Part shown: piece after piece, positions 1 to 47,037 of the stretch
How positions within the stretch are numbered: position 1 is the stretch's first letter
Layout of the letters: every line of letters begins with the position of its first letter
Origin: Clostridiaceae bacterium
Lineage (GTDB): Bacteria; Bacillota; Clostridia; Saccharofermentanales; Saccharofermentanaceae
Length of the DNA stretch: 47,037 nucleotides
Assembly: GCA_012838315.1 (NCBI GenBank)
Contig: DUPM01000090.1
Coordinates: forward strand, 1 to 47,037
Direction of reading: 5' to 3'
Notes under the pieces: model-generated
What the model was told of the DNA's origin: nothing
Databases searched by the model: none
The model's input: only the letters and a program-made list of their open reading frames with translations
Translations under genes and position numbers: made by a program

Positions 1-2
1 AG

Positions 3-524
3 TTTGGTGCTCCACCACATGCCGGTATGGCACCCGGAATAGATCGTATGGTTATGCTTCTGACAGATGAAGAAAAAATTCTGGAAGTGATTGCATTCCC
101 GCTGAATGGTAATGCACAGGATCTCTTGCTTGGAGCTCCGAGTGAGGTGACTACTCAGCAGTTAGAAGATGTCCATCTTTTGGGCAGTAGCAATTCACTT
201 GCTTCTCGTGCAGTACCTGTAGCAGGAAGTAAGGGACGCAGTGAAAAGCGTTCTACGTTCTCCAATGCGCAACAGTTGAACCAGTTATCATTAACAGAAA
301 CTGAAGAGAATAATATGCAGAACATTTTCGGGATGATGAAGGTTCATGAAGAAGCGCTGAAAAAGATCGATACGGAAAATGTTGATGAGATGATTCATGT
401 CATGCCGATGACCAACGTCCTTCGTGAAGATGAAAGAAAACAGCCGTTTAAAAGGGAGAGTCTCCTTGAAAGCGCGCCGGAGCGTAGTGAAGACAGTTGG
501 CAAGTGCCAAGACTTGTAAAGTGA
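3..524 (+). CDS. aspS: Aspartyl-tRNA synthetase C-terminus fused to GatC (5' partial)
   Basis: The reading frame enters from the left edge, so only the C-terminal end of the synthetase is seen. The first residues (FGAPPHAG then [26 protein letters not shown]) are class II motif 3 and the C-terminal tail of bacterial AspRS. AspRS normally ends just after the QLEDVHL position, but here the frame continues through a polar linker of about 25 residues into a complete GatC-like domain (about nt 252-521). That domain carries the GatC hallmarks [13 protein letters not shown] and a terminal WQVPRLVK. GatC is the small clamp subunit that holds GatA and GatB together in the amidotransferase making Asn-tRNA(Asn) and/or Gln-tRNA(Gln). 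AspRS-GatC fusions are a known but uncommon architecture. gatA follows 10 nt after the stop and gatB follows gatA, so the whole transamidation pathway lies in one transcript. Confidence 0.93.
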
Positions 525-534
525 GGTGCGTCGA

Positions 535-1716
535 ATGAAAGAATATACAGTACATTTGTCTGAAAAGGGAACCATAGCCGTTGATGATACCATCTTGGTT
601 AAGGGCGTTCAGTCTGCAGCAGGCTCTCGTATTTTAGAAGGTTATATACCGCTGTTTAGTGCTGAAGCAGTTACACGTCTTGAGTGCAAGGGTTATGTTG
701 TTTCAGGAAAGACGCATGTAGGCGAGTTTGGCCTGGATCTTGTCGGTGAATTTTCTTACTATGCAGAAAAAGAAGAGGACCTAAAAGGTGCGGCTGCCAG
801 CCTGGTTGCTATGGGTGAAGTTAAGGCTGCCCTTGGTGTGGATGTTAATGGCGCACCAAGACGTGCAGCGGCGTTGTCCGGTGTCGATTTCCTGAAGCCG
901 ACTTACGGAACTGTCTCACGATACGGCATTATTTCCGGTGCGGCTTCCGGAGAGCAAATGGGCGTATATGCCGGCAATGTCGAAGGTGTCAGTGAGATTA
1001 TGGAAGTCATCAGCGGACATGATGAAAAGGATGGAACCAGCCTTAAGGGAGCAACTTATGACTACAGTACCGACGTTGTTGCCGGTAAAAGAGTATGTAT
1101 CATTAAGGAACTTCTGGATAATGTTGATGATAAGACACGTGAGCGTGTGAATGCATTTGCAGAAACGCTTCGCCGGAGTGGTGTTGTCGTTGAAGAGATT
1201 TCTTGTGATCTATTTGATCTTGCTAACATAACATGGCAAATTCTCATGACAGCGGAGACCTGTAACAACGTATCTCGTTACGATGGCGTGAAGTATGGTT
1301 ATCGTGCGGCAGAATATAAGACCATTGATGAGCTATATACAAATTCTAGAACTGAAGGTTTTAATTTTTTAACAAAGTCGGTCATTCTTTATGGTTCTGA
1401 TGTGTTATCCAAGGACCGTTACGATGACTGCTACGGCAAATCTCTTAAGGTTCGTCGTGTGGTCGCAGAGAAGTTCGAGGAACTGATGAAGCGTTACGAT
1501 GCAGTTCTTACACCGGTTTGCAGTCAGACAGAATATAAAGCTTATGATATAAGCGAAGCCTTTGAAATAGTTTTCAAAGAAAGCGTATTTACTTCCATCG
1601 CGAACCTGATTGGAATCCCGGCGCTGGTAAGCGGCAAAATTCAGCTGATGGGTAAGCATTTTAGCGAAAGTGTTCTGCTTGATCTCGCAAGATGTACGGA
1701 AAGAGTAGGTGAATAA
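535..1716 (+). CDS. gatA: Divergent GatA-like amidotransferase subunit lacking both catalytic serines
   Basis: ATG at 535 is preferred over the in-frame GTG at 526 because GAGG lies 8 nt upstream of the ATG. The protein has 393 residues; family members have about 485. Clear GatA motifs remain (FLKPTYGTVSRYGI, SGHDEKDGTS, YDGVKYGYRA, TRTEGF-like segment, VLTPV), and the catalytic lysine of the amidase signature is kept (K23, codon at 601). The glycine/serine-rich loop that supplies the cis-serine reads DLKGAAAS, with L83 (codon 781) at the serine position. The nucleophile motif DTGGS reads DVNGA, with A107 (codon 853) replacing serine. About 55 residues are missing before the lysine, about 15 between the lysine and the serine loop, and more near the C-terminus. 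Glutaminase activity by the normal mechanism therefore looks impossible. The frame is open and sits 2 nt from gatB, which argues for a retained structural role rather than a fresh pseudogene. Confidence 0.85.
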   Translation: MKEYTVHLSEKGTIAVDDTILVKGVQSAAGSRILEGYIPLFSAEAVTRLECKGYVVSGKTHVGEFGLDLVGEFSYYAEKEEDLKGAAASLVAMGEVKAALGVDVNGAPRRAAALSGVDFLKPTYGTVSRYGIISGAASGEQMGVYAGNVEGVSEIMEVISGHDEKDGTSLKGATYDYSTDVVAGKRVCIIKELLDNVDDKTRERVNAFAETLRRSGVVVEEISCDLFDLANITWQILMTAETCNNVSRYDGVKYGYRAAEYKTIDELYTNSRTEGFNFLTKSVILYGSDVLSKDRYDDCYGKSLKVRRVVAEKFEELMKRYDAVLTPVCSQTEYKAYDISEAFEIVFKESVFTSIANLIGIPALVSGKIQLMGKHFSESVLLDLARCTERVGE

Positions 1717-1718
1717 CG

Positions 1719-3143
1719 ATGAATTATGAAATGGTTATTGGCCTTGAGACCCACGTAGAACTTAGCACCGAATCGAAAATATTCTGCTCATGTGGAGGAC
1801 ATTCCGCAGCCAAGGAACCCAATGATTGTGTATGCCCGGCTTGTAGCGGTATGCCCGGAATGTTGCCTGTGATGAATAAGAAGGTCGTAGAACTTGCCGT
1901 TACAGCAGGGCTTATGCTCAACTGCGAAATTAGTAGATATACTACATTTGATAAGAAGAATTATTATTATCCGGACCTTCCTTGTGCCTATCAGATTACA
2001 CAGTTCAACCACCCGATCTGTACGAATGGATGTGTCACTCTTAAGACGTCCAACGGAGAAAGAGATATTCATATTAATCGGATTCATATGGAAGAGGATG
2101 CGGGTAAACTGGTCCATGCAGGCAAGGCCTCGTACATTGATAATAACCGCACCAGCGTACCTTTGATTGAGGTTGTTACAGAGCCGGATTTTCGAAATGT
2201 AGAAGAAGTAATAACTTACCTCAACAAATTAAAAACCATGCTCCGTTCCGCAGGTATCTCAGAATGTGAAGAAGGCGCAATGCGTTGTGACGTCAACATT
2301 TCCGTTCGTCCGGAAGGTAGCACGGAGTTTGGTATTCGTTCAGAGATTAAGAATATGGCTTCTTTCGAGGCGATCGAAAAAGCAATCCGTTATGAGGTTC
2401 AGCGTCATATGGATGCCATTGAATTTGAGACAGAAGAATTAGTTCAGGAAACAAGGCGTTATGACGACCTCAGCGGTAAGACATTTGCTATGCGCAACAA
2501 AGAAACCGCGGCAGACTATCGTTACTTCCCGGATCCCAATCTAATGCCGATCATCATTGATGATGAATGGTTGAAAGCGATAAAAGCCCAAATGCCTGTG
2601 GCGATTGACGAAAAATCAGACGCTTACAGAGAAGCAGGAATATCGGATAAAGAAATTGACGTGCTCATTCATAACCATATTGCCAGTACATTGTTGGATG
2701 ATGTTGTGGCGCTTGGTTGTGATGCAAAAAATGCATCCGGATGGATATTGACGGATTGTGCCGGTATTCTTCGCAAAAACGGTAAATTGTTGAATGATCT
2801 GGAAGTGAATGCGGAGGATCTTGCAGCAATAATCAATATGGTTGTCAGAGGAACGATCAATAGAATGAGCGGCAAGAAAATATTATCGGCGGTCATCGAA
2901 AAGGGTGTAGATCCTGTAGCGTACTGCAAGGAAAATGCGCTTGATGCCAAGGTAGATACGGCAACCATAGAAAAAATAATGGATACGGTTCTATTGGAAA
3001 ATTCAAAAGCACTCGAAGACTATAAAAACGGCAAAGTTCAGGCTAAGCAAGCAATATTCGGAGCCTGTGTCAGAGCATTAAAGAATACTGCCGATATAGA
3101 TATCATTCGAGAACTTTTGGATAAGAAGTTAAACAACTTATAG
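1719..3143 (+). CDS. gatB: Asp-tRNA(Asn)/Glu-tRNA(Gln) amidotransferase subunit B
   Basis: GatB binds the mischarged tRNA, activates the aspartyl or glutamyl carboxylate with ATP and transfers ammonia to it. The protein has 474 residues, the normal family length. It starts with the diagnostic MVIGLETHVEL segment, has the cysteine cluster CSCG...CVCPAC expected for the zinc site, the RCDVNISVRP and EIKNMASFEAIEKAI motifs, and the YRYFPDPNL motif near residue 270. A YqeY-like helical tail runs from about residue 325 to the end. The start codon lies 2 nt after the gatA stop. In contrast to the gatA upstream, nothing in this subunit looks degraded, so the complex is probably still used for tRNA amidation. 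It may act on Asp-tRNA(Asn) only or on both substrates; the sequence does not decide this. Confidence 0.97.
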   Translation: MNYEMVIGLETHVELSTESKIFCSCGGHSAAKEPNDCVCPACSGMPGMLPVMNKKVVELAVTAGLMLNCEISRYTTFDKKNYYYPDLPCAYQITQFNHPICTNGCVTLKTSNGERDIHINRIHMEEDAGKLVHAGKASYIDNNRTSVPLIEVVTEPDFRNVEEVITYLNKLKTMLRSAGISECEEGAMRCDVNISVRPEGSTEFGIRSEIKNMASFEAIEKAIRYEVQRHMDAIEFETEELVQETRRYDDLSGKTFAMRNKETAADYRYFPDPNLMPIIIDDEWLKAIKAQMPVAIDEKSDAYREAGISDKEIDVLIHNHIASTLLDDVVALGCDAKNASGWILTDCAGILRKNGKLLNDLEVNAEDLAAIINMVVRGTINRMSGKKILSAVIEKGVDPVAYCKENALDAKVDTATIEKIMDTVLLENSKALEDYKNGKVQAKQAIFGACVRALKNTADIDIIRELLDKKLNNL

Positions 3144-3171
3144 GACACGTTGAGCATTTCCTCCATTTCAT

Positions 3172-3214
3172 AAAAAAACAAAAAGTCCCGAAGCCATATA
3201 GCCTCGGGACTTTT
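3172..3214 (-). terminator. Rho-independent terminator of the tRNA-Trp gene
   Basis: Read on the minus strand, GTCCCGAGGC pairs with GCTTCGGGAC (one G-U pair) around a short AT-rich loop, and is followed by a long T-rich tract (complement of 3172-3184). It lies immediately after the tRNA 3' end. On the plus strand it could also stop read-through from gatB. Confidence 0.85.
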
Positions 3215-3217
3215 GTT

Positions 3218-3292
3218 TGGCAGGGGAGACGCGATTCGAACACGCAACCAGCGGTTTTGGAGACCGCTGCTCTACCATTGAGCCACTCCCCT
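3218..3292 (-). tRNA. tRNA-Trp (anticodon CCA)
   Basis: On the minus strand the gene starts AGGGGAGTGGCTC and ends CTCCCCT-G-CCA. The seven-base acceptor stem AGGGGAG/CTCCCCT is perfect, the anticodon loop reads CTCCAAA with anticodon CCA, and the T loop is TTCGAAT. The terminal CCA is encoded. The gene sits between gatB and proC on the opposite strand, with its own promoter and terminator. Confidence 0.96.
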
Positions 3293-3325
3293 ATGTTCAG
3301 AAGTTTTGAAATTCGAACATTGATT

Positions 3326-3354
3326 AGTGTAATAGACGGTTTGCATCGTGTCAA
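3326..3354 (-). promoter_or_regulatory. Sigma-70-type promoter of tRNA-Trp
   Basis: On the minus strand a perfect -35 box TTGACA (complement of 3349-3354) is followed after 17 bases by TACACT (complement of 3326-3331). The predicted start is about 27 nt ahead of the mature tRNA. A weaker plus-strand pair, TTGAAA (3306-3311) and TAATAG (3330-3335), overlaps it and may serve proC. Confidence 0.75.
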
Positions 3355-3418
3355 GTTGAATGATATGATTTTCTTTGGAAGATTTTGCTCTGTTATCAGA
3401 CAAAAGGAGGATACGAAC

Positions 3419-4225
3419 GTGGTCTTTTCGGTTATCGGTATCGGCAACATGGGACAGGCACTGGTAGGGGGATTTTTACGAAAGGGTTTACTTAAACCAG
3501 ATCAGATTCGAATCTATGACTTAGACCAAGATAAAATGAAAATATTTGCGCAAAAGACCGGTTGTGTCGCATGCGCCAGTGCGGTCGAGGCGATTGATCG
3601 TGCGGATTACATATTAATTGCGGTGAAGCCGCAAGTTTTTGACCGGACAGTCGATAGTTTTTCGCATAAACTGCCCGGCGACACCGTTATTATTTCTATC
3701 GCGGCGTCTGTTTCAGTATCACGCATTATTCATTTAGTGCATAAAGGCAATCCAATCGTTCGTGTCATGCCAAATACGCCTGCTCTTGTCGGTGCAGGTG
3801 TCAGTGCCATTTGCTTTGATGGTGTTGCTCCGGAGCAAGAATTATTTGTGCTCAATCTTTTTAAGACCTGTGGCTTAGTCGTTCCTTGTGATGAGAAAAC
3901 CCTGGATGCCATTGGTTGCGTTTCTGCAACCGGCCCGGCATATGTCATGGTCTTTATCGAGGCGATGGCGGATGCGGCAGTGAGACTGGGGATTACCAGG
4001 AAAGCAGCATATGAGATTGCTGCGATGACAGTGATGGGTTCGGGCAGAATGATGCTTGAGACAGGCATGCATCCGGCGGTTCTCAAAGATCAGGTTTGCT
4101 CGCCCGGCGGGACAACGATTGAAGGCGTGGTCGCGCTCGAAAAATTTGGTTTACGAACGGCAGTTGAAGAGGCCATTTTTGCATCGGACTCAAAATCTAA
4201 GAAAATGTCCGGAGGCGATGCGTGA
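3419..4225 (+). CDS. proC: Pyrroline-5-carboxylate reductase
   Basis: Catalyses the last step of proline synthesis, NAD(P)H-dependent reduction of 1-pyrroline-5-carboxylate. The start is GTG at 3419, set by AAAGGAGG 8-9 nt upstream and by the conserved N-terminus VFSVIGIGNMG; the frame stays open further upstream through the tRNA-Trp gene, but that part cannot be coding. The result is 268 residues, the usual family length. A Rossmann nucleotide-binding loop GIGNMG opens the protein, and the family signature around residues 160-245 includes SATGPAYV and CSPGGTTIEG. The stop overlaps the rnhA start by 4 nt, so the two are translationally coupled. Confidence 0.95.
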   Translation: MVFSVIGIGNMGQALVGGFLRKGLLKPDQIRIYDLDQDKMKIFAQKTGCVACASAVEAIDRADYILIAVKPQVFDRTVDSFSHKLPGDTVIISIAASVSVSRIIHLVHKGNPIVRVMPNTPALVGAGVSAICFDGVAPEQELFVLNLFKTCGLVVPCDEKTLDAIGCVSATGPAYVMVFIEAMADAAVRLGITRKAAYEIAAMTVMGSGRMMLETGMHPAVLKDQVCSPGGTTIEGVVALEKFGLRTAVEEAIFASDSKSKKMSGGDA

Positions 4226-4671
4226 ATTCTCGACCGGTGGTAGACGTTTACACTGACGGCTCGTGCTCGGGTAATCCCGGCCCGGGAGGCTGGGCTGCGG
4301 TAATTATTTTCGGGAATATTGAGAAAGAAATTTCCGGCGGTGATGTGTTGACCACAAATAATCGCATGGAAATGATTGCGGCAATTGAGGCGCTCAAGCA
4401 ACTGAAGAAGCCCTGTCGGGTTCGGCTGCACAGTGACAGTGCATATCTTGTGAATGCATTTACAAACGGATGGATTGAGTCGTGGAAAAAAAACGGATGG
4501 AAAAACTCAACACGACAGACCGTCAGCAATATTGACTTATGGCAGCAACTTGATGTTCTTTCCGAGCAACACGATATCGAATGGATCAAGGTGAAAGGGC
4601 ACTCAGGTCATAAATATAATGAAAGGTGCGATGCTCTTGCGGTCAAAGAAACGAATCTTCGCAAGACTTAG
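4222..4671 (+). CDS. rnhA: Ribonuclease HI
   Basis: Degrades the RNA strand of RNA-DNA hybrids, for example R-loops and primers. The 149-residue protein has all four acidic active-site positions of the family: D in VYTDGS, E in MEMIAAIEAL, D in HSDSAYL and the final D in NERCDALA. The handle-region sequence NGWIESWKKNGWK is typical of E. coli-like RNase HI. The GTG start at 4222 overlaps the proC stop and has GGAGG six nt upstream. A second RNase H (rnhB, type II) is encoded at 26560. Confidence 0.95.
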   Translation: MNSRPVVDVYTDGSCSGNPGPGGWAAVIIFGNIEKEISGGDVLTTNNRMEMIAAIEALKQLKKPCRVRLHSDSAYLVNAFTNGWIESWKKNGWKNSTRQTVSNIDLWQQLDVLSEQHDIEWIKVKGHSGHKYNERCDALAVKETNLRKT

Positions 4672-4682
4672 CAAATCACAAT

Positions 4683-5288
4683 ATGTTAGCGAATAATTTG
4701 GATTTTCTTGATGAACTTTCTCGCTCAAAAGTGGCTAAAGTATTCGGAGACGATGCTTTACTAGAAACAACAACAGATTCAACGACTGTCTTTTCAGGGC
4801 GCGTATTCTCGGCTGAAGTGATGGATGTCGCATTAAGCGATGGACGTGCGGCAAAACGCGAGATTGTCAGACACAACGGAGGTGCGGCAATTGTTCCAAT
4901 CGATGATCAACAGAATGTCTACCTTGTCAGACAATTCCGTTCGCCTTTTGATAAAGTTCTGATTGAAATTCCTGCCGGAAAGCTTGAAATAAATGAAAAC
5001 CCGAAAGACTGTGCCGAGCGCGAATTGCGTGAGGAAACCGGTCTGTTAGCGGATAAAATTGATGATCTCGGCGAGATACTTCCTTCACCCGGATATTGCT
5101 CCGAAGTGCTATACTTATACATGGCGACCGGATTGAGACAGGGTCCGACAGATCCCGATGACGGTGAGATTGTTTATGTTGTGAAGTACCCTCTTTCTGA
5201 TGTGCTTGCCATGATCGATTCCGGCACAATCTCGGATGCCAAGACCGTTGTTGCGATTCTTAAAGCAGCTAGGAGGCTGAATCTTTGA
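4683..5288 (+). CDS. Nudix hydrolase, ADP-ribose pyrophosphatase type
   Basis: The 201-residue protein contains a complete Nudix box (G-x5-E-x7-R-E-L-x-E-E-x-G) around residues 99-121, preceded by the PAG and followed by the SPGYCSE/ YMATGL features of the ADP-ribose pyrophosphatase (NudF/YqkG) branch. It probably splits ADP-ribose to AMP and ribose-5-phosphate in the cytoplasm. ATG at 4683 is chosen because it lies just after the rnhA stop; no convincing Shine-Dalgarno sequence precedes it, so coupling to rnhA translation or a start inside rnhA (GTG 4626) remains possible. The stop overlaps the ftsK start. Confidence 0.88.
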   Translation: MLANNLDFLDELSRSKVAKVFGDDALLETTTDSTTVFSGRVFSAEVMDVALSDGRAAKREIVRHNGGAAIVPIDDQQNVYLVRQFRSPFDKVLIEIPAGKLEINENPKDCAERELREETGLLADKIDDLGEILPSPGYCSEVLYLYMATGLRQGPTDPDDGEIVYVVKYPLSDVLAMIDSGTISDAKTVVAILKAARRLNL

Positions 5289-7978
5289 GTGAATCAACAC
5301 CCGTAAATTATAAGCGTGAAGTCACGGGTATCGTATTTTTTGCCTTCGCGATAATATTTGGACTTGCGTATTATTTGCCTCATTCCGCCACCGGCGTACT
5401 GGGTGATTATTTGCGTGGGTTTGGCATGGGCCTCATCGGGTCGGCGGCATACGCTGTTCCGGTGTTACTTATTTATGCATCCATAGATTATTTTTTGGAG
5501 AAAAGGGCAGGGGTTGCACCCATTCGCGTACGCTCCGTGTTGATTCTATTACTATGTCTTTCATCAATATTTGCTGTTTGGACACTGGATATTGAGTTTC
5601 TGAGGACGTTGAGTATTGATGCGACGAAGAATGACAGTCTCGCGTCCAAGGCATTATCGATATTGTTTCAGTCCGGTGTTACGCCTTCGATGCTGAAGTC
5701 TGATCCGAAGAGTTTGGTGTTGCCGGGCGGATTGATTGGTGGAAGTATTGCTCTCGGCTTGATGCTTCTTGCAGCAAAGCCCGGAGCGCTCATTATTCTG
5801 TTGGCATTTACTCTGTCCCAGCTTGTGCTTATTTTCAATGTTTCGCTCAAGAAGTCTGCATTTAAGACGGCGGAGGTCATTCGTCAGAATACGAGACGCG
5901 TATCCGAAGCCATTCGTCAGAGTAAAGCGCAGCAGGCTTCCGACTCAATGGTGTATTCTGTACCCGCTGAACCGCAAAGGGAATCAGCGCTTCCGGTTTT
6001 CGATGTGCCGGTTTCACCGTTCGAAGAACTTGACCATCGAACTTCGCATGGGTTTGTGGATTTAAATGCGATGGATGCGGGTTCTCGTTCTCAAGGTGTT
6101 GATAAAGCGTTGTCCTTTGATGTTGATACGGCGGTTTTAGAGGATACTTCTTTTGAAAACAGCGAGTGTCCTAGAGTCAAGACGGATTTTATCGGTGGAC
6201 CAACCGAACCGTTACCGACCGCTCATCCGATATCTGATGCGGACTGGCCGGATTTCTTGCGTCCTGAAAAAGAACCGACGTTTATTGATTTGCCAATAGA
6301 GGCTCCGGTGGTTGAAGGTCTTTACAATACGCAACATATTCATCGTATCGGTGTCGATGGCAGACCAATATCCGAAGGGCCAGAGGATTCAATGGAACCG
6401 GATATTAGCTCGCCTTTTGTCGAGTCCAACTCGAAAAAGGTGACGTCTCAACGATCCAATACATCTTCAGATAATCCGGTTCAGCCCTCGCCTAGGCCTC
6501 AGCCGGTCAGACATCAAAAACCCAGAGAATTCAAGGCGGCACCAACATCGCTGCTTAAGTCTGATAACAATACCGAATCGGTTCGTTCAAACAAAAATGC
6601 ATTGGCACTACAGGGACAGAAGTTGGTTGATACACTTGCAAGTTTTGGTGTCGATGCCAAAGTTGTGAACGTCACACACGGTCCAGCGATTACGCGTTTT
6701 GAATTGAGCCCCGGCCCGGGCATCAAGGTGAGCCGTATCGTTAATTTGACGGATGATCTGGCTTTGGCTATGGCCGCTGTCGGTGTTCGCATCGAGGCGC
6801 CAATACCGGGCAAGTCGGCGATTGGTATCGAAATCCCCAATAAGGAAACATCGCCGGTTACGCTTCGAAGCCTTATAGAATCAACTGCTTTTAGGAAGCA
6901 GACATCGCCGCTTACCGTTGCACTTGGTAGAGATATACCGGGAAATCCCATTTTCTGCGATTTGGCAACGATGCCACATTTATTGATTGCAGGTGCGACC
7001 GGTTCCGGTAAGTCAGTATGTATTAATGCCATATTGATCAGCATTCTTTGCAAGGCTTCTCCGGAACAAGTTAAGTTGATTATGATCGATCCCAAAGTCG
7101 TCGAGCTGTCTATATACAATGGTATTCCGCATTTGTTGGCTCCGGTCGTTACGGATCCCAAAAAAGCGGCAAATACTCTGAATTGGGCAGTCGGAGAGAT
7201 GACTCGTCGGTATGCATTATTTGCAGAGACGAGCGTTCGCGATTATAAAGGCTACAATGAATATCTGAAACTGAACGGCGAAGAACCCATACCGCTCATT
7301 TTAATAGTCATCGATGAACTTGCGGATTTGATGCAGGTGGCTTCTAAAGAGGTTGAAGAATCCATTGCACGTTTGACTGCTATGGCGCGTGCGGCCGGCA
7401 TTCATCTTCTGATAGCGACACAACGTCCGTCGGTTGATGTTATCACGGGTGTAATCAAGGCCAACATACCATCCAGAATCGCATTTGCGGTATCTTCGCA
7501 GGTGGACAGCAGAACAATTCTTGATATGGGCGGCGCAGAAAAGCTTCTGGGTAAAGGCGATATGCTTTACTATCCGCAAAGTATGGCCAAGCCACAGCGC
7601 GGACAGGGTGCATTTGTATCCGACCGTGAGGTTGAGTCCATTATCGAGTTTTTAAAATCGCAAAATTACAGCACATATGATCCTGAAGTCGCGGATCAAA
7701 TCGTTTCCGCTTCTGCACACCAATCATCTTCGCAACATAAGAACGATGGTGAAGAGGATGAACTATTACCGCAAGCGGTCGATATCGTTCTTAATGCCGG
7801 ATGCGCATCTGTTTCAATCCTGCAACGCAAAATGAATATCGGTTATCCTAGAGCCGCCCGATTAGTGGATCGAATGGAAGACAAGGGATATATTGGCCCG
7901 TTTGAAGGCAGTAAGCCCAGAAGACTAATTATTACGCAGACACAGTGGCTGGAAATACAATCTAAAGGAGATTCATAA
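5285..7978 (+). CDS. ftsK: DNA translocase FtsK/SpoIIIE
   Basis: A membrane-anchored ATP-driven DNA pump that clears chromosomal DNA from the division or sporulation septum. The start is TTG at 5285, 8 nt after AGGAGG and overlapping the previous stop. Of 897 residues, the first 180 or so contain four hydrophobic segments, followed by a low-complexity proline/serine/aspartate-rich linker to about 430. Then come the alpha domain, the RecA-like motor with Walker A GATGSGKSV (about 569-577) and Walker B ILIVIDELADLM (about 672-683), and a C-terminal winged-helix gamma domain (about 830-890) that reads the orientation sequences. The motor motif ATQRPSVDVITGVIKANIPS is diagnostic. Whether it is FtsK or SpoIIIE by function cannot be told from sequence alone. 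Confidence 0.96.
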   Translation: MSESTPVNYKREVTGIVFFAFAIIFGLAYYLPHSATGVLGDYLRGFGMGLIGSAAYAVPVLLIYASIDYFLEKRAGVAPIRVRSVLILLLCLSSIFAVWTLDIEFLRTLSIDATKNDSLASKALSILFQSGVTPSMLKSDPKSLVLPGGLIGGSIALGLMLLAAKPGALIILLAFTLSQLVLIFNVSLKKSAFKTAEVIRQNTRRVSEAIRQSKAQQASDSMVYSVPAEPQRESALPVFDVPVSPFEELDHRTSHGFVDLNAMDAGSRSQGVDKALSFDVDTAVLEDTSFENSECPRVKTDFIGGPTEPLPTAHPISDADWPDFLRPEKEPTFIDLPIEAPVVEGLYNTQHIHRIGVDGRPISEGPEDSMEPDISSPFVESNSKKVTSQRSNTSSDNPVQPSPRPQPVRHQKPREFKAAPTSLLKSDNNTESVRSNKNALALQGQKLVDTLASFGVDAKVVNVTHGPAITRFELSPGPGIKVSRIVNLTDDLALAMAAVGVRIEAPIPGKSAIGIEIPNKETSPVTLRSLIESTAFRKQTSPLTVALGRDIPGNPIFCDLATMPHLLIAGATGSGKSVCINAILISILCKASPEQVKLIMIDPKVVELSIYNGIPHLLAPVVTDPKKAANTLNWAVGEMTRRYALFAETSVRDYKGYNEYLKLNGEEPIPLILIVIDELADLMQVASKEVEESIARLTAMARAAGIHLLIATQRPSVDVITGVIKANIPSRIAFAVSSQVDSRTILDMGGAEKLLGKGDMLYYPQSMAKPQRGQGAFVSDREVESIIEFLKSQNYSTYDPEVADQIVSASAHQSSSQHKNDGEEDELLPQAVDIVLNAGCASVSILQRKMNIGYPRAARLVDRMEDKGYIGPFEGSKPRRLIITQTQWLEIQSKGDS

Positions 7979-8850
7979 TGGCAGCAACAGTTATATCCGG
8001 AAAAGAAATTTCTAAGGTTTTTAGAGAGCGACTCAAACAATCCATTGATTTGATTAAAAGTGAAAAAGTCGATGATCCGAATGCCATCTTCCCGGGATTA
8101 GCGGTCATTCAAGTTGGCGCTGATCCGGCATCATCAATATACGTCAACAATAAGAAAAAATCATGTGAGGAAGTTGGCATCGTCTCCTTTTCTTATACTC
8201 TGGAAGATACTGCAACTGAAGCGGAATTGATCGAACTCATTGAGACGCTGAATAAAGATCCCCGTGTTCATGGTATTTTGTGCCAATTGCCGTTGCCTAA
8301 GCACATGGATGAATTTTCTGTCATTAACGCAATTGATCCTAAGAAGGATGTTGACGGTTTTCATCCCGTGAACAAAGGGTTATTGTCGATTGGCAGGGAT
8401 TGCTTGGTTTCGTGCACACCGCTCGGATGTTTGATGATGCTTAAGGAAATGAACATCGACATCAGCGGAAAAAACTGCGTCATTATCGGAAGAAGCAACA
8501 TCGTTGGAAAGCCCTTGGCGGCGTTGATGCTCGCTGAAAATGCGACGGTCACCATAGCACACTCTAAGACCAAAGACTTGAAGGCTTTGTGTCGAACGGC
8601 AGATATTCTCATCGCGGCTATTGGCCGAAGTGGATTTGTTACTGAAGATTTTGTGAAACCGGGAGCGGTAGTCATCGATGTCGGTATTAATCGCGATCCG
8701 GATAATAAAGTTCGCGGCGATGTGAAATATGATGAAGTATTCGAAGTCGCAGGTGCGATCACGCCCGTTCCGGGCGGTGTTGGTCCGATGACGATCGCTA
8801 TGCTTTTACAGAACACCTACAAGTCGTACCTTTCTCTGACTCAGTCGTAA
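7978..8850 (+). CDS. folD: Methylenetetrahydrofolate dehydrogenase/cyclohydrolase
   Basis: Bifunctional enzyme interconverting 5,10-methylene-, 5,10-methenyl- and 10-formyl-tetrahydrofolate, supplying one-carbon units for purines and formyl-Met. It has 290 residues. Visible motifs are the substrate-binding YVNNKKK segment with the catalytic lysine, QLPLPKH, DGFHPVNKG, the dinucleotide-binding IIGRSNIVGKP and the C-terminal PVPGGVGPMT. The start overlaps the ftsK stop (TAATG) and has AAAGGAG upstream. glyA, the main source of methylene-THF, is encoded at 33976. Confidence 0.96.
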   Translation: MAATVISGKEISKVFRERLKQSIDLIKSEKVDDPNAIFPGLAVIQVGADPASSIYVNNKKKSCEEVGIVSFSYTLEDTATEAELIELIETLNKDPRVHGILCQLPLPKHMDEFSVINAIDPKKDVDGFHPVNKGLLSIGRDCLVSCTPLGCLMMLKEMNIDISGKNCVIIGRSNIVGKPLAALMLAENATVTIAHSKTKDLKALCRTADILIAAIGRSGFVTEDFVKPGAVVIDVGINRDPDNKVRGDVKYDEVFEVAGAITPVPGGVGPMTIAMLLQNTYKSYLSLTQS

Positions 8851-8863
8851 AGGAGATGTTTTT

Positions 8864-10150
8864 ATGAAGAATCATCCGGTCATTTATTCCGCTGAGATCA
8901 TTTGTGTCGGCACAGAGCTATTAATGGGTCAAGTGGTCAACACCAATGCCAATTTTCTGGCCTCAGAATTGGCCTCTCTGGGTATTTCATCTTACAGGCA
9001 AATCGTCATCGGCGATAATCAGCAACGATTGGCTGAACAGATTCGCCTGAGTGCATCTCGTAGCGATTTGGTCTTGCTGACCGGTGGCCTGGGGCCGACT
9101 AGTGATGATATTACTATGGCTGTTGCGGCGGAAGTTGCCGGGAAGAAGTTGGTGCTGAATGAAGAGAGCTTAGATACGATGAAGTCGTTCTATCGTCGTA
9201 TATGCCGTAATATGCCTGTCAGCAACAAAAAACAGGCAATGCTTCCGGAAGATGCCATTGTATTTCAAAATGCCAACGGCACGGCACCCGGTGCAATGTT
9301 TAAGGCTCAGATTCCGTCTGCTGAAAACAATGAACACGAGGCGTATCTTGTTTTGTTGCCCGGTCCGCCGTCGGAGATGCGTCCGATGTTTACGACACAA
9401 GTCCGTCCGATGCTTGAACAGTACAATAGTGTACGATTCAGAACCGAATATGTTCGTCTTTATGGTATCGGAGAATCGACAGCTGAAGAACGAGTTAGTG
9501 ATTTGATTGATAACCAGACCAATCCGACCATAGCACCTTACGCGTCTGAGGGTGAGTGTCTCTTCCGAATTACCCAAAAATTCGATAAAGATGATACAAC
9601 AGATTTGATTTCACCAGTCATTGAGATCTTTAAAGAGCGCTTCGGCGAATATATCTACGAGATTGGTAACCGCACGCTTAAAGAGGTTGTATTCGATATG
9701 CTCAGCGAAAAGAAATTGACACTTTCGTTTGCTGAAAGTTGTACAGCCGGTATGGCTTCCGGAGAGTTTGTCGATGTACCGGGTTCTTCAAAGGTTTTGA
9801 TTGGCAGCGTTGTTGCTTACGACAATCGTATCAAGCAACAACTACTCGGCGTGACCTCGGATGTTCTCGAAAATATGGGCTCCGTCAGTCGCGAATGTGC
9901 CATCGAGATGGCTGAGGGATGCCGCAATTTGCTCAATACGGACATCTCCGTGTCCATTACAGGTATTGCCGGTCCTTCGGCATATTCAACGGATAAGCCG
10001 GTCGGTCTGGTATATCTCGCTCTCGCAGACAAAGACGGAACAATCGTCTCTGAGATTCATTTGAGTGGTAATCGTATGCGCGTACGCAAGGTTTCTGTAT
10101 TACATGCTTTTGACATGATTCGAAAGAGGCTTTTGGACTATGATTCATAA
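8864..10150 (+). CDS. cinA: CinA-family nicotinamide mononucleotide deamidase-related protein
   Basis: The 428-residue protein joins an N-terminal molybdopterin-binding-like COG1058 domain (AEIICVGTELLMGQVVNTN at the start, TGGLGPTSDD) to a C-terminal PncC/YgaD domain from about residue 270 (LSFAESCTAGMAS, GSVVAYDNRIKQ, TGIAGP). The family recycles NMN to nicotinic acid mononucleotide and hydrolyses ADP-ribose. In many Bacillota it lies directly ahead of recA and is linked to competence; here murJ lies between the two. AAGGAG precedes the ATG. The 3' end overlaps murJ by 11 nt. Confidence 0.93.
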   Translation: MKNHPVIYSAEIICVGTELLMGQVVNTNANFLASELASLGISSYRQIVIGDNQQRLAEQIRLSASRSDLVLLTGGLGPTSDDITMAVAAEVAGKKLVLNEESLDTMKSFYRRICRNMPVSNKKQAMLPEDAIVFQNANGTAPGAMFKAQIPSAENNEHEAYLVLLPGPPSEMRPMFTTQVRPMLEQYNSVRFRTEYVRLYGIGESTAEERVSDLIDNQTNPTIAPYASEGECLFRITQKFDKDDTTDLISPVIEIFKERFGEYIYEIGNRTLKEVVFDMLSEKKLTLSFAESCTAGMASGEFVDVPGSSKVLIGSVVAYDNRIKQQLLGVTSDVLENMGSVSRECAIEMAEGCRNLLNTDISVSITGIAGPSAYSTDKPVGLVYLALADKDGTIVSEIHLSGNRMRVRKVSVLHAFDMIRKRLLDYDS

Positions 10151-11753
10151 GCACACTTCATCGAATATTCAATCTTCGACGACGCAGTCTTCTGACCAGG
10201 GGATTGCGTTGGCGACGTTTTTGGTCATAATCGGATTGATTTTATCCAAGATGACTGGTTTTTTAAGAGATGTTTTGGTAGGGAACCAGTTTTCTGAATT
10301 AATTAGGGAATCCTGGTCTACAGCATTTTTGATACCCGATTTCATTTTCAATTTACTCGTCGGCGGTTCAATTTCTGCCGCTATTACACCGTCTCTTGCG
10401 CGTTCCATTAAAACAGGAGATGAGAAGCAAGGATTCCGAAGTGTCAGTATATTCATCAGCACCGCCATTGTTGTCATGGGTGTCGTTGTTGTGTTGGCCA
10501 TGCTTTTGGTGGGTAATATTTTCCCGATTCTATACCCTAAACAGTTTAAATTAGGTATTGTTGAAGCGACTTCTACTTCGGCTCGCATTCTTTTCCCGCA
10601 AATCTTTTTCATGATGCTTGCGGCCTTTTCGATAGGCATATTAAACGCATATAAGAAATTTACTGCGACGGCATTTGGTCCGGTTGTATATAACACGTTT
10701 GTGGTTATTTCGATTGCACTATTTGCAGGCGATACAGTGCGCTCTCTTTATATGACGGTTTTGGGCGTCATGTGTGCTGCAATTATATATTTTTGTTTTC
10801 AGGCCATAGTCGGTCGACACTACCTGAAGTCATTTCGATTTTCTCTTAATCTTTCTGATCCCGGATTCAAATCGCTTTTTTGGATGGCTGTTCCGATTCT
10901 TGTGTCTTCGTCGATTATTCAGGTGAATCGTATCATTCTTTCATATTTCGCGGATGCGTTTGATGCATCACTTCAAAATCCAATTCAAAATGCGAATACG
11001 TTATGGCAGTTACCTTACGGTATTTTTGCGGTAGGTGTCGGTTCGGTCATGTTACCGTCATTAGCAGGACACTTTGCTGGGAAAAATTTCGATAAAGCAT
11101 CGCAATTACTGTCGTCGAGTCTTAAGAGCGCTCTGTTCATGACCATACCGATGATGGGTTTTCTTATATTGATGCCTACAGATATTGTTCGTGCGGCGTT
11201 TAGATGGAGTTCGGTCTATACCGATAAACACATAGAAATAACGGCGCTGTTGTTGACCGGATACGCTGCAGCGACAGTCATACACACAATTGTCTTTATA
11301 TTTAACCAGGCTTTCTATGCCATCGGAAAGACGAAAGTCCCGTTTTATTCAGGACTGATTAGTTTAGCGGTTACCATTACGATGTGTACGGTTTTGATCG
11401 GTCTGCGCGATAATCCGAGCCCGATTCTGCTTCCGGTCTCATATATTACGGCAGGTTCTGTCTGTGCTTTGTTTTTGGTTGTCTATTATTTCAAGAATCG
11501 GGAACTTAGACCGAGGGAACTATCAAGATTTATTCTCAAGAGTCTTGTATGTTTAGTTGGGCTAGGCCTTTCTGTTTGGTTGCTGAACGGCATAGATTAT
11601 CAACCGGAAGCAAAGTTGATGCAACTGACTTGGCTCGCGGTCAGGGGCGTTGTCGGTCTCGGGATCTACATGGCTATCGCGTGGCTGTTAAAAATGCCTG
11701 AATTGACTGCGTTTGTCAGAAAAGTGACTCGTCGATTTAAGCGTGTGGTGTAA
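10140..11753 (+). CDS. murJ: Lipid II flippase MurJ
   Basis: A 537-residue membrane protein with the MviN/MurJ pattern of about 14 hydrophobic helices. It carries the family's TGFLRDVLVGNQF segment in the first helix and PDFIFNLLVGGSISAAITPSLAR immediately after, in two consecutive parts, and QLPYGIFAVGVGSVMLPSLA in the middle. MurJ moves lipid-linked peptidoglycan precursors to the outer face of the membrane, so its presence indicates a walled cell. The start overlaps the end of cinA. After the stop, an imperfect hairpin (11771-11795, GATTG/CAATC outer arms) without a T-tract separates it from the recA promoter. Confidence 0.94.
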   Translation: MIHKHTSSNIQSSTTQSSDQGIALATFLVIIGLILSKMTGFLRDVLVGNQFSELIRESWSTAFLIPDFIFNLLVGGSISAAITPSLARSIKTGDEKQGFRSVSIFISTAIVVMGVVVVLAMLLVGNIFPILYPKQFKLGIVEATSTSARILFPQIFFMMLAAFSIGILNAYKKFTATAFGPVVYNTFVVISIALFAGDTVRSLYMTVLGVMCAAIIYFCFQAIVGRHYLKSFRFSLNLSDPGFKSLFWMAVPILVSSSIIQVNRIILSYFADAFDASLQNPIQNANTLWQLPYGIFAVGVGSVMLPSLAGHFAGKNFDKASQLLSSSLKSALFMTIPMMGFLILMPTDIVRAAFRWSSVYTDKHIEITALLLTGYAAATVIHTIVFIFNQAFYAIGKTKVPFYSGLISLAVTITMCTVLIGLRDNPSPILLPVSYITAGSVCALFLVVYYFKNRELRPRELSRFILKSLVCLVGLGLSVWLLNGIDYQPEAKLMQLTWLAVRGVVGLGIYMAIAWLLKMPELTAFVRKVTRRFKRVV

Positions 11754-11799
11754 TCACTGTTTTTAGAGTCGATTGTCGAATATATAATTCCAATCTGAG

Positions 11800-11828
11800 T
11801 TGACTTTATGGAATGCTATTAATATAAT
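11800..11828 (+). promoter_or_regulatory. Promoter of recA
   Basis: TTGACT at 11800-11805 and a perfect TATAAT at 11823-11828 are separated by exactly 17 bases. Transcription should begin near 11835, a few bases ahead of the LexA box. Confidence 0.88.
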
Positions 11829-11838
11829 GATGCATAGA

Positions 11839-11850
11839 GAACGAATGTTC
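11839..11850 (+). promoter_or_regulatory. LexA (DinR/Cheo) box of recA
   Basis: GAAC-GAAT-GTTC is an exact match to the Gram-positive SOS operator core GAAC-N4-GTTC. It lies directly downstream of the predicted transcription start and 10 nt ahead of the recA ribosome binding site (AGGAGG). LexA bound here would block RNA polymerase, so recA, and probably recX, are SOS-induced. Confidence 0.9.
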
Positions 11851-11865
11851 GATTAGGAGGACAAT

Positions 11866-12975
11866 ATGGCCAGAGCAGACAAGAATTCCGGAAAGTCTAA
11901 GCAAGAAGTATCTCAGAAGTTTGATTCTGAGCGTGCAAGAGCACTTGACGCTGCGCTATTGCAGATTGAGAAACAATTTGGCAAGGGTGCGGTCATGAAG
12001 CTCGGAGAGCGTGTGAATGTTCAGATTGAATGCATTCCCACCGGCGCACTGACACTTGATATAGCCTTAGGTATCGGAGGCATTCCGAAGGGTCGCGTTG
12101 TTGAGATATATGGTCCGGAATCATCCGGTAAGACCACTGTCGCATTGCATATTGTTGCAGAGGCGCAGAAGGCCGGCGGTACTGCCGCATTTATAGATGC
12201 TGAGCATGCACTAGATCCATCATATGCAGCGCGAATTGGCGTTAATGTGGATGATTTGATTGTTTCTCAGCCGGATACGGGTGAACAGGCTCTTGAGATC
12301 ACAGAAGCGCTGGTTCGCAGTGGTGCTGTTGATGTCGTTGTTGTTGATTCAGTTGCCGCTCTTGTGCCCAAGGCTGAGATTGATGGTGAGATGGGCGATT
12401 CTCATGTTGGGTTACAGGCCAGACTTATGTCTCAGGCTTTACGTAAGCTCGCCGGTGTGATTAGTAAATCGAGTACCGTTTGTATTTTCATTAATCAACT
12501 TCGCGAGAAGGTCGGTATAATGTTTGGAAACCCTGAGACAACGCCCGGTGGTCGTGCGTTGAAGTTTTATTCTTCTGTGCGCTTGGATGTTAGGCGTACA
12601 GAGAGTTTGAGATCCGGCGGCGACATTATAGGCAATCACACCAGAGTCAAGGTAGTGAAGAATAAAGTGGCTCCGCCATTTAAAGAGGCTGAGTTTGATA
12701 TTATGTACGGTGAGGGTATTTCCAAGGAAGGCTGTATTCTTGATGTGGCGGTAGAACGTGATCTGGTGGATAAGAGCGGATCTTGGTTCTCGTATAACGG
12801 ACAACGTATTGGCCAAGGCAAGGACAATGCGAGGCAGTATCTCAAAGACCATCCCGATTTAGCGCAGGAAATTGAGCAACTTATTCGAAGTAACGTACCT
12901 CTTATTGAGACTGCGGTAGATGATTCTGAGTTGTTAGCTTCGGATGATTCGGATATTCTCGGAATCGATGTGTGA
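11866..12975 (+). CDS. recA: Recombinase RecA
   Basis: Forms filaments on single-stranded DNA for homologous recombination and stimulates LexA cleavage. The protein has 369 residues, slightly long because of a basic N-terminal extension of about 16 residues. Walker A GPESSGKT lies at about 83-90, [19 protein letters not shown] and the L2-loop region [21 protein letters not shown] follow (split by a few residues), and the tail is acidic. ATG at 11866 follows TAGGAGG. The only strong regulatory signals upstream are the promoter and LexA box. recX begins at the stop codon. Confidence 0.98.
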
Positions 12976-13463
12976 TGTGTTCTGATCAAATAGCATCCGA
13001 TCATGAACAATACGCGGCTGCAAGGGCATCTGCAATCCGATTTATCGGTATTTCGCTCAAGTCATCCGGTCGAGTTTGTGCGCATTTAGTTTCCAAAGGT
13101 TTCGAAGAAGATTTAGCGCATCATGTCGTTAATGTATTAATTCAAGATCGTTATATTGATGATCATAGAGTTGGACGCAATATTATCTCAAAGCGACGAG
13201 GCCGTCATGCGGAGGGCTCTCTTAAGTTGCGACAGCGAATGCTGGCAATGGGCGTTTCGCCGGATGTTGTCTCTGGATTACTGTTGAGTCTTGTTGATGA
13301 CGACGTATTGATACGAGAGATTCTTGAGGAACGTTTTAAGTTTGATTTTGAAGAGAAGAATGACGAATTAATTGCTCGTGACGAATATCGAAAAGTCTAT
13401 CAATTCCTTCTGGGCAGGGGATTTAGATCGGATCTGGTTTCGCGCTATTTGAATAATCGTTGA
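12975..13463 (+). CDS. recX: Regulatory protein RecX
   Basis: RecX proteins bind RecA filaments and limit their activity. The sequence is all-helical and basic, with repeats of the three-helix RecX motif (SGRVCAHLVSKGFEEDLAHHVV; GRNIISKRRGRHAEGSLKLR in a separate module; DEYRKVYQFLLGRGFRSDLVSRYL in the last). The ATG at 12975 overlaps the recA stop; a GTG three bases earlier is also possible. No strong ribosome binding site is visible, which fits low-level translation coupled to recA. Length 162 residues is within the normal range. Confidence 0.88.
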   Translation: MCSDQIASDHEQYAAARASAIRFIGISLKSSGRVCAHLVSKGFEEDLAHHVVNVLIQDRYIDDHRVGRNIISKRRGRHAEGSLKLRQRMLAMGVSPDVVSGLLLSLVDDDVLIREILEERFKFDFEEKNDELIARDEYRKVYQFLLGRGFRSDLVSRYLNNR

Positions 13464-13500
13464 AATCGTATAGAATAGTCCTTGCGGTAGGGGGTTATTA

Positions 13501-14871
13501 ATGGGCAAGGATAATTCTAATATTAAAGTTTCAATAATTACTTTAGGTTGTTCAAAAAACTTGGTTGACGCGGAATGCATGATAACCATTTTGACTGAAT
13601 CAGGTTTTTTTGTAACAGATCAAACCGATGATGCAGATGTTATCGTTGTTAATACTTGCGGATTTATTGAGCCTGCAAAGAAAGAGGCGATAGACACCAT
13701 TTTGACATGTGCCGACTACAAAAAACCATCTGGTCGTGCAGATTTTCTTATCGTTACCGGATGCCTTCCTCAACGGTATGCTTCCGACATCTTATTGGAT
13801 TTGCCGGAAGTGGATGCCGTGTTAGGCACGGCTCACTATGCGGACATTGCAGACACTATACAATCGTTGTATTCAGATAAGGATACTACGAACAAGAGCG
13901 TTGTCTCTGTAGCCGGTTCTTTGGATCATTTAAGAACAAATCGCTATCTCAGCACCAGTTCGTACGCGTGGCTTAAGATTGCAGAAGGGTGTTCTAACAA
14001 TTGCGCTTATTGCGCAATACCTATTATTCGTGGCCCTTTTATATCAAGGCCCATCGAGAATATAGTTGAAGAAGCTAGATACATATATGAATCCGGTATC
14101 CGCGAGATTATTCTCGCGGCTCAAGATACGACAGATTACGGTATTGATTTGTATGGGCTAAGGTCGTTACCGCTACTGTTGCAACAAATTTCTGATATAT
14201 CTCCCGACATTCGTATTCGCATCATGTATGCTTATATGAATGGCATTACCGATGATCTTATTGAGTCAATAGCGAATAATCCCCAAATATACCATTATTT
14301 GGATATACCGATTCAGCATGCGGATGATGGCGTACTTTCACAGATGAATCGCTCGGATACGGTAGGTTTTATTGATCGTAAGATTGCGAAGCTGAGAAAA
14401 AGAATCCCGGATATTGTTCTTCGTACGACAGTGATGGTCGGATTCCCCGGGGAGTCGGATCAAGCATTTAATAACTTAATATCACGCTTGCGTTCGTGGC
14501 AATTTGATCGTTTGGGTTGTTTTATTTTTTCGCCTGAGGAGAATACCAGCGCTTTTGAGATGGATAACCGGGTGGATCAAGAGGTGGCTTCTTCAAGATT
14601 CGATCACGTCATGACGATGCAACAGGATATTTCGTTACATCATAATTTGGAACGAGTGGGAAAGGTTTATGATGTTACTATTGATTCTGTTTCTGAAGAT
14701 GGTATATTCTACAAGGGCCGAAGTTATGCTGAGGCCCCGGATGTTGATCCCATCATATATGTTTTAGCAACGGAGGAAGAGCTTCGCATCGGCGCTTCCT
14801 ATCCGGTTCGAATTGTGGAGGCGGATGCATATCAATTAACAGGAGTGACTCACAATGAATCTTCCCAATAA
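13501..14871 (+). CDS. rimO: Ribosomal protein S12 methylthiotransferase RimO
   Basis: A radical-SAM enzyme that adds a methylthio group to an aspartate of ribosomal protein S12. It has the three-domain layout of the family: an N-terminal MTTase domain with conserved cysteines (TLGCSKN, NTCGF, TGCLPQR), a radical SAM core with CSNNCAYC at about residue 164, and a C-terminal TRAM domain. The N-terminal TLGCSKNLVD-type start and the PIQHADD motif separate RimO from the tRNA enzyme MiaB. AGGGGG precedes ATG 13501. The end overlaps pgsA by 17 nt. Confidence 0.95.
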   Translation: MGKDNSNIKVSIITLGCSKNLVDAECMITILTESGFFVTDQTDDADVIVVNTCGFIEPAKKEAIDTILTCADYKKPSGRADFLIVTGCLPQRYASDILLDLPEVDAVLGTAHYADIADTIQSLYSDKDTTNKSVVSVAGSLDHLRTNRYLSTSSYAWLKIAEGCSNNCAYCAIPIIRGPFISRPIENIVEEARYIYESGIREIILAAQDTTDYGIDLYGLRSLPLLLQQISDISPDIRIRIMYAYMNGITDDLIESIANNPQIYHYLDIPIQHADDGVLSQMNRSDTVGFIDRKIAKLRKRIPDIVLRTTVMVGFPGESDQAFNNLISRLRSWQFDRLGCFIFSPEENTSAFEMDNRVDQEVASSRFDHVMTMQQDISLHHNLERVGKVYDVTIDSVSEDGIFYKGRSYAEAPDVDPIIYVLATEEELRIGASYPVRIVEADAYQLTGVTHNESSQ

Positions 14872-15487
14872 GCTTTCTATTATTCGTATTATGTTTATTC
14901 CACTGGTATTGCTGTTTATGTTGCCCATCAATCTTTTCGGATTCGAGACTCAGGCTTGGAATGCATTTGTGATGGATTGGGGACGTGTTGTCGCAGGCGC
15001 ACTGTTTATCGTGGCCTCCTTAACAGACTATGCTGATGGACAAATTGCTCGTAAATATGACCTCATTACCAATCTTGGTAAGTTTTTGGACTCTCTGGCA
15101 GATAAGATGCTGGTCATCTCTGTATTAGTTGCTCTCGTTGATGTCGGTCGAGTTTCATCTGTTTTTGTTGCGATTATTGTATTGCGTGAATTTGCCGTTA
15201 CCGGTATTCGTATGCTTGCCAGTGAGAAGGGCGTTGTTATGGCAGCTGCCATGATTGGTAAAATCAAGACTGTCACGCAGATGATTGCGATTATTTATAT
15301 TTTATTCGAACCGTTATTCATAAAGATTACAATGCAAATTGCGCCGAATCTAAAGACTTCTAACGTTCAAAGTGTTGTCGCTAACATTGGCAATGTATTC
15401 TTTCTGATATCAGTTGCGATGACCATAATCTCCGGATTAGATTATCTCATTAAGAACAAGCATTATCTGACCCAAGGTGAAAAATAG
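14855..15487 (+). CDS. pgsA: CDP-diacylglycerol-glycerol-3-phosphate 3-phosphatidyltransferase
   Basis: Integral membrane enzyme making phosphatidylglycerolphosphate, the committed step to phosphatidylglycerol and cardiolipin. The 210-residue protein has several hydrophobic helices and the complete CDP-alcohol phosphotransferase motif D-G-x2-A-R-x8-G-x3-D-x3-D (DYADGQIARKYDL, then GKFLDSLADK). The N-terminal NLPNKLSIIRIMFIP is typical of PgsA. AGGAGTGA lies 6 nt ahead of ATG 14855, inside the end of rimO. The rimO-pgsA order is common in Bacillota. Confidence 0.95.
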   Translation: MNLPNKLSIIRIMFIPLVLLFMLPINLFGFETQAWNAFVMDWGRVVAGALFIVASLTDYADGQIARKYDLITNLGKFLDSLADKMLVISVLVALVDVGRVSSVFVAIIVLREFAVTGIRMLASEKGVVMAAAMIGKIKTVTQMIAIIYILFEPLFIKITMQIAPNLKTSNVQSVVANIGNVFFLISVAMTIISGLDYLIKNKHYLTQGEK

Positions 15488-15528
15488 TTTGATTTGCAAA
15501 ATAAATTATAAAAGTTTCGTTGTTTTGC

Positions 15529-15557
15529 TTGACATTTGTATGCCCATCGGATAAAAA
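15529..15557 (+). promoter_or_regulatory. Promoter of acpP
   Basis: A perfect -35 TTGACA at 15529-15534, then 17 bases, then TAAAAA at 15552-15557 as a weak -10. The predicted start at about 15564 lies just ahead of the inverted repeat at 15569-15584. Confidence 0.6.
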
Positions 15558-15568
15558 CAATGTAAGTA

Positions 15569-15584
15569 GATTGTACATACAATC
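15569..15584 (+). promoter_or_regulatory. Perfect 16-bp inverted repeat, candidate operator of acpP
   Basis: GATTGTA-CA-TACAATC is a perfect inverted repeat with 7-base arms. It lies between the predicted transcription start and the ribosome binding site (AGGAGG, 15589-15594) of acpP. Position and symmetry suit a repressor dimer, for example a fatty-acid regulator. It does not clearly match the FapR or FabT consensus known to me, so the regulator is unassigned. Confidence 0.5.
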
Positions 15585-15601
15585 ATTCAGGAGGTATTCA
15601 G

Positions 15602-15841
15602 ATGTCAGGTGATCCGATTTTTGAGAGTGTTAAGAGTATTTTGGTTGAGCAGTTAGGTGTTGAAGGCGATTCTGTTGCCATTGATTCTAGCCTCATTGAT
15701 GATCTTAACGCAGACTCGCTCGATATGGTTGAGCTTGTTATGGCAATGGAGCAGGAGTTTGGAATTTCTATTCCTGACGAAGAAGCTGAGCGTATCAAAA
15801 CGGTTGGCGATGCAGTAGAATTTATTAAGGCAAACTCTTAA
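15602..15841 (+). CDS. acpP: Acyl carrier protein
   Basis: A 79-residue acidic protein that carries growing fatty acyl chains on a phosphopantetheine arm. The modification site is S39 in the universal DSL motif ([18 protein letters not shown]). AGGAGG precedes ATG 15602. It is a single-gene transcription unit with its own promoter and terminator, away from other fab genes but next to pgsA, rnc and smc, as is common in Bacillota. Confidence 0.97.
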
Positions 15842-15868
15842 TTATTCTTTGAAGTTCAAGCATATAAG

Positions 15869-15890
15869 GCTCCCAATTGGGAGCTTTTTT
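15869..15890 (+). terminator. Rho-independent terminator after acpP
   Basis: GCTCCC-AATT-GGGAGC is a perfect six-base stem with a four-base loop, followed immediately by six T residues, 27 nt after the acpP stop. Confidence 0.93.
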
Positions 15891-15913
15891 GCATTAATAA
15901 GATAGGTGAACGA

Positions 15914-16633
15914 ATGATCAAGCATAACCCCGAGCTACTGGACAAACTTCAACAAAGAATTGGCTATTTTTTTAAGGACGTTTCGTTGTTGAGAACCGCA
16001 ATGACACATTCGTCGTATGCATACGAAATAAAGGCTTCCGATGTAGAAGACAACGAGCGTTTGGAATTTCTTGGCGACGGTATCTTGGATTTTGTGATTG
16101 CGGATGCACTATATAACAAAATCGCATATAAAGATGAAGGGTTCCTCTCGAAAACAAGGGCAATGATTGTTTGTGAGGCTACTTTGGCGGATATTGCATC
16201 AGAGCTTGAGCTGGGATCGGTTTTACTTTTCGGCAAGGGTGAAATGGCGACTTCCGGTGCAGCGAAAGCGTCCAATTTAGCCAATGCGATGGAAGCCTTG
16301 TTTGCCGCCATATATTTAGATGACGGGTTTGATACCGCCAGAGAAGTTATTATACGTGTCATGAATCAGTCCATTGAGGATGCATTAGAAGGACGATTGA
16401 TTTACGACTACAAGAGTAAACTGCTCGAGATTGTTCAGACCAAAGAATTTTCGGGGCAAACACTTTCTTTTGAGATTATTGCTGAAGAAGGGCCGGTTCA
16501 TGATCGGTTATTTACGGCTCAGGCTGTATTGGACGGCAAAGTTATCGGTCAGGGGAGTGGAAAGAGTAAGAAGCAGTCAGAGCAAGATGCTGCTCAAGAT
16601 GCGATACAAAATAATCGAATGTTTCCTGAATAA
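15914..16633 (+). CDS. rnc: Ribonuclease III
   Basis: Cleaves double-stranded RNA, including rRNA precursors and structured mRNAs. The 239-residue protein has the catalytic signature NERLEFLGDGILD (about residues 45-57), a second acidic cluster NAMEALFAAIYLD with the essential E near 125, and a C-terminal double-stranded RNA-binding domain (about 155-235, ending GSGKSKKQSEQDAAQDAI). AGGTGA precedes ATG 15914. A gap of 194 bp follows before smc. It contains a TATAAT at 16786-16791 without a good -35 box, and the palindrome CCTTTCGAAAGG (16807-16818), which overlaps a possible smc ribosome binding site. Confidence 0.97.
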   Translation: MIKHNPELLDKLQQRIGYFFKDVSLLRTAMTHSSYAYEIKASDVEDNERLEFLGDGILDFVIADALYNKIAYKDEGFLSKTRAMIVCEATLADIASELELGSVLLFGKGEMATSGAAKASNLANAMEALFAAIYLDDGFDTAREVIIRVMNQSIEDALEGRLIYDYKSKLLEIVQTKEFSGQTLSFEIIAEEGPVHDRLFTAQAVLDGKVIGQGSGKSKKQSEQDAAQDAIQNNRMFPE

Positions 16634-16827
16634 GGTCTTTGTCATGATTACGTTGGATTTCGTATCTTTGTGATGAGCTAAGATTGCGCGTCCGTTGCTC
16701 ATATAGCTAAAGTTAAAATGACTATATGCGGGTAGAATCCAGCTGATGTTTGCCGTTAGTGTTTCTTTTCATGTGATTTTTAGTATATAATTTGTATCTA
16801 TGGATTCCTTTCGAAAGGTATAGGTCA

Positions 16828-19800
16828 ATGCATCTTAAGAAGCTCGAAATTCAAGGTTTTAAATCATTTCCCGAATACACGCTCATTGAGTTTGATAAGG
16901 GTATGACTGCGATTGTCGGCCCCAATGGCAGCGGTAAGTCAAATGTGACCGATGCGATTCGTTGGGTGCTCGGCGAGCAAAGTGTCAGAACGCTTCGTGG
17001 CGGAAAAATGGAGGACGTTATTTTTAACGGAACCCAGTCGCGTCGCGCAATGAATTATGCCGAAGTGTCCATGACGATAGATAATACTGACGGTCAACTG
17101 GGTATCGATTATTCAGAGGTTCAGGTGACCCGTAGGCTGTACCGATCCGGTGAAAGCGAATATTTGATCAATCATGTCAATTGCCGATTAAAAGACATCG
17201 TATCCTTGTTTATGGATACCGGCCTGGGTAAAGATGGCTATTCAATTGTCGGTCAAGGTCGAATTGATGACATCTTGAGTTCGCGTTCCGAAGACAGAAG
17301 AAAGGTTCTGGAAGAAGCATCAGGAATTGTAAAGTATAAGGTTCGTAAAGACGAGGCAGAGCGCAAACTGCTTTCAACCGAACAGAATCTTATTCGAATA
17401 TCAGATATTCTTTCTGAACTTTCTGAGCAGGTCGGTCCTCTTGAAGAACAGGCGCAAAAGGCCAAAGAATATCACAGATACTACGATGATTGGAAAAAAC
17501 TGGATGTCGGACTTATCATCCATTCGATCGATTACACGAACGCGTTTTTATCGACGTCAGATGCACAACTGAGCGACTTGCAAAAAGATATCTCGGAACA
17601 AGAAAATGAAATTGTAGAATTGAGAGACAGGAATAGATCGCTCACAGAAAAGTCGAGTGAAATTGAATTAGCTCTCGAAACAGCGCGCGATTCAAAATCC
17701 TCCTTGTCGGAGAAGATATATGATCTTCAAAGCCGTATCGCCGTTATTCGAGAAAGAAGCGAACAAATCAATGCCCGTTTGTCATCCGGTTTCGATGAAG
17801 ATCAAAGTGCAAAAGATGAGATGGATAATCTCGAATCAGATATTCAACGACAACAATCCAAGCTTCAAACGCTTAAAAATCAACTTTCGAAATATAAAGT
17901 GTCCTACGCCGATAAAGAGCAAGAAATGCTTAAGCTTAGTGCCAGTTTTGACGAAGCGCAAAAGAAGCAAGCGGAGTGTCGTGCGGCAATCGAGAATCTC
18001 AGCGAAAAAATGTTTGAGGCCAGAGAAATTGCACAAAGTTCAATCTCTGAGCAGATGGTACTTGATTCTAAGGTTAAAACACTTGAAACGGACAGAATGA
18101 TATCCGTGTCAGAAAAAGATAGTATGGTCGCTGTCATTCAAGATCTTGAATCAGAATTCAAAATACAAGTCGACCAGTGCGCAAAGATGGCCGCAGAACT
18201 TACGGCCTCAACGGATCGAATTCGCGCCTTGCGGCAAGAAGATGCTCAAGACGCCAAGCTATTGGAGCAAAAAAATCGCGAACTGGATAACGTCGTGTTT
18301 CGAATCAGAACGGTTGAAGAATTGGAGAAGAGCAAGGAAGGCTACCAGGAGCCGGTGCGCCGATTGTTGAGCGCTGCAGAAAATGACGCAGAAGTTCGCA
18401 ATGGAATCGTCGGCGTTTTGGGTGAGTTAATCAGTGTATCGAAAGATTATGAGACAGCGATTGAGATTGCTCTCGGTTCGGCAGTGCATAACGTGGTTAC
18501 GCACACGGACAAAGATGCATCCGGACTGATTACCTATTTGAAGGAGAACAAGCTCGGACGAGTCACCTTTTTGCCGGTTAATAACATTCGCCCACGCTCG
18601 CTTGAAGATGGCTACATGCGCGTACTAGAGCAATCCAAGGGCTATATCGGCAAGGCATCAGACTTGTTGAAGACAGAACAGTCGTTACGAGATATTATTG
18701 ATAATCTATTGGGCCGCATAGCGGTATTCGATACGATGGAGCATGCACTGTTGGTCGCAAAAAAGACGTCGTTTAACTTTAGAATTGTTACACTTGATGG
18801 TGATGTCATTAATCCCGGCGGTTCAATGACCGGCGGCAGTGTCCGCAGACATGGGTTGGGTCTGCTAGGCAGAACACGAGAGCTTGAAGAATTAAAGAAA
18901 CGATTTGTATCGCTAGAAGCGGAAGTAGCACAATTGGAGTCGATTCGCATCGAAAAAGAGCATGAAATCAAGCTTGAAGCAAAGCAACAGGCCGCTCTGG
19001 ATGAGAAGTTTCGCGATCAATCTATGGAACGCGTCAAAGCGGAGTCAACGCTTCAACAACATCGCATTAATCTTGATAAAATTCAAACACGCCTTGAAAA
19101 AGTCTCTTCTGAGCTTTCGATGGTTTCGAAGCAGCGGCTTGAAGCATTGCATAACAAAGAGGATAGTCAGGAACTTATGCAAGAGTACGAACAAGAATCC
19201 TTGCGTCTTAAAGCATCTGTTAATCGCGCGGACGAAGACACGAAGGAAGTGCAAGCGCACCTGGATGATTTGCGCGCCGAATTAGGTGACCTTAAAGTTT
19301 CTGTGGAGTCCTTGGAGATATCAGCCGTCGGTGCACAAGAAATTCTGGATATGTATTTTAAAGATAAGGAGAGTCGCACCAAAAGACTTGAGAGCCTTAA
19401 GAAAGAACGAGTCCAATCAAGGGAAGAGTTGGTTCGTCTGGCCAAGGATGAAGAAGACATGCAGAATTTGCGTCAACAGCTTCTCGTTGAAGATGAGTCC
19501 ATTCAGGCCCAGATGAAGACGTATAATCTTGAAAAAGAAGAGATTGAACATAAGTTGTCCGGATTCATCGATCGATTATCCGCCTCGACTTCAAAGCTTT
19601 CTTCATTGCAAAACGAAATGACTCGCGTTGAGTCAAAGCGCGAGTCACATATACAAAGCATTGATGAGGTTAAAAATCGTCTCTGGGAAGATCATGAACT
19701 CACTTACGATAATGCTCAGGATTTCCGGATGGAAATCGATAATGTGGCCAAGGTCCAGAAGCAGATGAACGATCTGAAGTCCAAGCTCAAAGCCATCGGT

Positions 19801-20394
19801 CCGGTCAATATGAATGCTGTCGAAGAATTCAATCGCATCAGTGAACGTTTCACCTTTATGTCGGAGCAGAAACAAGATATTGAAACGGCAAAGGACAACT
19901 TACAACAAGTCATCAATGAACTGGTTGAAGAGATGAAAAAACAATTTATGACGCACTTTGAACAAATTAACGAGAATTTTAAAATCGTATTTTCTGATTT
20001 ATTTAATGGTGGTACGGCAGAAATTCTTTTAGAAAATATTGAGGATGTTTTAGGTAGCGGCATTGACATCAAGGCGCAACCTCCGGGCAAAAAGCTTCAG
20101 AGCCTTTCACTTTTATCGGGCGGTGAACGTTGCTTGACGGCGATTGCTTTGTTGTTTGCTATACTGCAACTTAGACCGTCGCCTTTTTGCGTTCTTGATG
20201 AGGTCGAGGCGGCTTTGGACGATGTCAATGTCACTCGCTTTACCGATTTTGTCAGGCGATATACGACAAAGTCTCAGTTCATTTTGGTTACACACCGCAA
20301 GGGGACTATGGAAGCTTGCGATCGCATGTACGGAGTAACGATGCAGGAACGCGGTATTTCGAAAATTCTTTCGATGCGTCTCGGAGATCAGTAG
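16828..20394 (+). CDS. smc: Chromosome segregation protein SMC
   Basis: ATPase that organises and compacts the chromosome with ScpAB. ATG 16828 is chosen because the conserved N-terminus MHLKKLEIQGFKSF starts here; the open frame extends 12 codons further without support. The 1188 residues show the full architecture: Walker A GPNGSGKS (about 31-38), a first long coiled coil, a hinge (about 520-680, with GIVGVLGEL and GGSMTGG), a second coiled coil, then the ABC signature LLSGGE (about 1096) and Walker B CVLDEVEAALDD. Length and order match Bacillus SMC. ftsY follows. Confidence 0.97.
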   Translation: MHLKKLEIQGFKSFPEYTLIEFDKGMTAIVGPNGSGKSNVTDAIRWVLGEQSVRTLRGGKMEDVIFNGTQSRRAMNYAEVSMTIDNTDGQLGIDYSEVQVTRRLYRSGESEYLINHVNCRLKDIVSLFMDTGLGKDGYSIVGQGRIDDILSSRSEDRRKVLEEASGIVKYKVRKDEAERKLLSTEQNLIRISDILSELSEQVGPLEEQAQKAKEYHRYYDDWKKLDVGLIIHSIDYTNAFLSTSDAQLSDLQKDISEQENEIVELRDRNRSLTEKSSEIELALETARDSKSSLSEKIYDLQSRIAVIRERSEQINARLSSGFDEDQSAKDEMDNLESDIQRQQSKLQTLKNQLSKYKVSYADKEQEMLKLSASFDEAQKKQAECRAAIENLSEKMFEAREIAQSSISEQMVLDSKVKTLETDRMISVSEKDSMVAVIQDLESEFKIQVDQCAKMAAELTASTDRIRALRQEDAQDAKLLEQKNRELDNVVFRIRTVEELEKSKEGYQEPVRRLLSAAENDAEVRNGIVGVLGELISVSKDYETAIEIALGSAVHNVVTHTDKDASGLITYLKENKLGRVTFLPVNNIRPRSLEDGYMRVLEQSKGYIGKASDLLKTEQSLRDIIDNLLGRIAVFDTMEHALLVAKKTSFNFRIVTLDGDVINPGGSMTGGSVRRHGLGLLGRTRELEELKKRFVSLEAEVAQLESIRIEKEHEIKLEAKQQAALDEKFRDQSMERVKAESTLQQHRINLDKIQTRLEKVSSELSMVSKQRLEALHNKEDSQELMQEYEQESLRLKASVNRADEDTKEVQAHLDDLRAELGDLKVSVESLEISAVGAQEILDMYFKDKESRTKRLESLKKERVQSREELVRLAKDEEDMQNLRQQLLVEDESIQAQMKTYNLEKEEIEHKLSGFIDRLSASTSKLSSLQNEMTRVESKRESHIQSIDEVKNRLWEDHELTYDNAQDFRMEIDNVAKVQKQMNDLKSKLKAIGPVNMNAVEEFNRISERFTFMSEQKQDIETAKDNLQQVINELVEEMKKQFMTHFEQINENFKIVFSDLFNGGTAEILLENIEDVLGSGIDIKAQPPGKKLQSLSLLSGGERCLTAIALLFAILQLRPSPFCVLDEVEAALDDVNVTRFTDFVRRYTTKSQFILVTHRKGTMEACDRMYGVTMQERGISKILSMRLGDQ

Positions 20395-20444
20395 TTGATT
20401 CATTTGAGGCTGAAGGATGCGCAGATATGTTTGGGAGGTCATAT

Positions 20445-21365
20445 ATGGGGCTATTTGATGTTTTTAAAAAGGGATTGAGTAAAACGAGAGGCTTCGTTTC
20501 AGAAGGATTAACAAGAATTTCAGCAGGCATGGGTCGCTATGACGAAGATATGCTCGAAGAACTTGAGGCGCTCTTGGTTCAGGCTGATGTGGGCGTGGGC
20601 GCCAGTCTTCATATTATTGATTCCGTCAGAGCAAACATTAAGACTACCGGAGACGACAGCCAGAAAGCGGTTATGCATACCGTGAAGAAAGAAATCATCG
20701 ACATTCTCGGACCGAAGCAAACATTGTCTCTCGAAGATAACTCGTTAAACATTATACTTATGGTGGGTGTCAATGGCACCGGAAAAACGACTACTGCAGG
20801 GAAACTTTGTCTGAAATACAAGTCCATGGGCAAGAAGGTCATGCTGGCCGCTGCAGATACTTTTCGAGCGGCTGCGATTGAGCAGCTGGAAGAATGGGGA
20901 AAAAGGACGAACACACCCGTTATTTCTCAGACCGTCGGTTCAGATCCGGCTGCGGTTTGCTTTGATGCGGTGCATTCTGCAATTTCCAAGCGTGCTGATG
21001 TACTAATTATTGACACTGCTGGGCGCCTCCATAACAAACAAAACCTTATGGATGAATTAGCCAAGATATCCAGAGTCATTGAGAGGGAAGCGCCGTCGGC
21101 CTGCATTATGCCTCTTTTGATTATTGATGCGACAACAGGCCAGAATGCAGTCATTCAAGCCGAAGTTTTTTCGAAAGCGGTGCGACTCAACGGTATCGGA
21201 ATCACTAAGCTCGACGGAAGTGCAAAAGGTGGCGTTGCCATAGCGGTGGCATACACCGCAAAGGCGCCTATTCTGCTTGCGGGACTCGGTGAGGGTGTTG
21301 AGGATCTGGTTGATTTTGATTCGGAGATTTTCACGGAGTCGTTGATACCGGAATTGTCCGAATAG
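20445..21365 (+). CDS. ftsY: Signal recognition particle receptor FtsY
   Basis: GTPase that receives ribosome-SRP complexes at the membrane and delivers them to SecYEG. ATG 20445 has GGGAGG nine nt upstream and begins the conserved GLFDVFKKGLSKTR; an in-frame extension into smc is unlikely. The 306-residue protein has a short N-terminal region instead of the long acidic A domain of E. coli, as in other Bacillota. The G motifs are G1 GVNGTGKTTT (about 108), G3 DTAGRLHN and G4 TKLDG (TKLDGSAKGG). Confidence 0.96.
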   Translation: MGLFDVFKKGLSKTRGFVSEGLTRISAGMGRYDEDMLEELEALLVQADVGVGASLHIIDSVRANIKTTGDDSQKAVMHTVKKEIIDILGPKQTLSLEDNSLNIILMVGVNGTGKTTTAGKLCLKYKSMGKKVMLAAADTFRAAAIEQLEEWGKRTNTPVISQTVGSDPAAVCFDAVHSAISKRADVLIIDTAGRLHNKQNLMDELAKISRVIEREAPSACIMPLLIIDATTGQNAVIQAEVFSKAVRLNGIGITKLDGSAKGGVAIAVAYTAKAPILLAGLGEGVEDLVDFDSEIFTESLIPELSE

Positions 21366-21390
21366 TCGTTTGCCCGACAAGTAATAATGC

Positions 21391-21419
21391 TTGACACCTT
21401 TGGCCGATTTGTGTATATT
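21391..21419 (+). promoter_or_regulatory. Promoter of ylxM-ffh
   Basis: A perfect TTGACA (21391-21396) and TATATT (21414-21419) with 17 bases between them, ending 28 nt ahead of the ylxM start. Confidence 0.8.
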
Positions 21420-21447
21420 ACTTGAAGGTCGTTAAGAGGTGAGTGTT

Positions 21448-21771
21448 TTGACAGATTCTTTTCATGTAAGCATGTTGCTCGATTTTTACGGGCAGCTTTT
21501 GACAGAAAGAACTCGCGATTTGTTAGAGCAATATTATTCTGAGGACATGTCACTGTCGGAGATCGCGGATAATGAATCAGTTACGCGCCAAGCGGTCCAC
21601 GACACCATAAGACGAGGCGAGAAAGCACTCGTTTCTTATGAAGACAAGCTCGGACTGGTTGAACGATTTATGAATCACAAGCAATCATTGCTCAATGCAA
21701 TTGATGCGATAGATCGGCAAGATATTGATCGCACACGCGAAATTTTGCAACAACTGTTGCAGACCCTATAG
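21448..21771 (+). CDS. ylxM: YlxM/p13-like DNA-binding protein of the SRP operon
   Basis: A 107-residue helix-turn-helix protein of the UPF0122/YlxM family (LLDFYGQLLTERTRDLLEQY, then LSEIADNESVTRQAVHDTIRRGEKAL as a sigma-70 region 4-like HTH). It is found next to ffh throughout Bacillota and modulates SRP in streptococci. TTG 21448 is preferred because AAGAGGTGA lies six nt upstream; GTG at 21439 would overlap that site. ffh starts 27 nt downstream. Confidence 0.87.
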   Translation: MTDSFHVSMLLDFYGQLLTERTRDLLEQYYSEDMSLSEIADNESVTRQAVHDTIRRGEKALVSYEDKLGLVERFMNHKQSLLNAIDAIDRQDIDRTREILQQLLQTL

Positions 21772-21798
21772 TAAATACAACGGGACAAGAGGTAATTC

Positions 21799-23145
21799 AT
21801 GTTTGAAAGTTTATCGACAAAGCTCCAGGGCATTGTCGCCAAAATGAAGGGCAAAGCCCGAGTAACGGACCAAGATATCAAGGATATGATGCGAGAGATT
21901 CGCATGGCTCTTCTTGAGGCTGACGTTAATTACGCTGTCGTTAAGCAATTCGTTGCGGATATGTCTGAGAAACTCAAGGGTCAAGAGATTCATCAGAGTC
22001 TTACTCCGGGGCAGCAGATCGTTAAGCTTGTCCATTCGTCCCTGGTTGATCTTTTAGGTTCACAGCAAGCGAAGATTTCCGTGTCTCCAAGCGGCTTTAC
22101 CGTTATCATACTTTACGGCCTTCAGGGTGCAGGTAAAACGACAACTGCTGCAAAGCTTGGTCGTTTATTAAAAGCGGACGGAAAGAAGCCGATGCTTGCT
22201 TCTGTTGACGTACATCGTCCTGCTGCAGCGAAGCAATTAGAAGTCCTTGCAGAAAAAATCGGCGTTCGTTCATTCATCATGCCTGAGGAGAAATCCGCTG
22301 TTACTATCGCAAAAAAGGCTATTGAACAAGCCAAGTATTATTTGTGTGATACGCTCATCGTCGATACAGCAGGGCGCATGACGGTTGACGAAGATATGAT
22401 GCAAGAGCTGATTGATATCGAGAAGATTGTCAAGCCAACCGAAAAGTTATTGGTTGTCGATGCGATGATTGGACAGGAAGCGGTCACGGTCGCGACGGCT
22501 TTTGAAGATGCTATCGGACTCGACGGTTTCATTATGACCAAGCTCGACGGCGACGCCAGAGGCGGTGCGGCTTTATCCATCAGACAGATTACCGGTAAGC
22601 CCATTAAGCTCATTTGTGTTGGAGAAAAGGTCGAGGACATAGAAGAATATTATCCCGATCGTATGGCGAATCGTATCCTGGGCATGGGTGATGTCATGTC
22701 ACTCATTGAGAAGGCGCAACAGAGTTTTGATGAAGACTCTGCACAGAAAACGATGGAGCGCATGCTCAGCAACACCTTTAACATGGAAGACATGCTGTCT
22801 CAGTTTGAGCAGATTAAGAAAATGGGATCAATCAAAGATGTGATTGGGATGATACCGGGTGCGAGCGCAAAGGTCAAAGATCAGGATATTGATGATCGTA
22901 TTATTGATGTGAATATGGCTATCATTCGCTCCATGACAACTAAGGAGCGCCGTTTTCCCAATGTTCTGAATGCATCCCGAAGAAAGCGTATTGCTGCGGG
23001 TTCGGGAACGACAGTTCAGCAAGTCAATCAACTTGTTAAGCAATACGAGCAGTCGTCGGAGATGATGAAGCGTTTTTCAAAGATGTCTAAGGGCAAAGGT
23101 AAATCTAGAGGCCTCGGTGGCTTCGGCAAAGGTTTTCCGTTTTAA
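21799..23145 (+). CDS. ffh: Signal recognition particle protein Ffh (SRP54)
   Basis: Binds signal peptides and 4.5S/scRNA and targets ribosomes to FtsY. The 448-residue protein has an N domain, a GTPase domain with G1 GLQGAGKTTT (about 108), DTAGRM and TKLDGDARGG, and a methionine-rich M domain from about residue 320 containing MSLIEKAQ, the RNA-binding MTTKER and SRRKRIAAGSG. It ends in a basic glycine/lysine tail. AAGAGGTAA precedes ATG 21799. No SRP RNA gene is visible in the window. Confidence 0.97.
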   Translation: MFESLSTKLQGIVAKMKGKARVTDQDIKDMMREIRMALLEADVNYAVVKQFVADMSEKLKGQEIHQSLTPGQQIVKLVHSSLVDLLGSQQAKISVSPSGFTVIILYGLQGAGKTTTAAKLGRLLKADGKKPMLASVDVHRPAAAKQLEVLAEKIGVRSFIMPEEKSAVTIAKKAIEQAKYYLCDTLIVDTAGRMTVDEDMMQELIDIEKIVKPTEKLLVVDAMIGQEAVTVATAFEDAIGLDGFIMTKLDGDARGGAALSIRQITGKPIKLICVGEKVEDIEEYYPDRMANRILGMGDVMSLIEKAQQSFDEDSAQKTMERMLSNTFNMEDMLSQFEQIKKMGSIKDVIGMIPGASAKVKDQDIDDRIIDVNMAIIRSMTTKERRFPNVLNASRRKRIAAGSGTTVQQVNQLVKQYEQSSEMMKRFSKMSKGKGKSRGLGGFGKGFPF

Positions 23146-23151
23146 GTTTGG

Positions 23152-23172
23152 CTTTAACGCATTTGCGTAAAG
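23152..23172 (+). other. Hairpin between ffh and rpsP
   Basis: CTTTAACGCA and TGCGTAAAG form a nine-base-pair stem with one bulged A and a two-base TT centre, starting 7 nt after the ffh stop. There is no T-tract, so it is not a simple terminator. It may be an mRNA processing or stabilising element at the ffh-rpsP junction. Confidence 0.45.
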
Positions 23173-23210
23173 ATAAAGAAGAATAACCGAAATATTGTGG
23201 AGGTAACAAA

Positions 23211-23456
23211 ATGGCAGTTAAAATCAGATTAAAAAGAATGGGTGCGAAGAGGGCTCCTTTTTATCGCGTGGTCGTTGCGGATTCTCGTTTTCCGAGAGAC
23301 GGCAGATTCATCGAAGAGATTGGCACGTACAATCCTTTGACAGATCCTGTAGAGTTTAAGATTGATGCAGAGGCCGCTGCAAATTGGATCAAGAATGGTG
23401 CGCAGCCGACTGATACAGTTCGTGATCTGCTCAAGAAGAACGGCATCATTTCCTGA
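23211..23456 (+). CDS. rpsP: 30S ribosomal protein S16
   Basis: An 81-residue basic protein with the S16 signature [19 protein letters not shown] and [17 protein letters not shown], normal length. GGAGGTAAC precedes the ATG. It starts the conserved rpsP-khpA-rimM-trmD group. Confidence 0.98.
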
Positions 23457-23517
23457 TTTCGTTTTTTATCGAATATGAAGGAGGAAAGACCGCACGTTTG
23501 GTGTGGGCGGAAATGCT

Positions 23518-23748
23518 ATGAATGATTTATTAACTACGATTGCTCGCGCATTGGTCACGAAGCCCGAAGAGGTGAAGGTCAATCAAATTGACAAGGGTCA
23601 TACCATTGTATTTGAATTGTCCGTCGCCCCTGAAGATATGGGCAAGGTTATTGGCAAAGGCGGGAAGAGAGCACAGGCCATTCGCAACGTCATGAAGGCG
23701 AAGTATTTGCGAGAAGGCAAGCGTGTTGTCGTCGATATTGTCGAATGA
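23518..23748 (+). CDS. khpA: KH-domain RNA-binding protein KhpA
   Basis: A 76-residue single KH-domain protein (YlqC family) with the GxxG loop GKGGKRAQAIRNVMKA. KhpA pairs with KhpB to bind RNA and affects cell division and elongation in streptococci. ATG 23518 begins the conserved NDLLTTIARALV; the strong AGGAGGA at 23479-23485 is too far away to serve it, and the nearer GGCGGA is weak, so the start is less certain than usual. The stop overlaps the rimM start (ATGA). Confidence 0.92.
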   Translation: MNDLLTTIARALVTKPEEVKVNQIDKGHTIVFELSVAPEDMGKVIGKGGKRAQAIRNVMKAKYLREGKRVVVDIVE

Positions 23749-24284
23749 TTCCGAATATTATTATTGGTAAAATTGTTGGGGTTCATGGTGTGAGAGGCGA
23801 GGTCAAAGTTCAGCCTCTCACTGATGACCCCAATCGTTTTTCCGACGTAAAAAAGGCAATGCTACTTTCGCCGAATGAGAAGGTGATCCGAGAGATTTCC
23901 GTTTCGAAAGTTCGGATCACCGAGAATCAGCTCATCGTTGCTGTCGATTTATTGACGGATCGTGATGAGGCGAAGAAATGGATCAATCATTTTGTTGCCG
24001 TTGAGCGCTCGCAAGCCGTCGAGTTACCCGAAGGTCGATACTTCATCAATGATTTGATCGGTCTTTGGGTTGAAGATGATGAACGCGGAAAACTCGGCAC
24101 AATCCGAGATATTATATCTGCGAGCGGTGCGGGTGCAGATGTCATTGTTATCGCTCGAGTCGGATGCAAAGACTTATTAGTGCCGTACCTGAAGAGCATC
24201 GTATATGATGTGGATACAACCCTAGGAGTGATGCGTTTGCGGCTTCCCGATGGTCTTTTCGAAATCTATCAAGAGGATGTTTGA
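23745..24284 (+). CDS. rimM: 16S rRNA processing protein RimM
   Basis: Assists 30S head maturation by binding S19. The 179-residue protein has the N-terminal reductase-like barrel (IGKIVGVHGVRGEVKVQPLTD) and a C-terminal PRC barrel (FINDLIGLWVEDD, LLVPYLKSIVYDVD). Four-nt overlap with khpA at the start. trmD starts 15 nt after its stop. Confidence 0.95.
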   Translation: MIPNIIIGKIVGVHGVRGEVKVQPLTDDPNRFSDVKKAMLLSPNEKVIREISVSKVRITENQLIVAVDLLTDRDEAKKWINHFVAVERSQAVELPEGRYFINDLIGLWVEDDERGKLGTIRDIISASGAGADVIVIARVGCKDLLVPYLKSIVYDVDTTLGVMRLRLPDGLFEIYQEDV

Positions 24285-24298
24285 CACGGAGAACAATA

Positions 24299-25048
24299 AT
24301 GCGCTTTACGGTATTGACACTTTTTCCAAAGCAAATTGAAGATATTCTCGGGCACAGCATTATTGCTCGAGCGATGTCTCGTGGCTTAATTGAAGTTGAG
24401 CGCGTCGATATTCGTGATTATTCTGTAAATAAGCATCGAAAAGTCGATGATACATTGTATGGTGGCGGAACGGGCATGCTTATGCAAGCTCAACCGGTAT
24501 ATGATGCTTGGAAAAGCGTTGTTGGGGATGATAAGCGGCCGCATACGGTCTATTTATCACCTCAGGGAAAGGTTTTCAACCAAGATATAGCTCATGAATT
24601 GTCGAAACTTAAACATGTTGTATTTCTGTGCGGTCATTATGAAGGTGTCGACCAACGCGCCATAGATTTGATTGTTGATGAAGAAATATCAATTGGTGAT
24701 TATGTGTTGACCGGTGGTGAACTGGCTGCTTGCGTGATCATAGATGCGGTATCCAGACTGATCCCCAATGTACTACCCGATGCGTCTGCATTTGAGAACG
24801 AATCCCATATGGGAGGCCTTCTTGAGGCACCGCAGTATACAAAACCAGAAGAATTTATGGGGCGAGAGGTTCCCAGAGTTCTGATGGAAGGGCATCATCT
24901 CAAAATCGAGCAATGGCGTCACAGCGAGGCTCTTTATAATACACTTATAAAAAGACCGGATATGCTGGACCAGCTTCATTTGACTGTCGATGAGTGGCTG
25001 GAATTATTTCATCGTGATAGGGCGGACGAATCTTTAAAAGATGAGTGA
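24299..25048 (+). CDS. trmD: tRNA (guanine-N1)-methyltransferase
   Basis: Methylates G37 of tRNAs to prevent frameshifting. ATG 24299 (ACGGAGAA upstream) begins the conserved RFTVLTLFPKQIED. The 249-residue protein has the SPOUT trefoil-knot motifs LSPQGKVF, LCGHYEGVDQR and SIGDYVLTGGELA. It keeps the usual C-terminal half, including GLLEAPQYTKP. The next 165 bp hold the rplS promoter and leader. Confidence 0.97.
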   Translation: MRFTVLTLFPKQIEDILGHSIIARAMSRGLIEVERVDIRDYSVNKHRKVDDTLYGGGTGMLMQAQPVYDAWKSVVGDDKRPHTVYLSPQGKVFNQDIAHELSKLKHVVFLCGHYEGVDQRAIDLIVDEEISIGDYVLTGGELAACVIIDAVSRLIPNVLPDASAFENESHMGGLLEAPQYTKPEEFMGREVPRVLMEGHHLKIEQWRHSEALYNTLIKRPDMLDQLHLTVDEWLELFHRDRADESLKDE

Positions 25049-25113
25049 ATGCTCTATTGTGATTGATATTTTTGTATTTTGAGAGGTTATTTTCGATCAT
25101 TGATACTTAAGGC

Positions 25114-25142
25114 TTGATTCACTAGAATTCTTGTGATATCAT
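25114..25142 (+). promoter_or_regulatory. Promoter of rplS
   Basis: TTGATT (25114-25119), 17 bases, TATCAT (25137-25142). The predicted start is about 25149, which leaves a 65-nt leader ahead of rplS. Confidence 0.65.
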
Positions 25143-25150
25143 TCTAAAGG

Positions 25151-25200
25151 CTTATAGGGATGTTCCGCTGTCTATAGGGCATGAACATCTATCGGAGAAG
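25151..25200 (+). promoter_or_regulatory. Candidate L19 (rplS) mRNA leader
   Basis: GATGTTC (25159-25165) pairs with GAACATC (25183-25189), enclosing a 17-nt loop. A TATAGGG motif occurs twice, once before the stem and once in the loop. The structure ends a few bases ahead of the strong ribosome binding site AAGGAGGA. Many low-GC Gram-positive bacteria have an autoregulatory L19 leader at this place. I assign it by position and folding, not by a covariance match. Confidence 0.5.
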
Positions 25201-25213
25201 GAGGAACAATAAT

Positions 25214-25567
25214 ATGGATTTAGTAAGAGCAGTTGAGCAAGATAATCTGCGCAACAACTATGCTGAAGTTGATATCGGTGACTACGTCAAGGTTCACTTG
25301 AAGATCAAAGAAGGCAGCCGTGAGAGAATCCAGATTTTCGAAGGTTATGTCATCGCACGCAAGGGCGGCGGTTTAACTGAGACCATGACGGTCAGAAGAT
25401 TGTCTTATGGTGTTGGTGTAGAGCGTGTTTTGCCGGTTCATTCCCCCAAGATCGATCGCATTGAGATTATCCGCAAGGGTAAAGTTCGTCGTGCTAAGCT
25501 TTATTATCTTCGTGATCGTGTCGGTAAGTCGGCAAAGATTACAGAGAAGCTGACAAAGAAATCTTAA
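25214..25567 (+). CDS. rplS: 50S ribosomal protein L19
   Basis: A 117-residue basic protein with the L19 motifs [49 protein letters not shown] and [15 protein letters not shown] 25214 with AAGGAGGAAC upstream gives the normal L19 length; an ATG 33 nt earlier lies within the leader hairpin and is not needed. Own promoter and strong terminator. Confidence 0.97.
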
Positions 25568-25590
25568 TTTTATCCGTTTTTGGATTTACG

Positions 25591-25630
25591 ACTGCTCGGT
25601 ATAGTATACTGTACCGAGCAGTATTTTTTT
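25591..25630 (+). terminator. Rho-independent terminator after rplS
   Basis: ACTGCTCGGTA (25591-25601) pairs perfectly with TACCGAGCAGT (25612-25622) and is followed by A then seven T residues. Confidence 0.95.
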
Positions 25631-25647
25631 GTAAAAAAGGTGGTTCC

Positions 25648-26514
25648 ATGAGTACTGAGATTAATTGGTTTCCGGGGCACATGCGAAAAGCAATGAGCGA
25701 GATCACTGACCGCCTGAAGTGGGTGGACATTGTTATAGAGACCTGCGATGCCCGCATTCCCTTTTCGAGCCGAAATCCTGAATTACATAAGCAGATCAAA
25801 GATAAGAATCGTATTATTGTTTTGAATAAAGCGGACCTTGCGGACCCTCAAATGACGAGCGTTTGGCTTTCGCACTATGAATCGCAAGGAATCGCTGCAA
25901 TGGCCGTCGATGCGAACAATAAAGGTGACATTCAGAGACTGAAGAAGAAAATGGAAACAATATGCAAGCCGATTCTGGATAAGGCTGCCAGTCGCGGACG
26001 TATTGGCCGACCGGTCCGTGCTATGGTGGTTGGCATCCCGAATTCCGGCAAATCGACAATCATCAATGCTCTTTGCAACCGCAAAGTAGTTGTGACCGGA
26101 AATCGTCCCGGAGTGACACGTGCTTTTCAGTGGGCAAAGTCTTCGGATTCGCTGGAATTGATGGATATGCCCGGAGTTCTTTGGCCCAATCTCGGTTCGA
26201 AGCATAATAAACTTGTTCTTGCTTTGTCCGGCGCTATTAAGACGGAAGTCACGGATATGATCTATGTTGCGAGTGAAGGCATGAAGTGGATCAGTACGTT
26301 GTATCCGGATTATATAAAGACGCGTTACCAAGTTCCCGGTGTCGTTGATCCGGATGATATCAACGAAGCGTACGATCGCTATTTGTTGGCAGCGCGGATA
26401 AAAGGCTGCATTTTGTCAGGCGGAAGAATTGACGAAGACCGCTTCGCGGCTTTGTTTCTCGATGATTTTCGATCCGGCCGGATTGGAAGAATTACTTTGG
26501 AAGAACCGAAGTGA
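25648..26514 (+). CDS. rbgA: Ribosome biogenesis GTPase RbgA (YlqF)
   Basis: Circularly permuted GTPase needed for late 50S assembly. The G motifs occur in the permuted order: G4 LNKADL (about residue 54), G1 GIPNSGKST (about 130), G3 DMPG. The N-terminal INWFPGHMRKA is the RbgA signature. 288 residues, normal length, with the C-terminal helical domain. The rplS-rbgA-rnhB order is conserved in Bacillota. Confidence 0.96.
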   Translation: MSTEINWFPGHMRKAMSEITDRLKWVDIVIETCDARIPFSSRNPELHKQIKDKNRIIVLNKADLADPQMTSVWLSHYESQGIAAMAVDANNKGDIQRLKKKMETICKPILDKAASRGRIGRPVRAMVVGIPNSGKSTIINALCNRKVVVTGNRPGVTRAFQWAKSSDSLELMDMPGVLWPNLGSKHNKLVLALSGAIKTEVTDMIYVASEGMKWISTLYPDYIKTRYQVPGVVDPDDINEAYDRYLLAARIKGCILSGGRIDEDRFAALFLDDFRSGRIGRITLEEPK

Positions 26515-26559
26515 TATTGAAGCTCGATATTTTAAAGTACAGTAAGGAATGATGTTGAT

Positions 26560-27204
26560 TTGAACACAAAGAACGACAAACTCATTGAAAAATACAACAT
26601 GATGGTCCGTTTCGAAAAACCACTTTGGGATAAAGGGGCAACCCATGTTGCAGGTATTGATGAAGCGGGAAGAGGGCCTTTAGCGGGTCCTGTTGTTGCG
26701 GCGGCATGTGTGTTGTCCGCTGATCGACCGATACTCGGATTGGACGATTCGAAAAAACTCAGCCCGAAAAAAAGAGATGAGTTATTCGAGCAAATTCTTC
26801 TGAATTGTCTCGACTTTCAAGTCATCCGTATTGAACATGATGAGATTGATCAGATCAACATTCTCGAAGCGACAAAAAAGGCTATGCGCTTGTGCGTCGA
26901 TGGATTAAAGCAGACACCAGACTGTTTATTGATTGATGCGGTTGAAATTCATCATAATAATATACCGATTATGCCAATAATTAAGGGTGATTCTTTATCA
27001 GTTTCGATCGCGGCCGCATCGATATTGGCCAAAGTCACACGTGATCGTATTATGGAAGAATACGACGTTACATATCCGGGATATGAATTTTCAAAGCACA
27101 AGGGATATGGAACGAAAGCGCACTATGCTGCCATTGAGAAGATTGGATTGTCGCCGATTCATCGTCGATCATTTTTAAAGCGCATCATAGGGCGCGTCGA
27201 ATAA
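26560..27204 (+). CDS. rnhB: Ribonuclease HII
   Basis: Removes ribonucleotides from DNA and RNA-DNA hybrids. The 214-residue protein has GIDEAGRGPLAGPVV with the D-E active-site pair, LDDSKKL, the LLIDAV aspartate and SIAAASILAKVTRDR. The start is taken as TTG 26560, 12 nt after AAGGAA; an ATG at 26599 is the alternative and would still keep all motifs. Confidence 0.94.
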   Translation: MNTKNDKLIEKYNMMVRFEKPLWDKGATHVAGIDEAGRGPLAGPVVAAACVLSADRPILGLDDSKKLSPKKRDELFEQILLNCLDFQVIRIEHDEIDQINILEATKKAMRLCVDGLKQTPDCLLIDAVEIHHNNIPIMPIIKGDSLSVSIAAASILAKVTRDRIMEEYDVTYPGYEFSKHKGYGTKAHYAAIEKIGLSPIHRRSFLKRIIGRVE

Positions 27205-27272
27205 TTTGATGAATGTCGATTAACAGACCGTAGCACTGAAGCCGTTTGCGATATTGTGATGCGGGTGGTTGA

Positions 27273-27629
27273 ATGAATAGTATAGAAATTGGCATACATT
27301 CAGAGCAAGCGGTGTCAGACTATTTATCGCGTCAGGGCTATGTGCTGCTTGCGAGAAATTTACGATTTCATAACGCGGGAGAGCTGGACCTTGTCTTTTT
27401 ATTCATGAGGCGCATTGTCATTGTCGAAGTGAAATCGCGTCGTGCTTCGTGCCGATATGGTGATGCAATTGAGGCGGTTGATTCGGCGAAGAAAATGAGA
27501 ATCTATTCTGCAGCGAAGCGCTTAGCGCATAGAAATGGATTGGAATCTTGTGAATTTTGCTTTATTGTGGCCTGTGTGACGCATGATCGTATCGGAAATG
27601 CACAAAAAATTAAAATTTCGACGTTTTAA
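27273..27629 (+). CDS. yraN: YraN/UPF0102 family nuclease-like protein
   Basis: A 118-residue member of the UPF0102 family, with a PD-(D/E)XK-like core: conserved E (early helix), GELDLVF, VIVEVKSR and RYGDAIEAV. The biochemical role is not established; the fold suggests a Holliday-junction-resolvase-like nuclease. It regularly follows rnhB, as here (68 nt gap). Ribosome binding site weak (GGTGG). Confidence 0.9.
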   Translation: MNSIEIGIHSEQAVSDYLSRQGYVLLARNLRFHNAGELDLVFLFMRRIVIVEVKSRRASCRYGDAIEAVDSAKKMRIYSAAKRLAHRNGLESCEFCFIVACVTHDRIGNAQKIKISTF

Positions 27630-27757
27630 ATGCAAGATTGCTATTCAATTTATTCATAGTAGGCTATAATGATGCGGATTAAATGCAGTTGTATCATTGC
27701 TTACTGCAAGAATAAATGCTTGATATTTCTTTTTTTCGATTATGGAGGGTGACAAAC

Positions 27758-29035
27758 ATGAAATCTTATTATGAATTGAGTCGCGAAGAGTTAGCAACGG
27801 AGCAACAACTCCTTTTAAGTCAATACAAATCTCTTCAGTCATTGAGTCTGAAATTAGATATGACTCGTGGCAAACCTGGGGCGGAACAACTTGACCTTTC
27901 ACAATCGATGAATCAGATCATGGGAGATGAATATCTTTCTCAAGAAGGCGATTGCAGAAATTACGGCATAGCATATGGTATTAAAGAAATTCGCGAGCTA
28001 TTCGCTCAGATTCTCGGTACAACGTCTGACAAAGTGATTGCGGGAAATAACTCAAGTCTGTCGATGATGTTTGATGCGATGATGCGTGCCATGGTTTTTG
28101 GAGAGATTGAATCGGAAAAACCGTGGGCGTTTGTTGAGAAACGCAAGTGGCTTTGTCCGGTTCCCGGCTATGATCGGCACTTCTCGATCACTCGCGATCT
28201 CGGATTTGAAATGATTAATATCCCTATGAATCAAGATGGTCCGGACATGGATATTGTAGAAGCTTTGGTTGCAGCGGATTCTTCGATAAAAGGTATGTGG
28301 TGCTTACCGCTCTATAGTAATCCGGATGGGTATGTTTATTCAGAGGAGACGTGTCGACGTCTGGTATCGATGAAGACTGCAGCGTCAGATTTTAGAATAT
28401 TCTGGGATAATGCCTATGTGGTCCATCACCTTTACGAAGATAGACAGGGTTCGCTTCCTGATATTCTTGCTTTGGCTGATGAAATGAATCATCCAAACCG
28501 CGTTTATCAGTTTGCTTCAATGTCTAAGATTACGTTCCCCGGATCGGGAATCGCTTGTATGTCTTGCAATGACGATAATATAAATAGAGCACAGAAAATT
28601 CTTGCAACGCGTTCAATCGGACCGGACAAGATGAATCAATTGCGGCATGCCAAATTTCTTCCCAATCTAGATGCGGTCAAGAGTTTGATGAAAAAGCATG
28701 CACAAGTGCTATTGCCTAAATTCAATGCAGTGGAGAATCAACTTAATCAAGAGCTCGGCAATCTGGAGATTGCCACTTGGAACAGCCCTCTTGGCGGTTA
28801 TTTTATCAGCTTGTATGTTGTTGACGGCACTGCGAAGAAGGTCGTACAAATGGCCAAGGCTGCGGGCGTCGCATTAACTCCCGCTGGCGCAACTTTCCCA
28901 TATGGCATTGACCCGAGTGATAACAATATTCGTATCGCGCCAACATTTCCGTCGGTCAGTGATATCATTAAAGCGATGAACGTCTTAACGGTTTGTGTTA
29001 AACTGGCGGCAGTAGAAAAATTACTGGGAGAGTAG
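27758..29035 (+). CDS. Aminotransferase of the class Ic aspartate aminotransferase type
   Basis: A 425-residue PLP enzyme. The N-terminal LDMTRGKPGAEQLDLS and later MSKITFPGSGIA (PLP lysine K257) place it in the subgroup of fold-I aspartate aminotransferases best known from Corynebacterium, distinct from AspC. It probably interconverts aspartate and oxaloacetate with glutamate as partner. ATG 27758 is set by TGGAGGGTGAC upstream. The 128-bp gap before it contains a TATAAT at 27665-27670 without a convincing -35 box. purB begins 2 nt after its stop, and aspartate is a substrate of the step before PurB, so the pair may link aspartate supply to purines (inference). Confidence 0.88.
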   Translation: MKSYYELSREELATEQQLLLSQYKSLQSLSLKLDMTRGKPGAEQLDLSQSMNQIMGDEYLSQEGDCRNYGIAYGIKEIRELFAQILGTTSDKVIAGNNSSLSMMFDAMMRAMVFGEIESEKPWAFVEKRKWLCPVPGYDRHFSITRDLGFEMINIPMNQDGPDMDIVEALVAADSSIKGMWCLPLYSNPDGYVYSEETCRRLVSMKTAASDFRIFWDNAYVVHHLYEDRQGSLPDILALADEMNHPNRVYQFASMSKITFPGSGIACMSCNDDNINRAQKILATRSIGPDKMNQLRHAKFLPNLDAVKSLMKKHAQVLLPKFNAVENQLNQELGNLEIATWNSPLGGYFISLYVVDGTAKKVVQMAKAAGVALTPAGATFPYGIDPSDNNIRIAPTFPSVSDIIKAMNVLTVCVKLAAVEKLLGE

Positions 29036-29037
29036 TC

Positions 29038-30471
29038 ATGAAAGATCAATATGAGAGTGCTTTAGGATCGCGTTATGCGAGTAAAGAAATGCTGTACATT
29101 TTTTCTCCGGATAAGAAATTCACAACTTGGAGAAAACTTTGGGTTGCTTTGGCTGAAGCCGAGAAAGAACTGGGGCTTTCGATTACGGATATCCAGGTCA
29201 ACGAACTGAAAGCCCATATTGATGATATTAATTATGACGTCGCCCAAGAGTTCGAAAAAAAGGTCCGCCATGATGTTATGGCTCATGTTCATGCATACGG
29301 AGAGCAGTGTCCTAATGCTCGTGCGATTATTCACTTGGGTGCGACATCGTGTTATGTCGGAGACAATACGGATATTATTCTGATGCGCGAAGGTCTGCTT
29401 CTGATTCGTAAGAGGCTCGTTCGTGTCATCGATTCGCTGTCACGCTTTGCAGATGAATACAAGGCTCTCCCGACGCTTGGCTTCACGCATTTTCAACCGG
29501 CTCAATTAGTGACCGTGGGTAAAAGAGCGACATTGTGGATTCAGGAATTATTGTTGGATTTAGAAGAGATCGACTTTGTGATTTCCAGCCTCAAGCTTTT
29601 GGGCTGTAAAGGAACCACAGGCACTCAGGCCAGTTTTTTAAGCCTTTTTGATGGTGATCACAACAAAGTTAAAGCACTCGATTATGCGATCGCTGAGAAG
29701 ATGGGATTTCAAGATGTATATCCGGTTAGCGGACAGACCTATTCGCGCAAAGTAGATTCTCGAGTCCTTAATGCACTCTCTTCGGTCGCTCAGAGCGCCC
29801 ATAAGTTCAGTAATGATATTCGTTTGCTCCAACACCTTAAGGAGGTCGAAGAGCCATTCGAAAAAAGTCAAATTGGTTCTTCGGCTATGGCTTACAAGCG
29901 TAACCCGATGCGTAGTGAAAGAATTGCATCGCTTGCAAGGTACATCATGGTTGATGCGCTGAATCCAGCAATTACGGCATCAACGCAGTGGTTTGAGAGA
30001 ACGCTTGATGATTCTGCGAATAAGCGGATCAGTGTTCCGGAAGCCTTTTTGGCATTAGATGCGATTCTCATTATTTATCAGAATGTTGCTGAGAATTTGG
30101 TTGTATATCCGAGTATTATTCGTAAAAGAATCATGGAAGAATTGCCGTTCATGGCGACTGAAAATATCATGATGAAGGCAGCGTCTCTTGGTGGTGATCG
30201 CCAAGATTTGCACGAGCGTATTCGCGTCCATTCGATGAACGCCGGTATGGCCGTTAAGCGTGATGGACTAGCGAATGATTTGCTCGAGCGTATCGCGGCA
30301 GATTCTTCTTTTTCGCTGGATGCCGGTGCACTCAGTGAACTGCTTGACCCTTCGCTATACATTGGGCGCTGCCCGGAACAAGTCGAACAATTTCTTTCTC
30401 AATGTGTTCAGCCGGTTCTTGAACAGTATCAATCTGATTTGGGGGATGATAATCCTGACTTGAAGGTGTAG
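29038..30471 (+). CDS. purB: Adenylosuccinate lyase
   Basis: Catalyses two purine steps, release of fumarate from SAICAR and from adenylosuccinate. The 477-residue protein carries the fumarase/aspartase superfamily signature GSSAMAYKRNPMRSERI (about residue 280) and the catalytic-histidine region THFQPAQ. Its length and sequence resemble the longer, eukaryote-like PurB branch that many Clostridia also have rather than the 430-residue Bacillus form. It is tightly coupled to the aminotransferase upstream. Confidence 0.95.
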   Translation: MKDQYESALGSRYASKEMLYIFSPDKKFTTWRKLWVALAEAEKELGLSITDIQVNELKAHIDDINYDVAQEFEKKVRHDVMAHVHAYGEQCPNARAIIHLGATSCYVGDNTDIILMREGLLLIRKRLVRVIDSLSRFADEYKALPTLGFTHFQPAQLVTVGKRATLWIQELLLDLEEIDFVISSLKLLGCKGTTGTQASFLSLFDGDHNKVKALDYAIAEKMGFQDVYPVSGQTYSRKVDSRVLNALSSVAQSAHKFSNDIRLLQHLKEVEEPFEKSQIGSSAMAYKRNPMRSERIASLARYIMVDALNPAITASTQWFERTLDDSANKRISVPEAFLALDAILIIYQNVAENLVVYPSIIRKRIMEELPFMATENIMMKAASLGGDRQDLHERIRVHSMNAGMAVKRDGLANDLLERIAADSSFSLDAGALSELLDPSLYIGRCPEQVEQFLSQCVQPVLEQYQSDLGDDNPDLKV

Positions 30472-30508
30472 AATTTCAGAAGACGCTTCATTTTAGGAGG
30501 ATAACGAA

Positions 30509-31645
30509 CTGATTTATCTTGATAACAGTGCAACAACTTTTCCGTTGCCGGAAATCGCTCAACTCATCGAGACCCATTTATCTTCATATTGTGCATTTGG
30601 AAACCCGGGTTCGTTGCATCGTCTCGGTGTTTCTGCCATGGAATCATACAGCAATTCACGTCGTCGAGTTGCCTCTGTTCTGGGCGCTCAGTCTGAAGAG
30701 ATCATATTTACTTCTGGGGGAACAGAATCGATTAATTTTGCTATTCGCGGATATCTGGAAGCGAATCCCAGAAAAGGTAAACATGTTATTTCAACGCGTA
30801 CAGAACATAAGGCGACGCTGGCCGTGCTTGATTACTTGTCGAATCATGGTCATGAAGTAACTTATATTGGAGTCGACTCGGCTGGTGAGCCCAATTGGCT
30901 TGAAGTTGAAAGTGCCATTCGTCCTGATACGGCGCTTCTTACCTTTACTCATGTCAACAACGAGACCGGAGCAATTCTCCCAGTTAGTAAGTTGGTTGAT
31001 ATAAGAAATCGAATCAACCGATCCGCAGTAATTCATTTGGATTGTGTTCAGTCCTTGGGAAAACTTCCATTACGTCCAAGTAAAGACGGAGTGGAGTTGG
31101 TTTCTATGTCCGGGCACAAGATTCATGCGGTCAAGGGTGTTGGAGCGATTTATATTAAAAGCGGAATCCGGATGCAACCGCTAATAATCGGCGGAGGTCA
31201 GCAAGGCGGGCTTCGCTCAGGTACGGAGTCGACCTTTCTTGCGGAAGCGTTTGCACTAGCACTTGAAAAATCATATGAGCAATCTGATGCGGCTTATCTC
31301 AAGCTGACTCATATACACAACGATGTCTCGTCTGTTATCCAATCTTTTGGGGGCGTCATTCTATCCCCTGAGAATGGATCAAAGTACATACTCAATGCCG
31401 CACTACCGATGTTTGAGGCAGAAACTTTACTGCACGCTTTGGAGGAACATGATATATTTATATCAACTGTTTCTGCTTGTGCCTCGAAGAACAAGAAAGC
31501 GAGTCATGTTTTAGCGGCGATGGGGATCGATAAGTCATTGTCGCGTTCTGCGGTTCGTATCAGTTTTTCGCGATTCAGTCAGGCAGAAGATATTGAGCAA
31601 ATCAACAAGGCGCTCGGCGAAGCAATAAAGCGTTATGCGCTGTAA
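30509..31645 (+). CDS. nifZ: Cysteine desulfurase of the NifZ/YrvO type, partner of ThiI (non-ATG start)
   Basis: PLP enzyme that takes sulfur from cysteine and hands it on as persulfide. The conserved N-terminus IYLDNSATT is encoded from 30512, and the frame is closed by TAG at 30494-30496. No ATG, GTG or TTG lies between that stop and the motif. CTG at 30509, eight nt after a good AGGAGG, is therefore the likely start (ATT at 30512 is the alternative); the first standard start codon, TTG at 30545, would cut off the conserved strand. From CTG the protein has 378 residues. The PLP lysine lies in SMSGHKIHAVKG and the persulfide cysteine is C324 (VSACASKNK). thiI follows 23 nt later, as in the nifZ-thiI pair of Bacillus, so the sulfur probably goes to 4-thiouridine in tRNA. 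Confidence 0.9.
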   Translation: MIYLDNSATTFPLPEIAQLIETHLSSYCAFGNPGSLHRLGVSAMESYSNSRRRVASVLGAQSEEIIFTSGGTESINFAIRGYLEANPRKGKHVISTRTEHKATLAVLDYLSNHGHEVTYIGVDSAGEPNWLEVESAIRPDTALLTFTHVNNETGAILPVSKLVDIRNRINRSAVIHLDCVQSLGKLPLRPSKDGVELVSMSGHKIHAVKGVGAIYIKSGIRMQPLIIGGGQQGGLRSGTESTFLAEAFALALEKSYEQSDAAYLKLTHIHNDVSSVIQSFGGVILSPENGSKYILNAALPMFEAETLLHALEEHDIFISTVSACASKNKKASHVLAAMGIDKSLSRSAVRISFSRFSQAEDIEQINKALGEAIKRYAL

Positions 31646-31668
31646 ATTCAATGAATCAAGGTGTAGGT

Positions 31669-32871
31669 ATGACGGATTATAAATATGTCATTCTCGTCAG
31701 TATGGGCGAGATTACTCTTAAAGGATTAAATCGCGGACGCTTTGAAGCTCGACTGACTAGAAATATTAAGTCGGCTATCTCTACTTTCGGTCGATTTCAT
31801 ATTTTTCAGCGCCAATCACGTATATGGATTGAGGACTTATATTCTGAGCAACCGGTGCTTGACGATTCTGAGGTTGCCGGGCAAATTATGCGCGCTGTTT
31901 CCAAAGTGTTTGGTATAGTATCCGTTAGTTTGGTCCGCAAATTTACAGGAGACATGGATAACATTCGAGAGATGGCAATTCGTTTTATTGAGGATCGACT
32001 CAAAGAGCAGCCGTTCGAATCTTTCAAATTTGAAACAAAAAGAGGGGACAAGAGCTTTCCATTGTTGTCTCCTGAAGTTAGTAGCGAACTCGGTGGAAAG
32101 GTGCTTGAACGCTTTCCGGAACTGCGTGTTGATGTCAATGCGCCGGAGCTGGTCGTTTTCGTCGAGATTCGTGATGCATTCTATATATACGCCGATAAGA
32201 TTTATGCACATCGCGGACTTCCTGTCGGATCATCAGGCAAAGGTCTTCTCATGCTCTCCGGCGGTATCGATAGTCCCGTCGCAGGTTATATGATGGCATC
32301 TAGAGGTATGGAGATTGATGCGGTTTATTATCACTCCTTTCCTTATACCAGTGACCAGGCGAAGCAGAAGGTCGTTGATCTTGCCAAGATTATTTCGCAG
32401 TATTGCGGACCAATCCATTTGAATATTGTAAATTTCACTGAGATTCAAAAACACTTGTATCAGAACAGTCCGCAAGATATGCTTACCATCACAATGCGTC
32501 GCATTATGATTCGAATAGCGGAGAAGATTGCCTTACAGTCTCATTGCAAGGCAATAATTACCGGTGAGAGTTTAGGACAAGTTGCCAGTCAAACGATTGA
32601 CGCTATATCATTAACTAACGAGGTCACATCCATGCCGATTTTTCGTCCGCTCATCGGTGTAGACAAAGATTATGCGGTTCAGATAGCCAGAGAAATCGGC
32701 ACATTTGAAACATCCATCTTGCCATATGAAGACTGCTGTACTGTATTCGTTGCAAAGCATCCTCAGACAAAACCTCAACGCAAACACATGGAGCATGCAG
32801 AGCGTTTTTTAGATATTGATGATTTGGTCAGTCAAGGTCTTGAAGGTATCGAACGGATTCTTATTGAATAG
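31669..32871 (+). CDS. thiI: tRNA 4-thiouridine sulfurtransferase ThiI
   Basis: Adenylates U8 of tRNA and inserts sulfur. The 400-residue protein has an N-terminal ferredoxin-like/THUMP region (about 1-165) and a PP-loop ATPase domain with SGGIDSPVA (about residue 197), GESLGQVASQT and the conserved CC near PYEDCCTVF. It lacks the C-terminal rhodanese domain of E. coli ThiI, as in other Bacillota that use NifZ as sulfur donor. ATG 31669 is preferred over 31651 because AAGGTGTAGGT lies directly upstream of it. Confidence 0.95.
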   Translation: MTDYKYVILVSMGEITLKGLNRGRFEARLTRNIKSAISTFGRFHIFQRQSRIWIEDLYSEQPVLDDSEVAGQIMRAVSKVFGIVSVSLVRKFTGDMDNIREMAIRFIEDRLKEQPFESFKFETKRGDKSFPLLSPEVSSELGGKVLERFPELRVDVNAPELVVFVEIRDAFYIYADKIYAHRGLPVGSSGKGLLMLSGGIDSPVAGYMMASRGMEIDAVYYHSFPYTSDQAKQKVVDLAKIISQYCGPIHLNIVNFTEIQKHLYQNSPQDMLTITMRRIMIRIAEKIALQSHCKAIITGESLGQVASQTIDAISLTNEVTSMPIFRPLIGVDKDYAVQIAREIGTFETSILPYEDCCTVFVAKHPQTKPQRKHMEHAERFLDIDDLVSQGLEGIERILIE

Positions 32872-32885
32872 GTGCAAATGCGAAT

Positions 32886-33902
32886 ATGAATATTGGTAAA
32901 TTGTCGAACGAGGAACTCAAAAATCTGGTATTTTCTCGCCTGCCAAAGCTCTCAGAGCGAACGCTTCTTGGAGCAAGTATCGGTGCGGATTGCGCGTACA
33001 TTTCTTTGGGCCCGAAGACTTTGATTGCCTCATCTGATCCGATTACTGCGGGTGGCATGCTTTCCGGTACTTTAGCTGTTCATGTTTCATGCAATGATAT
33101 CGCTTCGACGGGTGTTCGTCCGATTGGTATTTTGATTGTTATTCTGGTGCCACCGCACGCGACGGAATCGGATTTGATTCGAATTGTCGAGCAGGCATCT
33201 GCTTCAGCCCAATTGCTTGGCGTTGATATTGTCGGCGGCCACACGGAAGTGACTGATTCGGTGAACAGATTTGTAGTGACGACGACTGCTTTTGGGGTAT
33301 CCGATACTTCGAGCCCAAAGCTTATTGGGAAGGCGCTTCCCGGCGACGCTCTCATTATGACGAAATCGGCTGCAATTGAGGGCACTTATATCATCGCCAA
33401 TAATCATTATGACAAGATTAAGGGCAGAGTCAGTGATTCGCTCATATCTCAAGCCAAAGACTTGATTCAAATGATTAGTGTCGTTGAAGACGGTGTTGTT
33501 GCCGCCTCTTGTGTCGATGGTCGTTTGGCTTCGGATGGTAGCGCTCAAAGCCTTGTTCATCTGATGCATGACACGACTGAGGGCGGTGTTCTCGGCGCCG
33601 CTTATGAAATGGCTGAGTTTTCCGGTATTGGACTGACGGTTAATCAAGATTCTATTCCGATTCATCCGGCAACATCGGCTCTGTGTGAAATACTTGATGT
33701 CGATCCGTTGAGATTGATTGGATCCGGCTCGATGCTTATTGCCACGTCGAATCCCGAACGTGTTATGCGTTCGCTTTCTGATGCTGATATCCCTTCGGCT
33801 CACATTGGCACATTTACAGAATCCGGCTATCAGCTCTTTGATCATCACGAGTCCGCAATTCCGTTTTTGCCACCGCAGAAGGACCACGTTTACAAACTTT
33901 AA
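32886..33902 (+). CDS. AIR-synthase-superfamily protein (HypE/ThiL-like), function unknown
   Basis: A 338-residue protein of the PurM/HypE/SelD/ThiL superfamily. The N-terminal ATP-binding domain has [10 protein letters not shown], the [18 protein letters not shown] segment and [12 protein letters not shown]; the C-terminal domain has [18 protein letters not shown]. It lacks the HypE C-terminal PRIC-type cysteine tail and the SelD Cys/Sec-Gly motif, and no hyp genes are present, so hydrogenase maturation and selenophosphate synthesis are unlikely. Its place directly behind nifZ-thiI hints at sulfur or cofactor metabolism (inference). The ribosome binding site is weak. Confidence 0.75.
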
Positions 33903-33912
33903 TTGTATTCTC

Positions 33913-33941
33913 TTTACGTTCCGCCCTCGTTCCAGTATGAT
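33913..33941 (+). promoter_or_regulatory. Promoter of glyA
   Basis: TTTACG (33913-33918), 17 bases, TATGAT (33936-33941), 34 nt ahead of the glyA start. No riboswitch-like fold is visible in the short leader. Confidence 0.6.
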
Positions 33942-33975
33942 TATTGGGAAAAGAATTTACCTTGGAGGTTGTTTC

Positions 33976-35214
33976 ATGTTTGAATTTATTCGCGAACAAG
34001 ATCCCGAGATTTATCAGGCGATTATGGACGAGACGAACCGTCAGCGTTCTAAGATTGAGTTAATCGCGTCAGAGAACTTTGTCAGTGCAGCCGTTTTAGA
34101 GGCTGCCGGTTCTCCTCTTACGAATAAATATGCCGAGGGTTACCCTGGCAAGCGTTATTATGGTGGTTGTGAGTTTGTTGATATCGCAGAACAACTTGCA
34201 ATTGATCGTGCCAAGCAGATTTTCGGAGCTGAACATGTGAATGTGCAACCTCATTCAGGTGCACAAGCAAATACTGCAGTATATTTTGCGATGCTTCAGC
34301 CGGGTGATGTTATTTTGGGCATGGATCTTGCTCATGGCGGTCACTTGACGCATGGCATGAAGCTTAATGTATCGGGTAAGACATATCACTCAGAGTTCTA
34401 TGGTGTGTCTGAAGAAGATATGCGTATTGATTATGATGCTCTTCTGCAAAAAGCGTTGGAAGTGCGGCCCAAGATGATTGTTGCCGGTGCGTCTGCCTAT
34501 CCCAGAGTCATTGACTTTAAACGCTTCCGTGAAATTGCCGATCAGGTCGGGGCTTATTTATTTGTCGATATGGCGCATATTGCCGGATTGGTTGCGGCCG
34601 GTCTTCATCCGAATCCGATACCTTATGCCGATTTTGTCACGACGACGACACACAAGACGCTCAGAGGACCTCGCGGCGGAATTATTATGTGCAAGGAGCA
34701 ATATGCTAAGTTAATCGATTCTGCTGTATTCCCGGGTCAGCAGGGCGGTCCGCTTATGCATATTATAGCGGCCAAGGCTGTGGCTTTTAAGGAAGCTTTG
34801 TCGGATGAGTTTAGAGATTACCAGCATGATATCATCAAGAATGCAGCCGCCCTTGCGGATGCACTCACGAGTTGCGGTATCTCCTTGGTTTCAGGCGGAA
34901 CAGATAATCACCTGATGTTGTTGGATCTTCGCGGAACCGGAGTCACAGGTAAGGAACTCCAACTTCGCTTGGACGAAGTGAATATAACTTGCAATAAAAA
35001 CGCCATTCCATTTGATCCCGAGAAGCCTTTTGTGACAAGTGGTGTTCGTTTCGGTACAGCTGCTGTGACTACTAGAGGTATGACCGAGGCGGATATGGCT
35101 GAGATTGCTAGACTTGTTCATCTGACGTTGATTGATTTTGATAATAGCAGACAAGAAATTATTGATTCTGTTCAGCGGTTGACGGATAAGTATCCGCTTT
35201 ATCCGCACATCTGA
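33976..35214 (+). CDS. glyA: Serine hydroxymethyltransferase
   Basis: PLP enzyme converting serine and tetrahydrofolate to glycine and methylene-THF. ATG 33976 has TTGGAGG upstream and starts the usual N-terminus; the open frame continues upstream into the previous gene without meaning. 412 residues, normal length. Motifs include [34 protein letters not shown], and the PLP lysine in [14 protein letters not shown] (about residue 227). It works together with FolD (7978) in one-carbon metabolism. Confidence 0.97.
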
Positions 35215-35232
35215 TGACGGGAGTTTGAGCTC

Positions 35233-36525
35233 ATGTCAAATCGTAATGAACCGTTGGCATTTCGTATGTCACCGAGAACACTTGATGAGTATGTCGGTCA
35301 AAAACATATCATCGGTGAGGGGAAGCTCTTAAGAAGAATGATTGAGGCAGATCGACTGTCCTCAATCATTCTTTTCGGTCCTCCGGGCACCGGTAAGACG
35401 GCTCTTGCGCGCCTTATTGCATTACGTACCGCTTCAGAATTTGTTAAGCTTAATGCAGTGACTGCCGGTGTAGCTGATATTAAGAAAGTGATTACCGACA
35501 CTCATAATCCGATTTTTAATGCAAAGGGCAGAACTGTTTTGTTTATTGACGAAATTCATCGATTTAATAAATTACAACAGGATGCTTTATTGCCACACGT
35601 TGAGGATGGTACCATTATTCTTATTGGTGCGACAACAGAGAATCCATTTTTCGAAGTGAATAAAGCGGTTATTTCAAGGTCTACGGTGCTCAAATTGGAG
35701 CCGCTTGAAAATGATGACATTATTGCTATTCTTGAGGCGGCAATTTCCGACGTAGATCGAGGCTTAGGGGATCTTCAGATTTCATTTGACTCCGATGCCA
35801 TTCGATTTATTGCTGATATGTCAAACGGAGATGCGCGTATTGCTCTGAATGCCTTGGAGCTTGCTTCAGTTACGACTCAACCGGATGCATCCGGACGCAT
35901 TCACATAGATTTGTCGGTTGCCAGCGAATGTATGCAGAAAAGGAGCATTGCATTTGATTCCGGCGGAGAAAGCCACTACGATAATATTAGCGCTTTTATC
36001 AAGTCCATGCGCGGATCAGACCCTGACGCTACGGTGTTCTATTTAGCCAGAGCATTACATGCCGGCGAAGACATCGAGTTTCTAGCCAGGAGGATATTGA
36101 TCTGTGCGTCGGAAGATGTTGGGTTAGCCAATCCGAATGCGATATTGGTTGCGATGGCGGCCTACCAAGGTGTTATGGCAGTTGGAATGCCTGAAGCTCG
36201 AATACTACTTTCGGAAGCTGCGATTATGGTAGCGACTAGCCCTAAATCAAATTCGTCGTACTTGGCAATTGATCGTGCACTTGAAGATGTTCAAAATCAC
36301 AATAGCGGACCGGTACCTATGCATATTCGTAATGCCCCGGCGAAGGGGATGAAGGATTTAGGCTACGGTGTAGGCTATAAGTATCCTCATGACTTTCCCG
36401 GACATCATGTCCACCAACAGTATTTGCCGGATGCACGACGTGACGTGACATTTTATTCTCCCACAGATAATGGATATGAGTCGAAAATTCAAGATTGGCT
36501 CAATAAGTTCAGCAAGGATTCTTGA
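35233..36525 (+). CDS. rarA: Replication-associated recombination protein RarA (MgsA)
   Basis: AAA+ ATPase of the clamp-loader/RuvB type acting at stalled replication forks. 430 residues: Walker A GPPGTGKT (about 50), Walker B FIDEIHRFNK, sensor 1 GATTEN, and the C-terminal MgsA tetramerisation domain including SEDVGLANPNA and the GYKYPHD-type motif. GGGAG precedes ATG 35233 weakly. Confidence 0.95.
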   Translation: MSNRNEPLAFRMSPRTLDEYVGQKHIIGEGKLLRRMIEADRLSSIILFGPPGTGKTALARLIALRTASEFVKLNAVTAGVADIKKVITDTHNPIFNAKGRTVLFIDEIHRFNKLQQDALLPHVEDGTIILIGATTENPFFEVNKAVISRSTVLKLEPLENDDIIAILEAAISDVDRGLGDLQISFDSDAIRFIADMSNGDARIALNALELASVTTQPDASGRIHIDLSVASECMQKRSIAFDSGGESHYDNISAFIKSMRGSDPDATVFYLARALHAGEDIEFLARRILICASEDVGLANPNAILVAMAAYQGVMAVGMPEARILLSEAAIMVATSPKSNSSYLAIDRALEDVQNHNSGPVPMHIRNAPAKGMKDLGYGVGYKYPHDFPGHHVHQQYLPDARRDVTFYSPTDNGYESKIQDWLNKFSKDS

Positions 36526-36548
36526 ATATACTTGACCTTCGCGCCATC

Positions 36549-36593
36549 GCGTAACATCCGTTACGCCTATTCCATGAGCCATGCCATAGAATA
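36549..36593 (+). promoter_or_regulatory. Two tandem hairpins upstream of nifS-iscU
   Basis: GCGTAAC-ATCC-GTTACGC (36549-36566) is a perfect seven-base stem with a four-base loop. Immediately after it, TATTCCATG (36568-36576) and CATAGAATA (36585-36593) form a second stem with one mismatch. There is no T-tract. They may form the rarA 3' end or a leader or operator for the Fe-S genes 40 nt downstream. I see no clear IscR-type site and no good -35/-10 pair in this gap. Confidence 0.4.
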
Positions 36594-36632
36594 CTCAATG
36601 ACAATAGGTATATCAACCGAAAGGAATTGATT

Positions 36633-37874
36633 ATGGCAGAAACTTTAAGAGTATATTTGGATAATGCGGCGACAACGCCGGTTCATTCTGATGTTATAGA
36701 CGTTATTTCTTCAGTGATGCGAGAGTACTATGGTAATCCTTCGTCGATCTATAACGAGGGTCAGAAATCAAAGGAATTACTTGAGCAATCAAGAGATATT
36801 GTCGCCCAAGCGATACATGCTGATGGCGCTGAGATTTATTTTACGGCATCCGGTACGGAGTCTGATAATTGGGCAATTAAGGGTGCGGCGTTACGTTATT
36901 TCGGGCAGAAGATGCATATTATCACTTCTGTTATTGAACATCACGCAGTGTTGCATACGTGTGAGTCTTTGGCCAAGATTGGATATGAGGTGACCTATTT
37001 GCCTGTGGATGCAGATGGAATTGTGGCGCCGGAAGTTCTAGCAGCTGCGATTCGACCGGACACGGTTATTGTTTCCATTATGATGGCGAACAATGAGATC
37101 GGCACCATTCAGCCCATCAAAGAATTAGCAGCTGTTTGCAGAGATAAGAAAGTACTTTTCCATACGGATGCAGTACAGGCGGTCGGATCTGTGCCCATTG
37201 ATGTCAAGGACCTGGGTGTTGATTTGTTATCTTTATCCGGACACAAGTTTGGTGCCCCTAAGGGTGTCGGCGCTCTTTACATAAGAAAGGGTGTGCGAAT
37301 AAATAATTTCATGGATGGTGGCGCTCAAGAGCGCAATCGACGTGGTGGTACCGAGAATCTTCCGTATATCGCCGGTTTGGCCAAGGCGATTACAATATCT
37401 GCCGCTGACCTTCCTTCGAAGGCAGATAAACTATCCCGACTGAGAAACGAGTTGGTTGAGAAAGTAATGGACACCATTCCACATACTCGATTAAACGGTT
37501 CATACGATAAACGGTTACCCGGAAATGCGAATTTTTCGTTTGAATTCATTGAAGGAGAGTCATTGTTACTTATGTTGGATCATATGGGATACGCATGCTC
37601 GAGTGGTTCTGCATGTACATCCGGTTCGCTGGATCCGTCACATGTTTTGCTTGCGATCGGACTGCCGCATGAAATTGCACACGGATCACTTCGTGTGTCA
37701 ATCAGTACATCTTTGACTTCGGAAGTCATAGATCGATTTGTAGCAGCGCTTGAGAAAATTGTATTTCGTTTGAGAGAGATGTCGCCTTTATACGAAGATT
37801 TTGTCAAGAATAAGACGACGCCAATAATTCCTTGTACTAAGTGTTATAAAGAACAAATAATGAAAGAGGTGTGA
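36633..37874 (+). CDS. nifS: Cysteine desulfurase NifS/IscS
   Basis: Sulfur donor for Fe-S cluster assembly on the scaffold encoded next. 413 residues from ATG 36633 (AAAGGAA upstream; a TTG 6 nt earlier is less likely). Conserved parts are YLDNAATTPV, FTASGTESDN, SGHKFGAPKG with the PLP lysine, RRGGTEN and the mobile loop SSGSACTSG with persulfide cysteine C328. The extended C-terminus ends with a CTKCYK motif, which could bind metal; such tails occur in clostridial NifS. This is the second cysteine desulfurase of the window; the other serves ThiI. Confidence 0.95.
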   Translation: MAETLRVYLDNAATTPVHSDVIDVISSVMREYYGNPSSIYNEGQKSKELLEQSRDIVAQAIHADGAEIYFTASGTESDNWAIKGAALRYFGQKMHIITSVIEHHAVLHTCESLAKIGYEVTYLPVDADGIVAPEVLAAAIRPDTVIVSIMMANNEIGTIQPIKELAAVCRDKKVLFHTDAVQAVGSVPIDVKDLGVDLLSLSGHKFGAPKGVGALYIRKGVRINNFMDGGAQERNRRGGTENLPYIAGLAKAITISAADLPSKADKLSRLRNELVEKVMDTIPHTRLNGSYDKRLPGNANFSFEFIEGESLLLMLDHMGYACSSGSACTSGSLDPSHVLLAIGLPHEIAHGSLRVSISTSLTSEVIDRFVAALEKIVFRLREMSPLYEDFVKNKTTPIIPCTKCYKEQIMKEV

Positions 37875-37877
37875 CCT

Positions 37878-38309
37878 ATGTTATATAGTGATAAAGTAAT
37901 GGACCATTTTATGAATCCAAGAAATGTCGGCGAAATTGAAGACGCATCGGCCTCCGGTACTGTGGGTAATGCAAAGTGCGGAGATATCATGAAAGTCGAC
38001 CTGAAGATTGAAAATAATGTCATTCTCGATGCAAAATTCAAGACATTCGGATGCGGTAGTGCGATTGCAACATCGAGCATGGCGACCGAAATGATTATCG
38101 GAAAGACGCTGGATGAAGCATTGTCGTTAACAAATAAAGCGGTTGCAGAAGCTCTTGATGGTCTTCCGCCGGTCAAGATGCATTGTTCACTTTTAGCAGA
38201 ACAATCCGTTAAAGCGGCAATCAAGTACTACTATGAGCAGAACGGCGGTATTCCCGAAGATAAAAAACATTTATTTGATGTGTTACAAGAAGACGAACAT
38301 AGTGTATAA
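37878..38309 (+). CDS. iscU: Fe-S cluster scaffold protein IscU/NifU N-terminal type
   Basis: Scaffold on which Fe-S clusters are built. The 143-residue protein has the three cluster-ligand cysteines C34 (NAKCGD, with the neighbouring aspartate), C59 (FGCGSAIATSS) and C103 (KMHCSLLAE). It lacks the C-terminal Nfu domain of full-length NifU. It starts 3 nt after nifS with AAAGAGGTG upstream. No iscA, hscA or fdx follows, so this is the minimal nifS-iscU pair typical of Clostridia. Confidence 0.95.
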   Translation: MLYSDKVMDHFMNPRNVGEIEDASASGTVGNAKCGDIMKVDLKIENNVILDAKFKTFGCGSAIATSSMATEMIIGKTLDEALSLTNKAVAEALDGLPPVKMHCSLLAEQSVKAAIKYYYEQNGGIPEDKKHLFDVLQEDEHSV

Positions 38310-38310
38310 T
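38282..38310 (+). promoter_or_regulatory. Possible promoter of the lipoprotein gene
   Basis: A perfect TATAAT at 38305-38310 overlaps the end of iscU; 17 bases upstream GTTACA (38282-38287) is a moderate -35 match (four of six). Confidence 0.4.
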
Positions 38311-38343
38311 TAACTCATTCTTAGTTTGTCGGAGGAACTTGAA

Positions 38344-38937
38344 ATGTCAGAACGTCACTTTACCGTGCGTTCTTCTTTTGTGAATGTGGGGAACAAAAGA
38401 AGAGCAACACATCAATTTGTGTTACTTTTTGTTCTCCTTTTTACATTTACGGGCCTTGTTTCTTGTGCCCGGAAAGAGCCTCAAAAAAAGGTCGATGTTG
38501 CGAATATCAATACGTCGGCCTCCAATGTGGCTCGTGTTTACGCGGAGTCGATTTTTTCCGGGGATGATGATGTATTGGCTCAATGCTTTCCGCCTGCATT
38601 TCGCGACCGGCTGACTGATAGTGATGTGGCGAAGATGAAATTGTGGGGAGAGCAAATTAAAACCTCGCTATTTTCGACTAATACTGTTCTTGACGGTTCT
38701 CTGGTTGAAGAGACCAAGGACTACCTTCCCGATCAAGAATCTCGTCAATACAACAGTATGAGAGAAAGTATCGCGAATTCTGTCGGCATTTCATCGGATT
38801 CAGTCCGTGATATTCAGCTTTGTACAGTCAGTCTATTTTATCAAGTCGATGAGACCAATAAATATCATACCGCTTCCATAATTGTTTACGAAGCGGATGA
38901 ACAATGGTTTGCTCATGGCTTTGAATCGATGAGTTGA
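38344..38937 (+). CDS. Putative lipoprotein of unknown function
   Basis: From ATG 38344 (GGAGGAA upstream) the protein has 197 residues. A basic N-terminus (NKRRATHQ) is followed by a hydrophobic stretch of about 15 residues and the lipobox LVSC with C41, so it should be exported and lipid-anchored. The mature part is acidic, starts with a lysine-rich segment and has a predicted alpha/beta pattern (VARVYAESIFSGDDDVLAQCFPPAF, then FYQVDETNKYHTASIIVYEADEQWFAHGF as two separate parts) resembling small NTF2-like or DUF4878-type surface domains, though I cannot assign a family. The neighbouring genes give no functional hint. Confidence 0.8.
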   Translation: MSERHFTVRSSFVNVGNKRRATHQFVLLFVLLFTFTGLVSCARKEPQKKVDVANINTSASNVARVYAESIFSGDDDVLAQCFPPAFRDRLTDSDVAKMKLWGEQIKTSLFSTNTVLDGSLVEETKDYLPDQESRQYNSMRESIANSVGISSDSVRDIQLCTVSLFYQVDETNKYHTASIIVYEADEQWFAHGFESMS

Positions 38938-38979
38938 TGAAGACTTAGCGGGATGTATTAATTCGATAATTATTCGCTA

Positions 38980-39798
38980 TTAAAGAGATATAGTTTGCGG
39001 CTTTCTTTCTTTAAAGACGGTTGCAACTGCAAAACCCAGACTTCGCAAGTAGTCACGCGTTTCGTTGAAATGTAGTCCAATTCCGTCTGATGTGTGCGCG
39101 TCAGACCCGAGTGTAATAAATGTGCCGCCGAGATCTTTGTACCTTAATAAAACACGATCGTCCGGCATTGGATTCGAATGGCCCTGCGATATTAATTTGC
39201 TGATGGACCGTGTGTTGATCTCAAGCGACCTATTAGTTTGAATCAACGCTGTGAAAAGGGTGTCAAATTCATCCGGACAAATGTCGTAATACATTTTGCA
39301 ATCCTTATATGGCGCATATCTACCAATATAATCGTAGTGGCCCAAAATATCGAAATTGCTCTCCCCGGAAGCGATCTCGATTAAGTCGTTGATGTATCGG
39401 GTGAATACTTCCTTCGCGCCTTGGTCGTAGCAGTCTCTGTAAAAATATGGGTCCAGCCCATATATTAGATGACTAGACATAATAATTGAATCAAAAGGGA
39501 ATCGATGAACAATATCGTTATATCGTTGGACTAATCCACGCTGATAGCCCAATTCAATGCCAAATCTCAACTCTAAAGACGCCGGAGCCTTAGCTTTCCA
39601 TTTTTGAAAAGATTCGAAATATGCATCTATATCGCATGCCATCGGTGTATCAACGTCGTGCGGATAGTCATCGTCAAAATGCTCTGTAATGACGATTGCT
39701 TGAAGTGATGCCGCAAGTGATCCGGAGATAAGTTCCGATATATCCATACGACCATCACCGCTGAAATGTTTGGTGTGAGAATGACTATCAATAAACAT
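38980..39798 (-). CDS. PHP-domain phosphoesterase, HisJ-type histidinol-phosphatase family
   Basis: 272 residues. The PHP metal-binding motifs are visible: DSHSHT at the N-terminus, ITEHFD (about 37-42), the E of FGIELGYQ, SSHLIY, GHYDYIGRY, and the final LGSDAHTSD. The closest known function is histidinol-phosphatase (histidine synthesis), but the gene stands alone, so another phosphate ester is possible. AAGGAG lies seven nt ahead of the ATG. It is transcribed towards the lipoprotein gene and divergently from the M18 peptidase. The 100-bp divergent gap is AT-rich with only weak promoter candidates for both directions. Confidence 0.85.
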   Translation of the reverse strand: MFIDSHSHTKHFSGDGRMDISELISGSLAASLQAIVITEHFDDDYPHDVDTPMACDIDAYFESFQKWKAKAPASLELRFGIELGYQRGLVQRYNDIVHRFPFDSIIMSSHLIYGLDPYFYRDCYDQGAKEVFTRYINDLIEIASGESNFDILGHYDYIGRYAPYKDCKMYYDICPDEFDTLFTALIQTNRSLEINTRSISKLISQGHSNPMPDDRVLLRYKDLGGTFITLGSDAHTSDGIGLHFNETRDYLRSLGFAVATVFKERKPQTISL

Positions 39799-39898
39799 CG
39801 TAAGACTCCTTGGCTATTAAATATAATCAAAAAGTATGTTATTATGATTTCTACTTATTTTACAGGATAACATATTCACCATGGGAGGTGTCACACAT

Positions 39899-41356
39899 AT
39901 GACTGAGAAAAAGACGGACAAAGCGGCTCATAAGTCAAAAGCGGATCGTGAGGATCTCAAGAAGAAGTATGAGCATTTACTCAATGACTACAAAAATATT
40001 TGGAAGGCATCTTCAGATGAAGATCGCAAACAAATTTTTGACTTCGCAAATGAATATAAAAAATTCATTGATTCGGCAAAGACGGAGCGAGAATTCGTTT
40101 CCGAGGCCATTACAAGTGCGACAGAAAAGGGTTTTGTTGACATCAAAAGCGTGAAAGCACTCAAGACCGGTCAAAAGGTCTTTGCGTCAATCAAGGGGAA
40201 GGGTCTCGTTCTGGCCGTCATTGGAAAAAAGCCAATGTCGGACGGCTTCAATATTCTTGGGGCGCACGTTGATTCGCCTCGACTAGATTTGAAACCGAAT
40301 CCCGTTTATGAAGAGGAAGAGACGGTTTATCTTAAGACACATTATTATGGTGGTATTAAGAAGTATCAGTGGACGACCATTCCGCTATCGATACACGGCA
40401 TTGTTTACCTTAAAGACGGCAGTGAGGTTTCGATTTGTATCGGTGAAAATGAAGAGGATCCTGTTTTCTACATCACTGACTTATTGCCGCACCTCGGCAA
40501 TGAGCAAATGAACCGCAAAGGCACGGATATTGTTAAGGGTGAAGACCTCAATGTTATTATCGGAGGTATTCCGATAGAAGACGATGTACCGCAAGCGTTC
40601 AAGATTGGCATTCTCAAATATTTGTTTGAGACTTATGGGATGACAGAGAGAGATTTCGTTTCCGCTGAGCTTGAGATAGTTCCTTCAATGAAGGCGAAAG
40701 ATGTCGGTTTCGATCGTTCTTTTGTAGCAGCGTACGGCCATGATGACCGCGTGTGTGCGTATCCGGCATTGGCAACCATTCTTGAGATATCGAAGCCTGA
40801 GAAGACCTGCGTATGTATGCTGACAGACAAAGAAGAAATTGGCAGTTACGGCAACACAGGTGCACAGTCTCGCCTGTATGAGAATGTTCTGGCAGAGCTT
40901 TTGAATAAGCAGAACGGTGCATACGACGAATTGCTTTTTCGAAAAGCGATAGAAAACAGCAAAATGCTCTCGGCAGATGTTTCTAACGGATTTGATCCCA
41001 AGTACTCATCGGTTTCAGATCCGCGTAACTCTGCCTATATGTCTCACGGCATTAAGATTGAGAAATACGTCGGTGCAAGGGGCAAATCAGGTACAAATGA
41101 TGCCAATGGTGCATTTGTTGCAGAAGTCATCAAGGCGTTTGAAGACCATGGTGTCATTTGGCAAACCGGCGAACTCGGAAAGATTGATGAGGGCGGCGGC
41201 GGAACCATCTCTGCCTATATGGCGCAGTTCGGCTTGGAGGTTTTGGATTGCGGCGTGCCCGTTATGTCCATGCATGCGCCATATGAGCTGATCAGTAAAG
41301 CGGATCTTTATCATACGTATCTGGCGTATAAAGCGTTTGTGCTTCATATGAAGTAA
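39899..41356 (+). CDS. M18 family aminopeptidase
   Basis: Cytoplasmic zinc aminopeptidase of the DAP/ApeA type, releasing N-terminal acidic or hydrophobic residues. 485 residues from ATG 39899, with GGGAGGTG upstream; an ATG 18 nt earlier overlaps that site. The metal and catalytic motifs are GAHVDSPRLDLK, HDDRV, DKEEIGSYGNTGAQS and SMHAPYELIS. A lysine-rich N-terminal extension of about 25 residues precedes the domain. Confidence 0.93.
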   Translation: MTEKKTDKAAHKSKADREDLKKKYEHLLNDYKNIWKASSDEDRKQIFDFANEYKKFIDSAKTEREFVSEAITSATEKGFVDIKSVKALKTGQKVFASIKGKGLVLAVIGKKPMSDGFNILGAHVDSPRLDLKPNPVYEEEETVYLKTHYYGGIKKYQWTTIPLSIHGIVYLKDGSEVSICIGENEEDPVFYITDLLPHLGNEQMNRKGTDIVKGEDLNVIIGGIPIEDDVPQAFKIGILKYLFETYGMTERDFVSAELEIVPSMKAKDVGFDRSFVAAYGHDDRVCAYPALATILEISKPEKTCVCMLTDKEEIGSYGNTGAQSRLYENVLAELLNKQNGAYDELLFRKAIENSKMLSADVSNGFDPKYSSVSDPRNSAYMSHGIKIEKYVGARGKSGTNDANGAFVAEVIKAFEDHGVIWQTGELGKIDEGGGGTISAYMAQFGLEVLDCGVPVMSMHAPYELISKADLYHTYLAYKAFVLHMK

Positions 41357-41393
41357 TTCTTCTGTGATATAAATCATTGTAAAATTTGTAGTT

Positions 41394-41407
41394 GTCACGC
41401 GAGTGAC
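41394..41407 (+). promoter_or_regulatory. GNRA hairpin directly ahead of the DAHP synthase ribosome binding site
   Basis: GTCAC-GCGA-GTGAC is a perfect five-base stem closed by a GNRA tetraloop; the Shine-Dalgarno GGAGG begins at the next base. A weak TAAAAT -10 lies at 41380-41385. The hairpin may affect initiation or mRNA stability. Confidence 0.4.
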
Positions 41408-41419
41408 GGAGGTAGGAAA

Positions 41420-42439
41420 ATGATTATTGTAGTAAAACCCGGAGCTAGTAAGGATCAAGTAGCTGAAATACTGAATAAACTTGAAAGTTGCAATTTAAAG
41501 GCCCATGTATCTGAAGGTGCTGAAAGACTGATTATTGGTGTGATTGGTGATAAGTCGCGCTTGGCACCGGGATCTCTTGAGGTTCTGACTGCTGTTGAGA
41601 AGATTGTTCCCATTATGGAGTCTTACAAGCTAGCGAGCCGAGCATTCCGTCCGGAAGGGTCAGCGTTTGAGATTAATGGCGTTGAGATAGGTGGGAAGAC
41701 TCTGACGATGATGGCCGGTCCGTGCGCGGTAGAGTCCGAAGAGCAGGTTGATGAAGTGGCTCGGACTATCGTTAAGTTGGGTGCTAAGTTTTTACGTGGT
41801 GGTGCTTACAAGCCCCGTACATCCCCCTACGCTTTCCAAGGTCTGGAGATGGAAGGGCTAAAGATACTTCGTCGAGTAGCAGATCGCTATGGATTGTTGG
41901 TCATCAGTGAAATTACGTCTGAATGTGATATTGATGAGGCATCGGAATATCTTGATATGATTCAGATTGGGGCTCGCAATGCACAGAATTTTCGTCTGCT
42001 GTCTGCTGTAGGCAAGTCCGGTAAGCCGGTCATGCTCAAGCGCGGTATCGCTGAAACTATCGATGAATGGTTGGGTTCCGCCGAATATATTATGAGTGAG
42101 GGAAATTATAAAATTGCATTATGCGAACGCGGTATTCGTACATTTGAGACCGCGACAAGAAGCACTCTGGATATTAGTGCGATACCTGTTCTTAAATCAA
42201 AAACACACTTGCCTGTCATAGTCGATCCGAGTCATGCAGCCGGTAAAGCTGCGTACGTCCGCCCGCTGTCTCTCGCTGCTATCGCCGCCGGAGCAGATGG
42301 ACTGATTATTGAAGTGCATCCGAACCCGACTTGTGCGCTCTCGGATGCTGCTCAACAATTGATGCCGGAAGTATTTGTATCGCTTTGCAATGAAATTAAG
42401 GCCATGTGTGACGTTATCGGTCGGACATATCCGGAGTAA
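41420..42439 (+). CDS. aroF: 3-deoxy-7-phosphoheptulonate synthase, type I-beta
   Basis: First enzyme of the shikimate pathway, joining phosphoenolpyruvate and erythrose-4-phosphate. The 339-residue protein has an N-terminal ferredoxin-like regulatory domain (about 1-70, starting MIIVVKPGASKDQV) as in Thermotoga DAHP synthase, then the TIM-barrel with AGPCAVES, FLRGGAYKPRTSPYAF, LKRG, PVIVDPSHAAGK and EVHPNP. The regulatory domain implies feedback inhibition by aromatic amino acids. GGAGGTAGG precedes ATG 41420. Its 3' end overlaps the convergent recombinase gene by 26 bp. Confidence 0.95.
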   Translation: MIIVVKPGASKDQVAEILNKLESCNLKAHVSEGAERLIIGVIGDKSRLAPGSLEVLTAVEKIVPIMESYKLASRAFRPEGSAFEINGVEIGGKTLTMMAGPCAVESEEQVDEVARTIVKLGAKFLRGGAYKPRTSPYAFQGLEMEGLKILRRVADRYGLLVISEITSECDIDEASEYLDMIQIGARNAQNFRLLSAVGKSGKPVMLKRGIAETIDEWLGSAEYIMSEGNYKIALCERGIRTFETATRSTLDISAIPVLKSKTHLPVIVDPSHAAGKAAYVRPLSLAAIAAGADGLIIEVHPNPTCALSDAAQQLMPEVFVSLCNEIKAMCDVIGRTYPE

Positions 42440-43415
42440 ATTGTGCCAGAGGATTGCTCTCAATGGCTTTGTGAAGCGAATCATCATCGACATGAGTGTA
42501 GATCTGCGTCGTCGCGACTGATGAATGACCCAGAATGCTTTGTAAACTTCTAATATCGACTCGGCCATATTTGTACATGAGTGTAGCCGCTGTGTGGCGA
42601 AGTTTATGAACGGAATAGACATTTGTATCAATTCCGGATTCTGCGAGCCTTTTCTTGACGGTGTATTGTATCATTTGATGGCTTAATCGACGCCCGGTTC
42701 TGCTGAGGAACAGGGCGTCCTTATCTATTATTTTCGACAGCGCATTACGCTCAACTCGGTAAGCATCAATAGATTCCAGGCAAGCGCGGTTCAAATAAAT
42801 AGTTCGCTCCTTATTGCCTTTGCCAATGACACGCAAAGTGTTTTCGTGCATATCTGAATTATTGATGCCGCGTAGCTCAGACAATCGCATGCCGCAATTT
42901 AGAAATAGCGTCAACATGCAAAAATCTCTAAGAGAGGTCTTGTGGGAAGAGGCGTGCGCGACATTTAATAAATTGATACTGTCGTCGAGGTTCAGGTATT
43001 TGGGCAAGCGTCGACCGACTTTGGGCGATTCGAGCTCGTAGGCTGGGTCAGAGGGAATGCATTTCTTTTTTTGGAATAAAAACTTAAAAAAGGACTTAAG
43101 CGTTGCTGTTTTTCTGGCACGAGTTGCTGCAGAGGCCTTGCGCTCACGAGATAGGTATATCATGAACACATAAAGATCATCGATCGTCACCGACTTTAAA
43201 TCCTGCAACGAAATATCCGAGATATCGATTTGATTAAATGGCGTATCAAGGTCAACACGTTTGCGATCTCTTTTAAAGAAACGGAAAAACATCGTCAAAT
43301 CGTAACGGTATTCGGAGACCGTTAAAGGAGAGCGTTCTTTGACCGCTTGTATATAATTGATGTATTGATCTAACATATCGAAAGATGATTCTACCTTTTT
43401 CTTGTTCGTAGTCAC
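42414..43415 (-). CDS. Tyrosine recombinase, XerC/XerD type
   Basis: 333 residues from a GTG start with GGAGGG eight nt upstream. An N-terminal SAM-like DNA-binding domain is followed by a catalytic domain with the full set of residues: R in CGMRLSEL, K in GKGNKERT, HKLRHT, the GHSSVATT histidine, and the nucleophile Y in IYTHV. It most resembles chromosomal Xer recombinases that resolve chromosome dimers; it is about 30 residues longer than usual because of an insert near residues 50-75. No integrase-linked phage genes surround it and I found no dif-like site, so a housekeeping Xer role is likelier than phage integration. Confidence 0.88.
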   Translation of the reverse strand: MTTNKKKVESSFDMLDQYINYIQAVKERSPLTVSEYRYDLTMFFRFFKRDRKRVDLDTPFNQIDISDISLQDLKSVTIDDLYVFMIYLSRERKASAATRARKTATLKSFFKFLFQKKKCIPSDPAYELESPKVGRRLPKYLNLDDSINLLNVAHASSHKTSLRDFCMLTLFLNCGMRLSELRGINNSDMHENTLRVIGKGNKERTIYLNRACLESIDAYRVERNALSKIIDKDALFLSRTGRRLSHQMIQYTVKKRLAESGIDTNVYSVHKLRHTAATLMYKYGRVDIRSLQSILGHSSVATTQIYTHVDDDSLHKAIESNPLAQFTPDMSDR

Positions 43416-43482
43416 TTGAAATGCCCTCCGTTACTGACATTATTTTAACATAGCTTATGCGAAAATACGGATTGGACTGCTA

Positions 43483-43511
43483 TTGCTTTCGATGGAGGGT
43501 TATGATATTAT
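43483..43511 (+). promoter_or_regulatory. Promoter of asd
   Basis: TTGCTT (43483-43488), 17 bases, TATTAT (43506-43511), about 50 nt ahead of the asd start. The leader is too short for a lysine riboswitch. Confidence 0.5.
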
Positions 43512-43563
43512 ACACCCAAGAAAAACAAATGTCCGCAAGAGAAGGACAGCGCAGAGGTGTTTA

Positions 43564-44649
43564 ATGGATAGGAAATTTAATGTTGGTGTCATTGGTGCGA
43601 CGGGTTATGTCGGACAGCGTTTTGTGACTTTGCTTGAGCAGCACCCTTGGTTTAAGTGTTCTGCTGTTGCCGCATCACCTCGGTCTGCCGGCCAGAGCTA
43701 TGAGCAAGCAGTATCCGGCCGTTGGAAAATTGATCGTGAGATTCCCGAAGAAATGAAATCGTTAGTCGTTTATTCCTCTCTGGACATGGAGAACTTTTGT
43801 AGAGATTTAGATTTTGTATTTTGCGCCGTTGATATGCCTAAGGATCAGCTTCGCAAGTTTGAGGAAGATATTGCTAAACTTGAAATTCCTGTAGTTTCCA
43901 ATAATTCGGCACACAGAGGCACTGCAGATGTTCCGATGATTATTCCCGAAGTGAATCCGTCGCATGCAGCAATCATTGATGCTCAAAAGCGTCGATTAGG
44001 CACAAAGAGAGGCTTCATCGCTGTAAAACCCAATTGCTCTATTCAGAGTTATGTTCCAGCGCTCGCGCCTCTGTATGATTTTGGCATCGAAAAGATCAGC
44101 GTGTGTACCTATCAGGCAATTTCCGGCGCGGGAAAAACATTTGCTGATTGGCCGGAGATGGTGGGTAACCTTATTCCGTATATTGGTGGGGAAGAGGAAA
44201 AAAGCGAGAAGGAGCCCTTGAAAATATGGGGGCGCATCGTTGGCGATGCTATTGTACCTGCGGAAAGCCCGGTTATTTCAGCGCAGTGCTACCGCGTCGC
44301 TGTTCAAGAGGGTCATACTGCTGCCGTGTCTGTATCATTTAAGAACAAGCCTTCCGTTGAGCAGATCAGAGCGGCTTGGGACTCTTATAAAGGCGAGGAG
44401 ATTTCCCAAGGACTTCCGAGTTCACCGGAGCACTTTCTTAAGTATTTTGAAGAAGATAATCGTCCCCAAGTCGCATTAGATGCTTCCTTAGGCGGCGGTA
44501 TGTCTATCTCGATTGGAAGACTTCGTGAAGACAATATTTTTGATTACAAATTTACCTGTTTATCACATAACACCCTTCGCGGTGCTGCCGGTGGTGCGGT
44601 GCTGTCCGCAGAATTGCTGGTTAAGGCGGGATACATCACACAAAAATAA
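43564..44649 (+). CDS. asd: Aspartate-semialdehyde dehydrogenase (archaeal/fungal type)
   Basis: Makes aspartate semialdehyde for lysine, diaminopimelate, threonine and methionine. ATG 43564 (GAGGTG upstream) begins the conserved FNVGVIGATGYVGQRF; the 27 upstream codons in frame are not needed. 361 residues. The catalytic cysteine is C158 in VKPNCSIQ. The sequence is of the longer archaeal/eukaryotic-like subfamily (HNTLRGAAGG near the C-terminus) that some Clostridia have instead of the usual bacterial Asd. Confidence 0.94.
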   Translation: MDRKFNVGVIGATGYVGQRFVTLLEQHPWFKCSAVAASPRSAGQSYEQAVSGRWKIDREIPEEMKSLVVYSSLDMENFCRDLDFVFCAVDMPKDQLRKFEEDIAKLEIPVVSNNSAHRGTADVPMIIPEVNPSHAAIIDAQKRRLGTKRGFIAVKPNCSIQSYVPALAPLYDFGIEKISVCTYQAISGAGKTFADWPEMVGNLIPYIGGEEEKSEKEPLKIWGRIVGDAIVPAESPVISAQCYRVAVQEGHTAAVSVSFKNKPSVEQIRAAWDSYKGEEISQGLPSSPEHFLKYFEEDNRPQVALDASLGGGMSISIGRLREDNIFDYKFTCLSHNTLRGAAGGAVLSAELLVKAGYITQK

Positions 44650-44852
44650 ATTATTCACGGATCTGATCACGATTATGCGACCTTCGCAGAAATGTACTAT
44701 CATATAGGATGACATTCTTGTCTATTTGTGAGAGACTGACGATTTGCGGAGGCGCTGTCGTGAACTATTTGGATTCCATTACGAAAATGCCGTTAACTTT
44801 AACATAGAAATTATGAATTGTCACAAATATCAAAAATTATCACGTATTGGAC
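44650..44852. other. Non-coding gap between asd and the tRNA promoter
   Basis: AT-rich, with no terminator-like hairpin after asd. It contains one minimal open frame, GTG 44760 to TAG 44807 (15 codons), preceded by GCGGAGG at good spacing. I see no family resemblance and do not call it a gene. Confidence 0.5.
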
Positions 44853-44881
44853 TTGACGGTATTCGCGAGTTATGACATAAT
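44853..44881 (+). promoter_or_regulatory. Promoter of the tRNA(CAU)-tRNA-Tyr unit
   Basis: TTGACG (44853-44858), 17 bases, CATAAT (44876-44881), about 50 nt ahead of the first tRNA. Confidence 0.75.
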
Positions 44882-44930
44882 CACTCTTGCGCTTTGAATT
44901 GTGATCTTTTTAAGGAAAACAATCAAGCAT

Positions 44931-45007
44931 GGGCCTTTAGCTCAGTTGGTTAGAGCAACCGGCTCATAACCGGTCGGTCCCGGGTTCGAGTCCCTGAAGG
45001 CCCACCA
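44931..45007 (+). tRNA. tRNA with CAU anticodon (elongator Met or Ile2)
   Basis: 77 nt including encoded CCA. The acceptor stem GGGCCTT/AAGGCCC is perfect, the anticodon stem-loop is ACCGG-CTCATAA-CCGGT, and the T loop is TTCGAGT. The body resembles tRNA-Ile2 of Bacillus, in which lysidine changes CAU to read AUA, but clostridial elongator tRNA-Met can look the same, so the identity is open. The T stem (CCGGG/CCCTG) has one C-U mismatch at its second pair. Confidence 0.93.
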
Positions 45008-45034
45008 ATTTGACTATTGACATCATCTATATAT

Positions 45035-45119
<85 letters not shown>

Positions 45120-45120
45120 A

Positions 45121-45148
45121 AACCCGATACGCAAGTGTCGGGTTTTTT
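45121..45148 (+). terminator. Rho-independent terminator of the tRNA unit
   Basis: AACCCGATAC-GCAA-GTGTCGGGTT forms a ten-base stem (one G-U pair) with a GCAA loop and runs into a T-tract. Confidence 0.93.
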
Positions 45149-45191
45149 CGTTTTTTCGAGATTATTGACGCGATCGAGCTCTGTTAACTAA

Positions 45192-45290
45192 GAATGGAAG
45201 AAAACGAGACTTGAAACCTTGGCATCCATCTGCACCGTTCTGGACTGTCAGCCCGGTGATCTGTTTGAGTTTGTACCCGAAAACAGTTGA
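45192..45290 (+). pseudogene. Remnant of a small Xre/HTH_26-type regulator gene
   Basis: The frame directly after a TAA (45189-45191) reads EWKKT, then RLETLASICTVLDCQPGD and LFEFVPENS before TGA. This is the typical C-terminal third of the small single-domain HTH regulators (helix 4-5 plus the CQPGDL.E.VP end). The N-terminal DNA-recognition part is missing and there is no start codon or ribosome binding site. It is therefore a decayed fragment, left between the tRNA-Tyr terminator and the insertion sequence, and suggests that accessory DNA once sat behind this tRNA. Confidence 0.7.
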
Positions 45291-45320
45291 TTCATCGATT
45301 TTTGTCATAAGTCATTTTAT

Positions 45321-45445
45321 TTGACACTCCCCACGGATAAATCCGGGGGATTCTTGGTTCACCGATCACCGCCTGCACTTGCGAGGTCTTACATGGTCTC
45401 CCCAAGCGTTAATTCCCGTGCGTCCCACGGTACTCATTATCTTTA
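45321..45445 (-). ncRNA. Predicted omega RNA (reRNA) and right-end scaffold of TnpB
   Basis: By analogy with studied IS200/IS605 elements, the RNA guide of TnpB comes from the end of tnpB and the element's right end. Here the stretch has several GC-rich stems on the minus strand, for example CCGTGGGACGCACGG (about 45418-45432), and ends in the TCCCCCGGAT/ATCCGTGGGGA hairpin (about 45327-45351). The guide would be the host DNA that follows, read on the minus strand from 45320 downwards. Confidence 0.6.
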
Positions 45446-46558
45446 GGCACTCAGCAATCTTAGTGCCTCTTTTAAAATATTACTTGCGGCGTTAATATCG
45501 CGGTCGTGGTTAGTACCGCACTCTGGACAAACCCACTCTCGCACGCCCAAATCTTTTGTGCCGCTCCATTTGGTGCCACAGTTAGAACAGAGTTGACTGC
45601 TGGGGAAGAATTTATCCACTTTCAGTATATACCTGCCATACCAATCAGCCTTATACTGTAGCTGTCCTACAAACTCACTCCACGACACATCACTTATGGA
45701 TTTTGCAAGCTTATGGTTCTTAACCATATTTTTGACTTGCAAATCCTCAAGGCAGATTAGGTCGTAGTTGCGAATTAGGTTCGTACTCAACTTTTGCAGA
45801 AAGTCTTGCCGTTGATTAAACACTTTCTCGTGCTGTCTTGCCACCCTGATTCTTGCCTTATTACGGTTATTGCTACCGATTGATTTTCTCGATAGCTGAC
45901 GTTGCAATTTAGCAAGCTTCTTCTGGCTTTTGGCGAGGTATTTGGGATTACTAATAATCTCTCCGTCCGACGTTATAGCAAAGTCTTTCAAGCCGAGGTC
46001 GATACCGACGGCTGCTTCCGTGGATTCAAACGGTGAGATATCCACGTCTGTGCAACATATGGAGACGAAATATTTACCGCTGGGATTCTGAACAACCGTA
46101 GCTGATAAAATACGTCCTTCGACCCGCTTACTGACGCTGCATTTTACTAAGCCGAGTTTTGGGAGCTTGACATGCTTATCTAAGACTGTAATGTTTTCTC
46201 CGACCTTCTTAGACTTATAGGACTTATGTTTGTCTCTCTTGCTCTTGAATTTTGGAAATCCAGGTTTGCCACCTTGCTTTATCCTGCGGAAGAAATTCTG
46301 ATATGCTGTGTCTAAATTCTGCAAAGATGATTGAAGCGCTGTCGCATCCACTTCTCGCAGCCAAATTAATTCTTGCTTTAACTCAGTGAGCTGCTTATCC
46401 TGTTCAAACCGAGTAGGGGCTTTGCCCACCTCTTTGTATTGCTCAATCCTCTGGGCGAGATAATGGTTAAACACATACCTCGTGCTACCAAAGGTTTTTT
46501 GAATTAAAATTTCTTGCTCTTTATTTGGATAGATACGAAACTTATATGATTTCTCCAC
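45443..46558 (-). CDS. tnpB: RNA-guided DNA endonuclease TnpB
   Basis: 371 residues, GTG start with GGAGG seven nt upstream. TnpB, an ancestor of Cas12, cuts DNA next to a short transposon-associated motif as directed by the omega RNA and helps keep the element in the population. The RuvC residues are present: D187 (GIDLGLKDF), E271 (ICLEDLQ) and D354 (DRDINAASN). A zinc ribbon of C324-C327 (CSNCG) and C344-C347 (CPECG) lies between E and the last D. The N-terminal [10 protein letters not shown] and the helical domain are intact, so the protein is probably active. It lies 12 nt downstream of tnpA. Confidence 0.95.
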
Positions 46559-46570
46559 TACCTCACCTCC

Positions 46571-46963
46571 TCACACATTCTTTTGATTTTCTATATACTG
46601 CTTGATGACCGATAGTGGAGCACCGCCTACGGTTGACACAAAATAGGAATTAGTCCATAGCGTTGGTAGTCTTGTTTTGAGTTCCGAAAACTCTTGTCTC
46701 AAAATACGAGATGTCTTACCTTTGATTAATTTGACTGTTCTGTGTATTCCATACTGTGGATCAACCTCAATGAGCAAATGTACATGGTCTGGCATAATCT
46801 CCATTTCAATTATATCGACATTAATTTCCGCACACGCCTCTTGTATCAACTCCTTTAGACGTGTCTCTATTCCGCTGATAAGAACTTTGCGTCGATATTT
46901 AGGACACCAAACCACATGATATTTGCACGAATACACGACATTATTATTGCTCTTATATTCCAT
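46571..46963 (-). CDS. tnpA: IS200/IS605-type Y1 transposase TnpA
   Basis: 130 residues. HUH motif H60-x-H62 (MPDHVHLLIE) and the catalytic tyrosine Y123 (VIKQYIENQ) are present, as is the typical N-terminus YSCKYHVVWCPKYRRK. TnpA cuts and joins single-stranded transposon ends, usually on the lagging strand at replication forks. No ribosome binding site precedes the ATG, and a TATAAT box sits only seven nt upstream, so the mRNA may be leaderless. Confidence 0.95.
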   Translation of the reverse strand: MEYKSNNNVVYSCKYHVVWCPKYRRKVLISGIETRLKELIQEACAEINVDIIEMEIMPDHVHLLIEVDPQYGIHRTVKLIKGKTSRILRQEFSELKTRLPTLWTNSYFVSTVGGAPLSVIKQYIENQKNV

Positions 46964-46969
46964 ATAAGC

Positions 46970-46999
46970 ATTATACGGCTAAGACCTACATAATGCCAA
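46970..46999 (-). promoter_or_regulatory. Possible promoter of tnpA-tnpB
   Basis: On the minus strand TTGGCA (complement of 46994-46999), 18 bases, TATAAT (complement of 46970-46975). The predicted start falls on or next to the A of the tnpA ATG. Confidence 0.5.
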
Positions 47000-47015
47000 G
47001 ATCATTTATCACCTT
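46998..47015 (-). repeat. Imperfect hairpin at the left end of the insertion sequence
   Basis: On the minus strand AAGGTGAT-AA-ATGATCTT pairs over eight positions with one G-U pair and one mismatch. IS200/IS605 ends carry such imperfect hairpins, which TnpA recognises. It also covers the -35 region of the tnpA promoter, so TnpA binding could repress its own gene. Confidence 0.45.
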
Positions 47016-47037
47016 ATATCCCCATAGCTAAAGCAAG

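Follow-up and report, generated by a model that had tools for sequence, protein, structure and literature searches.

Background

The known heterotrimeric Asp-tRNA(Asn)/Glu-tRNA(Gln) amidotransferases, GatCAB, are treated as glutamine-dependent enzymes. In the Asn transamidosome, as represented by the T. thermophilus (3kfu) and P. aeruginosa (4wj3) complexes, GatCAB is brought together with tRNA(Asn) and a non-discriminating AspRS (ND-AspRS). Fusions of AspRS to GatC are already known as well (NCBIfam NF009460, PRK12820, bifunctional AspRS/GatC), as are non-discriminating AspRS and transamidosomes in general. An asparaginase-type subunit can also serve a tRNA amidotransferase, as in the archaeal GatDE, where the partner of a GatB-like subunit is an asparaginase-type glutaminase from outside the amidase-signature enzymes. 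Amidation without a working glutaminase, which is the logic proposed in the current report, is represented by two ammonia-dependent enzymes, an NAD synthetase (PMC3376133) and the asparagine synthetase AsnA.

The DNA examined here, which we call the window, is the 47,037-nt contig DUPM01000090.1 of assembly GCA_012838315.1 (Clostridiaceae bacterium), and the genome to which it belongs is labelled G000. At its left end lies the 3' end of a three-gene unit that has the subunit set of GatCAB, a GatA fold, the kinase/transamidase residues of GatB and a GatC domain, but which differs from GatCAB in that its GatA lacks the catalytic Lys, the cis-Ser loop, the glutamine-binding Arg and Asp, some 55 N-terminal residues and, in most orthologues, the Ser nucleophile, and in that its GatC is fused to AspRS. 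We refer to this subunit and its orthologues as the short GatA and to the GatB encoded beside it as the partner GatB. The unit resembles the Asn transamidosome in coupling a putative non-discriminating AspRS with an amidotransferase, although its coupling is covalent, through GatC, and its glutaminase is predicted to be dead. The fusion is of the same domain type as NF009460, but the part of it that lies in the window, which was scanned as a fragment, reaches only 51.9 bits against a model cut-off of 1379. NAD synthetase and AsnA differ from the unit in having no glutaminase domain, whereas the unit retains a conserved, dead one and would act on aminoacyl-tRNA. GatDE, the model for one of the alternatives weighed below, is specific for Glu-tRNA(Gln), and GatD is absent from the unit. 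Our search of the literature outside subscription journals found no earlier description of a natural glutaminase-dead GatA, of a conserved tRNA amidotransferase with such a subunit, or of an Asn T-box before an operon of this kind.

We consider it probable that the unit is a transferred, ammonia-fed amidotransferase that forms Asn-tRNA(Asn) and uses the short GatA as a scaffold rather than as a glutaminase. If so, a conserved glutaminase-less branch of the family would set the scaffold function of GatA apart from its catalysis and show that Asn can be made on tRNA directly from ammonia; it would also offer a natural test of the ammonia route to GatB, and an aminoacyl-tRNA module equipped with a tRNA-Asn sensor of its own would be moving among gut lineages.

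Organization of the unit

The window begins within the fused AspRS-GatC gene, the 3' end of which (positions 3-524, plus strand) supplies the last 173 codons of a bacterial-type AspRS joined to GatC; the 5' part is found on contig C148 of G000. The end of C148 (L169) is identical to the first 127 bases of the window, an exact overlap that splits the fused gene and whose length is probably the assembler's k-mer; the joined frame has 717 codons. The GatC domain (about 255-518) matches TIGR00135 with 57.0 bits, above the cut-off of 47.1. The ribosome-binding site of gatA, GAGGTG (523-528, plus strand), shares bases with the fused gene's stop codon, and a similar site precedes the gatA start in most relatives. 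The gatA frame (535-1716, plus strand) is open over all of its 393 codons, as had been reported in an initial, sequence-only reading of this DNA. The same reading placed gatA within an aspS-gatC/gatB transcript; gatB does lie directly downstream (1719-3143, plus strand), but aspS and gatC are a single fused ORF. A terminator-like hairpin (3171-3216, plus strand) lies 3' of gatB, and the unit is adjoined by a tRNA-Trp gene on the minus strand (3218-3292), which is also present in the same-genus genome G001, beside unrelated DNA. The site next to this tRNA gene may be a variable spot. A ZMP/ZTP riboswitch (Rfam RF01750) occurs downstream of the unit, at L038 10590-10708.

Loss of the glutaminase site

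The short GatA of the window matches TIGR00132 with 259.8 bits, below the curated cut-off of 481.1. Its predicted structure (pLDDT 75.5, pTM 0.83) has the amidase-signature, GatA-like fold: the nine best Foldseek matches are all GatA chains, with TMq values of up to 0.85, and the top match is S. aureus GatA (2df4_A, TMq 0.84). The pLDDT falls below 50 for residues 244-291, and the model was read for its fold match. Pfam coverage begins at model position 52, which agrees with the earlier estimate of about 55 missing N-terminal residues.

For the assignment of active-site residues, the short GatA was aligned with the GatA of Aquifex and Thermotoga and with 16 canonical GatA from related genomes, and the S. 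aureus protein was compared through the canonical GatA of G000. The catalytic Lys of the IAVKDNI motif in solved GatA aligns with Asp17 (GAT, 583-585, plus strand), and K23, which the sequence-only reading took to be the retained lysine, stands six residues past this column. The cis-Ser is missing, as that reading held, but not through a one-for-one change to L83; the segment (R)VPGGSS of canonical GatA, about 7 residues, has been deleted (site at 781-789, plus strand), and L83 borders the resulting gap. Ala107 (GCA, 853-855, plus strand) stands at the nucleophile position, exactly as proposed. The residues that hold the carboxyl and amide of glutamine in yeast GatA are R334 and D418 (PMC4027206); their S. 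aureus counterparts, assigned by alignment, are R358 and D425, and these correspond to Val283 and Ser350 in the short GatA, as Tyr309 does to Trp234.

The short GatA thus has neither the Ser-cisSer-Lys triad nor the glutamine-binding Arg and Asp of TIGR00132-type proteins, and the original proposal that it cannot hydrolyze glutamine in the usual way is supported; the calls on the Lys and the cis-Ser were wrong, and the corrected residues point to a loss of glutaminase even more pronounced than had been supposed. These residues predict that glutamine is not an amide donor for the amidotransferase. Canonical GatA has 149 invariant columns, of which the short GatA retains 65; another 41 are fixed to other residues, 33 vary and 10 are deleted. 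The suggested search for a second gatA in the same genome turned up one canonical gene with a complete triad, on contig C60 of G000; a canonical GatA is likewise encoded by 17 of the 19 relatives searched.

Conservation and descent

Orthologues of the short GatA were found in 19 other genomes, at 71-80% identity except for one at 45%. Fifteen in the higher range were identified in species-level genomes whose titles read Lachnospiraceae, Oscillospiraceae, Clostridia or Bacillota, and several of these genomes are, going by their titles, from goat, deer, reindeer and buffalo guts. Four further orthologues, those of G452 and G366 among them, came from a search of 397 genomes of one family, of which five were positive; the sample of genomes outside this family is small. 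Most of the genomes are metagenome assemblies, and absences are accordingly soft except in G452, which is a single 3.66 Mb contig. In G366, the source of the 45% identical orthologue, gatC is a separate gene of 93 codons.

Asp17 and the deletion of the cis-Ser loop are shared by all 18 of the orthologues aligned. The nucleophile column has Ala in 13 of them and Ser in five, so that the prospect of relatives that carry the serines, which had been named as a possible refutation, is realized for the nucleophile only: none of the 18 has the cis-Ser loop or the Lys. The presence of Ser in five relatives without its partner residues argues that this column is no longer constrained. The collection of orthologues and the test for purifying selection that had been recommended showed open genes throughout and, for pairs with dS below 1.5, dN/dS values of 0.03-0.16 for the short GatA, 0.02-0.08 for the partner GatB and 0.04-0.10 for AspRS-GatC. 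The short GatA is under purifying selection. The three genes occur together in all 12 genomes compared, with differing flanks.

The partner GatB is intact. In the window it scores 484.8 bits against TIGR00133 (cut-off 314.8) and 547.8 bits against NF004012 (cut-off 338), and 19 partner GatB sequences retain 101 of the 134 canonical-invariant columns, compared with the 65 of 149 for the short GatA. The ATP, Mg and Zn site residues are kept (E10, H12, C23, C25, C39, C42, E125, E151, N193 and S195), the four Cys being those of the Zn site. The partner GatB sequences form a single clade with 100% SH-aLRT support, in which G366 branches first; this placement suggests a single loss of the glutaminase, prior to the fusion of AspRS with GatC. 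The fusion does not by itself entail such a loss, since in G116 (L183, C57) a 698-aa AspRS-GatC fusion lies beside a full-triad GatA, along with a long-branch GatB. The roles of the GatB residues were taken from the yeast GatFAB paper (PMC4027206) and mapped by alignment, partly by spacing. We also considered whether E155Q, found in most of the partner GatB sequences, represents a lost Mg ligand, and rejected this because the yeast residue spacing puts the ligand at E151, which is retained.

Evidence for horizontal acquisition

The single-copy SMC protein of the window is 87% identical to that of G001 and 33-39% identical to the full-length SMC of genomes that carry the short GatA. The separate AspRS of the window's genome behaves similarly (91% to G001, 53-60% to the short-GatA genomes), while the fused AspRS is 78-87% identical to its counterparts in the short-GatA genomes. 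G001 has no short GatA, and the unit is missing at the matching site: its DNA matches the window from position 3180 onward with 78% identity and is unrelated before that position. The three genes of the unit are the only neighbours common to all 12 genomes compared. From these sequence comparisons we infer that the unit was horizontally acquired beside the tRNA-Trp gene. At the place where the window has the unit, the G001 DNA (L171 1-1367) contains a lipoprotein-like frame beside tRNA-Trp.

T-box leaders and the link to tRNA(Asn)

A T-box core precedes the unit in 15 of 18 readable leaders, and the specifier is AAC, an asparagine codon, in each of the 14 that have an intact Stem I. Stem I is lacking in L046, and L047 and L192 are without the T-box core. 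In a consensus fold of 12 leaders, 21 of the 48 pairs have both partners changed, which none of 500 shuffles matched; the fold leaves the invariant AAC without a pairing partner, on the 3' side of the internal loop that follows the basal helix, which is the place of a specifier. The core is visible upstream of the fused gene in the G452 leader, which scored 43.2 bits (E 2.2e-8) when Rfam was searched with a relaxed threshold; at the gathering threshold Rfam missed the T-boxes of the unit (43-45 bits against 93) because their Stem I is divergent. Three more T-boxes, all of a more canonical kind, served as calibration. Two of them precede the separate RDHGG-type AspRS genes of G366 (L209) and G521 (L210), and the third (L214) precedes a G452 gene that neighbours the canonical gatA there and that from its position and length is an archaeal-type AspRS2. 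All three have AAC aligned with the specifier, and two score under Rfam's cut-off. A survey published in 2008 found no T-box upstream of amidotransferase genes in species without Gln- or Asn-tRNA ligase (PMC2494555).

The window's own leader, upstream of the fused gene on C148, has no T-box core; what remains there is a promoter-like site together with a terminator-like hairpin. The branch of the window's GatB also has about double the length of its closest relatives' branches, and with the loss of the T-box this indicates that the window's copy of the unit may be less constrained.

All 16 readable fused genes encode the motif RDHGG in the anticodon-binding domain of the AspRS; the separate AspRS encoded by those genomes have Leu or Lys at the His position. 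From mutational studies, a His in this loop is taken as the mark of a non-discriminating AspRS, and on this signature and the T-boxes the fused enzyme is a putative charger of tRNA(Asn) with Asp. No AsnRS is present among the PF00152 matches in G000 or in the single-contig G452, which comprise only AspRS, fused AspRS, LysRS and an AspRS2-type gene (NF003483 in G000). A role of the three-gene module in putting Asn on tRNA(Asn) is well supported by the RDHGG signature in the fused AspRS together with the Asn T-boxes in relatives. L109 (G115) and L208 (G521) encode further AspRS-like proteins, some 600 aa long, whose anticodon-binding loop (RRVSKNLGF) is unusual.

Proposed mechanism and alternative explanations

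We lean somewhat toward a fuller version of our reading, in which the unit is a mobile, covalent transamidosome that in the majority of carriers is under an Asn T-box and that uses free ammonia to make Asn-tRNA(Asn), independently of glutamine and with a conserved, dead GatA in which an invariant Asp has replaced the catalytic Lys. The fused, putatively non-discriminating AspRS would put Asp on tRNA(Asn), and the tethered GatC would keep the short GatA and GatB beside it as a built-in transamidosome; GatB would use ATP to phosphorylate the side chain of Asp, and ammonia would complete the amide. The short GatA would be a scaffold, perhaps an ammonia entry route, with no glutaminase role. Its maintenance beside an intact GatB favors the earlier suggestion of a structural subunit, which it presumably is. 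The nitrogen donor would most likely be free ammonia, which is plentiful in animal hindguts, and one might speculate that the invariant Asp17 favors ammonium binding. That the complex assembles, that the fused AspRS charges tRNA(Asn), that ammonia is the donor and that Asp17 may have a role are points that we infer. Ammonium is known to substitute for glutamine in this class of enzymes: NH4Cl served as a donor in assays of yeast GatFAB, where truncating GatF in a way that impaired the glutaminase raised NH4Cl-dependent transamidation (PMC4027206).

A point against the ammonia reading is that G000 and most relatives also have a canonical GatA, which could be a source of ammonia or assume the function itself. 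It is nonetheless unlikely, in our estimation, that the complex is fed in trans by another amidohydrolase, be it the canonical GatA or an asparaginase- or GatD-like protein. The unit has an asparaginase-family gene as a neighbour in G126 (L176) and in G452 (L189), on the downstream side in one genome and on the upstream side in the other, which leaves room for an enzymatic source of ammonia in the manner of GatDE, but such adjacency is seen in only two of 12 genomes, and the asparaginase-like proteins score 88-96 bits against TIGR00519, for which the cut-off is 260. The canonical GatA, for its part, pairs with its own GatB elsewhere in the genome. Quite improbable is a new active site in the short GatA, built for example on the invariant Cys243 or on Asp17/Asp18 and drawing ammonia from another donor such as asparagine. 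Many columns are indeed fixed to new residues only in the short GatA, with D17, D68, W234, C243 and N244 among them, but Cys299 is lost in the most distant orthologue, and no amidase-signature enzyme is known to work without the Ser-cisSer-Lys set.

We attach a similarly low likelihood to the possibility that the unit is decaying and that its GatA is the remnant of a redundant second GatCAB. G000 does have an AspRS2-GatCAB operon that makes for redundancy, and its leader is the one described above as being without a T-box, but all three genes are open and under purifying selection across many species, and the occurrence of the same loss in an orthologue of 45% identity implies long upkeep after the loss, so that decay is disfavored for the short GatA family. 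That the whole observation is an artefact of sequencing error or of a contaminating contig is very improbable, even though the G000 assembly is fragmented and the same-genus genome is without the unit. Sequencing error is ruled out by the 19 independent orthologues and contamination of the bin by the identity of the window's SMC and of its DNA after 3180 to those of G001; the features of the unit recur in independent assemblies, including the single contig of G452.
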